From a virus: a stretch of 34,227 nucleotides of DNA. Positions within the stretch are counted from its first letter, which is position 1. The number at the start of each line of letters is the position of its first letter. A program made the position numbers and the translations under genes. Shown here in pieces: positions 1 to 34,227 of this stretch. The DNA lies in the IMG/VR virus record IMGVR_UViG_3300027759_000251, positions 1 to 34,227 of that record; one strand, written 5' to 3'. The notes under the pieces are model-generated. The model saw only the letters and a list, made by a program, of their open reading frames with translations. It searched no databases and had not been told where the DNA came from.

Positions 1-574
1 ATGCTTCGCTGAATGAACGCAAGTTAGTTGTTGTGGCATCTGTACGAGCCGCATCAGGGATAGTAGTGTATGAAGGATCACCACCACCAGTACCTTCGTT
101 TGTATTGGTCTTCAAGAAGGCCAACAATGCGCCTGTCTTACGGGCAGCAGATGTAGAACCAGCAGTGGCGGCTTGGTTAGCCAACATTGTGGAGCACATA
201 TCACGCTTAATTTCCGCAGATTTTTTAGCCATTTGATAGCTCAATTCTGAGCGTCTACCTGCCTTGTCAACAGCTTCCAAAGTACCAGCAATGATTACAT
301 CCTTACGGCTAATCTGGGTGTAGTTGCCCAAACGAACTGTAGCTGTAACTGCTGTAAAAGAGGTGATGTCATCGCCTTCAATCTGTGCATTGGTTGTGCT
401 GGCAGCAGCCAGGTCATCTGTTTGCCATTCAAAGAATGTATTGGATACGTTTTCACGACCAATGTTACTCATAAATGGAGTTTCTTCTGGAGAGATCTGA
501 TAAATGACGTTAGAAAGATCTTCCCGTACACCCTTAGCGTCAAAGCGAGTGTAGGTGTTTGTAATAGCAGCCAT
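1..574 (-). CDS. Major capsid protein, SU10 family (partial, C-terminus off the window)
   Basis: The reading frame is open to the left edge and gives 191 N-terminal residues starting MAAITNTYTRFDAKGVRED. The segments DLSNVIYQISPEETPFMSNI (residues 19-38), FFEWQTDDL and later QISRKDVI are typical of the SU10-type major capsid family (DUF5309), which forms the HK97-fold icosahedral shell. The ATG at 574 is preceded by AAGGA at a good distance. It follows the scaffold gene by 9 bases, the usual scaffold-capsid order. The remaining C-terminal part, probably 100-200 residues, lies outside. Family assignment is from remembered motif similarity, not a search. Confidence 0.88.
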   Translation of the reverse strand, partial: MAAITNTYTRFDAKGVREDLSNVIYQISPEETPFMSNIGRENVSNTFFEWQTDDLAAASTTNAQIEGDDITSFTAVTATVRLGNYTQISRKDVIIAGTLEAVDKAGRRSELSYQMAKKSAEIKRDMCSTMLANQAATAGSTSAARKTGALLAFLKTNTNEGTGGGDPSYTTIPDAARTDATTTNLRSFSEA

Positions 575-583
575 GATAGGTCC

Positions 584-1570
584 TTAAATAAATTTCTCGA
601 AAAGGGATGCGGCATCTCTGACGCTTCCAGTTTGTGCAAGACGTTTTTTTGCGTTATTTAAATCACTCGACTTAGAACTTACGCTACCTGCTGAACCAGA
701 ACTAACCATCTTTGGTGCTTTTTTAATCTTCGCTTGGAATTCTGGACGTTTACTCATTATCTGGTCATACTTCCACGCCTTATGGAGTGCTAGTAATGCC
801 CTTGAATCAGTAATGCCGTTCAGCTCCTGCTCGGAAAAACCCAAATTCTGACCATATTCCAACAAAGCCTTACCTTCTGCTTTAGCTTTCTCTGGAGAAT
901 TCCACTCAGGGATCTTCTCTTTCAATATTGCAGTTTCCTGCGCTAAAGTAGCTTGTATGTACTTTTGGTTATCAGCTTGACGCATTTGGTTAAGCCTATC
1001 TTGCTCTGCTTGGACTGCGTACCTCTGCTGTTGTCTGCGCTGGTGTGTTGTCCATTGACGGGCATACTCAGTCGGATCTTCAGCTTCTAAACGATTCCAA
1101 TCAGGCTCTTGTGGCTCAAACTCCTGCAGTTTTTGCTGTAATTGTCCTAACACCTGTGAATATTGTTCACGCTCTACACGTACTTGCTGAAACTCAGATT
1201 CGACTAATTTGCGCTCTTCTGCTAGTTTCTGCGTTTTCCGTGTGTAGTCAGCTTCACGTTGGTAGCCTCGGATAAGTTCTTCCTTTGGGACTTCGATTTC
1301 TTTGCCATCAACTTTGACGACAAACTTCTCATCCCTTGGAGCTTCTTCTTCAGCTTCCTCTTCTTGGCCCTCTACTTCCTCGGTGGTTTCCTCTGCTTCT
1401 TCTTGCAATTCCGCAGATTCCACTTCCTCAGACTCAGATTCGGATTGCTCCTCCTCTGGTTGCGCCTCTGCACCAGTGTCAACACCCTCTTGAGTGTCTA
1501 GCATGGAAGCAAAGCTTTGCGCTGCTTGGTTTACTGTAATCGAACCGACTGCATTTGCGTTATCGGACAT
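584..1570 (-). CDS. Capsid scaffolding protein
   Basis: 328 residues. Residues about 30-80 are extremely acidic (runs of E/S). Next comes a short beta-like block, FVVKVDGKEIEVPKEELIRG, with the sequence GYQREADYTRKTQ seen in many phage scaffolds. After that is a long charged, Gln-rich coiled coil (about 115-215), and the C-terminus is basic (KKAPKM to KKRLAQTG). An acidic N-terminus, central helix and basic capsid-binding tail is the standard scaffold design. It lies between portal and major capsid genes. It would guide procapsid assembly inside the shell and then leave. No protease domain is visible. Confidence 0.85.
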   Translation of the reverse strand: MSDNANAVGSITVNQAAQSFASMLDTQEGVDTGAEAQPEEEQSESESEEVESAELQEEAEETTEEVEGQEEEAEEEAPRDEKFVVKVDGKEIEVPKEELIRGYQREADYTRKTQKLAEERKLVESEFQQVRVEREQYSQVLGQLQQKLQEFEPQEPDWNRLEAEDPTEYARQWTTHQRRQQQRYAVQAEQDRLNQMRQADNQKYIQATLAQETAILKEKIPEWNSPEKAKAEGKALLEYGQNLGFSEQELNGITDSRALLALHKAWKYDQIMSKRPEFQAKIKKAPKMVSSGSAGSVSSKSSDLNNAKKRLAQTGSVRDAASLFEKFI

Positions 1571-1591
1571 ATTTACCTCTTAGTTTAACAA

Positions 1592-1864
1592 TCATTTGTT
1601 TGGGGGTCTACCCCGTCTACGAACAAGGGCAACTTCTGCCATCTTGCCCGTATCCATAACAGAACGTAACTTAGCTCTGAGAATATCTACTGTTGTCAGA
1701 AGCAAGTAAGCTTGCTCTCTAACTGGTCCTTCCATTAGTTTGGAAGAACGAATCTCACGATAACAGTCATCTTCTATTCGCTTAAGCATTTCATTCAGAA
1801 GTTCATCTTCTAAAAGTAACTTAGCTCTATCTCCTCTTGCGAGGTTAATTTCTAGATCGTCCAT
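1592..1864 (-). CDS. Small protein between portal and scaffold, basic tail
   Basis: 90 residues, not assigned to a family. It is mostly helical and charged (MDDLEINLARGDRAKLLLED) and ends in a basic, AT-hook-like tail RRRGRPPNK. Its ATG directly follows the portal stop codon (TAAATG), so it is probably translationally coupled to the portal. The tail suggests contact with nucleic acid or an acidic partner such as the scaffold, but that is inference. Position argues for a head-assembly role. Confidence 0.72.
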   Translation of the reverse strand: MDDLEINLARGDRAKLLLEDELLNEMLKRIEDDCYREIRSSKLMEGPVREQAYLLLTTVDILRAKLRSVMDTGKMAEVALVRRRGRPPNK

Positions 1865-4018
1865 TTACATCATTGGTTGTGGCTGTTGAGGGATTTGCGC
1901 CTGATTCATTGCAGCCTGTTGACGGATTAGTTCTCGGTCACGATTCATTGCAGCATCTATTTCTGCACTTTGAATTTGTACACCATATTTCAATTCTAGC
2001 TCATATCTACGCAAAATACCATCTTGCTCAATACGATCTCTTTCTCGGTCATCAGACATAATCATTTTCTGACGTTCTAAGTCCAATTCAGCGGCTTTCT
2101 TTTGAATATCAGCTTGAATAGCTTGAGCTTGTACTTGAGCCAATATCTCCTCTGGAGTAGGCTTAGGAGCAGGTGGCTCTGGAAGTTTAAAGTCAGCAGG
2201 TAACTGGTTAAAGTAATTCTGTGAATCCTTAATACCAGCCAGTTGCAATAACTTAGTTAATGTGTTTGTATACTGTGGTATTGATACAACAGGATTACTA
2301 GGACCTGTCTTTTCAATCAGCATTTCTTGACGCATAGCGACTTGATTCAGAATATTGATTCTGTCTTCAATAGTGCCATCGCCAACACCCACATTAACTG
2401 TTACGTCCATTTTGGAATCCCATGAACGTGGATCAATTGGCACGAATGTGTTACGCAAACGAACCATACGAGCACGATCTTGATTCTCGACTACCAACTT
2501 CAAGATGCCAGTAAACAACTTACGCAAACCAGTTTCAGCAAAGATACGGGCAATCATCTCAATGTGCTGATGGGCGGCATTGACTGTTGCGGATACTGCT
2601 GCCTTGGTAGTGCTTTGTAGGGCATCTGCATCTAAGCCAGAAGCGGCTTTAGAAATTCCCGTACGGGTCTGTTTAATGTCATCCAAGTAGTCAAGCATTG
2701 GGAAAGCGGCCTGTCCAACAAATGGAGTTGTAAATGGCTGAACCATACCTGGTGCTCTCATGCGAATAACAGCACCAACTTCAGTATTCAACACATCGTC
2801 CATGTTGGCCTGACCCTCAACAATAGCTGTACGAGGGTGGATAGACTGAGCCAAAGAATCTAAGATGCCACGTTGGACATTAGACTTAATGCGCTGAATG
2901 TCCATCACTACGTCAGCAGGACACATACCAAAAAAGGTATGGGGTTCTGGATCTGGGCAGAAGTCAGCAAATTGTCGGTCATCAACAATTTCATTACGCA
3001 GAACTTTGTTTCCTGTACCTACAGTGCAAATCCTACGCATCTCAGCAATGCCATCACCATCAAAGTCTACTTTTAAGTAGCCTTCAATATAAAGAACACT
3101 CTTGCTTGATGGATCACCATTATTTGAGGTGCTAATTACAGCAAACGGGTTACGTGCAATGTATTCATCATTGTTGTCAAAGTCATTACCATTACCAGCA
3201 ACTTCAACCATTTCATCGTAGTCATAACCCATAGCGACTAGATCAGAAACAGTCTTCATAGTCCTGTGGCCTACAAAAGTAGCTTCATCAATAGACTTAG
3301 CTCTTCGGTCAATCAGGAACTCTTCTGGGGGTAGAGCTTCAATCTTTACTTTGCCAGATTTAATTCTGCGCTTGATCTCCACATCGTACATCATGGGTGG
3401 TGGAGTCATAATACCTTGAGCCTGATTCATTGGCTCAGTGCCAGGCACTGGATACTCACGCACTGCAGAGATCTCAACGTCTGGATCTTCTGTCAACATC
3501 ATCATGCTTTGTTCATCAAGCATAGAGAATGATTCAGCTTTGACTTCAACTGACTCATCCCAATAGTATTTAATAATACCAACCTTGCGAACCAAAGCGT
3601 CTTTGAAGGCAGAATGGAGGATCTTAAAGCCTGGATTATCACGCTTAAAGATGAAGTCTATGTAGTCTGTAGCTTGTTCAGCATTGGCTATATCTTCTGG
3701 TCCTTGGGGGGTAAATTCAACTACACGCTCTGGACCGAAAAAGATACGCATCAGGCTAGGCAAGATGCCTTGAACAGTATCCCGTACATCCATTGATACT
3801 ACTTGTGAACGGCCTTCTTCTTCGTCACCAAAAGGTGAGCCATAGTAGTAAGAAGTAGCTAATGCACGATTGAAACCAATATCGTCATCAATGAATGAAA
3901 TTGCATCTGTAATTTCGGCTGAGATAACGCCTTGCAGTTCTTCTTCTGACATTACCTCATTTTCTTGCATTTGGCCTTGCAAGGTTTCAGCCATCAACAT
4001 GGGGTTTTCGTTAGTCAT
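1865..4018 (-). CDS. Portal protein (P22/SU10-type)
   Basis: 717 residues, the usual size of large podoviral portals. The N-terminal part has SYYYGSPFGDEEEGRSQVVS and VRDTVQGILPSLMRIFFG, typical of this portal family: the region before the clip and wing that binds around the DNA channel. The C-terminal 150 residues are Gln/Glu/Arg-rich and helical (AQAIQADIQKKAAELDLERQ), matching the long barrel helices of P22-like portals. It forms the dodecameric ring at the capsid vertex through which the terminase packages DNA. The ATG at 4018 has AAGGA upstream. Downstream genes are scaffold and capsid, as expected. Confidence 0.92.
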   Translation of the reverse strand: MTNENPMLMAETLQGQMQENEVMSEEELQGVISAEITDAISFIDDDIGFNRALATSYYYGSPFGDEEEGRSQVVSMDVRDTVQGILPSLMRIFFGPERVVEFTPQGPEDIANAEQATDYIDFIFKRDNPGFKILHSAFKDALVRKVGIIKYYWDESVEVKAESFSMLDEQSMMMLTEDPDVEISAVREYPVPGTEPMNQAQGIMTPPPMMYDVEIKRRIKSGKVKIEALPPEEFLIDRRAKSIDEATFVGHRTMKTVSDLVAMGYDYDEMVEVAGNGNDFDNNDEYIARNPFAVISTSNNGDPSSKSVLYIEGYLKVDFDGDGIAEMRRICTVGTGNKVLRNEIVDDRQFADFCPDPEPHTFFGMCPADVVMDIQRIKSNVQRGILDSLAQSIHPRTAIVEGQANMDDVLNTEVGAVIRMRAPGMVQPFTTPFVGQAAFPMLDYLDDIKQTRTGISKAASGLDADALQSTTKAAVSATVNAAHQHIEMIARIFAETGLRKLFTGILKLVVENQDRARMVRLRNTFVPIDPRSWDSKMDVTVNVGVGDGTIEDRINILNQVAMRQEMLIEKTGPSNPVVSIPQYTNTLTKLLQLAGIKDSQNYFNQLPADFKLPEPPAPKPTPEEILAQVQAQAIQADIQKKAAELDLERQKMIMSDDRERDRIEQDGILRRYELELKYGVQIQSAEIDAAMNRDRELIRQQAAMNQAQIPQQPQPMM

Positions 4019-4026
4019 ATATTTCC

Positions 4027-4410
4027 TTATCGTGAACCGATATAAGGGAGGATTCCAGAATTAGTATTTTGTAATAGAGAAGGGATGCCGCCAACGTAAT
4101 TGCTAGCCATACCACCATAGGTGTTACCCATTTGTGGAGACATAAGTGCTTTTTCATCTTCTTTAGGATTGAATGAATATTTAAAGGCAGAGTTAAACAT
4201 ATCACCTGCTGAAGCATTGGGATTAGTTATGCCTTTATAGGCTTCCATTGCAGGAGCCATCTGTTGGTTAATCTGGTTTTGTGCAAAGCCACCTAGTGTG
4301 TCACCAAAAGACATTGGGGCAGCACCGCCACCCATCACTGCTTCTGATCCACCTACAGCTGATTGCCCCATACCAAGAGACTCTAAAAATGATGCTAATA
4401 AGGCTTCCAT
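4027..4410 (-). CDS. Hypothetical head-operon protein, Gly/Met-rich
   Basis: 127 residues with no recognised domain. The N-terminus is hydrophobic and helical (MEALLASFLESLGMG), followed by Gly/Ala/Met-rich low-complexity sequence and FNSAFKYSFNPKEDEKALM. It starts immediately after the stop of the cysteine-rich gene (4411) and precedes the portal by 8 bases, so it is in the packaging/head operon. It could be a minor virion component; there is nothing in the sequence to prove it. Confidence 0.65.
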   Translation of the reverse strand: MEALLASFLESLGMGQSAVGGSEAVMGGGAAPMSFGDTLGGFAQNQINQQMAPAMEAYKGITNPNASAGDMFNSAFKYSFNPKEDEKALMSPQMGNTYGGMASNYVGGIPSLLQNTNSGILPYIGSR

Positions 4411-4851
4411 TTAATCTTCCTTATCTTCCATATCGTATTCAGTCTTAGCCATCATCAACATATTAGATTGACTCTTGCTCATCTTTTTAGTGATAGGTCC
4501 ACCAGATAACCATGCTGAACAGGTACGCTCACCTGCACACTTAAAGTCAAACAATTCGCAGTAGCCTAGATTAGCCGCACCTTGGACATCTTTGGCATAG
4601 CCATCAGTCTCTTCATCTATACCTTTGAGGATACAGTCAAGCATCTCTGGAGTCTGGATAAAGGCAGCGCAATTACCACAACGCATACCTTGAGCTTCTT
4701 CAACAGGAGTTTGCCACTCATCTGCTCTTTCCATCCAGAAGTCAATGTTGTCTTCCTCTGGGTTAGCAGGACCATAACCTACGTTCTTAAATGCCCAATC
4801 ACGGGCTTTTAGGTTGACCTTGATGTCATGGGTGGCAATAGGGCATTTCAT
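4411..4851 (-). CDS. Cysteine-rich protein with HiPIP-like iron-sulfur motif
   Basis: 146 residues with Cys at 3, 58, 61, 73, 98, 105 and 111. The spacing CGNCAAF (58-64), then GYCELF (96-101) and TCSAW (110-114), mirrors the four cluster ligands of high-potential iron-sulfur proteins (CxxCxxF, then CxLF, then GWCxxW). That suggests a bound 4Fe-4S cluster or a zinc site. Unlike bacterial HiPIPs there is no signal peptide, the second and third ligands are separated by 36 residues, and there are two extra cysteines (73, 105). It sits between the terminase and portal genes, so a virion role is possible. The HiPIP relationship is inferred from motif spacing only. Confidence 0.7.
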   Translation of the reverse strand: MKCPIATHDIKVNLKARDWAFKNVGYGPANPEEDNIDFWMERADEWQTPVEEAQGMRCGNCAAFIQTPEMLDCILKGIDEETDGYAKDVQGAANLGYCELFDFKCAGERTCSAWLSGGPITKKMSKSQSNMLMMAKTEYDMEDKED

Positions 4852-4852
4852 A

Positions 4853-5167
4853 TTACAACTCTGTAACGCTTAATGTTGATGATGTTACGCCAGAATCTTT
4901 AATAACGGCAATCTTGTCGCCAGAAGATACTGCAAAGACTTCTACGTGATTGTTTGGCATCATAATGCTTGTTGTCACATTAGCTGTTGGAGCAGATCCA
5001 AAGGATATATGGCAATGGCCTAGTGAAACAGCAACTCGAACATGGGTTGTTGTAGCAGCAAATGCTGTACTGGCGGCAGTTGTATTGGCTACTGTTAAAA
5101 CTTGGGTTGTTCCAGTTTTACAGACATTGAGCAAATTACCATTACTGTCTCTAGTTAAGAAGGCCAT
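4853..5167 (-). CDS. Small beta-rich protein, possible capsid decoration or fibre
   Basis: 104 residues starting MAFLTRDSNGNLLNV, then Thr/Ala/Ser/Val-rich strands, consistent with a small beta-sandwich. It has no signal peptide or membrane segment. The ATG has AAAGGA upstream. It lies in the head operon two bases before the cysteine-rich gene. Such composition is common in head-decoration or spike proteins, but I do not recognise a family and this remains a guess. Confidence 0.6.
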   Translation of the reverse strand: MAFLTRDSNGNLLNVCKTGTTQVLTVANTTAASTAFAATTTHVRVAVSLGHCHISFGSAPTANVTTSIMMPNNHVEVFAVSSGDKIAVIKDSGVTSSTLSVTEL

Positions 5168-5189
5168 GATTTATCCTTTAATAAGTTAA

Positions 5190-5342
5190 TTACTTTTTCT
5201 TCCGCTTGGATTCGGAAATTGCAATAGCGATTGCTTGTTTTGGGTTCTTGACGACAGGTCCACCCTTGCCAGAGTGCAACTTCTTGTCTTTGAATTCACC
5301 CATGACCTTACCAATTTTCTTGGCGGCTGCATCCATTTTCAT
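5190..5342 (-). CDS. Small basic protein, DUF6496-like
   Basis: 50 residues from the ATG at 5342, chosen because GGAG lies six bases upstream; an in-frame start further upstream would add an implausible extension across the terminator side. The core FKDKKLHSGKGGPVVKNPKQ followed by AIAIAISESKRKKK matches a widespread short phage and bacterial family (DUF6496-like) of unknown function. Strongly basic, so it may bind nucleic acid. It is the first gene after the terminator that follows TerL. Confidence 0.72.
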   Translation of the reverse strand: MKMDAAAKKIGKVMGEFKDKKLHSGKGGPVVKNPKQAIAIAISESKRKKK

Positions 5343-5381
5343 AGGAATCTCCAATATAGGTTTCGTGATACTACCATAAAT

Positions 5382-5413
5382 AAAAAAAAGAGCCACTTGC
5401 TTAAGGTAGCTCT
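5382..5413 (-). terminator. Rho-independent terminator after the large terminase gene
   Basis: Read on the minus strand: AGAGCTAC, a 9-base loop region around CTTAAGCAA, then GTGGCTCT, giving an 8-bp stem with one G-T pair, immediately followed by eight T residues. It lies 17 bases past the TerL stop, so it would end or attenuate the terminase transcript before the head genes. Confidence 0.75.
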
Positions 5414-5429
5414 AAAATGGCAACGGCAA

Positions 5430-6827
5430 TCAGACTAGGCCACGGATCAACCTTTTTATCGGCTTACCCCAAGACATATTAGATCCCCAAGAGATGGTGG
5501 CGGCATCTGAGGCAAATGTCAACACAAAAGCATCAGCCATGTCAGGAGATTTAAGTCCACGCCTTCTAATATCATCTTTGGATTCAATCTTTATCTTGCC
5601 GTTAGAGGTAAAGGTATACCTGACAGTAGCCAGTTCAGCAATGAAATCTTCGTTATTGGGTATCTTGCAGTCCCGTTTCTCTAGCCAGGCTTTTGTTTTA
5701 TGCCAAAGTTCAGCTCTTAAGTTCAAATAAGTACCGCCCATAGCGGGACTTTCTGACACGTTAATTCCACGGGCGGGTAGTTTTAGCTCTCTTAGTCGGT
5801 CAACAACACCTGCTCCCAGACCAATAGAGTCAACCAGAATCTCTGTGGGTCTAGTCTTGTGGTCACAAGCTTCGTACTGGGCAACTACTGCGCCTGTTAA
5901 CTGCATCAGGTCTAAGTTTCTCCAGCGTTCTAGTGTATGAACCACATTGGATTGACGCTTACACAGAACTGACGAGTCAGAGCCGAACCTAGCCACATCC
6001 AATCCCCAGACAATCGGAGCGTCTTCATAAGCTCTGGTGTCTCTATGTTTAGCAGACTCCAGTAGTTCCATAGGGATAATCGTGTCATCATCGCTCCTTG
6101 GGAATTCACCTAGAACCCTGATCCGATAGGCATTACTTTCCTCGCCATAGCGGGATTTCATGTCTTCTACATATTCGTTACTAACACGGGTAGAGTCTAG
6201 ACAGGATACACGCCTAGTCCACCATTCGTCTTTCAGTCTGTTGTGTGTGTCAAAGAAGAAGCCAGAAGACCTGACGGGGTTCCCAAGTAGGATGGTCAAA
6301 GCGTTATGACCAGACATAGAACCAGCAGCGGCCTCGAATACTGCCTCTGGAACACCAGAAGCCTCATCTGCTACCAGCATGACGTTATCAGAGTGAACAC
6401 CTTGTAGAGCTTCTGGTTGTTCAGCACGAGAAGTCCTTGCAGAGATAAAAGCCTCGGTAGCGGAAGCTTTAAGTTCTATCCTCTCTTGTTTGACATCAAG
6501 TAGGTCTTGGATAGGTTTTGGTAGTTCTTTGACCCATCTCTTCAGTTCGGCAAACAAAGCGTCATAAAGTTGGGCAGAAGTAGGAGCCGTGACCACGACT
6601 TTGACGGGATACCTGGTCAACAGGAACCATAGCATTGCCCAACTTGCGGTAGTTGACTTACCGACTCCATGACCAGACCTAATGGATATCTTTCGCTCAC
6701 CAGTGGCTACTGCGTTTAAGAAGTCTTGTTGCCATTCATCTGGCTCTACTCCAAGGACTTCTCTAACAAACTTGTTAGGATCACCTCTGTAAAGTGTAAT
6801 GAACTGAATAAATGGGTTATTAGCCAT
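5430..6827 (-). CDS. terL: Terminase large subunit (ATPase-nuclease)
   Basis: 465 residues. The ATPase has Walker A SGHGVGKST (51-59), Walker B VMLVADEA (149-156) and a coupling motif LLGNP (180-184). The RNase H-like nuclease has acidic residues at D277 (GLDVARFG), D333 (LVDSIG) and D429/D432 (PDMADA). It pumps DNA into the procapsid through the portal and cuts the concatemer. Its start overlaps the 3' end of the small subunit by 8 bases, so the two are coupled. All key residues are present and the length is normal. Packaging mode (headful or cos) cannot be told from sequence. Confidence 0.96.
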   Translation of the reverse strand: MANNPFIQFITLYRGDPNKFVREVLGVEPDEWQQDFLNAVATGERKISIRSGHGVGKSTTASWAMLWFLLTRYPVKVVVTAPTSAQLYDALFAELKRWVKELPKPIQDLLDVKQERIELKASATEAFISARTSRAEQPEALQGVHSDNVMLVADEASGVPEAVFEAAAGSMSGHNALTILLGNPVRSSGFFFDTHNRLKDEWWTRRVSCLDSTRVSNEYVEDMKSRYGEESNAYRIRVLGEFPRSDDDTIIPMELLESAKHRDTRAYEDAPIVWGLDVARFGSDSSVLCKRQSNVVHTLERWRNLDLMQLTGAVVAQYEACDHKTRPTEILVDSIGLGAGVVDRLRELKLPARGINVSESPAMGGTYLNLRAELWHKTKAWLEKRDCKIPNNEDFIAELATVRYTFTSNGKIKIESKDDIRRRGLKSPDMADAFVLTFASDAATISWGSNMSWGKPIKRLIRGLV

Positions 6828-7269
6828 TGTTTTCCAAAGTAGTAACTTCTTCTACCTTACCCATATGCTTCAAAGCTTGGAGGTGCAGATCACCCAAAGA
6901 GATATTAACTTGTGTTTTAGCAGTGTCTCCGTAGTTCTCAGGGTCTAGTTTAGAGGCCATCCACTTCCTTGTATCTACCTGCAACCTGGCTTTATTCACT
7001 CCTGAGTTACTTGTCTCATCTGCTTCATCAGCAATCTCTAAAGCCTCTTCTGCCAGTTTCTCAGCCTTTAGTTTACGTGCTGCGAGGACTGCATCTCTTC
7101 TCTCATCCGTATGGTTGATCCAGAAAGAAAGCATTGGCCTAGAACACTCTATAAACTCTGCCAAGCGTCCAATAGTCATTCCTTGAGCTATGTGTGCAGT
7201 AACGAACTCAATGCCTCCTAGAGTCTCTATCTTCTTCTCCAACGCTCTCCTCATAGGAAATCCTGCCAT
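6820..7269 (-). CDS. terS: Terminase small subunit
   Basis: 149 residues. The N-terminal half (MRRALEKKIETLGGIEFVTA to SRPMLSFWINH) is a helix-turn-helix-like DNA-recognition domain. A central helical segment rich in Lys/Glu/Ala (AARKLKAEKLAEEALEIADE) would form the oligomerisation core. Then KARLQVDTRKWMASKLDPENYG is a signature of Sf6-type small terminases. The protein recognises the packaging site and loads TerL. The ATG at 7269 has AAGGAG six bases upstream. It is the first gene of the late minus-strand head operon. Confidence 0.88.
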   Translation of the reverse strand: MAGFPMRRALEKKIETLGGIEFVTAHIAQGMTIGRLAEFIECSRPMLSFWINHTDERRDAVLAARKLKAEKLAEEALEIADEADETSNSGVNKARLQVDTRKWMASKLDPENYGDTAKTQVNISLGDLHLQALKHMGKVEEVTTLENNG

Positions 7270-7324
7270 ATTTTCTCCTTGATTTAATGTCTACAAATTC
7301 TAAACTATAAAAAAATTTTTGGAA

Positions 7325-7359
7325 GGGTTCTTTTGTGGTTGGGGGTAGGGGTAGGGGGG
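7325..7359 (+). repeat. Four G-runs, possible G-quadruplex
   Basis: GGG at 7325-7327 is followed after 13 bases by the runs GGGGG, GGGG and GGGGGG separated by TA each time (about 7341-7359). Four runs of three or more G on one strand can form a quadruplex, although the first loop is long. Such runs are rare in the rest of this AT-leaning window. Confidence 0.45.
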
Positions 7360-7408
7360 TCTAGCTTTGATTGTTGATTCGATGTGTGTTTATGTCCCCT
7401 GCCACAGC

Positions 7409-7436
7409 ACCCCCCGACTTTTACACATGGGGGGGT
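7409..7436. repeat. C/G hairpin
   Basis: ACCCCCC (7409-7415) is the perfect reverse complement of GGGGGGT (7430-7436), with a 14-base spacer. The result is a 7-bp, almost pure G-C stem without a T-tract on either strand, so it is not a standard terminator. It lies beside the G-run region upstream of terS. Confidence 0.55.
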
Positions 7437-7444
7437 AAACCCTA

Positions 7445-7667
7445 CCCTTACGTACTAACCCTACTGTCTATCCGTACAGCTTAGGGTAAATCCTAAGTCT
7501 AAATGAGAATGATTCGCATTCGCATTCACGTCTCAGATGCGCAAAGGATGTGAGTAGATCAGTCTCTGTAAAGTTTCTCCATGCGTTTCTATCTAGGTCT
7601 ATCAATACTCTAACCCTTACGTCATCCCCTATGTAGTCTTATGTATCCCTTGTCTTATCCCTTACGT
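7445..7667 (+). repeat. CCCTTACGT repeat, three copies
   Basis: The 9-mer CCCTTACGT occurs at 7445-7453, 7614-7622 and 7659-7667, all in the same orientation. The related string AGGGTAA occurs at 7483-7489, 7750-7756 and 7765-7771. This density in about 320 bases is not expected by chance. Possible binding sites for a phage regulator or replication protein. Confidence 0.55.
7480..7497. promoter_or_regulatory. Operator-like inverted repeat
   Basis: CTTAGG (7480-7485), six bases, CCTAAG (7492-7497): a perfect 6-bp inverted repeat of the size bound by a dimeric repressor. It overlaps one AGGGTAA copy. No protein can be assigned to it. Confidence 0.4.
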
Positions 7668-7806
7668 TAATGAGAGCCTATGTGATGGGTTATCCCTTTA
7701 TTTCTTTTTCCTTTTGTAGCTACAGAATCAAATGAATACTCAGGTTCTAAGGGTAACTACTAATAGGGTAAACCACTAGCGTTGTTTTTAAAGGGTTTTT
7801 TACCTA

Positions 7807-7834
7807 TTGGCACGATTCTCTTATGCTATATATG
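7807..7834 (+). promoter_or_regulatory. Putative sigma70-type promoter of the early plus operon
   Basis: TTGGCA (7807-7812) serves as -35. TATATA (7827-7832) or the overlapping TATATG (7829-7834) serves as -10, and TG at 7824-7825 gives an extended -10 (TGCTATATA). The spacer is 14-16 bases, slightly short, which the extended -10 could compensate. It lies about 55 bases before the first plus-strand gene. Confidence 0.5.
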
Positions 7835-7835
7835 T

Positions 7836-7864
7836 GAGAGGGTAGATTTTTAGCCTCTCTTTTC
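7836..7864 (+). other. 5' leader hairpin with T-tract
   Basis: GAGAGG (7836-7841) pairs with CCTCTC (7854-7859) over a 12-base loop and is followed by TTTTCTT. It sits at or just after the expected start of the early transcript. It could be a weak terminator of read-through, an attenuator, or a 5' stabilising hairpin. Confidence 0.4.
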
Positions 7865-7886
7865 TTAACTCTTAATAGGTGTCAAC

Positions 7887-8123
7887 ATGGATAAAACAAC
7901 ATACAAAGCGATTCGCAGATCAATTAGAGACAATGGCCTGCGCTACACCACACACCATGCACAATGCACGGGCAACATTCCAACACTGACAATTTGCGAC
8001 TTTGTGGCTAACACAATGCGATTGACTGACTGGTTGGCAATGCGTCAATCGTTTGCACGCTCTGAGAGGGCTTCTATTGCCTTCAAATTGACTACAGCAC
8101 ACCCACACAAGGTAGCAGCATGA
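7887..8123 (+). CDS. Hypothetical early protein
   Basis: 78 residues, basic, with no recognised domain (MDKTTYKAIRRSIRDNGLRY, then DFVANTMRLTDWLAMRQSFA). First gene of the early plus operon. Its leader AATAGGTGTCAAC before ATG closely resembles the leader AATAGGTGTTAC before the GP88-like gene, which supports both starts. Its stop overlaps the next start (ATGA). Early position suggests host take-over or regulation, but no function can be named. Confidence 0.65.
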   Translation: MDKTTYKAIRRSIRDNGLRYTTHHAQCTGNIPTLTICDFVANTMRLTDWLAMRQSFARSERASIAFKLTTAHPHKVAA

Positions 8124-8215
8124 AAAACACTCTTTTAGATATCCTCGCAGCCGTTGCAATCGGTCTAATGCTTTGCATAGGTCTATTGTCTTATTTTGAC
8201 GTTTTAACCAAATAA
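8120..8215 (+). CDS. 31-residue membrane protein
   Basis: A very short gene starting at the ATGA overlap with the preceding stop. The product starts MKNTLLDILAAVAIGLMLCI and is one hydrophobic helix (about residues 5-26) with a short charged end, so a single-pass inner-membrane peptide. Translational coupling and a gap of only 10 bases to the next gene support it being real. Role unknown. Confidence 0.6.
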   Translation: MKNTLLDILAAVAIGLMLCIGLLSYFDVLTK

Positions 8216-8225
8216 GGGGCTAATT

Positions 8226-8501
8226 ATGTATTGGACAGAATCATTAGGACGCATTGAATTGCAAATTACCAAGGCTCAGGCTCAAAGCTGCAGCCACCCA
8301 GGACAATGCGACTCTGACGTTGAAGCTTTAATGAAAGCCCCTTCAATAGCCCGTCAACTTAAAAAACTTGATCCAACCCTTGTCGCTACTTGTCTCAAAG
8401 AGTATGGCGCATGGGATGAAACAGAGTTAAGCAATCACAATGACAATTTAACCCGCCTTTTGTGGGTGGCTTGTTGTGATATCTCTGAAGGCAATATTTA
8501 A
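8226..8501 (+). CDS. Hypothetical early protein
   Basis: 91 residues, preceded by AAGGGG eight bases before the ATG. It has two Cys close together (SCSHPGQC, residues 21-28) and two Cys near the C-terminus (ACCDISEGNI), so metal binding is possible. The rest is helical. I do not recognise a family. It lies in the early operon directly upstream of the GP88-like gene. Confidence 0.65.
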   Translation: MYWTESLGRIELQITKAQAQSCSHPGQCDSDVEALMKAPSIARQLKKLDPTLVATCLKEYGAWDETELSNHNDNLTRLLWVACCDISEGNI

Positions 8502-8526
8502 CTTTTCTTTTTTTAATAGGTGTTAC

Positions 8527-9174
8527 GTGATCAAAATATCTCAAACTTCTAAATTAAATGCCCGTTCATGGTCATTGCAAGCTTTAGACACTTGTCCTGG
8601 CTCATGGGCTGCACCAGGTGAATTAGTAGATGCCTGCAAGGGCTGCTATGCCACCACTGGAAACTATAACTACCCGAACGTGAAAGCCCCTCGATTGTCT
8701 AATCGGGAAGACTGGCAGCGTCTAGACTGGGTTTCTGACATGGTCAAAGAGTTAAACCAAGATAGATTTTTCCGCTGGTTTGATTCTGGGGACGTTTACA
8801 CCCTTGGTTTAGCAGAAAAGATCCTAGAAGTAATGATACAAACCCCTTGGGTTTCCCATTGGCTGCCCACTAGGATGCACAAATTCCCCAAGTTTTCCCA
8901 TGTTTTCGCACAAATGGAAGCTTTGTCCAATGTAAAGGTCAGATTTTCCAGTGATTCCATTCGAGGGGAATATATCGAGGGCTTGCATGGATCGGTTATT
9001 GGCCCAGATGCTGCCACATTTGAACCAAGGGAAGGCGTGAAGCTTTGTGAAGCTTACAAACATGGTGGTAATTGTTCTGGCTGTAGGGCTTGTTGGTCTA
9101 AAGATGTCCCATTGATTGCATACCCTGCCCATGGCCAAAAAATGGCCAGAGTTATCCGTTTACAAACAATTTAA
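8527..9174 (+). CDS. GP88-like cysteine-rich protein
   Basis: 215 residues from the GTG at 8527. That start was chosen because AATAGGTGTTAC precedes it; an ATG at 8476 would overlap the previous gene by 26 bases and lacks a ribosome site. Cys residues at 23 (TCPG), 37 and 40 (CKGCYA) and a C-terminal cluster at 174, 183, 186 and 189 (CSGCRACW) suggest an iron-sulfur or zinc site. The order CPG, CxxCYA, FFRWFDSGDVY, LPTRM resembles the phage gene-product-88 (GP88) family, whose function is unknown. Not seen here: any known catalytic motif. Confidence 0.72.
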   Translation: MIKISQTSKLNARSWSLQALDTCPGSWAAPGELVDACKGCYATTGNYNYPNVKAPRLSNREDWQRLDWVSDMVKELNQDRFFRWFDSGDVYTLGLAEKILEVMIQTPWVSHWLPTRMHKFPKFSHVFAQMEALSNVKVRFSSDSIRGEYIEGLHGSVIGPDAATFEPREGVKLCEAYKHGGNCSGCRACWSKDVPLIAYPAHGQKMARVIRLQTI

Positions 9175-9183
9175 AGGCTAACA

Positions 9184-9345
9184 ATGAAAAAAGGGAATAT
9201 TGGGGTTATCACAAGCGAAGATCAAACATTGATGGAAATTGACGCTATAACTTGTGGAATGATTTTCTGTCATGTTTTGCACAATCCATCAATTCACAAA
9301 TGCTGCTATATCGAGGAATTCTGGCTTTTAATCGATAGCATTTAA
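9184..9345 (+). CDS. Small cysteine-containing early protein
   Basis: 53 residues (MKKGNIGVITSEDQTLMEID, then a hydrophobic stretch containing CGMIFCHVL and HKCCYIEEFW). Four Cys and three His could bind a metal, or the hydrophobic part could meet a membrane. It starts nine bases after the GP88-like stop, and a terminator follows 11 bases after its own stop, so it closes the operon. No family recognised. Confidence 0.55.
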   Translation: MKKGNIGVITSEDQTLMEIDAITCGMIFCHVLHNPSIHKCCYIEEFWLLIDSI

Positions 9346-9356
9346 AGCATTTTTAT

Positions 9357-9387
9357 AATTTACCGCTGAAATATGCGGTAAATTTTT
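9357..9387 (+). terminator. Rho-independent terminator of the early plus operon
   Basis: AATTTACCGC (9357-9366), loop of 8, GCGGTAAATT (9375-9384): a perfect 10-bp stem running into a T-run. It lies 11 bases after the stop of the last early plus-strand gene. Confidence 0.85.
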
Positions 9388-9397
9388 AAAGTGTTTT

Positions 9398-9609
9398 GAA
9401 GTGAGTGCTCACATCATGCACATTATTTTAAACCGCCTAGAATCGGTTTTCATGGTTTCAAGCATAGTAGACCTACACTAAGCAAAAAAGACTCTCAAAA
9501 CGTCTATAAATGGCTTTCTAGGTGCATCATTAGATTGTGTCTCATGCGCTGTTTTCAAGTTTAGCGAAGTGAGTGCCAACTTACCTAATTTTGCGAAGTG
9601 AGTGCTAAC
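9398..9609 (+). repeat. GAAGTGAGTGC iteron-like direct repeat
   Basis: The 11-mer GAAGTGAGTGC occurs at 9398-9408, 9566-9576 and 9595-9605. The last two belong to a longer imperfect repeat (GCGAAGTGAGTGC followed by YAACT) with starts 29 bases apart (9564 and 9593). Same-orientation repeats with near-three-turn spacing resemble replication iterons or clustered operator sites. Confidence 0.7.
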
Positions 9610-9634
9610 TAACAAAAAACTAAGGGCAAACTTT

Positions 9635-9681
9635 AAAAAGATGGGTTTTACAAAAAAGTGGCATTTACTTTTTACAAACCC
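9635..9681 (-). terminator. Probable terminator of the minus-strand early operon
   Basis: On the minus strand, GGGTTT pairs with AAACCC and, inside it, AAAAAGT pairs with ACTTTTT across small internal mismatches (9643-9681). ATCTTTTT follows. It lies about 50 bases past the stop of the HNH gene. The stem is interrupted, so the call is moderate. Confidence 0.5.
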
Positions 9682-9730
9682 GATTTAACCAATTTTTCAA
9701 AGTTCAAAGTTTTTGAAACTTTTGGGTTTT

Positions 9731-10012
9731 CTAAAAATCGTTATTTTCAGATGGGGTATCAAATAATCGTTTAATCGTATTATTTAAGGCATCAAGCTCG
9801 TCCATTTTCTTAATATGCCACATTCTTTTCTGACCATGCCAGCCTAATACTGAATTAGTATGGCAATCTTGACATAATGCTATGCAGGTATATTGCATAC
9901 CTTGCTTGTAATGGTGGGCTTCTGAGGGTCCTGACTTATCACATACTGAACAAGGAAGCATCTTCACCCTTGCTAGGTGTAGTCTTTCCTTTGCGCTCAG
10001 TTTGTTGTTCAT
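9731..10012 (-). CDS. HNH/Ref-like zinc-finger nuclease
   Basis: 93 residues. CSVC (21-24), EAHH (31-34), CQDCH (47-51) and GWHG (57-60) form the zinc-bound His-metal-finger typical of HNH nucleases. The continuous pattern PSEAHHYKQG, ALCQDCH, GWHGQKRMW resembles the nuclease core of the P1 Ref (RecA-dependent nuclease) family and related phage proteins. It would nick or cut DNA during recombination or replication. Last gene of the minus early operon; its start overlaps the preceding stop (ATGA). It is short compared with full Ref, with only the nuclease domain present. Ref-like is inferred. Confidence 0.8.
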   Translation of the reverse strand: MNNKLSAKERLHLARVKMLPCSVCDKSGPSEAHHYKQGMQYTCIALCQDCHTNSVLGWHGQKRMWHIKKMDELDALNNTIKRLFDTPSENNDF

Positions 10013-10341
10013 TGAGTAGCCCTGATTTCTACCCGTGCTGAGTACATATTTGTCCTCCAGACCTCAATTCTGGCCTGAGCAGCGGTCATTAACCACCTGT
10101 ATTTCTCTTCCTTCTCTACTGCTGCCTTGATTCCCTCAAGAACTTCTATGTACTCTTCATGGGCATAGGCAAAGGTTTCTTGTTTACCCAAAACTTCCGT
10201 CCCTGCCTGGCTCATCAGGTGAGCCTTCTTTGACTTGCGGAATTCCTCCAGATATAGGCGATCCGCTTTCGCTTGGGCGTACAAGGGTGCGGTATCTATC
10301 AAATACTGAATTGCTTTGCTTGGGTCTATCTGGCTCTCCAT
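10009..10341 (-). CDS. Hypothetical helical protein
   Basis: 110 residues, mostly charged alpha helix (MESQIDPSKAIQYLIDTAPL, then FRKSKKAHLMSQAGTEVLGK and a Glu/Lys-rich coiled region). The ATG at 10341 has GGAG nine bases upstream. It shares 158 bases, in another frame, with the end of the upstream gene, and its stop overlaps the HNH start. Small helical proteins of this kind often precede HNH/Ref genes in phages; function unknown. Confidence 0.72.
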   Translation of the reverse strand: MESQIDPSKAIQYLIDTAPLYAQAKADRLYLEEFRKSKKAHLMSQAGTEVLGKQETFAYAHEEYIEVLEGIKAAVEKEEKYRWLMTAAQARIEVWRTNMYSARVEIRATQ

Positions 10342-10516
10342 GAATCAATCTCCAATGTTTCTCTGCCAATCTGCGGATTCCCTCGGACAAGGAACCATTA
10401 CCTGCCAAGGTCAATGCTTGCTCATGGATAGGGGCTACCCTTGCTCGGATAGTCCTACCTTGTTCGCTGATCTTCTTTCTACCAGCACCTTTTCTTGAGC
10501 CGCCACGTTGTTTCAT
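10184..10516 (-). CDS. Small basic DNA-binding-like protein (GAGRKK type)
   Basis: 110 residues from the ATG at 10516. The N-terminus MKQRGGSRKGAGRKKISEQG is the familiar basic arm of small phage DNA-binding proteins. It is followed by a ribbon-helix-helix-like segment (IRARVAPIHEQALTLAGNGS and LSEGIRRLAEKHWR, about 26-60). Residues after about 65 are low-complexity Ser/Gly/Pro and lie entirely in the overlap with the next gene. A longer upstream start would run into the methyltransferase gene and is not preferred. No ribosome site is visible, but TATAAT lies just upstream. Confidence 0.65.
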   Translation of the reverse strand: MKQRGGSRKGAGRKKISEQGRTIRARVAPIHEQALTLAGNGSLSEGIRRLAEKHWRLIHGEPDRPKQSNSVFDRYRTLVRPSESGSPISGGIPQVKEGSPDEPGRDGSFG

Positions 10517-10523
10517 GGCTTGA

Positions 10524-10529
10524 ATTATA
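10524..10529 (-). promoter_or_regulatory. Perfect TATAAT -10 element just before an ATG
   Basis: Minus-strand TATAAT ends 7 bases before the ATG at 10516, so transcription would begin at or within two bases of the start codon (leaderless mRNA). No good -35 is seen at 16-18 bases, so this may be chance. Confidence 0.3.
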
Positions 10530-10538
10530 GCTACAAAA

Positions 10539-11051
10539 TCAATGTATTGCTTGTAATACAAACCTGATTGTTTCCCCATCATCCTCTTGAAATACAGTCT
10601 CAAAATCTGCTTTGTAAATATTTCTGAAGTCTGACATGGGTGTTTTTCCTACTTGTAACTTGTACTCTCTCTGGGATAAAAACACCAATTGCTCAAGCTG
10701 CATGATTCTTGTATGGCTTGGATCACCATATGCCCAGACTGAGTTTCTTGATGGACAAGTCGCAAGAAAATGACCATTTGGCTTAAGAAGTCTCCAGAAC
10801 TCTGAGAACTGAGCAAAGAATAGTTTGTAATCACCCTGTTGTCCAAGGTGTTCTAGCACCTCGTAAGCATGGATCTCATCAAACTTCTTGTCTTCAAAAG
10901 GCAAAGGTAGACTCATCAAGTCCCAAACGACAGTGGGATTGTGGTCAGCGTTGTAGTCTAGAGTGGTTAGATTGCTCCATACTTTGGTTCCATCTGTTGA
11001 TAGTCTTTTTGAGTGGTTAGATCCGCAACCGATTAAAAGTTCTTTTTTCAT
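10539..11051 (-). CDS. Class I SAM-dependent methyltransferase
   Basis: 170 residues. Motif I LLIGCGSN (5-12) is the SAM-binding glycine loop. TLDYNAD supplies the acidic residue for the ribose, and WDLMSLPLPFEDKKFDEIHA plus EVLEHLG are motifs of the type-11 fold. LLKPNGHFLATCPS is the following strand-turn. The nucleic-acid methyltransferase signatures NPPY/DPPY are absent, so a small molecule, protein or glycan substrate is as likely as DNA. It starts in an ATGA overlap with a 56-residue gene and lies in the early minus operon. Substrate unknown. Confidence 0.88.
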   Translation of the reverse strand: MKKELLIGCGSNHSKRLSTDGTKVWSNLTTLDYNADHNPTVVWDLMSLPLPFEDKKFDEIHAYEVLEHLGQQGDYKLFFAQFSEFWRLLKPNGHFLATCPSRNSVWAYGDPSHTRIMQLEQLVFLSQREYKLQVGKTPMSDFRNIYKADFETVFQEDDGETIRFVLQAIH

Positions 11052-11218
11052 TTTCTAGCAGGACAAGTACGTCCTTGGTTGCAGTTTCCGTGACAAGGTG
11101 GGCAAACCTTCATATTTCGCACAAAAGAAGCGAAACTTTGTGCCGTGTCTCCAAGTGATTTCATCTTTTCAAACTCCAAAGCTACTTCTTCAAGGGTTTT
11201 ATTTCGTTCTTCAGTCAT
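11048..11218 (-). CDS. 56-residue protein with C-terminal four-cysteine cluster
   Basis: Product MTEERNKTLEEVALEFEKMK, then a helical part, and a C-terminal CPPCHGNCNQGRTC (39-52), four Cys that could hold one zinc. The stop overlaps the methyltransferase start (ATGA) and the start overlaps the end of the 28-residue gene by 8 bases. Overlap on both sides supports a real gene. No family recognised. Confidence 0.6.
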   Translation of the reverse strand: MTEERNKTLEEVALEFEKMKSLGDTAQSFASFVRNMKVCPPCHGNCNQGRTCPARK

Positions 11219-11297
11219 ACCAAAACCTTAATAAACTAAGCACTCCTGCCCAAAATGCCGTAAGTCCAATGAGAATAAGTTTCCAAGCCCTGCTCAT
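11211..11297 (-). CDS. 28-residue membrane peptide
   Basis: Product starts MSRAWKLILIGLTAFWAGVL: one transmembrane helix with a positive N-terminus. GGAGG lies four bases before the ATG. The start overlaps the previous stop (ATGA) and the stop lies inside the next start region. A strong ribosome site and coupling make a real microprotein likely. Role unknown. Confidence 0.6.
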   Translation of the reverse strand: MSRAWKLILIGLTAFWAGVLSLLRFWYD

Positions 11298-11530
11298 ACG
11301 TCCTCCATCTTGTAGTTCAGCTTGTGGCTTTGGAACCGCATGGCAGCCTCCATCTCCATCTCTTTAAACTGCTCATCAGAGAATAGGCCAATTACGTTTT
11401 TACCTTCAAACCATACTTCTTTGATTGATTCGTTGTAAGTGCCATCCTCATCTGATGAATACTCATAAACAACAGTAACGATCTCGCTACCTGCACCCGC
11501 TGTTGTGTCAAATTTCCAAGTTGATTCCAT
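11294..11530 (-). CDS. Hypothetical acidic protein
   Basis: 78 residues, acidic, with predicted beta strands first (MESTWKFDTTAGAGSEIVTV, VYEYSSDEDG) and a C-terminal helix (FSDEQFKEMEMEAAMRFQSH). AGGAG lies before the ATG. First gene after a 58-base gap behind RusA. No family recognised. Confidence 0.65.
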   Translation of the reverse strand: MESTWKFDTTAGAGSEIVTVVYEYSSDEDGTYNESIKEVWFEGKNVIGLFSDEQFKEMEMEAAMRFQSHKLNYKMEDV

Positions 11531-11588
11531 GATTCACTCCTGTTAAAAATTAAATCTTACCTAATTGTTTACGTAATACCATAGGGAC

Positions 11589-12017
11589 TTACCCTAAGTC
11601 TTCTTTAACCATAATCTCTACGGCAGGTGTTTCTGCATAGACTTTTGTAATGTGTAGGTTTACCACTTGTTTGTCATCCAAGTAAACAATGTCGTTCATC
11701 CCGTCTAGGAAGCACTTGGCTATGTTGTCGATATCTGGCTTCTTTGTTGGCTTGAGTATTCCTTCCAAGGCATCTTTGCGCTTCTGCTTTGAGAATGATG
11801 CTGGTATTCCAACTCTGATATAGATTGCTACTGTTACAGGGGTGTCTAGTGGCTCTGAACTACCCATTGCAGCTCTAGCCATCATCCTTATTTCATCTTC
11901 ATAGGTCTTTGTTTTTTGCGGAGTGTATGTTGATACAAAGTTTCCACGCTTGGCAAACCTTGGTCTACCTTTCCCTACTGGTTCCCCGTAAACCATAAAC
12001 ATTGTCATAAAGGTCAT
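11589..12017 (-). CDS. rusA: RusA-like Holliday junction resolvase
   Basis: 142 residues. GEPVGKGRPRF (11-21) and YTPQKTKTYE (31-40) are the N-terminal RusA signature. KPDIDNIAK (93-101) with D95 and D97, LDGMND (104-109) and YLDDKQV (112-118) carry the metal-binding aspartates. RusA dimers cut four-way junctions symmetrically; in phages this clears branched replication or recombination DNA before packaging. It starts in an ATGA overlap with a 70-residue gene, a common phage pairing. It matches the ERF-type recombination encoded by the plus-strand operon. Confidence 0.93.
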   Translation of the reverse strand: MTFMTMFMVYGEPVGKGRPRFAKRGNFVSTYTPQKTKTYEDEIRMMARAAMGSSEPLDTPVTVAIYIRVGIPASFSKQKRKDALEGILKPTKKPDIDNIAKCFLDGMNDIVYLDDKQVVNLHITKVYAETPAVEIMVKEDLG

Positions 12018-12226
12018 TCAAGAGTCCCATCTTTAATTTTGTTCATATATTCTCTGATTCTGTCTCTAGCACCAGTGCCGTAGATTCGTTCTGCTCTCTC
12101 AAGCCTGGCACGAATCAGATCAGGTTTCTTATTCCATACCCAATTGCGATAAAGTTCTCTGGCTTCTGCTTGCTCAAGAATTACTCTATCGCTTGGACCT
12201 TGAATATTTCTTCTACTCCAAGTCAC
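12014..12226 (-). CDS. Small basic protein coupled to rusA
   Basis: 70 residues, Arg-rich and helical (MTWSRRNIQGPSDRVILEQA, then ELYRNWVWNKKPDLIRARLE). It starts with GTG and overlaps the end of the 35-residue gene by 14 bases; its stop overlaps the rusA start. Similar short proteins are commonly seen directly before phage rusA genes. Function unknown. Confidence 0.7.
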   Translation of the reverse strand: MTWSRRNIQGPSDRVILEQAEARELYRNWVWNKKPDLIRARLERAERIYGTGARDRIREYMNKIKDGTLE

Positions 12227-12320
12227 CAGTAAGCTCCAGTGCTTGGTTTATCAAATAAAGCGGAAAGTGGTTTCCGTCTTTTACTTTGTCTAACAGGATC
12301 ATGGCTTCATAGTGGCTCAT
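12213..12320 (-). CDS. 35-residue hypothetical protein
   Basis: Product starts MSHYEAMILLDKVKDGNHFP and is amphipathic, with no membrane segment. AGGAG lies seven bases before the ATG, the start overlaps the stop of the replication gene (ATGA), and the 3' end overlaps the next gene. These signals support translation. Function unknown. Confidence 0.58.
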   Translation of the reverse strand: MSHYEAMILLDKVKDGNHFPLYLINQALELTGDLE

Positions 12321-13069
12321 GCTTTTCTCCTGATTGTGTTAAATATTGCAAGTTCTTCTAATGTTGGTGGGCGAGTTTTCTTTTGATCTTCAATAATCTT
12401 TGTTAGCTCAGGATCAGGCTCATTTGATGGCGCAACTGTGATCCTCCCAACATCATATGGATTTGGTTTAACAGCTTTGGTGTTACGTACCCAGTTTCTC
12501 CAAGTTGCATCCCAATCCAACTTCACACCTTTTTGACCTGCTTGGGCAACCCAATAATCTTTGAACTGTTCAGCAACCTGACGAACATTTAGGTCTGGTC
12601 TTTCCTGAGTAGCCCAATCGCCCATTGCTTTTGTAAGAAACCAGTCTTGAGAGAGGCGTGAGCCTCTTTTGTTCTTCTCTTTTGTGTTATGTGTAATGGG
12701 TAATGTGTTATGTGTAGCATTGCTATCGGATTGCGTTGGCAATGCGTTCGCATCCTTCTTACCCCATCTTGCCTTTGCAGAAGCACTAGCCTTCTCTGAT
12801 TTAATGCCAACTTTAAGCAATTCTTGGATAACTCTGAGATTTATCCATCCATCTTCTCGCAATTCAAAGTATTCATTTAATACGATCTCAATGCTTTCGC
12901 TATGCGTTCGCATACGAATCTGCCTAGCAATTTCTTGAGGATCTACTGGAAGTGGTTTTTCATGCAAGTAAGACCAATCAAGCATCCTGCGAAAAGCAAG
13001 ATCTTCAGTCTCGGAAAGGTGCATGGTGTGACTGTTGTAGTCACCAATATTGAATTGGTAATAGTGCAT
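12317..13069 (-). CDS. DUF1376-domain replication initiator-like protein
   Basis: 250 residues from the ATG at 13069; a TTG nine codons upstream is also in frame but has no ribosome site. MHYYQFNIGDYNSHTMHLSE (1-20) and EDLAFRRMLDWSYLHEKPLP are the signature of DUF1376 (YdaU-like) proteins. These are winged-helix-like and found at the replication-initiator position of many phages. A linker rich in Ser/Ala/Asn follows, then a C-terminal helical region (DWDATWRNWVRN) common to phage replication proteins. It probably binds the origin and recruits the host helicase. The gene holds two identical 12-bp quasi-palindromes. No phage helicase or loader is visible next to it. Confidence 0.85.
   Translation of the reverse strand: MHYYQFNIGDYNSHTMHLSETEDLAFRRMLDWSYLHEKPLPVDPQEIARQIRMRTHSESIEIVLNEYFELREDGWINLRVIQELLKVGIKSEKASASAKARWGKKDANALPTQSDSNATHNTLPITHNTKEKNKRGSRLSQDWFLTKAMGDWATQERPDLNVRQVAEQFKDYWVAQAGQKGVKLDWDATWRNWVRNTKAVKPNPYDVGRITVAPSNEPDPELTKIIEDQKKTRPPTLEELAIFNTIRRKA
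12742..12913. repeat. Twin quasi-palindromes inside the replication gene
   Basis: ATGCGTTCGCAT occurs at 12742-12753 and again at 12902-12913, exactly 160 bases apart. Its arms ATGCG and CGCAT are complementary around TT. The two copies fall in different codon phases (one encodes R-M-R-T-H, the other D-A-N-A), so protein constraint does not explain the identity. Candidate origin sites. Confidence 0.45.
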
Positions 13070-13131
13070 ATCTGTCTCATGTTCCAATTCTCCCAAAAGA
13101 AACTGCGGCAGGAGGGGAGACTTCTCTTTTC

Positions 13132-13153
13132 GATAGGGAGATCAAGCCCTATC
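13132..13153. promoter_or_regulatory. Inverted repeat upstream of the replication gene
   Basis: GATAGGG (13132-13138), loop of 8, CCCTATC (13147-13153): perfect 7-bp arms without a T-tract, so more likely an operator or mRNA hairpin than a terminator. It lies in the 107-base gap between the 124-residue gene and the DUF1376 gene. Confidence 0.5.
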
Positions 13154-13176
13154 TAGCCGTGTTTCAAAACATTGTA

Positions 13177-13551
13177 TCAAATATATTGATTATTGGTAAT
13201 TTCTTTAGTGAAATTAGGATTGCCCTTGTAGAAGTTTCTAGCCTGATTGTTCATCACGGCATACTCAGACTTGGTAAAAATACCCTTAGCATTGCGTACA
13301 TCAAAGGGATTTAACTTGTTGTAAGGCTCATCATTGGCGGCTTTTGTAGCCTCAATCATATGTGGCTCTAGGGTATATTTACAGACCCAAGCACGATGTA
13401 CCTTGACTTTCTCAACAGTAAGTTCCTTTTTGCGAAACATCTTCTTGCAAGCAGCAACGATAGAAGTTCTTGGGATGCCAGTTAGATTCTCCATCTCTTG
13501 GGCAGTAAGTGGCCCATTCTGTAAAGCTCGAATAATTGCTTGTTGGGTCAT
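13177..13551 (-). CDS. Helix-turn-helix regulator-like protein
   Basis: 124 residues. Residues 1-45 (MTQQAIIRALQNGPLTAQEM, then NLTGIPRTSIVAACKKMFRK) form a winged-helix-like DNA-binding domain of the kind in small transcription regulators, with a wing-like LTVEKVKVHRAWVCKYTL. The C-terminal half is unassigned. It starts in an ATGA overlap with a 59-residue gene. At the head of the early minus operon, next to the divergent promoter region, it could control both operons; that is inferred from position. Confidence 0.7.
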   Translation of the reverse strand: MTQQAIIRALQNGPLTAQEMENLTGIPRTSIVAACKKMFRKKELTVEKVKVHRAWVCKYTLEPHMIEATKAANDEPYNKLNPFDVRNAKGIFTKSEYAVMNNQARNFYKGNPNFTKEITNNQYI

Positions 13552-13727
13552 TTGTAAAGGTTCTCCAGGTTAATTGGGCGGTTCAGATGGATCTCTAGTG
13601 TTCTACAAAGTAGAGCTGTCACAGAGGCAGTAAAGTCCTCTGGCTCATCTACATAGACACTAGCCATTCGGTTTGCGTAGCCCTGTAAGGTTTCCGCACA
13701 AGTTTGTTCAATTTGTTCGATGTTCAT
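13548..13727 (-). CDS. Small hypothetical protein at the head of the early minus operon
   Basis: 59 residues from the ATG at 13727 (a TTG two codons upstream is also possible). Acidic and helical (MNIEQIEQTCAETLQGYANR, VDEPEDFTASVTALLCRTLE). No good ribosome site is visible. The stop overlaps the next start. First gene of the operon. No family recognised. Confidence 0.6.
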   Translation of the reverse strand: MNIEQIEQTCAETLQGYANRMASVYVDEPEDFTASVTALLCRTLEIHLNRPINLENLYK

Positions 13728-13762
13728 ACGCAAATCGTAGTGGTTTTATATGGTCTGTCTAT

Positions 13763-13777
13763 TAGGGTATATCCCTA
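13763..13777. promoter_or_regulatory. Operator-like inverted repeat in the divergent region
   Basis: TAGGG, five bases (TATAT), CCCTA: a perfect inverted repeat in the middle of the 110-base divergent gap between the minus and plus early operons. It shares its half-site with the repeat at 13132-13153. A repressor bound here could block both promoters. I could not find a convincing -35/-10 pair for either direction. Confidence 0.45.
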
Positions 13778-13837
13778 TATAAATTGATAAAATAGTAGTT
13801 TACATTTACTTCACCTTAACAAAACAGGAGAAGGTTA

Positions 13838-13993
13838 ATGAACATTCAGATACTCCGTCATGTGCGTCAAATGTTTCAAGGTTACTATGTTGACGAACAG
13901 ACAAAAAGGTCTTACCAGCTCAAATGGGTGCGTTCAGTACGCAATCTAGGCGACAAATACTTGTTGGCTAAGAAAGTAGAGCGTATCCAATGA
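13838..13993 (+). CDS. Small basic early protein
   Basis: 51 residues, strongly basic (MNIQILRHVRQMFQGYYVDE, then KRSYQLKWVRSVRNLGDKYL). GGAG lies in the leader CAGGAGAAGGTTA before the ATG. The stop overlaps the next start (ATGA). It heads the recombination operon. Nucleic acid binding is plausible from charge alone; no family recognised. Confidence 0.62.
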   Translation: MNIQILRHVRQMFQGYYVDEQTKRSYQLKWVRSVRNLGDKYLLAKKVERIQ

Positions 13994-14172
13994 AAAGCTT
14001 GTTTGAACAGTACAGAGAGCAATTTGCAGATATTCCGTACTGCTGCTACTGCTTAGAGCCACAAGGTGAGAAATGGCACTGCTGCCAAGAAAACCACTTT
14101 ATCGAGTTTAAAGACTTAGATATTGAAGATCAAAAATTTATCATTGATTCAGAGTTAGAAGATAATACTTAA
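13990..14172 (+). CDS. Small Cys/His-rich protein, likely zinc-binding
   Basis: 60 residues. YCCYC (17-21) and HCCQENH (30-36) give five Cys and two His within 20 residues, enough for a small zinc site. The C-terminus is acidic (FKDLDIEDQKFIIDSELEDN). It starts in an ATGA overlap with the upstream gene and is followed by the ERF gene after 9 bases. Such proteins recur beside ERF genes in freshwater phages, in my recollection; function unknown. Confidence 0.65.
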   Translation: MKSLFEQYREQFADIPYCCYCLEPQGEKWHCCQENHFIEFKDLDIEDQKFIIDSELEDNT

Positions 14173-14181
14173 GGAAAAATC

Positions 14182-14799
14182 ATGGGTGTACATAAAAAGT
14201 TAATGGAAGCAAGGATTGCCTTGCAAGCGGCTCCACTTAAAAAGTCAGGCCACAACAAGTTTGCAGGATATCAATACTTTGAACTTGGAGACTTTCTGCC
14301 AACAATCAATCAGATCTTCTACAAGGTTGGATTGTGCGGTGTAGTGTCATTTGACAAGGATCTGGCTACTCTGTGTATCACAGATACAGATGATGGCTCT
14401 CAGATTGTTCTGACAAGCCCTATGGCAGATGCAAATCTCAAAGGCTGCCATCCTATCCAGAATCTTGGTGCAGTAGAAACATACACTAGACGCTATCTCT
14501 GGGTGTCTGCAATGGAAATTGTTGAGCATGATGCGCTTGACTCTTCTCCACCAGTAAAGGAAGAGAAGCAAACCCCAATCATTACACCAACACAAGGTGC
14601 AATGGATAGCATTCCAGAAGATGAACAGAATTATCTCAGAGAGTTAGCAATGGAATTGATTGCTATCTGCGAGAATGAAGAACCTAAGACAGCTTGGGTA
14701 AAGTTGGAAAAAGAGAACTTAGATAGCGAACAAAAAGTCGCTCTATGGACTTTGCTTCCTAGTAAAGTAAGAAGTGCATTAAAAAATGCGAAAGGTTAA
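14182..14799 (+). CDS. erf: ERF-family single-strand annealing recombinase
   Basis: 205 residues, the usual length. [20 protein letters not shown] (7-26), [14 protein letters not shown], the central [20 protein letters not shown] and [14 protein letters not shown] define the ERF family. The [10 protein letters not shown] block is the strongest signature. ERF anneals complementary single strands, supporting recombination or circularisation of phage DNA. It is followed after one base by an SSB-like gene. The C-terminal part, after about residue 120, is a linker plus a small helical domain with no known function. RusA on the other strand would act on the products. Confidence 0.92.
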
Positions 14800-14800
14800 T

Positions 14801-15040
14801 ATGGATAAGCACGATAACTCAGGTGTTCTGTTTAAAAATGACAAGAAAGAAACAGAAAAACATCCTGATTACAAAGGAAATATTACAATCAATGGTAAAG
14901 ACTTTTGGTTGTCTGCCTGGGTCAAAGAAGGCAAAGGCGGTAAGTTTATGGGTTTAGCAGTATCACCCAAAGAGCAACAAGCAAAGCCATCAGAGCGTTC
15001 TAAAGCAACGAACTTTGATGACTCGGATATGCCTTTCTGA
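14801..15040 (+). CDS. Small single-stranded-DNA-binding-like protein
   Basis: 79 residues from the ATG at 14801, chosen because AAAGG lies at the right distance and the codon follows the ERF stop by one base. The core [20 protein letters not shown] looks like the first strands of an OB-like beta barrel. The C-terminus NFDDSDMPF is close to the acidic DDDIPF tail through which bacterial SSB recruits repair and replication proteins. It would be half the length of classical SSB. Family name not certain (DUF736-like). Placement beside ERF fits. Confidence 0.72.
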
Positions 15041-15052
15041 TAAACTTTTCTC

Positions 15053-15107
15053 GGGGCGAAAACTGTGCAAAGACTTTCAAGCTTTCGGACGAGCAGTTAG
15101 TAGCCCC
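15053..15107 (+). ncRNA. Structured leader element
   Basis: Three nested complementary segments: GGGGC (15053-15057) with GCCCC (15103-15107); AACTG (15061-15065) with CAGTT (15094-15098); AAAG (15069-15072) with CTTT (15082-15085). Together they fold a 55-base leader upstream of the winged-helix gene, ending about 18 bases before its ATG. No T-tract follows, so it is not a terminator. It does not match a riboswitch class I recognise. Could be a translational control element or an RNA-binding site. Confidence 0.5.
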
Positions 15108-15125
15108 ACCTAATAGGAGTCAATA

Positions 15126-15461
15126 ATGAATTTACTAACAACTGTTTATTTCAAAGATACTTTCAACCGATTGTTTGGTACTGATCCAAGCTTATTGGTA
15201 CGAAAAAAAGACCCTGCAACAAGCCATGAGGCGGCTCAAGCAGTAGATAGCACCAAGCTAGAACAAATGGTCTACGAGGCCATTAAGAGCCATCCAGATG
15301 GATGTATCTCAGATGAGATACTAAAGATGTATCCACAATTTCCTTATTCCTCAATAACTGCTAGATACAGAGCATTGTTGGATAAAGGTTTTATAGAAGT
15401 TACAGGTGTAAAAAGAGGAAGATTTGGTAGGAACCAAAGAATTATGAGGGCAATAAAATGA
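15126..15461 (+). CDS. Winged-helix DNA-binding protein
   Basis: 111 residues. RKKDPATSHEAAQAV (26-40) followed by EAIKSHPDGCISDEILKMYP, SSITARYRALLDKGFIEV and a basic wing GVKRGRFGRNQR matches the small phage helix-turn-helix proteins that begin DPxTSxxAA. AGGAG precedes the ATG, and the structured leader lies upstream. Likely a transcription regulator, or a DNA-binding partner of the recombination proteins. The stop overlaps the MazG start. Confidence 0.78.
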   Translation: MNLLTTVYFKDTFNRLFGTDPSLLVRKKDPATSHEAAQAVDSTKLEQMVYEAIKSHPDGCISDEILKMYPQFPYSSITARYRALLDKGFIEVTGVKRGRFGRNQRIMRAIK

Positions 15462-15763
15462 GTTACGCAGCAATAGAAATGAAGATAATCCAGTGGTCAG
15501 AGTCCCGTAAGATTATCCCAAATAGCAATCCAGAGTCTCAGTTACTCAAAGCAGTATCCGAAATGGGAGAACTAGCAGATGCCACCATTAAAAAAGACAA
15601 AGAAGCTGTTATTGACGCTGTTGGTGATGTCATGGTGTGCCTTATCAATTACTGCGCTTTACAAGACATTCATCTGGTAGACTGCATGGAAGTTGCATAC
15701 GATCAGATCAAGAATCGTAGGGGTACTCTTTTGCCAAATGGAGTCTTCCAGAAAGAAGTTTAG
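15458..15763 (+). CDS. MazG-like nucleotide pyrophosphohydrolase
   Basis: 101 residues, one MazG-type domain. The catalytic metal motif is SEMGELAD (34-41, with E35 and E38), then DAVGDVMV (53-60, with D53 and D57), in the usual spacing. These enzymes hydrolyse (d)NTPs to monophosphates, and phage members have been proposed to adjust the nucleotide pool or ppGpp. It is the last gene of the recombination operon; a terminator lies 50 bases downstream inside an opposite-strand gene. Single-domain size matches phage MazG-like proteins. Confidence 0.88.
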   Translation: MSYAAIEMKIIQWSESRKIIPNSNPESQLLKAVSEMGELADATIKKDKEAVIDAVGDVMVCLINYCALQDIHLVDCMEVAYDQIKNRRGTLLPNGVFQKEV

Positions 15764-15774
15764 TAGCTTATAAA

Positions 15775-15918
15775 CTACTTTGCCAACAGATAAAGCCCTA
15801 CATTGCTAAACGCATAACCCGCATAGACAATAGCCATATGCGGGTTTTCTTTGTATAACTGCTCACCAGCTATGTAGGCGTAGATAGCACCTGTCAAGAT
15901 GATTAGCCAAGCACTCAA
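15775..15918 (-). CDS. 47-residue membrane protein, holin-like size
   Basis: Product starts MSAWLIILTGAIYAYIAGEQ and continues through NPHMAIVYAGYAFSNVGLYL. It has two hydrophobic helices separated by a short charged loop (about 2-18 and 29-45). It starts with TTG in an overlap with the stop of the metallophosphoesterase gene (TTGA). The AGYAFSNVGLY signature recurs in small membrane proteins of phages, in my recollection. It could be a small accessory membrane protein; function unproved. Confidence 0.65.
   Translation of the reverse strand: MSAWLIILTGAIYAYIAGEQLYKENPHMAIVYAGYAFSNVGLYLLAK
15816..15852 (+). terminator. Rho-independent terminator of the recombination operon
   Basis: AACCCGCATA (15816-15825) and TATGCGGGTT (15837-15846) make a perfect 10-bp stem over an 11-base loop, followed by TTCTTT. 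It lies 53 bases after the MazG stop and falls wholly within the opposite-strand 47-residue gene. Confidence 0.8.
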
Positions 15919-16901
15919 AATGCACCTACATCAATGACTTCTCCCCTAAACTGAACCATATCCTCATCAAATTTATGGACCAACTCAGGCCATAACAACT
16001 GTCCATTAAAGAAGTTCAGCACTGCAAAACCAGATCTGTGGTTGCTTGGGTTTATTTCAGCATAAGTAAATTGTGGACCATCAGTCTCAGCCAAAGTCCC
16101 TGTATCTACCCCGTATCTACATCCGTTGTAGTCAGAGAATGGTGTTACTTTAAGACTATGAAGATGCCCAGTAACAACAGACACACCAGCATTAACTGTA
16201 TTGTTGTGTGTTGCATGGATTCCACCCTTATATCGGTGCTTGATAATGACTTGCTCGGTAGGCCATACTGCCCAACAGAAGTCCCAATCTGGGATATGGT
16301 CTGTCAACTTAAAGCCTTGAACTTCCTTAAATTGGGGTGCGTGTTGGGCTAATCTATTGCCAAACCGAATGTCGTGGTTGCCCCATGTAAACAGAAGCTT
16401 TACATTGTGCCTTGCTGCTTTAGCTACTTCTTCTATCTCACCCAACGCACCCTGACAAGCCTTTAGCTCTTGGATGACAGTGGTTTGGGGTTGGTCAGTT
16501 ATATCATGGCGAGATATAGACGCTCCATCAAAAGCATCCCCGTTACATATCACTACCTTGGGTTTAAACTGTTCTATAGCCCATAGAAGCCCTTTAAAGG
16601 CCGTAGTTCGTTGACCAGGTATGAAGTGAGCATCAGAGAAGACAATAACAGTGCCATCCAGTATGCCTAGTTTGACTTGTCTTAAAGGAGAGAAAGATTT
16701 GGGTCTAGTGGCAGCATAGTTAGCACCACGATGATCTTTTGCTATTAGGGTGATTTTATGGTTTTCTTCAATCCACCTTCTACGCAAATGAACTGCTCTA
16801 TTTGGAATTCCAAGGTGTTTGGCTATTTCTGTAGCAGATTGAAGTTTCTCCCATAATTGGATGAACTCCATATCCGTACAAGTCTCATTATGTGAACCCA
16901 T
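15915..16901 (-). CDS. Metallophosphoesterase with N-terminal helix-turn-helix
   Basis: 328 residues. The calcineurin-like motifs are in order: DAH (90-92), GDAFD (121-125), GNHD (174-177), H229 (GGIHATH) and GHLH (245-248), giving a complete two-metal site. Residues about 14-45 (FIQLWEKLQSATEIAKHLGI, then PNRAVHLRRR) look like a helix-turn-helix. The substrate may be phosphodiester or nucleic acid ends, which cannot be told from sequence. AGGG lies upstream of the ATG. It overlaps the HEXXH gene by 14 bases and is placed before the lysis genes in the minus late block. Confidence 0.85.
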   Translation of the reverse strand: MGSHNETCTDMEFIQLWEKLQSATEIAKHLGIPNRAVHLRRRWIEENHKITLIAKDHRGANYAATRPKSFSPLRQVKLGILDGTVIVFSDAHFIPGQRTTAFKGLLWAIEQFKPKVVICNGDAFDGASISRHDITDQPQTTVIQELKACQGALGEIEEVAKAARHNVKLLFTWGNHDIRFGNRLAQHAPQFKEVQGFKLTDHIPDWDFCWAVWPTEQVIIKHRYKGGIHATHNNTVNAGVSVVTGHLHSLKVTPFSDYNGCRYGVDTGTLAETDGPQFTYAEINPSNHRSGFAVLNFFNGQLLWPELVHKFDEDMVQFRGEVIDVGAF

Positions 16902-17262
16902 TGGAATCCCTTGAAAGTAACTTCTCTAAAAGGTTGATGACTCTATGTTCTTGCATCTCAATGTCCTCATCTGAAGATTTAGGGTCTGTTGCCACCATTA
17001 ACAAATCATGCAAAAACACATGAAGTAGCTCATGTAAAGCAGTCTGATCTAGAGACTCTTGCGTGATCTTCTCAGCACCAAAGTCTCCCAACCTATAAGT
17101 AGCCAACCTAGCAGTAGTATTAAACTCAACAGAAGCCATTGCTTCTTTAGCTGCTTTGCTACCTTTTTCTATTCTCCAATCACTAAGATTGAGCACTTGT
17201 TGCCATTTTTTGACACTTTGTGCAAACACTTGTACATCTTCTGGTGTAGGAATGTTAGGCAT
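16888..17262 (-). CDS. HEXXH-motif putative metallopeptidase
   Basis: 124 residues. ALHELLHVFLHDL (75-87) contains the zinc motif HEXXH, and E108 (EMQEHRV) could be a third ligand. The first 50 residues (FAQSVKKWQQVLNLSDWRIE, then VEFNTTARLATYRLGD) resemble the strand region before the active site in SprT-like or minigluzincin-type phage proteins. No signal peptide, so it acts in the cytoplasm. Substrate unknown. It overlaps the metallophosphoesterase gene and follows the endolysin gene by 35 bases. Confidence 0.72.
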   Translation of the reverse strand: MPNIPTPEDVQVFAQSVKKWQQVLNLSDWRIEKGSKAAKEAMASVEFNTTARLATYRLGDFGAEKITQESLDQTALHELLHVFLHDLLMVATDPKSSDEDIEMQEHRVINLLEKLLSRDSNGFT

Positions 17263-17297
17263 TTCAACACCTTATAGCAGAATTGTTACAGTTTAGT

Positions 17298-17897
17298 TTA
17301 AGAAGTCAGGACTTGTAAAGCTTCATTTATGTGTTTGATGCGGTCATCAAGCCCAATAAAGCCACCATTGATCTTCTTAGTCATGGTTTTATAGTCTCTA
17401 ACATCAGCAAATTCATTAAGCCTATGCGTGTTCCAAAACCACCCCGCTGTGAGGGCAGCATACTGTGGAGTAGCAACTAAATCAGGCTCCATAATGAAGT
17501 CAACACCTAGTGCTTGACCTGCATGGTGGTAGTTTGCAGATCCAGTAAGCTGTATACATCCTCTTCCTCGGAAACGATATCCATCCCCAGAAGCCTCATC
17601 CCTGTTGCCCATGCGATTAGAGTAAACAGTATTGGCAATCAACTTAGGATTCTTAGCGCACATCTGTGCTTTGACGGCATCAAAGCGTTTGGGCCATAAC
17701 TTCTGTAAAGCCTCTGCACGATAGTTTAGGTTTTCTTCTAAGATGCGGAAGTTTCCACACTCATGTCCACATTGACCAATAAAAGCCGCTTGGCGTGTGG
17801 GTGTAGAGATGTCAAAACGCTCAAAAGTAGCATTTAAAGCATCTACCCATTGCTCACCAATATGAAGTTGTCGGAGTTGTTCTTTATTTACTGACAT
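17298..17897 (-). CDS. Endolysin, glycoside hydrolase family 19
   Basis: 199 residues. GQCGHECGNFRILEENLNYR (41-60) contains the catalytic Glu (E46) and the following conserved ENLNY typical of GH19 chitinase-fold lysozymes. RFRGRGCIQLTGSANY (about 108-123) is the second signature. It cleaves glycan bonds in peptidoglycan at lysis. No signal peptide or SAR helix is visible, so it relies on a holin for release. It overlaps the Rz gene by 14 bases. Confidence 0.93.
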   Translation of the reverse strand: MSVNKEQLRQLHIGEQWVDALNATFERFDISTPTRQAAFIGQCGHECGNFRILEENLNYRAEALQKLWPKRFDAVKAQMCAKNPKLIANTVYSNRMGNRDEASGDGYRFRGRGCIQLTGSANYHHAGQALGVDFIMEPDLVATPQYAALTAGWFWNTHRLNEFADVRDYKTMTKKINGGFIGLDDRIKHINEALQVLTS

Positions 17898-18381
17898 TTA
17901 GTAAATCTCTCATCTGATTGTACGAATCCACACAAGCATTTAAAGCGACAGTATTTTTATCCCCTTGAGCCACTATTTCTGCGATGGCATCAATTGTTGC
18001 TCTTTCGGCATCAGAAGGTTCATTAGCCTGTCTGTCAGGTTGGCTGGTTGCTTTTGGATCTGCGCTGGCAACGGGGGAATTTGTGGGGGCTTGTACGTTA
18101 CTGGTGGGGCAGAGGCGCAACTTGCCAGCACGATTGGCAACAGCAAGAGCAGTAGTTTTTTTGTTGATGGCATCATTGGCTTCCTGTAATTTGGCAGATT
18201 GTTGATTAAGTTTCTCACCCATGTTTCGCTCTATTTCACGAGCTTTATCATTCTTTTTGGCAATAGCAATCTTCATGTCGTTATCACGCTCTAACCACCC
18301 GTAATGGTGTCCAACTCGGTATGTACCAAAGAGAGATACCAAAACACCCACAATTAACCAAGGTAAAGGTATAGGTAACAT
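17884..18381 (-). CDS. Rz-type inner-membrane spanin
   Basis: 165 residues. An N-terminal transmembrane segment (about 5-22, LPWLIVGVLVSLFGTYRVG) is followed by a charged coiled coil (KKNDKAREIERNMGEKLNQQ onward). A Pro/Ala/Ser linker comes next, then a helical C-terminus with two Cys-containing stretches. With the embedded Rz1 lipoprotein it would span the periplasm and fuse inner and outer membranes at the last step of lysis. Its start overlaps the stop of the holin-like gene (TAATG). Confidence 0.85.
   Translation of the reverse strand: MLPIPLPWLIVGVLVSLFGTYRVGHHYGWLERDNDMKIAIAKKNDKAREIERNMGEKLNQQSAKLQEANDAINKKTTALAVANRAGKLRLCPTSNVQAPTNSPVASADPKATSQPDRQANEPSDAERATIDAIAEIVAQGDKNTVALNACVDSYNQMRDLLNVSK
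17973..18176 (-). CDS. Rz1-type outer-membrane spanin lipoprotein, nested in Rz
   Basis: 67 residues from the ATG at 18176, chosen because AGGA lies 8 bases upstream and the signal peptide then has normal length. MMPSTKKLLLLLLPIVLASC (1-20) is a lipoprotein signal peptide with lipobox LASC; C20 would be lipidated. The mature part is Pro-rich (APPVTYKPPQIPPLPAQIQK), the hallmark of Rz1. The gene lies entirely inside the Rz gene in another frame, as in lambda. It would anchor in the outer membrane and bind Rz. Confidence 0.85.
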   Translation of the reverse strand: MMPSTKKLLLLLLPIVLASCASAPPVTYKPPQIPPLPAQIQKQPANLTDRLMNLLMPKEQQLMPSQK

Positions 18382-18896
18382 TATTCAACCTCTTTTCTAG
18401 CCATTGCCATATGTTCACGCTCTTCATTGTCTTCCAAGTGGTCTGGAGGAGTAGTCGGAGGTGGCCCAGGTGTCCAAGTTTCATCTAACTCTGGATTCTT
18501 CCAAACTGGCATAGCACCAAAGGGCTGACTTGGTAAACCATACGCAGATTGCGTAGGTGTATAAGATGAGCCATAAGAGCCTTGCATTGGCTGACACATA
18601 GGTTGCATCATCTGAGATTGATTTGGACTGCCAAAAGCCCTAGAAACAGCTCCAGCGGCTCTTTTAGTCATCACTCCACCAATGCCACCAACAATCAACA
18701 GAACAATGTCGTTCAGCATCTTGGTGTATGCCTGGTCAATTGGAGCCATACTCTTGATTGGCTGTGTTACAAAGGTGACAGAGTAGAGCAAAGCAATGAC
18801 GATAAAGCAAAGAATCAATGTGACCACAATGACCACAAATCCCCAAACTCTGACCTCAAATTCTTCAGTTGTTAGGTTTGGTTTCTGGTTGGACAT
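18381..18896 (-). CDS. Holin-like membrane protein
   Basis: 171 residues. One strong membrane helix (about 18-42, GFVVIVVTLILCFIVIALLY) and a second weaker one (about 62-76, DIVLLIVGGIGGVMT) are followed by a long soluble tail rich in Met/Gln/Pro (PNQSQMMQPMCQPMQG). Its position just before Rz and the endolysin suggests a holin or other lysis protein, but the tail is unusually long for a holin. It overlaps the upstream lipoprotein gene by 32 bases. Function is inferred from context. Confidence 0.62.
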   Translation of the reverse strand: MSNQKPNLTTEEFEVRVWGFVVIVVTLILCFIVIALLYSVTFVTQPIKSMAPIDQAYTKMLNDIVLLIVGGIGGVMTKRAAGAVSRAFGSPNQSQMMQPMCQPMQGSYGSSYTPTQSAYGLPSQPFGAMPVWKNPELDETWTPGPPPTTPPDHLEDNEEREHMAMARKEVE

Positions 18897-19074
18897 CGTT
18901 GACCTTTTTATCTAATATTGGAGCTACCAAATACTCAGGACATTGCTGAGTAAATAAACATTTAGGCTTTTGACACTCTGCTGCATGGAAGAAGTCAGGA
19001 TTCTGGCACTTGTATCGGTAACGATCTTCGCATCCAACTAAAAATACAAGTAATACAAGTAATACATATTTCAT
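18865..19074 (-). CDS. Small cysteine-rich lipoprotein
   Basis: 69 residues. MKYVLLVLLVFLVGC (1-15) is a type II signal peptide with lipobox LVGC and C15 as the lipidation site. The mature part has five more Cys (YKCQNPDFFHAAECQKPKCL and TQQCPEYL), probably disulfide-bonded. It starts in an ATGA overlap with the 51-residue gene. Outer-membrane or periplasmic location; it might act in superinfection exclusion or lysis. No family assigned. Confidence 0.75.
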   Translation of the reverse strand: MKYVLLVLLVFLVGCEDRYRYKCQNPDFFHAAECQKPKCLFTQQCPEYLVAPILDKKVNDVQPETKPNN

Positions 19075-19226
19075 TTACCTAAACCAATCCTTCCGAGTAG
19101 AAGATTAACAATTCTGTCAGACAGATCGTCAGGAAGAAAACGTAGAAAACCCAGAAAATACAAAGCAACGCACCCATAAATAAATATCTTGAGTGCTAAA
19201 TCAAAGGTTTTCTGGTACTCATTCAT
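19071..19226 (-). CDS. 51-residue membrane protein in the lysis region
   Basis: Product starts MNEYQKTFDLALKIFIYGCV and has one hydrophobic helix (about 12-30), then an amphipathic C-terminus (PDDLSDRIVNLLLGRIGLGK). It starts in an ATGA overlap with the upstream stop and ends in one with the lipoprotein start. Coupling on both sides makes it a credible gene. A small holin or antiholin role is possible but only by position. Confidence 0.62.
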   Translation of the reverse strand: MNEYQKTFDLALKIFIYGCVALYFLGFLRFLPDDLSDRIVNLLLGRIGLGK

Positions 19227-19720
19227 CTGCCACATCTATGAGTAGTTGCACAGAAATCCATCAATTCGTTAATACCAACAAAAACAAGGAAAGCAAGAAA
19301 GAATACTCCTCCAATTGCCAAACCAATTTCTAGTTGTTCTTGTTCTTTTTCTTTAGCTTTCTTTTCCGCATACTTTAGTGCAGCAATTTCTTTAGCATCA
19401 TCCCTATCCATCTCAGCTTGACGAGCCTTAATCTTTTGCCAAACGTCAATCTTGCCTGTCTGCATGAACAACATCTTGAGTTCTTCTTCAAAAGCTCTGG
19501 CTTGTTCTAGTGCCATCTCAATCTGGAGAGCAACCCCCATGTTTGAGCCTTTTTTATCCCTCTTAGCTTCAAGCATAGCTTTAGTAGCTACGCTCTTAGC
19601 ATCAAACATCTTGCCAATCATTGGCGCAAGAGAGCCTAGGTCATTGGCAACCTTACTTGCCTTCTTGACCATACTAATAGCTGACTGTATGCCAGCTAGA
19701 GCTGTTAGAGGATCAATCAT
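19223..19720 (-). CDS. Membrane-anchored coiled-coil protein
   Basis: 165 residues. The N-terminus MIDPLTALAGIQSAISMVKK is an amphipathic or hydrophobic helix. Then comes a long Lys/Glu/Ala coiled coil (about 55-130, including EMALEQARAFEEELKMLFMQ), and one membrane helix near the end (about 132-150, GLAIGGVFFLAFLVFVGINE). Proteins with this plan and the same MIDPxTALAG start are frequent in podovirus late regions. It may be a virion or lysis-associated protein; not proved. Confidence 0.7.
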   Translation of the reverse strand: MIDPLTALAGIQSAISMVKKASKVANDLGSLAPMIGKMFDAKSVATKAMLEAKRDKKGSNMGVALQIEMALEQARAFEEELKMLFMQTGKIDVWQKIKARQAEMDRDDAKEIAALKYAEKKAKEKEQEQLEIGLAIGGVFFLAFLVFVGINELMDFCATTHRCGR

Positions 19721-19863
19721 TTTTTGTCAACTTTTTGCCACTCAAGGCATACTACTTTTCGGTTGTAAACATCACCTGTCCATGCCCACCTGATACATCT
19801 GTATTTATCTTCACTAGATGCTACCAATATAACAAACATTGATAACATTAGTAACCATTTCAC
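19717..19863 (-). CDS. 48-residue exported protein
   Basis: Starts with GTG at 19863 in an overlap with the upstream stop (GTGA). The first 16 residues (MKWLLMLSMFVILVAS) form a signal peptide or membrane anchor. The rest, KYRCIRWAWTGDVYNRKVVC and LEWQKVDKK, has two Cys that could form a disulfide in the periplasm. Its stop overlaps the next start (ATGA). Small and unrecognised, but coupled at both ends. Confidence 0.58.
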   Translation of the reverse strand: MKWLLMLSMFVILVASSEDKYRCIRWAWTGDVYNRKVVCLEWQKVDKK

Positions 19864-19952
19864 GGCATAGCCCAAATTATTATGTAGCTACAAAAGGCCA
19901 GAAATGCAACAGAACAGACTGCGGCAATCAATGCAACAGTCCATTTTTTCAT
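19860..19952 (-). CDS. 30-residue membrane peptide
   Basis: Product starts MKKWTVALIAAVCSVAFLAF: a positively charged N-terminus and one long transmembrane helix. It begins one base after the stop of the transglycosylase gene and its stop overlaps the next GTG start. Very small, but the packing suggests translation. Role unknown. Confidence 0.5.
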   Translation of the reverse strand: MKKWTVALIAAVCSVAFLAFCSYIIIWAMP

Positions 19953-19953
19953 T

Positions 19954-22377
19954 TTATCTAAACAGATCTAAGAGGCCAGTGGCAGAAGGGAAGAAGTCTT
20001 CTGGCTTTGTAGTCGCAGCATTTATACCTTGACCCATTGCTCCACCCATACCCCCTGCACCTTGCAGTTGTTCACCAAGTAAATATCTTGTTCCAGCTTG
20101 GCTACTTAAAGCATTAGATAGTCTATTAGCCATTGGTGGAACTAATGTGACACCTGCCATAGCACCTAAAGTTGGATCAAATCCTAATGATGTAGCTGCT
20201 CCTGCTCCAGCACCTGCGCCCATTCCAGTAGTCATCAAAGGAACATTGAGTGCGCCAGTTTGAGGTGCGGCTTTAGGAGTTACAGCACCACGAGTGGCAT
20301 CAACAATATTACGCAATAAGCCAACTTCACCCATAACCTCTGGTGTTTGACCCATAACTATTCGTTGAGCAGATGGTAGTTCTGACCTACCTAAATTTAA
20401 TGTTCTGGTAAAAGCAGGTGAAGACAACATAGTCGCTGCATCTGCATTGATAGCCGCACTACGGGCTTGGTTTAAGATTGAATATTGAGCAGCTTGTTTA
20501 CCAGTATCAGACATCAAGCTAACTGCTAAATCGGCAGTAGCAGGATTACCTGTCAGGCTAAAACTTTGTGCAATTCTGTCAATTTCATTGGCAGGTGTTT
20601 TGCTAGAAACTATCTTATAGATATCTTGATCTTGTCTAAAAGGAACAACAGTATTTCTAAATTGCTCCATTGCACGAGCGTGTTCTGCGCCAGCAGGTGT
20701 GTAAACAGGCTTATTGTTAATAGTTCTAGGAGCCGCCCAAGCGTTTACATCATCTGAAAGACCACCATATAGCTTAGATAAAGCTGCTATTTGTTCTTCA
20801 CCATATGTAGCAGGAGCTTTTTGCACTCTGTTTAACTCAGAACCTACTGATTTTTGTAAAGTTCTTAACTCTTTATATGTTCCACCACCACCTTGAATCA
20901 GGTTGTTAGCACGTTCAACAAGTCTAGTAATAAACGCATTATCCGCAACTGCAGGGAACTTATCTAAAACTTCAATAGTTGCATTATTTGTGTTTGACAA
21001 AGGAATTTGAGTATTTCCTGCCAACTTTTCAGCACGATCAAATATTGGAGAAACAGCATCTTTAGCATTTCGATACTGAGTTCTTAAATTATTAGCAATA
21101 ACTAACTTTTCACCACCTTCTTTGGTAACGGAAGCTGGCTTAACTTGCTCAGTAACTTTCTCAATCAAATTACGAACTTGAGCAGATTTTGTTTGATTTG
21201 CATCTTGTGTTGTATCGCCAAATTGACGAGTTTTACGCAACAATGTAGAACCTGGACCACCAACATCACCTACATCAATATTTACACCACGTTGAGCAGC
21301 AGATTCAATTAACTGACCAGTAACTGGATCACGATAGTTTGTCCCAGAAGGAATATTAGCCGCACGAGCCGCTACAGCACTAGCTGGCAAACCTGCTGCC
21401 AAGTTAATACCAAGCAAAGCCAAAGGATTTTGAACGTCAAATTGATTACGGGCAATTTCAGCCGCACCAGTACCTGCTGTTGCACCCGCCATTTGAGCTG
21501 CAGGTTGAGCCGCCAAACCACGACCAACAACTTGTGCTGTTAAATTAGGTGCTTGTTGAAGTAAGCCGCCAACACCTGCCATTGCAGGGACACCTGCTAA
21601 TGCACGAGTAACATTACCGACACCTCTTTCTAAGCCCGTTTGAGGTTGTGGCAAACCAAGCATGGTTGCAAAGTTTGACATTGATTGACTAGGAGTACCT
21701 AGTTGGCTACCAGTAGCCCTGTTAATCAACATATTCAGTGGTGAACCAACAATGTCAGCAACTTGCCCTAAACCTTCCATGCCATAACGAGCAGTCAATC
21801 CAACTTGACGGGCAACAGAGTCTTGATTCTGTTTAACAGGTGTTTGTTGAACTACTGGTTGCCTAATCATTGATGGATCAATCTCACGAAATCCAGTATT
21901 TTGTTGATCTTGAGTAGCCATTCCTCGCAAATCAATTTTAGGACTTGTTTGTCCAAGTAATGATGGATCAATATCTCTATATGTAGCCATGTTTGTACCT
22001 ACAACTTTCTGAACGTAATTTTGTGTTTCTTTAAATGGAGGAATACCACCATACTTTTCAACATTTGCAGGTCCAGCGTTATAAGCAGCCGCTACTAATG
22101 TAGGATCTTGGAAACGCTCTGTTAATTGGCTTAGATATTTAACTCCACCACGGATGTTATCTTTCCATTCCATTCTATTAACACCAAGATCTTTAGCAGT
22201 GGCACTCATCAACTGCATAGGACCATAGGCACGATCACCAGACTTAGTTTTAGGTCCAATGGCATTAAATGCGCCACCAGATTCTGTCTCAACAATCTTT
22301 TGCACCAAAGAAAAAGGAACGCCTTGCCTTTGGGCTTCTTGCCTAGCAAATTCGTATACTTGATCTTTGGTAGCCAT
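19954..22377 (-). CDS. Internal virion protein with lytic transglycosylase domain
   Basis: 807 residues. Residues about 1-130 form a soluble lytic transglycosylase-like domain: ETESGGAFNAIGP with catalytic E32, AYGPMQLMSATA (50-61) and AAAYNAGPANVEKYGG (about 96-111). The rest is Ala/Gly-rich and helical with hydrophobic stretches (GAGAGAATSLGF; NLAAGLPASAVAARAANI). A cell-wall-cleaving domain joined to a long helical body is the design of T7 gp16-like and P22-type ejection proteins. These drill the peptidoglycan and form a DNA channel across the envelope. It is the last of three large proteins in the block; the lysis-region genes follow. Confidence 0.85.
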   Translation of the reverse strand: MATKDQVYEFARQEAQRQGVPFSLVQKIVETESGGAFNAIGPKTKSGDRAYGPMQLMSATAKDLGVNRMEWKDNIRGGVKYLSQLTERFQDPTLVAAAYNAGPANVEKYGGIPPFKETQNYVQKVVGTNMATYRDIDPSLLGQTSPKIDLRGMATQDQQNTGFREIDPSMIRQPVVQQTPVKQNQDSVARQVGLTARYGMEGLGQVADIVGSPLNMLINRATGSQLGTPSQSMSNFATMLGLPQPQTGLERGVGNVTRALAGVPAMAGVGGLLQQAPNLTAQVVGRGLAAQPAAQMAGATAGTGAAEIARNQFDVQNPLALLGINLAAGLPASAVAARAANIPSGTNYRDPVTGQLIESAAQRGVNIDVGDVGGPGSTLLRKTRQFGDTTQDANQTKSAQVRNLIEKVTEQVKPASVTKEGGEKLVIANNLRTQYRNAKDAVSPIFDRAEKLAGNTQIPLSNTNNATIEVLDKFPAVADNAFITRLVERANNLIQGGGGTYKELRTLQKSVGSELNRVQKAPATYGEEQIAALSKLYGGLSDDVNAWAAPRTINNKPVYTPAGAEHARAMEQFRNTVVPFRQDQDIYKIVSSKTPANEIDRIAQSFSLTGNPATADLAVSLMSDTGKQAAQYSILNQARSAAINADAATMLSSPAFTRTLNLGRSELPSAQRIVMGQTPEVMGEVGLLRNIVDATRGAVTPKAAPQTGALNVPLMTTGMGAGAGAGAATSLGFDPTLGAMAGVTLVPPMANRLSNALSSQAGTRYLLGEQLQGAGGMGGAMGQGINAATTKPEDFFPSATGLLDLFR

Positions 22378-23840
22378 TAGTCATAAACCCGATAAACGCC
22401 ACTAGGCAACTGGTAAGCAGTTTTGCCTTTATCTGGACCAGCATTAACTTGGAACTGAGGCAAATATTTACGTAGACCAGGAGCCTCAAACATTTGTTTT
22501 TGACCTTGTGGCGATGATTCCCATTTAGCAAGAACATCAGGACCAGCATTTTTAGGATCAGCAACAAAGTTATAGTAGTCTTGTTTGCGCTTATTAGCCT
22601 CACGCAAAACTGCTAAGTTAAAGTTGGTTGATTCTTTTGGATCTGTAATTTGAGCATTACGCTGACCATAATAGCCAATTTCAAAATTAGAAATTGCACC
22701 TACTGCTTCAGATAAGCTTTCGCCTGTTAAAGCGTTAATACCTTGACGAGCAGAAATAGCATTTGTTAAGAATTGTTTATTTCGATCTCCAGATACACCA
22801 AGACTATTAAACACATTTCCTAATTGAGTTCTGACATTTGTAAACGAGCCAGTATCAAAGCCTGGACTGTTATAGGCATTTTGAAGTTGGTCAATTACTG
22901 GCGCAGTCTTTTTAGCTGTTTGATAACCTTTATAAGCGTCATCAAGAATTGGCTTAAATGCTGCATTTAAAGTAGCTTGTGCCGTACTAGGTCCTGTTTC
23001 TGGTTGCGTAACAGACCCTCCTTGACCTTGCATAGCTGGTGGATTAACAAATGTATAAGTAGGTGCGCCAGTTGAAGTTTGTGATGCACGAGGAATATTA
23101 GCTTCACGAGCAGCAGTTTCTGTTCTTGTTCTTGCCGCTAAAGCCTCTAGTGCTCCGTTTGCATTAACAATACCTATTACATTTTGATTGTTGTCAAAAG
23201 CATACTGTTCACCCTTTTGCAACTCAGGTAAAGTATTAAGTGCAGTAGCTTTAGCAGCACCTTTTATCACATTTGTTTCAAACTGAGGCTGACCATCAAA
23301 CATAGCTCCAGTTGTAACTGTTCCAGCTTTTGTATCAACCTTTGGAGCAAAGCCAGTAATCTTTCCACCTGGTCCAACAATAAAACCATCTTGTAGTTTA
23401 GGTTGCATTGCATTTAATGTTTCACGAATCTGAGGTTGTGCAGGATTTCCTGATAAACGCAAAGAATCTGTTAAAGCTTTGTTGTAATCAATTGGTGTAT
23501 TTAATATTGCCTGTTGATTTTGTGCTGCAATGTTAGTAGGACCACCTCCACCAGCCATTGCACGTTGACCTGCTTGCATCGGAGTTGGAGCATATTTCTC
23601 CATGAAACCAGCAACTTCAGCACGTTGACGTTGAGTATTTTGTAAATCAGATATGGCTTTTTGACCACTCAAATATTGCTCTGGTACTGAGTAAGCAGAT
23701 TTCAATCCCATAGAAGGATCATTGCTTAACAAAGAGCCGAGTAAAAACTGTTGAGTAGCTTGCTTTTGAAGGCTACTCTTTTCGTCTTCACTAAGACCAG
23801 TAAGTGCTGCATCTGACAGCAAACCAAGATTAAAAGGCAT
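22377..23840 (-). CDS. Large structural protein, probable ejection protein
   Basis: 487 residues, start MPFNLGLLSDAALTGLSEDE. Helical, Gln/Ala/Asn-rich, with no known domain. A central part reads like a beta segment (PGGKITGFAPKVDTKAGTVT), and the C-terminal 200 residues are helical (AYNSPGFDTGSFTNVRTQLG, ALTGESLSEAVGAISNFEIG). It lies between two proteins with ejection features and overlaps the transglycosylase gene start. A DNA-ejection or internal-core role is inferred from context only. Confidence 0.68.
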   Translation of the reverse strand: MPFNLGLLSDAALTGLSEDEKSSLQKQATQQFLLGSLLSNDPSMGLKSAYSVPEQYLSGQKAISDLQNTQRQRAEVAGFMEKYAPTPMQAGQRAMAGGGGPTNIAAQNQQAILNTPIDYNKALTDSLRLSGNPAQPQIRETLNAMQPKLQDGFIVGPGGKITGFAPKVDTKAGTVTTGAMFDGQPQFETNVIKGAAKATALNTLPELQKGEQYAFDNNQNVIGIVNANGALEALAARTRTETAAREANIPRASQTSTGAPTYTFVNPPAMQGQGGSVTQPETGPSTAQATLNAAFKPILDDAYKGYQTAKKTAPVIDQLQNAYNSPGFDTGSFTNVRTQLGNVFNSLGVSGDRNKQFLTNAISARQGINALTGESLSEAVGAISNFEIGYYGQRNAQITDPKESTNFNLAVLREANKRKQDYYNFVADPKNAGPDVLAKWESSPQGQKQMFEAPGLRKYLPQFQVNAGPDKGKTAYQLPSGVYRVYD

Positions 23841-23849
23841 ATAAACTCC

Positions 23850-25775
23850 TTACAGACCGAGCAAACCAAGCAGACCTTGCTTGGAAGTAGATGTAGATGT
23901 AGCACCAGAACCACCACCAACATTGAGTCCCAATGCTTGGTTGATGATCTGTTGTTGCTCCAAAGGAAGATTGCGGATGGCATCCAACTGTTGCTGAGAG
24001 AACTGTTGTTGTTGCAATCCAATGTTTTGCAAAGCTTGTGAACCTGCAAGACCTGCTTGTTGACCAGCTTGAGAGATACCTGCCATCTGTCCTGCAGCAC
24101 TCAAACGCTGTTGATTAGCCGCTAAACCAGTTTGTTGGTTAGCTAGGTTAGCTTGCAAGAAGTTCTGAGCATTGGTCAAGCCAGTTTGCTGAGTCAATCC
24201 TGCTTGTTGAGCCGCACGAGCATTTAAAGCCGCTTGATTAGCTAAACCTGCTTGGTTAAATGCAGAAGCACCAAACTGACCTGCTTGGTTTTGAGCCGCA
24301 AGGTTAGCTAATGTCATTGCTTGCTGATTACCAGCATTGAACTGAGACATTTGATTACCAGCAGCCGCATTTTGCAAAGCTGCAGTGTTAGCCGCACCCG
24401 CACCAAATTGACCAGCTTGTTGTTGGTTACTAGCGTTATATTGAGCCAAAGCATTTTGCGCTGCAGCATTTTGCAGTGCGGCTTGATTCTGAGCACCTGC
24501 ACCAAACTGTGCGGCTTGGTTAGCACCTGCCTGATTAGCTAACCCTGCTTGTTGCATATTAGCGGCATTAAACTGAGCCATCTGATTGGCTTGTGCTTGA
24601 GATGCCAATCCTGCTTGTTGGAAGTTGCCAGCATTATATTGAGCCATCTGGTTGGCGGCAGCTTGATTAGCCAAAGCCGCTTGTTGAGCATTTTGAGTGT
24701 TAAGTTGTCCAGTAGACAAGTCAACGCCCTGATTAGCTAAAGCCGCACGTAAATTAGCATCTTGGTTAGCTAAACCAAACTGTCCTGCAAGTTGCAGAGA
24801 CTGTTGAGTAGTAGCAACGTCTTGTGCTTGATTAAGTTGTTGTGCTTGCATCTGACGAGCCAAATCAGCTTCAGAAGCTTGTTGGGCAGCGGCATAAGCA
24901 GCGGCATTTTGTTGGGCAACCAAACGTGCGGCATTTTCACCATAAGCACGATTAGTTTCTGCTTCAGCAACACCCTGACGAGAGCCACCATATGCTTTAG
25001 AAGCAGTAGCTTGTGCGGCAGTACGTTGTTGTTCAAGTTGTCTAGAACGCTCTAGATCAGTCAAACTTTGCTCAGTTACAGCCTGAGTGTACGGATTCAT
25101 GTATTGTTGAATGTTCTGATTCAAGAATGAACCAGCATTGACATCACGAATATTAGCCCTTGCTTGTGGAGCAATCTGCCCTAAAGCTTCAGAAGTTACA
25201 CCTGCACCAGTAACTCCTTGTGCTCCAACATCACGAATACTAGAACGAGCAAGTTCAGCAGCAGTAGCTTGTGCGGCAGGACCTGCAGAAACACCACCAA
25301 ATCGTTCAGCAGGGCCAGCACTTACGCCACCAAATTGTTGAGCCGTATAGCCTAAACCTTGAGCTTGTGCGGCAGGACCAGCTTGTGCGGCATTAAACCC
25401 TTGTGATCCTGCTTGTTGAGCAAGACCTGCATTAGCGGCAGCACCAGTTTGAGCCGTATAACCTTGTTGAGCAGCCAAAGCCGCAGGGTCTACAGTAGCA
25501 CCGCCATAAGCGTTATAAGTGACATTCTGTGGGTTGTAATTAGCGGCTTGTCCTGCAACATTAAAAGCAGATCTTAACCCTGTAAATATTTCACTATTAG
25601 GGTCAGCAAAATTACGTGCAATCTGTGCGCCAGTTAATTGATCTTGGTTATATCCCGCAAACTCACGGGCTTTCAGACCACCTGCTACATCTTGTGCGCT
25701 TGTTACGTTCTTTAAGAACGCATCACGCATTGCAGGATCAAGCTGCGATGATTGTTGACTTGAGCCACCAGACAT
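23850..25775 (-). CDS. Ala/Gln/Asn-rich internal protein with about twenty 11-residue repeats
   Basis: 641 residues from the ATG at 25775 (MSGGSSQQSSQLDPAMRDAF), chosen because GGAGGTG lies at the right distance. A start eight codons upstream would overlap the previous gene. Residues about 335-554 are twenty uninterrupted hendecads. Nearly every unit begins with Leu or Gln, mostly in the pair LANQxxxxxxx and QxNAxxxxxxx, so the super-repeat is 22 residues. N-terminal Gly/Ala repeats (FGGVSAGPA twice, about 149-168) precede it. An 11-residue period fits an extended alpha-11 amphipathic helix or right-handed coiled coil. Position beside the transglycosylase protein suggests an ejection-channel protein. 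Function is inferred. Confidence 0.75.
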   Translation of the reverse strand: MSGGSSQQSSQLDPAMRDAFLKNVTSAQDVAGGLKAREFAGYNQDQLTGAQIARNFADPNSEIFTGLRSAFNVAGQAANYNPQNVTYNAYGGATVDPAALAAQQGYTAQTGAAANAGLAQQAGSQGFNAAQAGPAAQAQGLGYTAQQFGGVSAGPAERFGGVSAGPAAQATAAELARSSIRDVGAQGVTGAGVTSEALGQIAPQARANIRDVNAGSFLNQNIQQYMNPYTQAVTEQSLTDLERSRQLEQQRTAAQATASKAYGGSRQGVAEAETNRAYGENAARLVAQQNAAAYAAAQQASEADLARQMQAQQLNQAQDVATTQQSLQLAGQFGLANQDANLRAALANQGVDLSTGQLNTQNAQQAALANQAAANQMAQYNAGNFQQAGLASQAQANQMAQFNAANMQQAGLANQAGANQAAQFGAGAQNQAALQNAAAQNALAQYNASNQQQAGQFGAGAANTAALQNAAAGNQMSQFNAGNQQAMTLANLAAQNQAGQFGASAFNQAGLANQAALNARAAQQAGLTQQTGLTNAQNFLQANLANQQTGLAANQQRLSAAGQMAGISQAGQQAGLAGSQALQNIGLQQQQFSQQQLDAIRNLPLEQQQIINQALGLNVGGGSGATSTSTSKQGLLGLLGL

Positions 25776-25777
25776 AA

Positions 25778-26182
25778 TTACACCTCCGTAGATAGCCAAT
25801 AATGTGTTGGCTTCATGTTAAATTTAGATACAAAAGTTCTTGACCAGCCTCTTCGACCTGTTAAGGTGATCTTGCGGCATCCCATGTCTTCAGCGAACTT
25901 CTGAATATGGGGGGATAGTGTCTCTAGTTCTTCTAGATTACCACCCGCCAAAAATATGTGCAAAACTTTCATCCTTGGAAAGTTCTGGATCTGGGTTACT
26001 ATTGCACTCTGTGTCCCAGGCCATAATTGCATCGTACAACTGTTAATACAGTCGGCTACATCTTGCAGATTATGTGTATTGTCGTATTCTAAAGCAGGTT
26101 GAAGTATTTTTTCTACTTTTTGGAAAAGTACAGACCATAATGGTAGTTCTCCATCAATCCTATACTTTTCATAGTCAATCAT
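25778..26182 (-). CDS. GNAT-like small virion-region protein
   Basis: 134 residues. The C-terminal half KVLHIFLAGGNLEELETLSP, then FAEDMGCRKITLTGRRGWSR and the aromatic end THYWLSTEV resemble the last strands and helices of an N-acetyltransferase (GNAT) fold. The canonical acetyl-CoA loop is not clear. T7 gp13, an internal virion protein, is likewise GNAT-like, and here too it lies beside the internal proteins. It overlaps the 74-residue gene by 4 bases. Enzyme activity is doubtful; a structural or assembly role is as likely. Confidence 0.62.
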   Translation of the reverse strand: MIDYEKYRIDGELPLWSVLFQKVEKILQPALEYDNTHNLQDVADCINSCTMQLWPGTQSAIVTQIQNFPRMKVLHIFLAGGNLEELETLSPHIQKFAEDMGCRKITLTGRRGWSRTFVSKFNMKPTHYWLSTEV

Positions 26183-26403
26183 ACTGCTGAAGCCGTTAAT
26201 ACACCTATATTACTCACCAAAATCTCATATCTAGTGCCATTTGGACTAGAGATAATTAGTCTGTTGGGAGGAGTTATCTTGCGAGAGCCAATCTCAACAT
26301 CCTGATTACGTTTATATAGGTTTGCATCCTCAGACTCAATAAGTCTGCGAACATTGGCCTGATCTCTAGGATCATAGGAAGGAGTAGGAGTTGGAAGCTT
26401 CAA
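26179..26403 (-). CDS. Small virion-associated protein
   Basis: 74 residues, starting MKLPTPTPSYDPRDQANVRR. A helix of charged residues is followed by short strands (NRLIISSPNGTRYEILVSNI). The pattern SPNGTRYEILVSNIGVL recurs in small tail or connector-region proteins of phages. The start overlaps the end of the gp10-like gene and the stop overlaps the next start. Possible tail or neck component; no proof. Confidence 0.7.
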   Translation of the reverse strand: MKLPTPTPSYDPRDQANVRRLIESEDANLYKRNQDVEIGSRKITPPNRLIISSPNGTRYEILVSNIGVLTASAV

Positions 26404-27872
26404 CGCAAACCTCCTGGCTTACCATCCAATCGAATAGTCCCGACACGCCAATCAGTATTGACGTTGCCTTCAATCTTTACGGCAATCTGTCTACCAGTAA
26501 TACGTACAGAAGTAGGCGTATTCATGGTATATGGACCATAGTTGTATTCTGTTGAATTAGGATAAAACTTAGTGCTAAAACGAGCCTTAACGTCACCCAA
26601 AGTGTTCTCATCAGGAACTAGACCAGTAATATTCATTACTCTATCTCCAGTAGCTAATTCAACTGGTCCTGACTCAGCAAATGGGGTAATTGAGTCGTAT
26701 GTAAAGCCAATCTCATGCTCATAAACATAAGAATCAGATGAAACCATCATTGGTTTGCCAAATACACCAGAATCAGTACCGCAAGTTCTACCAAAAGTAC
26801 CTATAGCCCAATGGTTTTCACGATAGTTGTAGCTTACATAGGAATCATTCTCAACACTGGCTGAACTAGGATAGAACCACCAAACTTCACCATAAGCTGA
26901 GTTATGGACACAATAGACCTTAGATGCTTGCTGATAGTTGATATTGTTAAAGATGTAATCTCCAACATCACATGGCAAAGGCTTAACAAAGCCATCAAAC
27001 ATCCAGAAACCAGACTTAGACATCCAAATACATGAGTTGTCTGTAGCAGCTACTGATTGACGGGAAATAACGCCACATCCAGTACCAATACGCTCAAATC
27101 CATAGACGTATGGTGGGCCAATATAAGTTGCTGAGTGGACATCTACATCAGTAAACAGAATAGTAGCACCACGAACTCGCTTGCCACACATCAGAGAACC
27201 CAATGTTGTCAGGTCAAAGTCACCAGCCTGATTGGTAGCACTTGGTGTCCAAGTTGTATTAACTTCTTGGTCAGACCATTGCACTTTACGTGGGTTTCCA
27301 CCTGCTCCAAGAGCAAATAAGAACCTTTCCTCTGTCACCACTAAACCAGAACAAGTTGTTGGTGCATTGGTAATAGCAGCGGCTTTAGTACCAGTATTTA
27401 ACTGCCACTCATAAAGCTTTCCATCAGCATTTGAGCAACCTACTAGATACTGACCCCAAGTATCCATACTCCATGTTGTAGCAGGAGTGTAGGAGCCTGT
27501 ATCTGGTCTAGCAATACCATAGGCAGCAGTACCATAAGCACCATATCCATAACCTAGCTTGGTATCTGCATCAGCAATACCAGCAGTAAAAGATGTAGGT
27601 GTAATGTCGTAAGCAACACCACCTTCATTCATTGCATATAGCTTTGAATGTGTACCAATTCCTGTCCAACGAACATTGCTGTTATCACGCCAAGCAATCA
27701 ACCCTCTGGCAGAACCAGTAAGTTGAGTTGAAGAGCGTTTACGCCATCCACCAATTGGGCGAATGGTATTCTGATACCAACGTACCAGAGTTGAACTGTT
27801 CCAGCGTCCTTTAGATTGGTACTCAGTACCATTCTTGTAAACACCTGGTGGGATGTTTAATGGGATATACAT
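26400..27872 (-). CDS. Tail hub / DNA-stabilisation protein, P22 gp10-like
   Basis: 490 residues, beta-rich with many aromatic residues. The N-terminus PGVYKNGTEYQSKGRWNSST, the repeated Trp/Tyr/Gly strands and segments such as ATYIGPPYVYGFERIGTGCG resemble beta-propeller-like tail hubs of podoviruses (P22 gp10 type). Those close the head-tail channel after packaging and hold the tail needle or fibres. The size is right. It sits between the internal proteins and the fibre. Assignment rests on context and remembered similarity, so moderate. Confidence 0.68.
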   Translation of the reverse strand: MYIPLNIPPGVYKNGTEYQSKGRWNSSTLVRWYQNTIRPIGGWRKRSSTQLTGSARGLIAWRDNSNVRWTGIGTHSKLYAMNEGGVAYDITPTSFTAGIADADTKLGYGYGAYGTAAYGIARPDTGSYTPATTWSMDTWGQYLVGCSNADGKLYEWQLNTGTKAAAITNAPTTCSGLVVTEERFLFALGAGGNPRKVQWSDQEVNTTWTPSATNQAGDFDLTTLGSLMCGKRVRGATILFTDVDVHSATYIGPPYVYGFERIGTGCGVISRQSVAATDNSCIWMSKSGFWMFDGFVKPLPCDVGDYIFNNINYQQASKVYCVHNSAYGEVWWFYPSSASVENDSYVSYNYRENHWAIGTFGRTCGTDSGVFGKPMMVSSDSYVYEHEIGFTYDSITPFAESGPVELATGDRVMNITGLVPDENTLGDVKARFSTKFYPNSTEYNYGPYTMNTPTSVRITGRQIAVKIEGNVNTDWRVGTIRLDGKPGGLR

Positions 27873-29453
27873 TTATACAATACCCACGATACGGATTTGA
27901 CCTGCACCACCTGTACCGCCTACACCAGCTGAGTATCCAGTATCAACAGAAGCTCCACCACCTCCACCACCGCCTGGGAATCCACCTGCACCGCCATTTC
28001 CACCATTGGCAGCGGCTTTAGCAGAACCACCTCCACCTCCAGTACCCATACCAGTTACTGAATTTGTTGTACCTGCAGTACCATTTCCACCAGCAGTACC
28101 ACCAGCACCACCGCCACCAGTTGTATAAGAGTTTGATGTACCACCAGCACCACCATAAGCAGTGGTATTGCCACCATCCATACCTGCACCTGCTCCTCCT
28201 CCAGCAGGGCCATATAACGATCCACCGCCATCTTCACCATTTAAGTATGCTCTTCCACCACCACCACCACCATAAATTCCAGATCCACCAGATCCATTAC
28301 CACCACCAAAACTAATATTTGATCCACCAGCAGTTGTCAATGTTCTTGGTGTTCCACCTAAACCACTGCTACTATCAGGTCCAACATTGTTAGAGCCATT
28401 ACCACCAACACTTAATAATCCACCGCCACCACCGCCTCCACCAAATTGAGCATAAGTAGTAGAACCTCCTGCTCCTGCTCCACCGCCATAAGCTATAACA
28501 TTATTAAATGATGAATTTCCACCAGCAGCACCTGCAGTTCCACCTGTGCCTACAGTAGCAGTTACAGAAGAACCTGCAGTTGGTGAATCAACAGTAGCAA
28601 TAACTCTTGCTCCACCAGCACCAGCTCCTGGCCCATATCTATAACCACCACTAGAGTTAACTGCTCCAGTGCCACCTCCACCGCCACCGCCAACAGCATC
28701 AATGGTTAACTTTTGATAACCAGGTGGAATCGTAATAGAGCCAGTAGAAGTAACAGTTACGTTAAATGTATTGATAACAACTGACTTAAATGATGTTCCA
28801 TTACACAGAACTAAACGTACCTCTTTTGGATACATAACAAATGAACTAAGTCCATCAATAGTTTCTGAACTATTAGGATCTAAAGTGACGTTACCAGTAC
28901 CAGAGTTACCAATGTAAACCCACCATCCAGCACCTAATGTTGTAGCAGAAGTAAATGTCTGAGTAAAAGTTCCACTGGTTACATCAATGTAGTAACCATT
29001 ATCAGCAACGGCTAAAACAGTATTGGATGTACGTGTAGATGTTGGAATACTAAAATTACCACCAATAGGTGATGCTGAAAAATTAGTTCCATCAGACTTA
29101 AGAAAGTATCCTGCAGCACCTGCAGATGTAAGACCCGTACCACCATTTGCAATAGGCAAAGTTCCTGTTACACCTGTAGTCAATGGCAGACCAGTAAGGT
29201 TGGTTGCCACACCAGATGTAGGTGTTCCTAGTAGTGGAGTCACCAATGTAGGAGATGTATTTAGAACAACAGATCCTGTGCCTGTTTTAGTTCCTACACC
29301 AGTACCGCCTTTGGTTACTTTAAGTAAAGGACCAGTATCAAACAAGTTATCAATAGTGTCTAAGTCTGTATTGATCTTAGTACCCCATGTATCGGTAGAT
29401 GCGCCTACCTCTGGTTTTGTAAGACCTAAGTTTGTGGTTGTTGTATCAGCCAT
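27873..29453 (-). CDS. Tail fibre with glycine-rich C-terminal domain
   Basis: 526 residues. The N-terminus [20 protein letters not shown] and the repeated [26 protein letters not shown] with GTG are standard phage tail-fibre sequence. Residues about 140-230 are beta-rich. From about 235 to the end the chain is nearly pure Gly/Ala/Ser/Asn repeats ([23 protein letters not shown]), the same type as in the four downstream paralogs. By analogy with the polyglycine-II adhesin tip of phage S16 gp38, it could form the receptor-binding tip. GAGG precedes the ATG. Fibre call is strong; the receptor is unknown. Confidence 0.85.
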
Positions 29454-29462
29454 GTTGACCTC

Positions 29463-29897
29463 TTAATTTACTGTAGTCCAAGTTTCGGATATATCAGATA
29501 TATCAGTCCAAGTTTCTGAAACATCAGCTTCAGTTTCCCATTTAAGTCTTGCAGATGCGGTCATACTTGATAAACCAGATGCGCTTGCAGATGTGGTACG
29601 TATAGCTTCACCATTGGAAGTTACTGTACTTTCTGGGAATACGATAATTATCGTTGAATAGACACTAATTGCAAAGGCGGTTATGTCAGAAACAGCATCA
29701 ATGTTTGCACTACCACCTGCACTGTAATTTGCACTTGCAACAATAGAAGATGTTGAAGCACTTGTTGCACTTCCTGCTCCTAAATAAATGGCACTAGCAC
29801 TTACTGAAGAAGTTGCATCAATACTTGCAGACGCATCTTTAGCACCACCTGTTAGTGATGAAAAGGCCGCTTCAGATAGTGAGTTAAAGCCAAACAT
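29463..29897 (-). CDS. Ser/Ala-rich minor structural protein
   Basis: 144 residues starting MFGFNSLSEAAFSSLTGGAK, then repeated Ser/Ala/Thr strands (SASAIYLGAGSATSASTSSI), and a C-terminus with twin ETWTDISD and ETWTTVN. The MFGFNxLSEAxFSSL start is frequent in small virion proteins beside fibres. It overlaps the 61-residue gene (TAATG). Structural role likely, detailed function unknown. Confidence 0.68.
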   Translation of the reverse strand: MFGFNSLSEAAFSSLTGGAKDASASIDATSSVSASAIYLGAGSATSASTSSIVASANYSAGGSANIDAVSDITAFAISVYSTIIIVFPESTVTSNGEAIRTTSASASGLSSMTASARLKWETEADVSETWTDISDISETWTTVN

Positions 29898-30082
29898 TAT
29901 TTAAGATGTCCATTTCCACCTAACCATGCAAACAAAGCTACTGTTCCTAGGCCAACAACCCAAAAGAACTTTTTAACAATGCTTTCCCCAATGCTAATAT
30001 AAACATTCTCAATTACTTTTTCAGTAACTTTTTCAACTAGAAGCTCTAGTTGTTCATCAGTAAGTACAAGTTTATTTGTCAT
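29897..30082 (-). CDS. 61-residue membrane protein
   Basis: Charged amphipathic N-terminus (VLTDEQLELLVEKVTEKVIE) and one membrane helix (about 39-55, FFWVVGLGTVALFAWLGG). It lies between tail proteins, so a role in the virion or in tail attachment is possible; this could equally be a lysis accessory. It is separated from the glycine-rich gene upstream by only two bases. Confidence 0.6.
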   Translation of the reverse strand: MTNKLVLTDEQLELLVEKVTEKVIENVYISIGESIVKKFFWVVGLGTVALFAWLGGNGHLK

Positions 30083-30084
30083 GA

Positions 30085-31002
30085 TTAGAACGTAATTGAG
30101 CCAGAAGCTGTGAATTTGTATATTCTAAACCCACCTGACGTAGAAATGGTAGGTGAACCTGTTGTGCTTGTTGCGGCTATGAATGTATCTGGATAGCGGA
30201 GGATTACGATGCCGCTACCGCCAGTACCACCTGAATATTTTGGAGAATATGATGTGTAATTAGCACCACCACCGCCACCGCCACCAGTATTTGTAGAGCC
30301 AGCAGTAGCCGCATTATTTGCAGATGCCGCTACATAGCCACCATTACCACCGCCACCAACACCTCCAGCACCTGAAGTTCCTGCGTTTGAGTTATCTCCA
30401 GCACCGCCACCTCCACCGCCAGAATATGTAGTCACAGTTCCAGAAATAGCAGAAGCAATACCAGCACCACCTTTGCCGCCAATAGTGGCAACAGAAATTA
30501 AACCAATAGTGCCAGCACCGCCACCACCACCTCCAGCGTTTGCGTTTCCAATTGCACCACCAGAATTTCCTTGGCCAGAAATGCCAGAAGCACCATTAAC
30601 ACCAGAACCTGATTGAGATGCACCTCCACCAGAACCACCAGTTTTAGGATTAGCACCAGTACGCCATGCACCACCTCCACCACCAGCAGTAGCAGTAATA
30701 TTATTAAAAACAGAATTAGAACCGCTTGTACCACCAGCTGTTGAATCAGTAGCAGCAGCACCACCAGCACCCCCTGCACCTACAGTCACAGTTAGGCTTG
30801 AACCAATAGTTATTCCAGAAAACCCCGCAAGCAAACCGCCTGCGCCGCCGCCACCGGCTTGCCCGTTAGCATCACTACCGCCACCGCCACCACCAGCAAC
30901 AACCAAATACTCCACATTCTGCGGAGGCAGTCCCGTCCAATTGTTGTCTTTAATGGCTTGGCTTGCCTGAGACAGCGTATAAATGCCTGAATACTGAGGC
31001 AT
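30085..31002 (-). CDS. Glycine-rich putative adhesin, copy A (subtype I)
   Basis: 305 residues. N-terminal anchor YSGIYTLSQASQAIKDNNW (4-22) and the family signature VEYLVVAGGGGGG (30-42). The Gly/Ala/Ser body holds LTVTVGAGGAGG, SVFNNITATAGGGGG and GGAGIASAISGTVTTY. The C-terminal beta cap is GSGIVILRYPDTF and FRIYKFTASGSITF. Cap and IASAI block match copy C, defining subtype I. The plan (variable N-terminal hook, glycine core, conserved cap) suggests a trimeric or polyglycine-II surface protein. No signal peptide. Confidence 0.75.
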   Translation of the reverse strand: MPQYSGIYTLSQASQAIKDNNWTGLPPQNVEYLVVAGGGGGGSDANGQAGGGGAGGLLAGFSGITIGSSLTVTVGAGGAGGAAATDSTAGGTSGSNSVFNNITATAGGGGGAWRTGANPKTGGSGGGASQSGSGVNGASGISGQGNSGGAIGNANAGGGGGGAGTIGLISVATIGGKGGAGIASAISGTVTTYSGGGGGGAGDNSNAGTSGAGGVGGGGNGGYVAASANNAATAGSTNTGGGGGGGANYTSYSPKYSGGTGGSGIVILRYPDTFIAATSTTGSPTISTSGGFRIYKFTASGSITF

Positions 31003-31003
31003 C

Positions 31004-31351
31004 TTATGCTCCTTGAGTTACTTCAACCCAAGCAGTTGTGGCTTCATCCCATTTGTACATACCCGTTGTAGGCATAGGCGTTGGGGCTTCCCAAAGGTAT
31101 GTCTCAGCGTTCTTTGTCCATGATGCAAATGGTTGTGGAGGGGCAAAGCCTGTGCCATCCCATGTGTAACCAATGCCTGCATAGTTTTTATGCAATGCAG
31201 TGCCACCCGTAGCATGAACATTACCATGCGTGTTGTAAGATGTTTGAACCCACTCGGACGGATCACCCCAATGACCCGTTGCCAAAGTCTCGGCATCAAT
31301 AACAATAACTTGGTCAACAATGCCGTTTGTGATGTGTGCGTAATGTGCCAT
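31004..31351 (-). CDS. Small tail-region protein between glycine-rich genes
   Basis: 115 residues, beta-rich with many Trp/His: MAHYAHITNGIVDQVIVIDA, GNVHATGGTALHKNYAGIGY and WDEATTAWVEVTQGA. The opening MAHYAHITNGIVDQVIVID is common in small phage tail-region proteins whose function is unknown. It interrupts the pair of glycine-rich genes A and B. It might be a chaperone or accessory subunit of the adhesins; only position supports this. Confidence 0.7.
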   Translation of the reverse strand: MAHYAHITNGIVDQVIVIDAETLATGHWGDPSEWVQTSYNTHGNVHATGGTALHKNYAGIGYTWDGTGFAPPQPFASWTKNAETYLWEAPTPMPTTGMYKWDEATTAWVEVTQGA

Positions 31352-31360
31352 GATTTTCCT

Positions 31361-32188
31361 TTAAAAAGTTACAGTTCCAGATGATGTCCAAGTGTAGATT
31401 TGGTAGCCATCAGCGTAGTTTATTTGGGGTGATCCAGTTGTTGCAGTTGGTGCTGATTGTGTTGCAGGGTAACGAATAATTACGATGCCAGAGCCACCAT
31501 TTCCACCATTTGCGTTTGATCCGCCTGTCCATCCACCGCCACCTCCACCGCCTCCACTATTTGATGTTGCCGAGGTTGATGAAACTACTGTAGTAGGATT
31601 ATTATTTACACCACCAAAACCACTTCCAGAAATTCCTATGCCACGCATACTTGATGTTGCGCCACCGCTAATGCTTAAATATCCACCACCGCCTCCACCA
31701 GCATATTGAACTGGAGTTCCAGTTATTGTTGAAACAATACCTGTACCGCCATCGCCAGCTTTACCTGATGCTCCAGCATTCCCAATAGAACCTGAGCCAC
31801 CACCTCCACCGCCAGCATAAAGTGTGCCTGCTTGGTAAAAAACGCCACCAGCATTTCCGTTCCCAGATGCACCACCATTAGCCACATTGGTACTGCCTCC
31901 AACGCCAACTGATGAAGTTATAGAACTAAAAACAGATGCTTGCCCATTGCTACCAGAAGAACCAATAGAAGTTGAACCAGCACCGCCAGCACCTACAGTC
32001 ACAGTTAATGCAGAACCTGTAGCAACGGCAAACGATGCAGCACTTGAAAGTCCACCCGCACCGCCACCGCCACCAACCTCATAGCCACCGCCACCCCCAC
32101 CAGCAACCACAAGGTATTCAACGGCAGTAGGTGCGCCACTCAAAGGGTTAAATGTTGCGCTAATAAAACCACCAAGATTTGCACTCAT
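31361..32188 (-). CDS. Glycine-rich putative adhesin, copy B (subtype II)
   Basis: 275 residues. N-terminus SANLGGFISATFNPLSGAPT, then VEYLVVAGGGGGG (23-35). The body contains VTVGAGGAGSTSI, SVFSSITSSV and GGTGIVSTITGTPVQYAGGG. The cap is GSGIVIIRYPATQSAPTATT and YQIYTWTSSGTVTF. The short GGFIS-type start, GIVSTITG block and GTVTF end match copy D, defining subtype II. The start overlaps the stop of copy C (ATGA). No catalytic motif is visible. Confidence 0.75.
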   Translation of the reverse strand: MSANLGGFISATFNPLSGAPTAVEYLVVAGGGGGGYEVGGGGGAGGLSSAASFAVATGSALTVTVGAGGAGSTSIGSSGSNGQASVFSSITSSVGVGGSTNVANGGASGNGNAGGVFYQAGTLYAGGGGGGSGSIGNAGASGKAGDGGTGIVSTITGTPVQYAGGGGGGYLSISGGATSSMRGIGISGSGFGGVNNNPTTVVSSTSATSNSGGGGGGGGWTGGSNANGGNGGSGIVIIRYPATQSAPTATTGSPQINYADGYQIYTWTSSGTVTF

Positions 32189-33057
32189 AGTGTGATACTT
32201 CCGCTAGATGTAAATGTGTAAATTGTGTAGCCGTTAGCAGTTGTCTTTGTGCCGTTTGAAACGCTTGCCGCATCAGCAAATGTGCTTGGGTAGCGGATGA
32301 TTACAATTCCAGATCCTCCAGTGCCGCCATTAAATGCCCCATTAGACCCACCACCACCTCCTCCTGTGTTGGCTGTACCATTTCCACCAGCACTACCAGC
32401 CGTTCCTGTGCCACCACCACCAACACCTCCAATACCTAGCACATTTCCACCACCTGCTCCTCCACCTCCACCACCCGCATAAGTTGTAATAGTTCCATTG
32501 ATAGCTGAAGCAATACCAGCACCTCCATTTCCAGCAGCCCCAGCTGTTAAGGCATTTAAACCAACAGTTCCTGCACCTGCTCCTCCTCCAGCACCATTTC
32601 CTCCTACGCCAGCTCCATATCCAATGCCACCCGTATTTCCTTGTCCTGATGTGGCAAAACCTCCAGTATTTGTTGATCCTATATAGCCAGAACCGCCACC
32701 ACCAGAGCCACCCGAACCACCAGTTATGTATGAACTACTACCACCGCCATAACCACCACCAAGTGCGGTAATAGAACCAAAAACAGAATTATTACCATTT
32801 GCAGATGGGTTTGAAGAACCTGCACCTCCACCACCAATAGTCACTGTAATGGATGAATCTGTAGTCACAAGATAAATTCCTGATAACAAGCCTCCAGCAC
32901 CTGCGCCACCACCATTACTACCTGATGTTCCTGCACCGCCACCGCCACCACCAGCGACAACTAGATATTCAACCCAAGCAGTTTTTTGCGTACCACTCCA
33001 AGCCTTCTGTCTGATTGCTTGGTTTTGTTGTCTGAGAGTAAAAAGACCCGTTGCCAT
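32185..33057 (-). CDS. Glycine-rich putative adhesin, copy C (subtype I)
   Basis: 290 residues. N-terminus LFTLRQQNQAIRQKAWSGTQ is like copy A, with the signature VEYLVVAGGGGGG. The body has ITVTIGGGGAGSS, SVFGSITALGGG and GGAGIASAINGTITTYAGGG. The cap is GSGIVIIRYPSTF and YTIYTFTSSGSITL. AAGGG precedes the ATG. It is coupled to copy B downstream. A likely surface protein of the tail or a fibre component; no receptor can be inferred. Confidence 0.75.
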   Translation of the reverse strand: MATGLFTLRQQNQAIRQKAWSGTQKTAWVEYLVVAGGGGGGAGTSGSNGGGAGAGGLLSGIYLVTTDSSITVTIGGGGAGSSNPSANGNNSVFGSITALGGGYGGGSSSYITGGSGGSGGGGSGYIGSTNTGGFATSGQGNTGGIGYGAGVGGNGAGGGAGAGTVGLNALTAGAAGNGGAGIASAINGTITTYAGGGGGGAGGGNVLGIGGVGGGGTGTAGSAGGNGTANTGGGGGGSNGAFNGGTGGSGIVIIRYPSTFADAASVSNGTKTTANGYTIYTFTSSGSITL

Positions 33058-33066
33058 TTTTATCCC

Positions 33067-33942
33067 TTAGAAAGTAATCGTGCCAGAGGCAACAAATCTG
33101 TACACACGCCAAAAGCCTGTGACATAAGTTTCTGGTGAGCCTGTTGTTGATGTAGCAGGGGCTAGGTAAGATGGGTAGCGGATGATAACTATGCCAGAGC
33201 CGCCAGCCGCACCATTAAATAAAACAGCAGGAGTTCCACCAGATGGATTACCACCAGCACCACCGCCACCGCCAGTATTTGCCAATCCAGTGCTATTTAA
33301 ACTTACTGGTGAAGTTTGACAACCATTGCCACCGCCAGCCGCACCAATACCAAAAGGCAAAGCCTGTGTGCCACCACCAGCACCTCCAGCATAAAATATT
33401 TGTGAACCCGTAATTGAACTAACCAATCCAGTTCCACCATTACCTGCTTTTACACTAGCTGTTGCGCCAATGCCAACTGACCCAGCACCGCCTCCACCGC
33501 CTCCTGTAAAAGGAGATGGCCCTTGTCCTGCACCACCAGCAAAGCCTTGACCGCTTGTGCCAGAACCTGCTGCGCCACCACCAGAACCATTTGCTGCCCC
33601 ACCTCCACCAGAACCGCCAGTACGCCCTGCGCCAGAACTAATGTCATAAGTGCCACCGCCACCACCGCCAGTTGCGGTAATTGAACTAAAAACAGAGTTA
33701 GAACCATCAGAACTAGCAACTTGTGATGTTGTTGCTGCGCCACCTGCACCTACAGTAATTGTGTATGAAGTGCCAATTACTACAGCAAGACCTGTAGCAG
33801 ATAAAACACCGCCACCGCCACCGCCACCACCAAGCCATCCACCGCCACCACCGCCAGCCACGACAAGGTACTCCACCGTTGTGACAGGGTAGTTAATGCC
33901 GTTAGTCCCAGCACTTAGAATTCCACCAACTCTTTTGGACAT
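33067..33942 (-). CDS. Glycine-rich putative adhesin, copy D (subtype II)
   Basis: 291 residues. N-terminus SKRVGGILSAGTNGINYPVT is like copy B, with the signature VEYLVVAGGGGGG. The body has YTITVGAGGAATTS, SVFSSITATGGG and GGTGLVSSITGSQIFYAGG. The cap is GSGIVIIRYPSYLAPATSTT and WRVYRFVASGTITF. AAGGA lies upstream of the ATG. First of the four copies in transcription order. One Cys (GCQTS) is unusual in an otherwise Cys-free family. Confidence 0.75.
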   Translation of the reverse strand: MSKRVGGILSAGTNGINYPVTTVEYLVVAGGGGGGWLGGGGGGGGVLSATGLAVVIGTSYTITVGAGGAATTSQVASSDGSNSVFSSITATGGGGGGTYDISSGAGRTGGSGGGGAANGSGGGAAGSGTSGQGFAGGAGQGPSPFTGGGGGGAGSVGIGATASVKAGNGGTGLVSSITGSQIFYAGGAGGGTQALPFGIGAAGGGNGCQTSPVSLNSTGLANTGGGGGAGGNPSGGTPAVLFNGAAGGSGIVIIRYPSYLAPATSTTGSPETYVTGFWRVYRFVASGTITF

Positions 33943-33951
33943 GGTTAGTCC

Positions 33952-34227
33952 TTATGAGAGTTCTTCGTATGAAATCGTGTAGGCTATCTTTGATGCTGTG
34001 CTACTGGTCACAACAACAGACTTGTCTTCTTCAAGATAAAACGCTGTTGACTTGTCAGACACAATCAAAGACGCATCTGGTGGGACAGAAACAGTCGATG
34101 CTAATGGGTATGAAGTGCCAGAGCCAGCAGCAGCAGTATTCACCGCTACAGTTGTGTCATAAGCAGTTGTGCCATCTACATTGGCAGCAATAACCATATT
34201 GACTTTAAACACTTTTCCAGATGAAGC
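33952..34227 (-). CDS. Small beta-rich protein (partial, N-terminus off the window)
   Basis: The frame stays open to the right edge (ASSGKVFKVNMVIAANVDGT from the edge inward), so the true start lies just outside; a GTG at 34212 is possible but has no ribosome site. Ninety-two residues are visible, rich in Thr/Ser/Val (TVAVNTAAAGSGTSYPLAST), ending SKIAYTISYEELS. No family recognised. It directly precedes the adhesin genes, so a structural role is probable. Confidence 0.55.
   Translation of the reverse strand, partial: ASSGKVFKVNMVIAANVDGTTAYDTTVAVNTAAAGSGTSYPLASTVSVPPDASLIVSDKSTAFYLEEDKSVVVTSSTASKIAYTISYEELS

Follow-up and report, generated by a model that had tools for sequence, protein, structure and literature searches.

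Four tandem glycine-rich proteins encoded by a podovirus-like phage, here called D, C, B and A in order of transcription, are probably the tips by which a tail-fibre complex with several adhesins binds its receptors; short N-terminal sequences of two kinds, motif II and motif I, would dock them into it. To judge from sequence comparison, these motifs are two distinct short tags, which in other phages head proteins of unrelated fold, either singly or fused to one another, and loci with exactly two tags of each kind are much more frequent than in shuffled data.

A cassette of four glycine-rich genes

The window analysed is a whole virus record of 34,227 bases, with genes for a portal, a scaffold, an SU10-type capsid protein, a terminase, a virion structural protein (phrog_3287) and an endolysin. 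On the minus strand, the end of a jelly-roll protein of the 124-residue type is followed by D, C, B, a gene for a 115-residue protein, A, genes for proteins of 61 and 144 residues, and a glycine-rich fibre of a second kind (Table 1). The end of C, with its stop, and the start codon of B overlap by 4 nt, and gene A has a GTG start in the related contigs L013, L014, L017 and L020. The first-pass annotation had described the four proteins with their motifs and coordinates, and their alternating order II-I-II-[115 aa]-I, all of which we could confirm. Common to D, C, B and A are VEYLVVAGGGGGG, an SVF..IT block and GSGIVI(I/L)RYP.

Table 1 Features of the glycine-rich cassette, in window positions.
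Feature	Position	Strand	Evidence or remark
Jelly-roll protein, C-terminal 91 aa of ~124 aa	33952..34227	-	Open ORF; N-terminus and adaptor fibre fall outside the window
D, putative glycine-rich adhesin, 291 aa, motif II	33067..33942	-	PF21722 79.5 bits, N-terminal tree, motif HMM
Motif II of D, MSKRVGGILSAGTNGINYP	33886..33942	-	Motif HMM
C, putative glycine-rich adhesin, 290 aa, motif I	32185..33057	-	PF21722 73.7 bits, tree, motif HMM
Motif I of C, TGLFTLRQQNQAIRQKAWSG	32989..33051	-	Motif HMM
B, putative glycine-rich adhesin, 275 aa, motif II	31361..32188	-	PF21722 77.8 bits, tree, motif HMM
Motif II of B, MSANLGGFISATFNPLSGA	32132..32188	-	Motif HMM
115-aa protein (phrog_7759)	31004..31351	-	One copy, between B and A
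A, putative glycine-rich adhesin, 305 aa, motif I	30085..31002	-	PF21722 80.9 bits, AlphaFold pLDDT 89
Motif I of A, YSGIYTLSQASQAIKDNNWTG	30931..30993	-	Motif HMM; AlphaFold short helix at residues 10-18, low confidence
Hypervariable glycine core of A	30229..30885	-	Column profile of eight A orthologues; alignment

All four proteins match the Pfam family PF21722 (Gly_rich_2) with 73.7-80.9 bits, against a curated cut-off of 24.3. It was the only family returned by a Pfam search of D, C, B and A, which found neither T4 gp10-like nor similar N-terminal docking domains. The second, different glycine-rich fibre of the same genome (526 residues, window 27873-29453, minus strand) carries no II or I tag and scores 16.1 bits, below the cut-off, so the PF21722 match of the four is not a product of composition alone.

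In a tree of the N-termini of 32 homologues from twelve contigs, A and C split from B and D with support of 100/99. The mean N-terminal identity over the 32 sequences is 36% for the pairing AC/BD and 11% for both AB/CD and AD/BC. The motif I class (A and C) reads G-[LIM]-[FYW]-T-L..Q..QAI....W, and the motif II class (B and D) reads GG-[FI]-[IL]-S-A..N. The two N-terminal subtypes that had been proposed from this sequence alone are thus real, and a tree placing A with B and C with D, which would speak against them, was looked for; neither grouping was found. For the C-termini, where the same division had been suggested, agreement is partial. The C-terminal tree recovers {A,C} weakly (83/81), but raw identities do not favour that pairing (43.7 for AC/BD vs 46.2 and 47.9 for the other two), and the GSIT and GT(V/I)T endings vary among relatives, the C protein of L134 ending in SGTITF, for example. 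Outside the shared glycines, the cores show a slight excess for AC/BD (25.0 vs 21.2 and 21.5%).

We see conserved ends around hypervariable cores, as first noted: for the same gene compared between phages, DNA identity is 59-68% in the cores and 72-98% (mostly 74-98%) in the ends. In eight orthologues of A, about nine variable segments of the core alternate with conserved glycine motifs. A diversity-generating retroelement was sought through RVT_1, which was not found in the 34-kb record, itself perhaps incomplete. The genome does encode an ERF-family single-strand annealing protein (window 14182-14799, plus strand), which could permit recombination via the short conserved ends.

Relatives were located via the 115-aa and 124-aa genes, as tblastn with D gave nothing in phage records, probably due to low-complexity masking of glycine-rich sequence. 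The close relatives L013 and L014 also have the D-C-B-115-A gene set, with different cores, while a single II-I unit is found in L017, L020 and L021 (B-116-A) and in L081 (one II gene and one I gene). In the close relatives L009, L012, L015 and L022, the cassette site is occupied by large fibres of another sort, one or two in each. The full D-C-B-115-A order appears again in otherwise different phages, such as L134, L136, L139 and L150, and the aquatic phage contigs that share the gene order measure 34-63 kb. In the trees all D sequences group together, as do all C and all B sequences, and in the C-terminal tree also all A sequences. As these four separate lineages keep the same order in divergent phages, any duplication must be ancient. 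On this evidence from gene order and sequence, the arrangement is an old and widespread cassette that has been kept together, not a recent local duplication.

The opposite reading, in which a two-gene unit was recently duplicated in tandem and cores were then shuffled between copies with altered specificity, is scarcely credible. Relatives with one unit do exist, and they uphold the II-then-I pair as a repeating unit; the encoded ERF-type protein and the conservation of the ends at the DNA level also suit a history of duplication and shuffling. However, the four positions represent lineages that separated long ago and run through divergent phages, and the 115-aa gene has no second copy, which together argue against a simple two-gene duplication in this phage. 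The longest exact DNA tracts shared between cores have a median of 17 nt whether the positions are the same or different, with a maximum of 32. Recombination of cores between copies, a further proposal of the first-pass annotation, was set aside on this absence of long shared tracts.

Some cassettes elsewhere are longer. Gene A encodes 547-575 residues in L139, L140 and L138, and gene C about 500 in L136 and L139; these roughly doubled versions contain an additional domain or a second one of the glycine-rich kind, with tags and order unchanged. Homing-endonuclease-like genes are inserted in some D-C-B-115-A cassettes, for instance an HNH-like gene that separates B from the 115-aa gene (L150:7784-8446). 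Free-standing endonucleases are recurrent here and could drive the spread of the cassette. GIY-YIG homing-endonuclease-like genes also lie directly 5' of a fibre gene (L239:7747-8436, L147:7697-8437 and L262:2671-3303), and the first 7-8 codons of endonuclease and fibre are nearly alike (MSTKYTGG/MSTKYSGG, MSQTLLGG/MSASLLGG and MPNFSGV/MPNFSGV). These genes look as if they had been inserted inside the docking-tag codons, with duplication of the fibre start. Such a shared run of opening codons was not seen in two other endonuclease cases (L138 and L153).

Motif II and motif I tags behind the jelly-roll gene

Viral contigs were scanned with the 124-aa protein, and HMMs of motif II and motif I were applied at 6 bits. 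Behind the 124-aa gene there are regularly fibre genes headed by motif II, by motif I or by both fused. Among 2809 ORFs at this threshold, motif II starts within the first 60 residues in 162 and further in in 0; for motif I the corresponding numbers are 168 and 5. In other phages the tags head glycine-rich, RCC1, DUF7483, SPRY and FN3 proteins. The isolate Phage DSL-LC04 (OR003939) has both tags fused, on one glycine-rich and one lectin-like fibre, and it encodes the adaptor and the jelly roll as well.

Exactly two II and two I tags are found at 36 of 53 loci, a count over non-independent loci on metagenome contigs, made after removal of loci with identical proteins, irrespective of relatedness, and with HMMs refined on the very loci counted. 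The layouts of these 36 are II-I-(II+I) in 15, (II+I)-(II+I) in 13, II-I-II-I in 7 and II-II-I-I in 1. For loci selected only by the jelly-roll gene, the two-plus-two total holds at 30 of 38. If we consider loci with at least two tagged genes, it holds at 36 of 45 (shuffled mean 6.6, maximum 17), and among those from the scan only, at 30 of 33 (shuffled mean 6.3, maximum 15). Motif II immediately precedes motif I in 39 of 44 cases, compared to a shuffled mean of 18.2 and a maximum of 28. Other counts occur, with 1+1 at five loci, and L139 and L142 fall short of one II by HMM. Held-out genome contigs gave only six loci: L262 shows II, I and II+I (the first II by eye, with no HMM match), L258 shows II then I (the II with merely 4.1 bits), and the remainder are single fused proteins, truncated, or tagless.

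The first-pass annotation had offered as an alternative that the two subtypes act together in a hetero-complex, and this gains support from the fusion of II and I in many phages and from the regular adjacency of the two. The main rival explanation is that each of the four adhesins docks at a site of its own, independently of the others, and that the two-plus-two total reflects inherited gene order and not II-I pairing. We consider this unlikely. The cassette may have come to its various phages by common descent, each of D, C, B and A is a lineage specific to its position, and 1+1 and other counts are seen, as independent docking would allow. Against this, fused II+I proteins stand at the same place, the two commonest layouts with such proteins accounting for 28 of the 53 loci, and the two-plus-two total stays the same whether the layout is split or fused and although the binding domains are unrelated.

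The 124-aa protein, of which a complete homologue lies at L014:585-959, is predicted by AlphaFold to be a nine-strand jelly-roll sandwich (pLDDT 91). In structural comparison it comes closest to a trimeric phage cement protein (Z 9.6), with many unrelated jelly rolls close behind; since these are ordinary jelly rolls and none stands clearly apart, only the fold class is claimed. In 84 of 89 cases, the gene preceding the jelly-roll gene ends in a hydrophobic peptide (..AMAxxFG, e.g. GKAIAMAMVFGG), whatever its N-terminus. In relatives the cassette is placed after an adaptor fibre, and in the nearest of them the adaptor N-terminus MALVLADRV is found either with the tail peptide and the cassette, or with another fibre end and no cassette. 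This association suggests that the tail peptide and the jelly roll may form a socket.

In other phages the gene for the 115-aa protein (phrog_7759) is often a neighbour of glycine-rich fibre genes; its relatives in pelagiphages, roseophages and cyanophages lie next to such fibres and to 2OG-Fe(II) oxygenases, and the family has invariant W and P residues. We considered a known chaperone, but no relative was found among solved structures; its PHROG families are likewise without assigned function.

Predicted fold and a likely adhesin role

AlphaFold modelled A as a single chain with a pLDDT of 89 and a pTM of 0.86. The domain is confident; the N-terminus of about 29 residues, helical only at residues 10-18, was modelled without a partner and its tag is of low confidence. 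VIA-align matched the model to the Bxb1 tail tip (9d93_Qa; Z 14.0, 178 residues, 3.4 Å) and to the Pam3 fibre (7ypx_A; Z 13.1, 194 residues, 3.8 Å). A distal domain of the Pam3 gp24 type is recognised with Z 13.1 and 12.6, compared to about 5.6 for the TG domains of ALK/LTK. The Pam3 fibre was also the best Foldseek match for A (probability 0.97, E 0.015) and the best match of a sequence profile against solved structures (E 0.008). The long trimeric helical bundle that forms the N-terminus of the Pam3 type is not present in the AlphaFold model of A. The phage protein gp38 was not among the matches listed for the 63 chains compared, which is not evidence against a shared fold.

The predicted fold, matching tail-tip fibres of Bxb1 and Pam3, supports the first suggestion that an adhesin is the likely role, while a glycine fold by itself is no proof of receptor binding. 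One could instead suppose that these are not tail-tip adhesins, but other glycine-rich proteins of the virion or surface, such as a capsid decoration, with variation arising from slippage at GGN codons and not from receptor selection. Glycine-rich codons are slippage-prone, and the capsid cement protein matched by the jelly-roll gene would suit a decoration. We nevertheless regard this as very improbable, because the genes adjoin adaptor fibres, close relatives replace the cassette by other large fibres, the fold matches two tail-tip fibres, and the identical kinds of tag are carried by RCC1, DUF7483 and SPRY proteins.

A proposed docking mechanism and its relation to known systems

As receptor-binding tips, D, C, B and A would each comprise three parts: an N-terminal docking tag of ~20-30 residues, of type II or I; a TNF-like/glycine-rich domain whose rigid glycine motifs bear hypervariable loops; and a conserved C-terminal strand block. 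The tags would plug the adhesins into an acceptor, which may be the jelly-roll protein, the C-terminal peptide of the adaptor, or both. A II protein and the adjoining I protein would jointly occupy the place of one fused II+I fibre, and the complex at the tail tip would have room for two full II+I docking units. As both units are split in this phage, four adhesins, and thus four loop sets, could be displayed instead of two. The loops would bind the host receptor, and because the tags are constant, the variable binding domain could be replaced with the complex intact. This mechanism is built on genomic association and predicted folds, from which we infer both docking and receptor binding.

Several parts of this scheme are known already: the glycine-rich fold and the hypervariable tips, and also branched complexes of several adhesins and host-recognition modules common to different phages. 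The two-tag split or fused arrangement and its count appear to be new. Neither was found in the literature searched, which covered RCC1/LamG fibres, DUF7483, PF21722 and docking tags, with few subscription journals.

The closest counterpart is gp24 of Pam3 (PDB 7ypx/7yfw; PMC9608196); among solved structures it heads the sequence matches and ranks in the first two by structure. It likewise has a TNF-like and glycine-rich distal domain, with a conserved stem and a variable tip, and the glycine-rich fibre tip has been proposed as the receptor-binding part (PMC9608196). However, Pam3 has one fibre gene and docks by its helical bundle, whereas here there are four paralogues with 20-30 residue tags of two kinds. 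The Bxb1 protein (PDB 9d93 chain Qa) shares the glycine-rich fold across 178 residues (Z 14.0), but in a siphovirus tail tip. In gp38 of T2, S16 and PP01, as here, hypervariable segments lie between glycine-rich motifs and the ends are constant, and the loops of the glycine sandwich contact OmpC (PMC12892980); in those phages a single gp38 sits on gp37 of the long tail fibre. The branched TSP1-4 complex of Ackermannviridae (PMC11414711, PMC7506556) also has four receptor-binding proteins per phage, whose N-terminal parts assemble the complex and whose C-terminal parts vary; assembly through constant N-termini would be consistent with the tag counts seen here. Those proteins are tailspikes with larger N-terminal domains, in contrast to the short II and I tags, split or fused, that we describe. 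Alteromonas phages A5, V22 and P24 (PMC10579305) similarly have one host-recognition module in common while being otherwise unrelated, although the proteins differ and comprise a trimeric fibre and a chaperone.

The chances appear about even that the tags constitute a shared two-part docking code in aquatic tailed phages of several genome sizes. Under such a code, the adaptor tail peptide and the jelly roll would accept two II and two I tags, however these are spread over two, three or four proteins; glycine-rich, RCC1 propeller, DUF7483/SPRY and FN3 folds, unrelated to one another, could plug in; and splitting a fused fibre would double the number of distinct adhesins per tail. From the usual two-plus-two count follows a specific prediction about the structure of the acceptor. 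Since tail-tip proteins share little sequence, the host range of uncultured aquatic phages is difficult to deduce. If the tags mark every plug-in receptor-binding protein, they would offer a sequence handle by which to find and count these proteins and to recognise exchanged domains, whatever their fold.
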